Shown: positions 1 to 7,497 of the stretch, piece after piece
How the letters are laid out: the number at the start of each line of letters is the position of its first letter
Position numbering within the stretch: position 1 is the stretch's first letter
Origin: Rhodospirillaceae bacterium UBA6608
GTDB taxonomy: Bacteria; Pseudomonadota; Alphaproteobacteria; Rhodospirillales_A; Casp-alpha2
Reading direction: 5' to 3'
Length of the DNA stretch: 7,497 nt
Assembly: GCA_002433335.1 (NCBI GenBank)
Contig: DJHY01000201.1
Span: 1-7,497, forward strand
Made by a program: the position numbers and the translations under genes
The notes under the pieces: model-generated
The model's input: only the letters and a program-made list of their open reading frames with translations
Told to the model about the DNA's origin: nothing
Database searches by the model: none

Positions 1-849
1 AAGAAATACCTGCCGGAAATCGCCTCGGGCAATCTGCGCCTGCAGGCATTCGGCGTGACCGAACCGACCTCGGGCACCGATACCACGCGCATTCGCACGA
101 CGGCGCGCAAGGACGGCAATGAATGGGTGATCAACGGCCAGAAGGTCTGGACCTCGCGCGCTGCGCATTCCGACCTGATGCTGTTGCTGGCCCGCACCAC
201 GCCGGCCGACCAGGTCGAAAAGCGCACCCACGGCATCTCGACCTTCCTGATCGATCTTCGGGAAGCGCAGAAGAACGGCTGCGAAATCCGCCCGATCGAC
301 GCCATGGTCAACCACAACACCTGCGAAGTGTTCTTCGACAACGTGCCGATCCCGGCGGATGCCCTGATCGGCGAAGAAGGCAAAGGCTTCCGCTACATCC
401 TGGACGGGATGAACGCCGAGCGCTGCCTGACCGCGTCGGAAGCCATCGGCAACGGCCGCTACTTCCTGGAAAAGGCGGTGGCCTATGCCAACGAGCGCAT
501 CGTGTTCAAGCGCCCGATCGGCCAGAACCAGGGCATCCAGTTCCCCATCGCCAAGGCCTATGCGGACCTGGAAGCGGCGGACCTGATGGTGCGCAAGGCG
601 ACGGCCATGTTCGACAACGGCATGTCCTGCGGCGCCGAAGCCAACATGGCGCGCCTGCTGTCGGCGCAATCGGCCTGGGACGCGGGCGAAGCCTGCTTCA
701 CCACCCACGGCGGGTTCGCCTTCGCCCGTGAGTACCACATCGAACGCAAATGGCGAGAAGCGCGACTCGCTCGTACGGCGCCTATTTCGCCGAACTTGAT
801 CCTCAGCTTTATCGCGCAGCATGTGCTGGGGATGCCTCGGTCGTACTAA
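1..849 (+). CDS. Acyl-CoA dehydrogenase family protein, 5'-truncated by the window edge
   Basis: This is the C-terminal 282 residues of an FAD-dependent acyl-CoA dehydrogenase, which oxidises an acyl-CoA thioester to the 2-enoyl-CoA and passes electrons to ETF. The frame is open from base 1 (KKYLPEIASG...), so the true start is upstream; a GTG at 55 is internal. With fragment numbering, the family signature is VTEPTSGTD at 19-27, followed by the flavin-domain motif NGQKVWTS at 45-52. The C-terminal helical domain contains FKRPIGQNQGIQFP and ends with THGGFAFAREYHIERKWR and GMPRSY. The usual Tyr-Glu-Gly-Thr segment carrying the MCAD-type catalytic Glu is replaced by TAPIS. Glu140 in GMNAER aligns with the alternative base position used by isovaleryl-CoA and long-chain enzymes. 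The family call is firm, but substrate specificity cannot be read from this fragment. No neighbour in the window suggests a pathway, and a strong terminator follows. Confidence 0.93.
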   Translation, partial: KKYLPEIASGNLRLQAFGVTEPTSGTDTTRIRTTARKDGNEWVINGQKVWTSRAAHSDLMLLLARTTPADQVEKRTHGISTFLIDLREAQKNGCEIRPIDAMVNHNTCEVFFDNVPIPADALIGEEGKGFRYILDGMNAERCLTASEAIGNGRYFLEKAVAYANERIVFKRPIGQNQGIQFPIAKAYADLEAADLMVRKATAMFDNGMSCGAEANMARLLSAQSAWDAGEACFTTHGGFAFAREYHIERKWREARLARTAPISPNLILSFIAQHVLGMPRSY

Positions 850-883
850 ACGCCGGGGCGCAACTTCCCTGTTGCTAACTTTC

Positions 884-918
884 CCGCCGGTTCCTTTTGG
901 AGCCGGCGGATTTTTTTT
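884..918 (+). terminator. Rho-independent terminator of the acyl-CoA dehydrogenase gene
   Basis: The left arm CCGCCGGTTCC (884-894) pairs with the right arm GGAGCCGGCGG (899-909) over 11 positions, with one T.G wobble and a TTTT loop. One A is followed by eight T (911-918). The stem is GC-rich and begins 34 bases after the stop codon. The U-tract lies on the + strand side only, so it acts on the upstream gene. It separates this transcript from the downstream glutathione transferase gene. Confidence 0.92.
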
Positions 919-957
919 GTCCTCTCTGCAATGACAGGCATGGTCATGCAGGGACAA
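917..957. repeat. Imperfect inverted repeat upstream of the glutathione transferase gene
   Basis: TTGTCC (917-922) is complementary to GGACAA (952-957). Inside it, TGCAATGAC (927-935) pairs with GTCATGCA (943-950), with one bulged A and a 7-base loop. Together they make about 14 pairs interrupted by an asymmetric internal loop. It directly abuts the T-tract of the terminator and lies about 50-90 bases before the next start codon. It could be a regulator binding site or a leader hairpin; no clear -35/-10 pair was found around it. The sequence pairing is seen directly; any function is inference. Confidence 0.4.
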
Positions 958-999
958 GGCGCTATCCTCGTCTCCTCGCCCGCCTCTTCCAGATCGCTC

Positions 1000-1003
1000 A
1001 GGA
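1000..1003 (+). promoter_or_regulatory. Shine-Dalgarno AGGA for the glutathione transferase gene
   Basis: AGGA ends 6 bases before the ATG at 1010, a normal spacing. It supports that start, which also gives the expected N-terminus of the family (MTLKLYSRYRNSA). Confidence 0.6.
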
Positions 1004-1009
1004 CGACCA

Positions 1010-1663
1010 ATGACCTTGAAGCTCTATTCCCGATATCGCAATTCGGCCGGACAGCGCGTCCGCATCACCCTGAACCTCAAAGGCATCGATTACGAATACG
1101 TCGCCGTCGATGACATGCGGACCGAGGCCTATCGCAAGATCAATCCGCAAGGGTTGCTGCCGGCGCTGGACATCGACGGCACCATCGTCGGCCAGTCGAC
1201 CGCGATCATCGATTGGTTGGAAGAGACCTATCCGACCCCGTCGATCCTGCCGCACGACCCGATGGAGCGGATGACCGCGCGCTCCATCGCCCAGTTCATC
1301 GCCTGCGAAATCCACCCGATCCATAACCATCGGGTCCGCGACCATCTGGTGGAGGTCGAAGGCTGGTCCGAGGAAAAGACCATGGAATGGTACGCCCATT
1401 GGATCGACAAGGGCCTGACCACGGTCGAAACGATGCTGGCCCAGCGCAAGAAGCAAACGACATTCTGCGTCGGCGACGCGCCGACCATTGCCGATATCTA
1501 CCTGGTGCCGGTCCTGGGCAATGCGCGCTGGTTCGGCTTTCCGTTGGATGCCTATCCTCGGGTCTTGGCCGCCGACGCCGCCTGCGCCGAATTGGATGCT
1601 TTCCGCTTGGCCATGCCCGAAGCGCAGCCGGATTTTCCCGGATATGAGGCGGAGCGAACCTAA
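1010..1663 (+). CDS. Maleylacetoacetate isomerase-like zeta-class glutathione S-transferase
   Basis: The protein has 217 residues, the usual length for this family. It resembles maleylacetoacetate or maleylpyruvate isomerase, which performs glutathione-dependent cis-trans isomerisation in the cytoplasm. The thioredoxin-like N-terminal domain has the zeta signature NSAGQRVRITLNLKG (11-25). This aligns with SSCSWRVR of animal enzymes, so the active-site Ser is Ser12 and the Cys position is Ala13, as is common in bacterial members. The cis-Pro segment NPQGLLPAL (45-53) and the glutathione gamma-glutamyl contact GQS (61-63) are present. The C-terminal helical domain carries ACEIHPIHNHRV (98-109) and CVGDAPTIADIYLVP (153-167), both strong family motifs. 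No homogentisate or gentisate pathway gene lies beside it, so the physiological substrate is not fixed by context. It could equally be a general GST. An AGGA motif supports the start. Confidence 0.88.
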   Translation: MTLKLYSRYRNSAGQRVRITLNLKGIDYEYVAVDDMRTEAYRKINPQGLLPALDIDGTIVGQSTAIIDWLEETYPTPSILPHDPMERMTARSIAQFIACEIHPIHNHRVRDHLVEVEGWSEEKTMEWYAHWIDKGLTTVETMLAQRKKQTTFCVGDAPTIADIYLVPVLGNARWFGFPLDAYPRVLAADAACAELDAFRLAMPEAQPDFPGYEAERT

Positions 1664-1691
1664 ATAGCGTCTTTTGTGCGCCTGCGAGCGA

Positions 1692-1723
1692 TTGACGAGG
1701 GCGGGCGAGCATGCTGGTATATT
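1692..1723 (+). promoter_or_regulatory. Candidate promoter for the transglutaminase/DUF2126 gene
   Basis: TTGACG (1692-1697) matches the sigma-70 -35 consensus at five of six positions. TATATT (1718-1723) matches the -10 consensus at five of six and is preceded by TG plus one base, which makes an extended -10 (TGGTATATT). The spacer is 20 bases, longer than ideal; an extended -10 can partly offset this. The start point would be near 1730, giving a leader of about 54 bases. I saw no convincing terminator between the GST stop and this site, so read-through from upstream remains possible. Confidence 0.4.
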
Positions 1724-1727
1724 CGCC

Positions 1728-1760
1728 GCCGGAAGCCAGCGCAGGCGAGCCGGGAAGCCA
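1728..1760. repeat. Short direct repeat in the leader before the transglutaminase/DUF2126 gene
   Basis: GCCGGAAGCCA (1728-1738) recurs as GCCGGGAAGCCA (1749-1760) with one extra G. The copies start 21 bases apart, about two helical turns. They lie just downstream of the candidate -10 and across its expected start point, where a repressor could sit. In DNA this GC-rich a chance repeat is quite possible. Confidence 0.3.
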
Positions 1761-1783
1761 TTGAAAAGCGGCGTTAATCGGCC

Positions 1784-4700
1784 ATGAGCATCCATGTCGC
1801 CCTCCACCACCGGACGACCTATCTTTACGACCGGAAAGTTCAGATGGGCCCGCAGGTTATCCGCCTGCGCCCCGCCCCGCATGCCCGCACCCCGGTGCTT
1901 AGCTATGCCCTGAAGCTGGAGCCCGAAGGTTACTTCATCAATTGGCAGCAGGACCCGCACGGCAACTATCAGGCCCGCGTGGTCTATCCCGACCCGGTCG
2001 AGAAATTCCAGGTCACGATCGACCTGGTCGCCGACATGTCGGTGCAAAACCCGTTCGATTTCTTTCTAGAGCCCGAAGCCGAGGAGCTGCCGTTCGATTA
2101 CGCCCCGGACCTGAAACGGGAACTGGACGGCTACCTGCAACCGGAACCCGCGGGACCGTTGCTGCAAAAGTGGCTGGATGCCCTGCCCAAGCCCGAAGGC
2201 TCGACCGTGAATTTCCTGGTCGACCTGAACCAGCGTCTGCAGAACGACATCCAATATCTGATCCGCATGGAACCAGGGGTTCAAACCTGCGAGGAAACCC
2301 TGGAGCGGGGCATGGGATCGTGCCGCGATACGGGCTGGCTGCTGGTCGAAATCCTGCGCCACCTGGGTTTCGCCGCGCGCTTCGTCTCGGGCTATCTGAT
2401 TCAGTTGAAGCCCGACGTCAAATCCTTGGACGGCCCGTCCGGCGCGGAAGAAGATTTCACCGACCTGCATGCCTGGACCGAGGTTTACCTGCCGGGCGCC
2501 GGCTGGATCGGCCTGGACCCCACGTCGGGCCTGTTGGCGGGCGAAGGGCACATTCCCCTGGCCGCGACGCCGCGCCCGAGCAGCGCCGCGCCGATCAGCG
2601 GCGCCATCGGACAGGCCAATGTCGAATTCGATTTCGACATGCTGATCACCCGCATCGCCGAAACGCCGCGCGTGACCAAGCCCTATACAGAAGAACAGTG
2701 GCAGACCATCGACCGCCTGGGCGACGAGATCGATAAACAACTGGCCGATCAGGACGTGCGCCTGACCCTGGGCGGGGAGCCGACCTTCGTCTCCGTCGAT
2801 CACGTCGATGCCGAAGAATGGAACACCGCCGCCGTCGGCAAAACCAAACGCCCCTTGGCCGACGATCTGATCCGCCGTCTGCGCGACAAATACGCGCCCA
2901 ACGGCCTGCTCCACTACGGCCAGGGCAAATGGTATCCGGGCGAGCAACTGCCGCGTTGGGCCTTTGCGTTGTATTGGCGTAAGGACGGCGAGCCGATCTG
3001 GAAAGATCAGGAAGCCTTCGCCCGCGAGACCGAAGACCATAAGCCGGACATCAAGGCCGCCGAGACCTTTGCCCAGGGCATCGCCGAGCGCCTGGGCGTC
3101 GCACCCGAGGCCGCGACCCCGGCGTTCGAAGATCCCTGGCATTTCATGGAAAAGGAACGCCGCCTGCCGGACAACGTGACCCTGGACGATTCCAAGCTGG
3201 ACGACCCGCTGGAACGCGAGCGCCTGGCGCGGGTGTTTTCCAAGGGCTTGTCCACGCCGACGGGCTATGTCCTGCCGGTGCAGCGTTGGAATTCCAAGGA
3301 CGGGTCGCGCCGTTGGGTGTCCGAGCCTTGGTCGATGCGAACGAACCGGCTGGTCCTGATCCCCGGCGACTCGCCGGTCGGCTTCCGCCTGCCGCTGGCA
3401 TCCCTGCCCCATATCGCGGCCATCGATTATCCCTACGTCGTCCCCGCCGATCCGTTTTCCGAATTCCCCGACCTGCCCAAGGCCGATGCCGCGCGGCAAC
3501 CTTACCTGCAAGGTAGCGAGCATCCCGGCGCCAACCGCCAGACCGTGTCCGCGCAATCGCTGGGCGACGATGGTCGGCGGGTCCGCGCGGCGATGACGGT
3601 CGAACCCCGCGACGGGCGGCTGTGCGTGTTCATGCCGCCGACGGAAACTCTGGAAGACTACCTGGACCTGATCGCCGCCATCGAGGACGCGGTCGCGGAG
3701 ACGGGCATGCCCGTGCATATCGAGGGCTATGAGCCGCCGCACGATCCGCGCCTCAACGTCATCAAGGTCACCCCGGACCCCGGCGTGCTGGAGATCAATA
3801 TCCACCCGGCATCAAGCTGGCGGGAAATGGTCGAACATACGGAGACCCTTTATGAAGAGGCGCACCTATCGCGCCTGGGCACCGAGAAATTCATGCTCGA
3901 CGGTCGCCACACCGGCACCGGCGGGGGCAACCATGTGGTCGCGGGCGGAGCCACGGCGGCGGACAGCCCGTTCCTGCGCCGCCCGGACCTGCTGGGCAGC
4001 CTGATCACTTATTGGCAGCACCACCCCAGCCTGTCCTACATGTTCTCGGGCATGTTTATCGGCCCAACCAGCCAGGCCCCGCGCGTCGACGAAGCGCGCC
4101 ACGACGGCCTGTACGAATTGGAAATCGCCCTGGCGCAGATGCCGGACAAAGGGGCCGACTGCCCGCCCTGGCTGATCGACCGCATCCTGCGCAATCTGCT
4201 GATCGACGTTTCCGGCAACACCCACCGCACGGAAATCTGCATCGACAAGCTGTATTCTCCCGACGGCCCCACGGGCCGCCTGGGCCTGGTTGAATTCCGC
4301 GCCTTCGAAATGCCGCCCCATGCGCGCATGAGCCTGACGCAGCAATTGCTGTTGCGCGCCCTGATCGCCCGGTTCTGGGACGCGCCCTATTCCGGCCCGT
4401 TGGTCCGCTGGGGAACGCAGTTGCACGACCGGTTCATGCTGCCTCATGCCGTCTGGGCCGATTTCGAGGATGTGATCCGCGACATGAACGCCCATGGCTA
4501 TCCGTTCGATGCCGCCTGGTTCGCGCCCCATTTCGAATTCCGCTTTCCGCGTTACGGCGCCGTGCAGTACGAGCAGACGGAAATCGAACTCCGTCAGGCC
4601 CTGGAACCCTGGCACGTGATGGGCGAGGAAGGAGCGGTCGGCGGGACCGTGCGCTTCGTCGATTCCTCGGTCGAACGTTTGCAGGTCCGGATCTCGGGCC

Positions 4701-5095
4701 TGACCGGCGAGCGTTACCGCGTCGCCTGTAACGGCTACGAAGTCCCGCTGACGTCGACCGGCACGGCCGGGGAATATTTCGCGGGCGTGCGGTTCAAGGC
4801 TTGGAAGGCGGCTTCGGCCCTGCATCCCGGAATCGACGTGGACGCGCCGCTGACCTTCGATTTGTACGACACCTGGACCGGGCGGGCCGTTGCCGGCTGC
4901 ACCTATCACGTGGCTCATCCGGGTGGTCGAAACTTCGAACACTTCCCGGTCAATGCCTATGAAGCGGAAAGCCGCCGCCTTGCGCGATTCGAAGAGATCG
5001 GCCATACGCCGGGCCCGTCCGAGCCGCCGAAACGGACCGCCAGCGGAGAATTCCCGATGACGCTGGACCTGCGACGGGCGAAAACCGTGCATTAA
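1784..5095 (+). CDS. Transglutaminase-like domain fused to DUF2126 putative amidoligase
   Basis: This is a 1103-residue cytoplasmic-looking protein with no signal peptide or membrane segment. Residues 3 to about 95 match the bacterial transglutaminase N-terminal region (HHRTTYLYDRKVQMGP). A transglutaminase-like domain follows with an intact triad: Cys180 in GSCRDTGWLLVE, His229 in DLHAWTEVYLP and Asp245 in GLDPTSG. From about 290 to the end is DUF2126, a putative GS-fold amidoligase family. Its landmarks are LTLGGEPTFVSVD (327-339), EINIHP (670-675), GTGGGNHVV (711-719), THRTEICIDKLY (813-824) and VEFRAFEMPPHAR, with Glu837. The last ~150 residues look beta-rich. The start is bounded by an in-frame TAA at 1775-1777, and the ATG gives the family N-terminus, but no Shine-Dalgarno is visible. 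The next gene is an ATP-grasp/alpha-E fusion, the usual partner. The triad suggests thiol chemistry on peptides or isopeptides, such as hydrolysis or transfer. The substrate is unknown. Confidence 0.92.
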   Translation: MSIHVALHHRTTYLYDRKVQMGPQVIRLRPAPHARTPVLSYALKLEPEGYFINWQQDPHGNYQARVVYPDPVEKFQVTIDLVADMSVQNPFDFFLEPEAEELPFDYAPDLKRELDGYLQPEPAGPLLQKWLDALPKPEGSTVNFLVDLNQRLQNDIQYLIRMEPGVQTCEETLERGMGSCRDTGWLLVEILRHLGFAARFVSGYLIQLKPDVKSLDGPSGAEEDFTDLHAWTEVYLPGAGWIGLDPTSGLLAGEGHIPLAATPRPSSAAPISGAIGQANVEFDFDMLITRIAETPRVTKPYTEEQWQTIDRLGDEIDKQLADQDVRLTLGGEPTFVSVDHVDAEEWNTAAVGKTKRPLADDLIRRLRDKYAPNGLLHYGQGKWYPGEQLPRWAFALYWRKDGEPIWKDQEAFARETEDHKPDIKAAETFAQGIAERLGVAPEAATPAFEDPWHFMEKERRLPDNVTLDDSKLDDPLERERLARVFSKGLSTPTGYVLPVQRWNSKDGSRRWVSEPWSMRTNRLVLIPGDSPVGFRLPLASLPHIAAIDYPYVVPADPFSEFPDLPKADAARQPYLQGSEHPGANRQTVSAQSLGDDGRRVRAAMTVEPRDGRLCVFMPPTETLEDYLDLIAAIEDAVAETGMPVHIEGYEPPHDPRLNVIKVTPDPGVLEINIHPASSWREMVEHTETLYEEAHLSRLGTEKFMLDGRHTGTGGGNHVVAGGATAADSPFLRRPDLLGSLITYWQHHPSLSYMFSGMFIGPTSQAPRVDEARHDGLYELEIALAQMPDKGADCPPWLIDRILRNLLIDVSGNTHRTEICIDKLYSPDGPTGRLGLVEFRAFEMPPHARMSLTQQLLLRALIARFWDAPYSGPLVRWGTQLHDRFMLPHAVWADFEDVIRDMNAHGYPFDAAWFAPHFEFRFPRYGAVQYEQTEIELRQALEPWHVMGEEGAVGGTVRFVDSSVERLQVRISGLTGERYRVACNGYEVPLTSTGTAGEYFAGVRFKAWKAASALHPGIDVDAPLTFDLYDTWTGRAVAGCTYHVAHPGGRNFEHFPVNAYEAESRRLARFEEIGHTPGPSEPPKRTASGEFPMTLDLRRAKTVH

Positions 5096-5101
5096 CGCGA
5101 C

Positions 5102-5140
5102 TTAAACGGCTTATCAGATTAGATTAAGCTTGATCAAACA
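5102..5140. other. AT-rich patch with TTGATCAA palindrome between the two module genes
   Basis: Just after the DUF2126 stop, the composition switches to AT-rich for about 40 bases in otherwise GC-rich DNA. It contains AGATTAGATTAAG, with tandem GATTA, and the perfect 8-base palindrome TTGATCAA (5130-5137), next to AAGCTT. Such a patch suits a promoter or an operator for the ATP-grasp gene, but I could not find a -35/-10 pair with acceptable spacing. Its function is unassigned. Confidence 0.3.
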
Positions 5141-5150
5141 ACGCACTAGC

Positions 5151-5183
5151 GGACGGCAGGGCGATCTCTTATCCTCGCCGTCC
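5151..5183 (+). other. Hairpin in the leader of the ATP-grasp/alpha-E gene
   Basis: GGACGGC (5151-5157) pairs perfectly with GCCGTCC (5177-5183). AGGG (5158-5161) pairs with TCCT (5172-5175) through one wobble, leaving a bulged C at 5176 and a 10-base loop. No T-tract follows, so this is not a standard intrinsic terminator. It ends 47 bases before the ATG at 5231. It may be a transcript-processing or mRNA-stability element between the two genes, or part of a leader. Confidence 0.4.
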
Positions 5184-5211
5184 AACGTCGGGAATGGGCC
5201 GACACGGTCTT

Positions 5212-5225
5212 GGAGCAACGGGTGA
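5212..5225 (+). promoter_or_regulatory. Ribosome-binding region that decides the start of the ATP-grasp/alpha-E gene
   Basis: GGAG (5212-5215) lies 6 bases before an in-frame GTG at 5222. GGTGA (5221-5225), which also matches the anti-Shine-Dalgarno, lies 5 bases before the in-frame ATG at 5231. Another in-frame ATG is at 5252. I prefer 5231 because it is an ATG with a usable site. The GTG would add only three residues. Confidence 0.5.
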
Positions 5226-5230
5226 GCGGC

Positions 5231-7497
5231 ATGGATTCCGCCAAAAAAGGTATGTCGCAGGATCTTTTCCTGGCCGACAGCTATGCCCCGTTCTCTGGCG
5301 TCTACGACGAGATGATGGACCAGACCCACGGCGTGCGCCCGCATTGGCGTTACTTCCTGGAAAGCCTGGGCAGGTTCAGCCAGACCGAATTGCGCGAACG
5401 CTGGGACACGGCGCAGCGCCTCGTCCGCGAAAACGGCACGACCTATAACATCTACGACGAAACCGGCGAGTCAACGCGCCCCTGGCGGATGGACCCCCTG
5501 CCCTTTCTGATCGGGCCGGAAGAATGGAAATCCCTGGAAGCGGGGCTGATCCAGCGGGCCAAGCTGTTGAACGCCGTGGTCCGCGATATCTACGGCGAAC
5601 AGGATCTGCTTCAGCGGAACCTGCTGCCGTCGTCTCTGATCTACGGCAACCCGGCGTTCCTGCGCCCGATGCACGGCATTAAACCACCCGGCGATGTGCA
5701 CCTGCACTTCCTGGCATTCGACTTGGCCCGCGCCGCCGACCAGCGCTGGTGGGTTCTAAGCGACCGCACCCAGGCTCCGTCCGGCGCCGGGTATACGCTG
5801 GAAAACCGCATCGTTCTGGCCCGCACCCTGCCCGACATCTTCCGCTCGGCGCAGGTTCATCGTTTGGCCGGGTTTTTCCAGGCCCTGTCGGACAACCTGA
5901 TCGCGCTGACCGGCAAGGACGAGCCGCTGGCCGTGCTGATGACGCCGGGCCCACACAACGAAACCTATTTCGAGCATGCCTATCTGGCGCGCTATCTGGG
6001 CTTCCCCCTGGTCGAGGGCGCGGACCTGACCGTGCGCGACAACAAGGTCTATCTGAAGACCCTGAACGGTCTGAAGCAGGTCGACTTGATCTTGCGCCGC
6101 GTCGATTCAGACTTCTGCGATCCGCTGGAACTGCGAAACGACTCGCTGCTGGGCGTGGCCGGGCTGGTCGCCGCCGCCCGCGCGGGCAACGTCGTGATCG
6201 CCAATTCGCTCGGCTCCGGCGTGGTCGAATGCGAAGCCTTGATGAGCTTCTATCCGGGTCTGTGCCGGGAGCTTCTGGGCGAAGACTTGAAAATACCCTC
6301 GCTAGCTACCTGGTGGTGCGGCCAGGAACAGGAACGCGAATACGTCAGCCAACATCTGGACGAATTGGCCCTGCGGCCGACGTTCTCCAACTCATCGATC
6401 CTGTCGAACCGCAAAGGGGCCTTGCTGCCCGGTCAGGCGATCGGCGACCGCAGGCAAGAGGTCTTGGACCTGCTGGACCGTCGCGGCTACCAGTACTTCG
6501 GGCAGGAAACCCTGACCCTCTCGACCACGCCCGGCTGGTCCGAGGAAGGCATCGTGCCGCGCCCGGTGGTCCTGCGCGTCTATCTTTGCGCCGACGGCGA
6601 CAGCTACCGCGTGATGCCGGGCGGCCTGACCCGCACCACCGACAGCGTCAACGCCCAGGCCGTAACCATGCAGCAGGGCGATGCCTCGAAAGATACCTGG
6701 GTCCTGTCGGACACGCCGGTCTCGACCTTTACCCGGTTGGCTGCGCCCGATCAGGCGGTGACCTTGCGGCGCAGCGGCAATGACCTGCCCTCGCGCGTCG
6801 CTGACAACCTGTACTGGCTGGGCCGTTACGCCGAACGGACGGAAAGCTCCGTGCGCCTGATGCGGGCGATGATCCTGCGCCTCGCGGGTGAAGCCGGCGC
6901 CGGCGACGAGCCGCAGACCCTGACCCGCCTGACCAACATCCTGGTCGATCTGGAATACCTCAACCGGCGGACCGCCAATAAGGCCGCCGCCGGGGGCATC
7001 CGCGGCGTCGAACGAGAACTGGCGATCATCCTGTTCGATCGCGGCCGCGCCAACGGCTTGTTGAACTTGCTGGGAAATTTGCAACGCACGGCCTCGCTAG
7101 TGCGCGAACGCCTCAGCACCGATTCATGGCGTATTCTGAACAGCCTGCATCAACAGGCGGTCGGACAGGCATCGATGATTCGCCTGGACGTCAACGCCGC
7201 GTTGGCCTTTCTGAACCACATCCTGGAAGAGCTTTCGGCCTTCAGCGGCATGCAGATGGAAAACATGACGCGCTCGCTGGGTTGGCGACTGCTGGATACG
7301 GGGCGGCGCGTCGACCGCATTACCCATACGTCCAAGCTGATCCGCGAATTGGTGTTCGACGGCAACCCCGCGGAAGAAGGGCGTTTGGACCTGTTGCTGG
7401 AATTGGGCGACAGTTCGATGACCTACCGGACCCGCTACCTGTCGACGGTGCAATTGCCCGCGGTGGTCGATTTGTTGCTGACCGACGATACCACTCC
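5231..7497 (+). CDS. Circularly permuted ATP-grasp protein fused to alpha-E (DUF403) domain, 3'-truncated
   Basis: The frame stays open from 5231 to the window edge, giving 755 complete codons with no stop, so the C-terminus is missing. Residues ~10-500 are a type 2 circularly permuted ATP-grasp, predicted to ligate an amine to a carboxylate by way of an acyl-phosphate. Landmarks are GVYDEMMD near the N-terminus, MTPGPHNETYFEH (237-249), DLILRRVDSDFCDPLEL (285-301), NSLGSGVVE (325-333), and then ATWWCG. From ~518 the alpha-E domain begins with LPSRVADNLYWLGRYAERTE (519-538) and continues as helices to the edge. This domain usually has about 300 residues, so roughly 70-90 are probably missing. 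In many bacteria these two domains are separate neighbouring genes; here they are one chain. The gene follows the transglutaminase/DUF2126 gene by 135 bases and probably works with it. The reaction is predicted from the fold; the substrate is unknown. Confidence 0.92.
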   Translation, partial: MDSAKKGMSQDLFLADSYAPFSGVYDEMMDQTHGVRPHWRYFLESLGRFSQTELRERWDTAQRLVRENGTTYNIYDETGESTRPWRMDPLPFLIGPEEWKSLEAGLIQRAKLLNAVVRDIYGEQDLLQRNLLPSSLIYGNPAFLRPMHGIKPPGDVHLHFLAFDLARAADQRWWVLSDRTQAPSGAGYTLENRIVLARTLPDIFRSAQVHRLAGFFQALSDNLIALTGKDEPLAVLMTPGPHNETYFEHAYLARYLGFPLVEGADLTVRDNKVYLKTLNGLKQVDLILRRVDSDFCDPLELRNDSLLGVAGLVAAARAGNVVIANSLGSGVVECEALMSFYPGLCRELLGEDLKIPSLATWWCGQEQEREYVSQHLDELALRPTFSNSSILSNRKGALLPGQAIGDRRQEVLDLLDRRGYQYFGQETLTLSTTPGWSEEGIVPRPVVLRVYLCADGDSYRVMPGGLTRTTDSVNAQAVTMQQGDASKDTWVLSDTPVSTFTRLAAPDQAVTLRRSGNDLPSRVADNLYWLGRYAERTESSVRLMRAMILRLAGEAGAGDEPQTLTRLTNILVDLEYLNRRTANKAAAGGIRGVERELAIILFDRGRANGLLNLLGNLQRTASLVRERLSTDSWRILNSLHQQAVGQASMIRLDVNAALAFLNHILEELSAFSGMQMENMTRSLGWRLLDTGRRVDRITHTSKLIRELVFDGNPAEEGRLDLLLELGDSSMTYRTRYLSTVQLPAVVDLLLTDDTT

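Follow-up and report, generated by a model that had tools for sequence, protein, structure and literature searches.

The window analysed here, a stretch of 7,497 nucleotides, carries the beginning of what is a three-gene operon in related genomes, encoding a fusion of a transglutaminase-like domain to DUF2126 (TG-DUF2126), a fusion of an ATP-grasp to Alpha-E and a second, stand-alone transglutaminase. It is a further case of a kind of operon that has already been predicted, and its domains are already named in Pfam; the stand-alone Alpha-E gene constantly found in the same genomes and the promoter sites described below are the context new to this analysis. We favour, as a plausible reading that falls a little short of probable, a cycle in which the operon ligates and thiol-dependently cleaves amide bonds of a small amide or peptide-like compound, probably in the cytosol, with induction by NtrC and sigma-54 under nitrogen limitation in some lineages.

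Gene 1 is one uninterrupted frame of 1103 amino acids, and its Pfam scores are all far over the cut-offs: PF08379 at 81.5 bits, PF01841 at 58.2 bits and PF09899 (DUF2126) at 1362.2 bits, the last spanning profile positions 2-826 of 826. With this nearly full-length PF09899 match and an N-terminal Bact_transglu_N and Transglut_core pair that carries Cys, His and Asp, the product belongs to the TG-DUF2126 family on both of the features that define it. The triad that had been described as intact, Cys180-His229-Asp245, is invariant in 65/65 aligned gene 1-family sequences, an alignment for which 47 were drawn from the 119 other proteins listed and 17 from the 80 related loci (each protein-database search considered the best 120 of 7999 scored candidates). 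The features of the window are as follows.

1664 to 1783, plus strand: upstream spacer of the operon (sigma-54 and NtrC scans)
1784 to 5095, plus strand: gene 1, transglutaminase-like (residues 6-246) plus DUF2126 (residues 277-1097), 1103 aa (open reading frame list, Pfam)
1784 to 2608, plus strand: transglutaminase-like half of gene 1, with the predicted fold of 3isr (Pfam, alignment, predicted model)
2321 to 2323, 2468 to 2470 and 2516 to 2518, plus strand: codons of the gene 1 triad Cys180, His229 and Asp245
2624 to 5092, plus strand: DUF2126 half of gene 1, a predicted glutamine-synthetase-fold amidoligase (alignment, predicted model, hhalign)
5096 to 5209, plus strand: spacer between gene 1 and gene 2 (site scans)
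5210 to 7497, plus strand: gene 2, circularly permuted type 2 ATP-grasp plus Alpha-E, probable start ATG 5231, 3' end past the window (open reading frame list, Pfam, database protein P0123)
6770 to 7495, plus strand: Alpha-E domain, clipped by the window end (start by tblastn; Pfam match from about 6785)

The start of gene 2 is given as TTG 5210 in the open reading frame list, and P0123, a full-length database version of the protein that is identical at 753 of 755 compared residues, begins at the Met encoded at 5231. As P0123 is 856 amino acids long, a start at 5231 would leave about 300 bases of the gene past the window end. CP_ATPgrasp_2 scores 487.5 bits and Alpha-E 173.9 bits, the latter over profile positions 1-216 of 294, the domain being truncated by the end of the window; in P0123 the Alpha-E match is complete (1-294 of 294, 229.6 bits). 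PF14403 over its cut-off, together with a predicted ATP-grasp fold, places the product among the type 2 circularly permuted ATP-grasps, and PF04168, also over its cut-off, identifies Alpha-E. Within Alpha-E, residues R532, R536 and E538 (P0123 numbering) are invariant in the alignment of gene 2 relatives, which took in 78 of the best 120 listed proteins. The nearest matches to the ATP-grasp are 3n6x, followed by glutathione synthetases, E. coli YgiC/YjfC and GspSA. A relative from the Anbu operon of Y. bercovieri releases phosphate from ATP, according to the available text of its report (PMC6376114). The claim of the sequence-only reading that two adjacent, co-oriented genes carry transglutaminase-like, DUF2126, ATP-grasp and Alpha-E domains is therefore confirmed, all of them far over the Pfam cut-offs, and every family it had named (Bact_transglu_N, Transglut_core, DUF2126, CP_ATPgrasp_2 and Alpha-E) was found.

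The predicted structure of DUF2126 matches the glutamine-synthetase (GS) fold, and we regard the domain as a predicted GS-fold amidoligase. The model has pLDDT below 50 in several loops. With Foldseek alone GS first appears at E 0.007, and hhalign aligns DUF2126 with GS at a probability of 2.2 and E 0.022. A profile search gave no Gln-synt_C match in DUF2126, and GS was absent from the PDB sequences matching the domain at E up to 10. Residues E332, E670/N672, H717, R815/E817 and E837/R839 of gene 1 are invariant in all 65 sequences and fall where the sequence alignment meets the GS motifs; they are candidate active-site residues with a putative catalytic role. In contrast to GS and the gamma-glutamylamide synthetases, to which its sequence similarity is not significant, DUF2126 is fused to a transglutaminase-like domain.

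Among the best 80 of at least 592 related genome loci, 72 extend for over 4.5 kb past DUF2126, and in 71 of these TG-DUF2126, ATP-grasp-Alpha-E and a second transglutaminase follow one another on one strand (tblastn). The 72nd, L017, has the ATP-grasp, Alpha-E and second transglutaminase directly upstream of DUF2126 in the same direction, and the linkage is kept. Conservation of the neighbourhood, on which the earlier reading had been made to depend, is thus borne out; its 'two-gene' extent was set by the window end. In L003, the locus 86% identical in gene 1, a transglutaminase frame lies directly after or overlaps the end of gene 2, and its product consists of Bact_transglu_N and Transglut_core. 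The Cys, His and Asp columns of the second transglutaminase each have a frequency of 1.0 (rounded) over 90 rows. We infer that the window's own operon continues past the window end with the same third gene. Neither a sigma-70-like nor a terminator-like site was found in the spacer at 5096 to 5209, and the window has no Rfam match. A possible hairpin, GGACGGC ... GCCGTCC, was noticed by eye at 5150-5190 in this spacer.

The window has a G+C content of 59-69% in 500-base steps and opens inside an acyl-CoA dehydrogenase gene (1-849), followed at 1010-1663 by a maleylacetoacetate-isomerase-like glutathione transferase (NCBIfam maiA, 233.6 bits against a cut-off of 171.05). The transferase was considered as an operon member and rejected, since in L003 a frame resembling acyl-CoA dehydrogenase (by eye) ends 200 bases before gene 1 and leaves no room for it.

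A survey of 150 genomes of Pseudomonadota, the phylum to which G003 (the genome carrying L003) belongs, found DUF2126 in 46, Alpha-E in 83 and Anbu in 51, the last with a single query at E 1e-8. Frames of TG-DUF2126 fusion length occur in 44 of the 46 DUF2126 genomes. All 46 have Alpha-E, against 37/104 others (Fisher p 6e-16), and the fused ATP-grasp-Alpha-E, recognised by an Alpha-E match within a frame longer than 800 aa, is present in 40/46 against 4/104 (p 2e-25). Six DUF2126 genomes are without the fused copy: G088, G124 and G136 have DUF2126 near a contig end, and in G075 (L122), G103 (L123) and G115 (L113/L124) Anbu stands directly after TG-DUF2126 and the fused gene was not found there. 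A stand-alone Alpha-E gene (a match whose open frame measures 313-575 aa; in G146 it lies at a contig end) occurs in 46/46 DUF2126 genomes, in 28 of them within 15 kb of DUF2126, and at least two Alpha-E matches are present in 41/46 compared with 4/37 of the Alpha-E genomes that lack DUF2126 (p 2e-13). The nearest genome, G003, has its stand-alone set at C3 (L116), comprising ATP-grasp, Alpha-E and transglutaminase.

The two sets can also be neighbours. On one strand of Burkholderia cenocepacia L160 lie a stand-alone ATP-grasp, Alpha-E and transglutaminase, then TG-DUF2126, ATP-grasp-Alpha-E and transglutaminase, and in Caballeronia sp. Sq4a the annotated genes begin with ATP-grasp and Alpha-E; a metallopeptidase encoded on the opposite strand comes next, followed by TG-DUF2126, an ATP-grasp to which tblastn adds Alpha-E, and transglutaminase. 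Azospirillum brasilense L163 has the DUF2126 set alone within the fetched stretch. A five-gene set that comprises both ligase sets occupies 7603-16794 of the 90-kb IncFII plasmid p1_120063 of Enterobacter roggenkampii (L162, NZ_CP116251.1), with insertion-sequence transposases on either side. In a near search it was found in one of 72,556 plasmid records, namely this plasmid itself, and in none of the E. coli genome records. The ATP-grasps of the two sets are split by one branch (100 versus 35 rows, SH-aLRT 100), with labels that were taken from the nearest query and are partly circular. One bolder reading, possible though doubtful, is that the operon forms the later half of an obligate system with two stages, in which the stand-alone ATP-grasp/Alpha-E (plus transglutaminase, with or without Anbu) would make an intermediate and TG-DUF2126 with the fused ATP-grasp-Alpha-E would extend or attach it, giving an undescribed peptide-like metabolite for nitrogen limitation. 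This fits the nested distribution, with a stand-alone Alpha-E in every DUF2126 genome, and the presence of both sets on one plasmid. In the Nitrospirales metagenome-assembled genomes L004-L008 the operon is preceded by a divergently oriented stand-alone ATP-grasp/Alpha-E pair, so the two sets adjoin outside Pseudomonadota too.

Upstream regions were scanned for sigma-54 sites (-24/-12, at most 2 mismatches, at most 350 bases upstream), with expectations taken from random stretches of the same loci. Sites precede TG-DUF2126 in 7/99 loci (1.04 expected) and the stand-alone ATP-grasp in 8/38 (0.66 expected), counts for which Poisson values are rough because the loci are not independent (many are from Rhizobium and Mesorhizobium, and L127 and L128 have identical sites); at this cut-off 92 of the 99 TG-DUF2126 upstream regions have no site. 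NtrC palindromes (at most 1 mismatch) are by themselves hardly enriched, at 6/99 against 3.24 expected and 2/38 against 1.24, and only their joint occurrence with sigma-54 sites stands out: 2 against 0.08 before TG-DUF2126 and 1 against 0.10 before the stand-alone ATP-grasp, a total of 3 against about 0.18. The loci concerned are L160 (B. cenocepacia), with its sites ahead of the stand-alone ATP-grasp, and, with sites ahead of TG-DUF2126, L055 (Azonexus) and L065 (Zoogloea). Upstream of gene 1 in the window there is no sigma-54 site (best 6 mismatches) and, in 350 bases, no NtrC palindrome (best 3 mismatches); nitrogen control is accordingly a statement about some lineages, based on relatives.

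The enrichment of sigma-54 sites in some lineages agrees with published NtrC data. In an ntrC mutant of B. cenocepacia H111, the available text of PMC5491218 gives log2 changes of -8.2 for I35_5080 (DUF404/407), -9.4 for both I35_5081 (DUF403) and I35_5082, and -6.0 for I35_5083, a 'large protein containing transglutaminase-like domain' that is probably TG-DUF2126, judging by how the genes are arranged in L160, a different strain. On nitrate compared with ammonium, P. putida is reported to raise Anbu PP_2685 by log2 4.44 and the ATP-grasp PP_2688 by 3.99 (PMC8050072, in the part available), and in marine metagenomes the domains Bact_transglu_N and DUF403/404/407 accompany urea-metabolism domains, as stated in the portion available of PMC3597751. 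Speaking against such control, the accessible text of PMC5666114 describes expression of the Anbu operon genes as unchanged under various conditions, with nitrogen limitation in P. putida as the exception.

In the cycle that we propose, the ATP-grasp, with Alpha-E for a helical partner, would convert a carboxylate to an acyl phosphate and join it to an amine, and the GS-fold domain of DUF2126 would form a second amide bond, also at the cost of ATP. Cutting or exchange of those amide bonds would fall to the two transglutaminase-like thiol domains, the stand-alone ATP-grasp/Alpha-E pair of the same genome may contribute another ligation step, and in some lineages nitrogen limitation would turn the system on through NtrC and sigma-54. 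We infer these reactions and the sequence in which they occur, the location in the cytosol (inspection by eye showed no signal peptide) and the class of substrate, a small amide or peptide-like conjugate rather than a gene-encoded tag. The reading is supported by the four families over their cut-offs, the order in 71/72 loci and the linkage that survives rearrangement in L017; by the predicted GS fold and invariant residues of DUF2126, the ATP-grasp matches, the phosphate release by the Y. bercovieri relative and the conserved columns of the second transglutaminase; and by the 46/46 stand-alone Alpha-E, the Enterobacter plasmid, the sigma-54 enrichment and the published NtrC dependence. Against it we count the low pLDDT of several DUF2126 loops in the model, the non-significant sequence relation to GS, the window without promoter sites, the 92/99 upstream regions without a sigma-54 site, the scarcely raised count of NtrC palindromes alone, and pull-downs of Y. 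bercovieri Anbu operon proteins, for which the available text of PMC6376114 reports no specific interaction.

The same enzymes could instead serve Pup/proteasome-like protein tagging, in which DUF2126, having a GS fold like PafA, and the ATP-grasp would link a peptide to proteins for removal by the transglutaminase-like domains, and Anbu would degrade or trim. The predicted GS fold suits this alternative, as does the occurrence of Anbu in 50/83 Alpha-E genomes against 1/67 others; where Anbu and DUF2126 are both present (26 genomes), they lie within 15 kb of each other in 12. Among Alpha-E genomes, however, Anbu and DUF2126 are independent (26/46 with DUF2126 versus 24/37 without, p 0.50), and Anbu is neither required nor excluded; no Anbu match was found in the 80 related loci or in G003 (one query, E 1e-8), and Y. 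bercovieri Anbu is described as without peptidase activity in the available text of PMC6376114. A conserved small tag gene was also not found in the operon when 1680 small ORFs of 20-150 aa, drawn from 81 loci (the 80 loci and the window), were grouped into 162 families. All 25 families that span at least five loci map outside the operon, either ahead of gene 1 or past its final gene, with no member in the 17 distant loci checked (the window, L001-L009, L011, L014, L049, L050, L055, L065 and L066), and of the 19 with a member inside the operon the largest reaches 4/81 loci (Aurantimonas) and one is confined to the window and L003. We consider protein tagging unlikely. The earlier proposal that a peptide tag or oligopeptide is made and trimmed, or attached and removed, is partly supported. 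In four Aurantimonas loci (L022, L031, L052 and L064) the DUF2126 and ATP-grasp matches are about 1 kb apart, with small ORFs common to all four.

Rather unlikely, too, is amine scavenging by glutamylation, in which DUF2126 would place glutamate (or a peptide) on amines in the manner of gamma-glutamylamide synthetases and the thiol domains would free the nitrogen later: in the structural comparison the GS rows are almost tied with ordinary GS on top, which does not favour amine ligases, and no further enzyme family was recognised among the operon genes themselves. Transglutaminase-like domains might alternatively deamidate or crosslink proteins, releasing ammonia in nitrogen starvation, with the ligases repairing or recycling the products. 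The available text of PMC6376114 suggests the transglutaminase as a possible source of ammonia, and the invariant triads of gene 1 and the second transglutaminase are in keeping with it; but two ATP-grasp sets and a GS-fold ligase in one genome would be left unexplained, and we hold this to be very unlikely.

In 2009 Iyer et al., as cited in PMC5666114 and PMC6376114, reportedly predicted that operons of this kind encode amidoligase or peptide-synthesis systems. The window shows no departure from the known DUF2126 family (PF09899, 'putative amidoligase'): the domains, their fusion and the ATP-grasp, Alpha-E and transglutaminase neighbours of the known transglutaminase fusions are the same as in the window and its relatives. 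A literature search over titles and the starts of abstracts found, among the papers listed, no functional study of DUF2126, COG4196 or Alpha-E proteins, or of the fused ATP-grasp. The gene set is nevertheless common (DUF2126 in 46/150 and Alpha-E in 83/150 Pseudomonadota genomes), conserved and predicted to spend ATP, with no established substrate in the literature searched. Its nested occurrence and the NtrC/sigma-54 sites in the lineages named above point to nitrogen limitation, in strains with both sets, as where and when to look for the function.

Glutathionylspermidine synthetase/amidase (GspSA) likewise pairs an ATP-grasp ligase with a thiol amidase, and the DUF2126 operon would work like GspSA without being a member of its family; GspSA and trypanothione synthetase have no Alpha-E and no GS-fold ligase, and their amidase fold differs from that of the operon, the GspSA amidase being a CHAP fold. 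The sister operon is that of Anbu (ATP-grasp, Alpha-E, transglutaminase and the proteasome-like Anbu), with three of four gene kinds in common. In contrast, the DUF2126 operon has DUF2126, an Alpha-E fused to the ATP-grasp and no Anbu match in the 80 loci, and its ATP-grasp lies across the fully supported, partly circularly labelled tree split. Among 15 fetched Anbu loci, all four genes lie on one strand in six, ATP-grasp, Alpha-E and Anbu occur without a detected transglutaminase in four, the set is divergent from Anbu in one, and Anbu stands alone in four.
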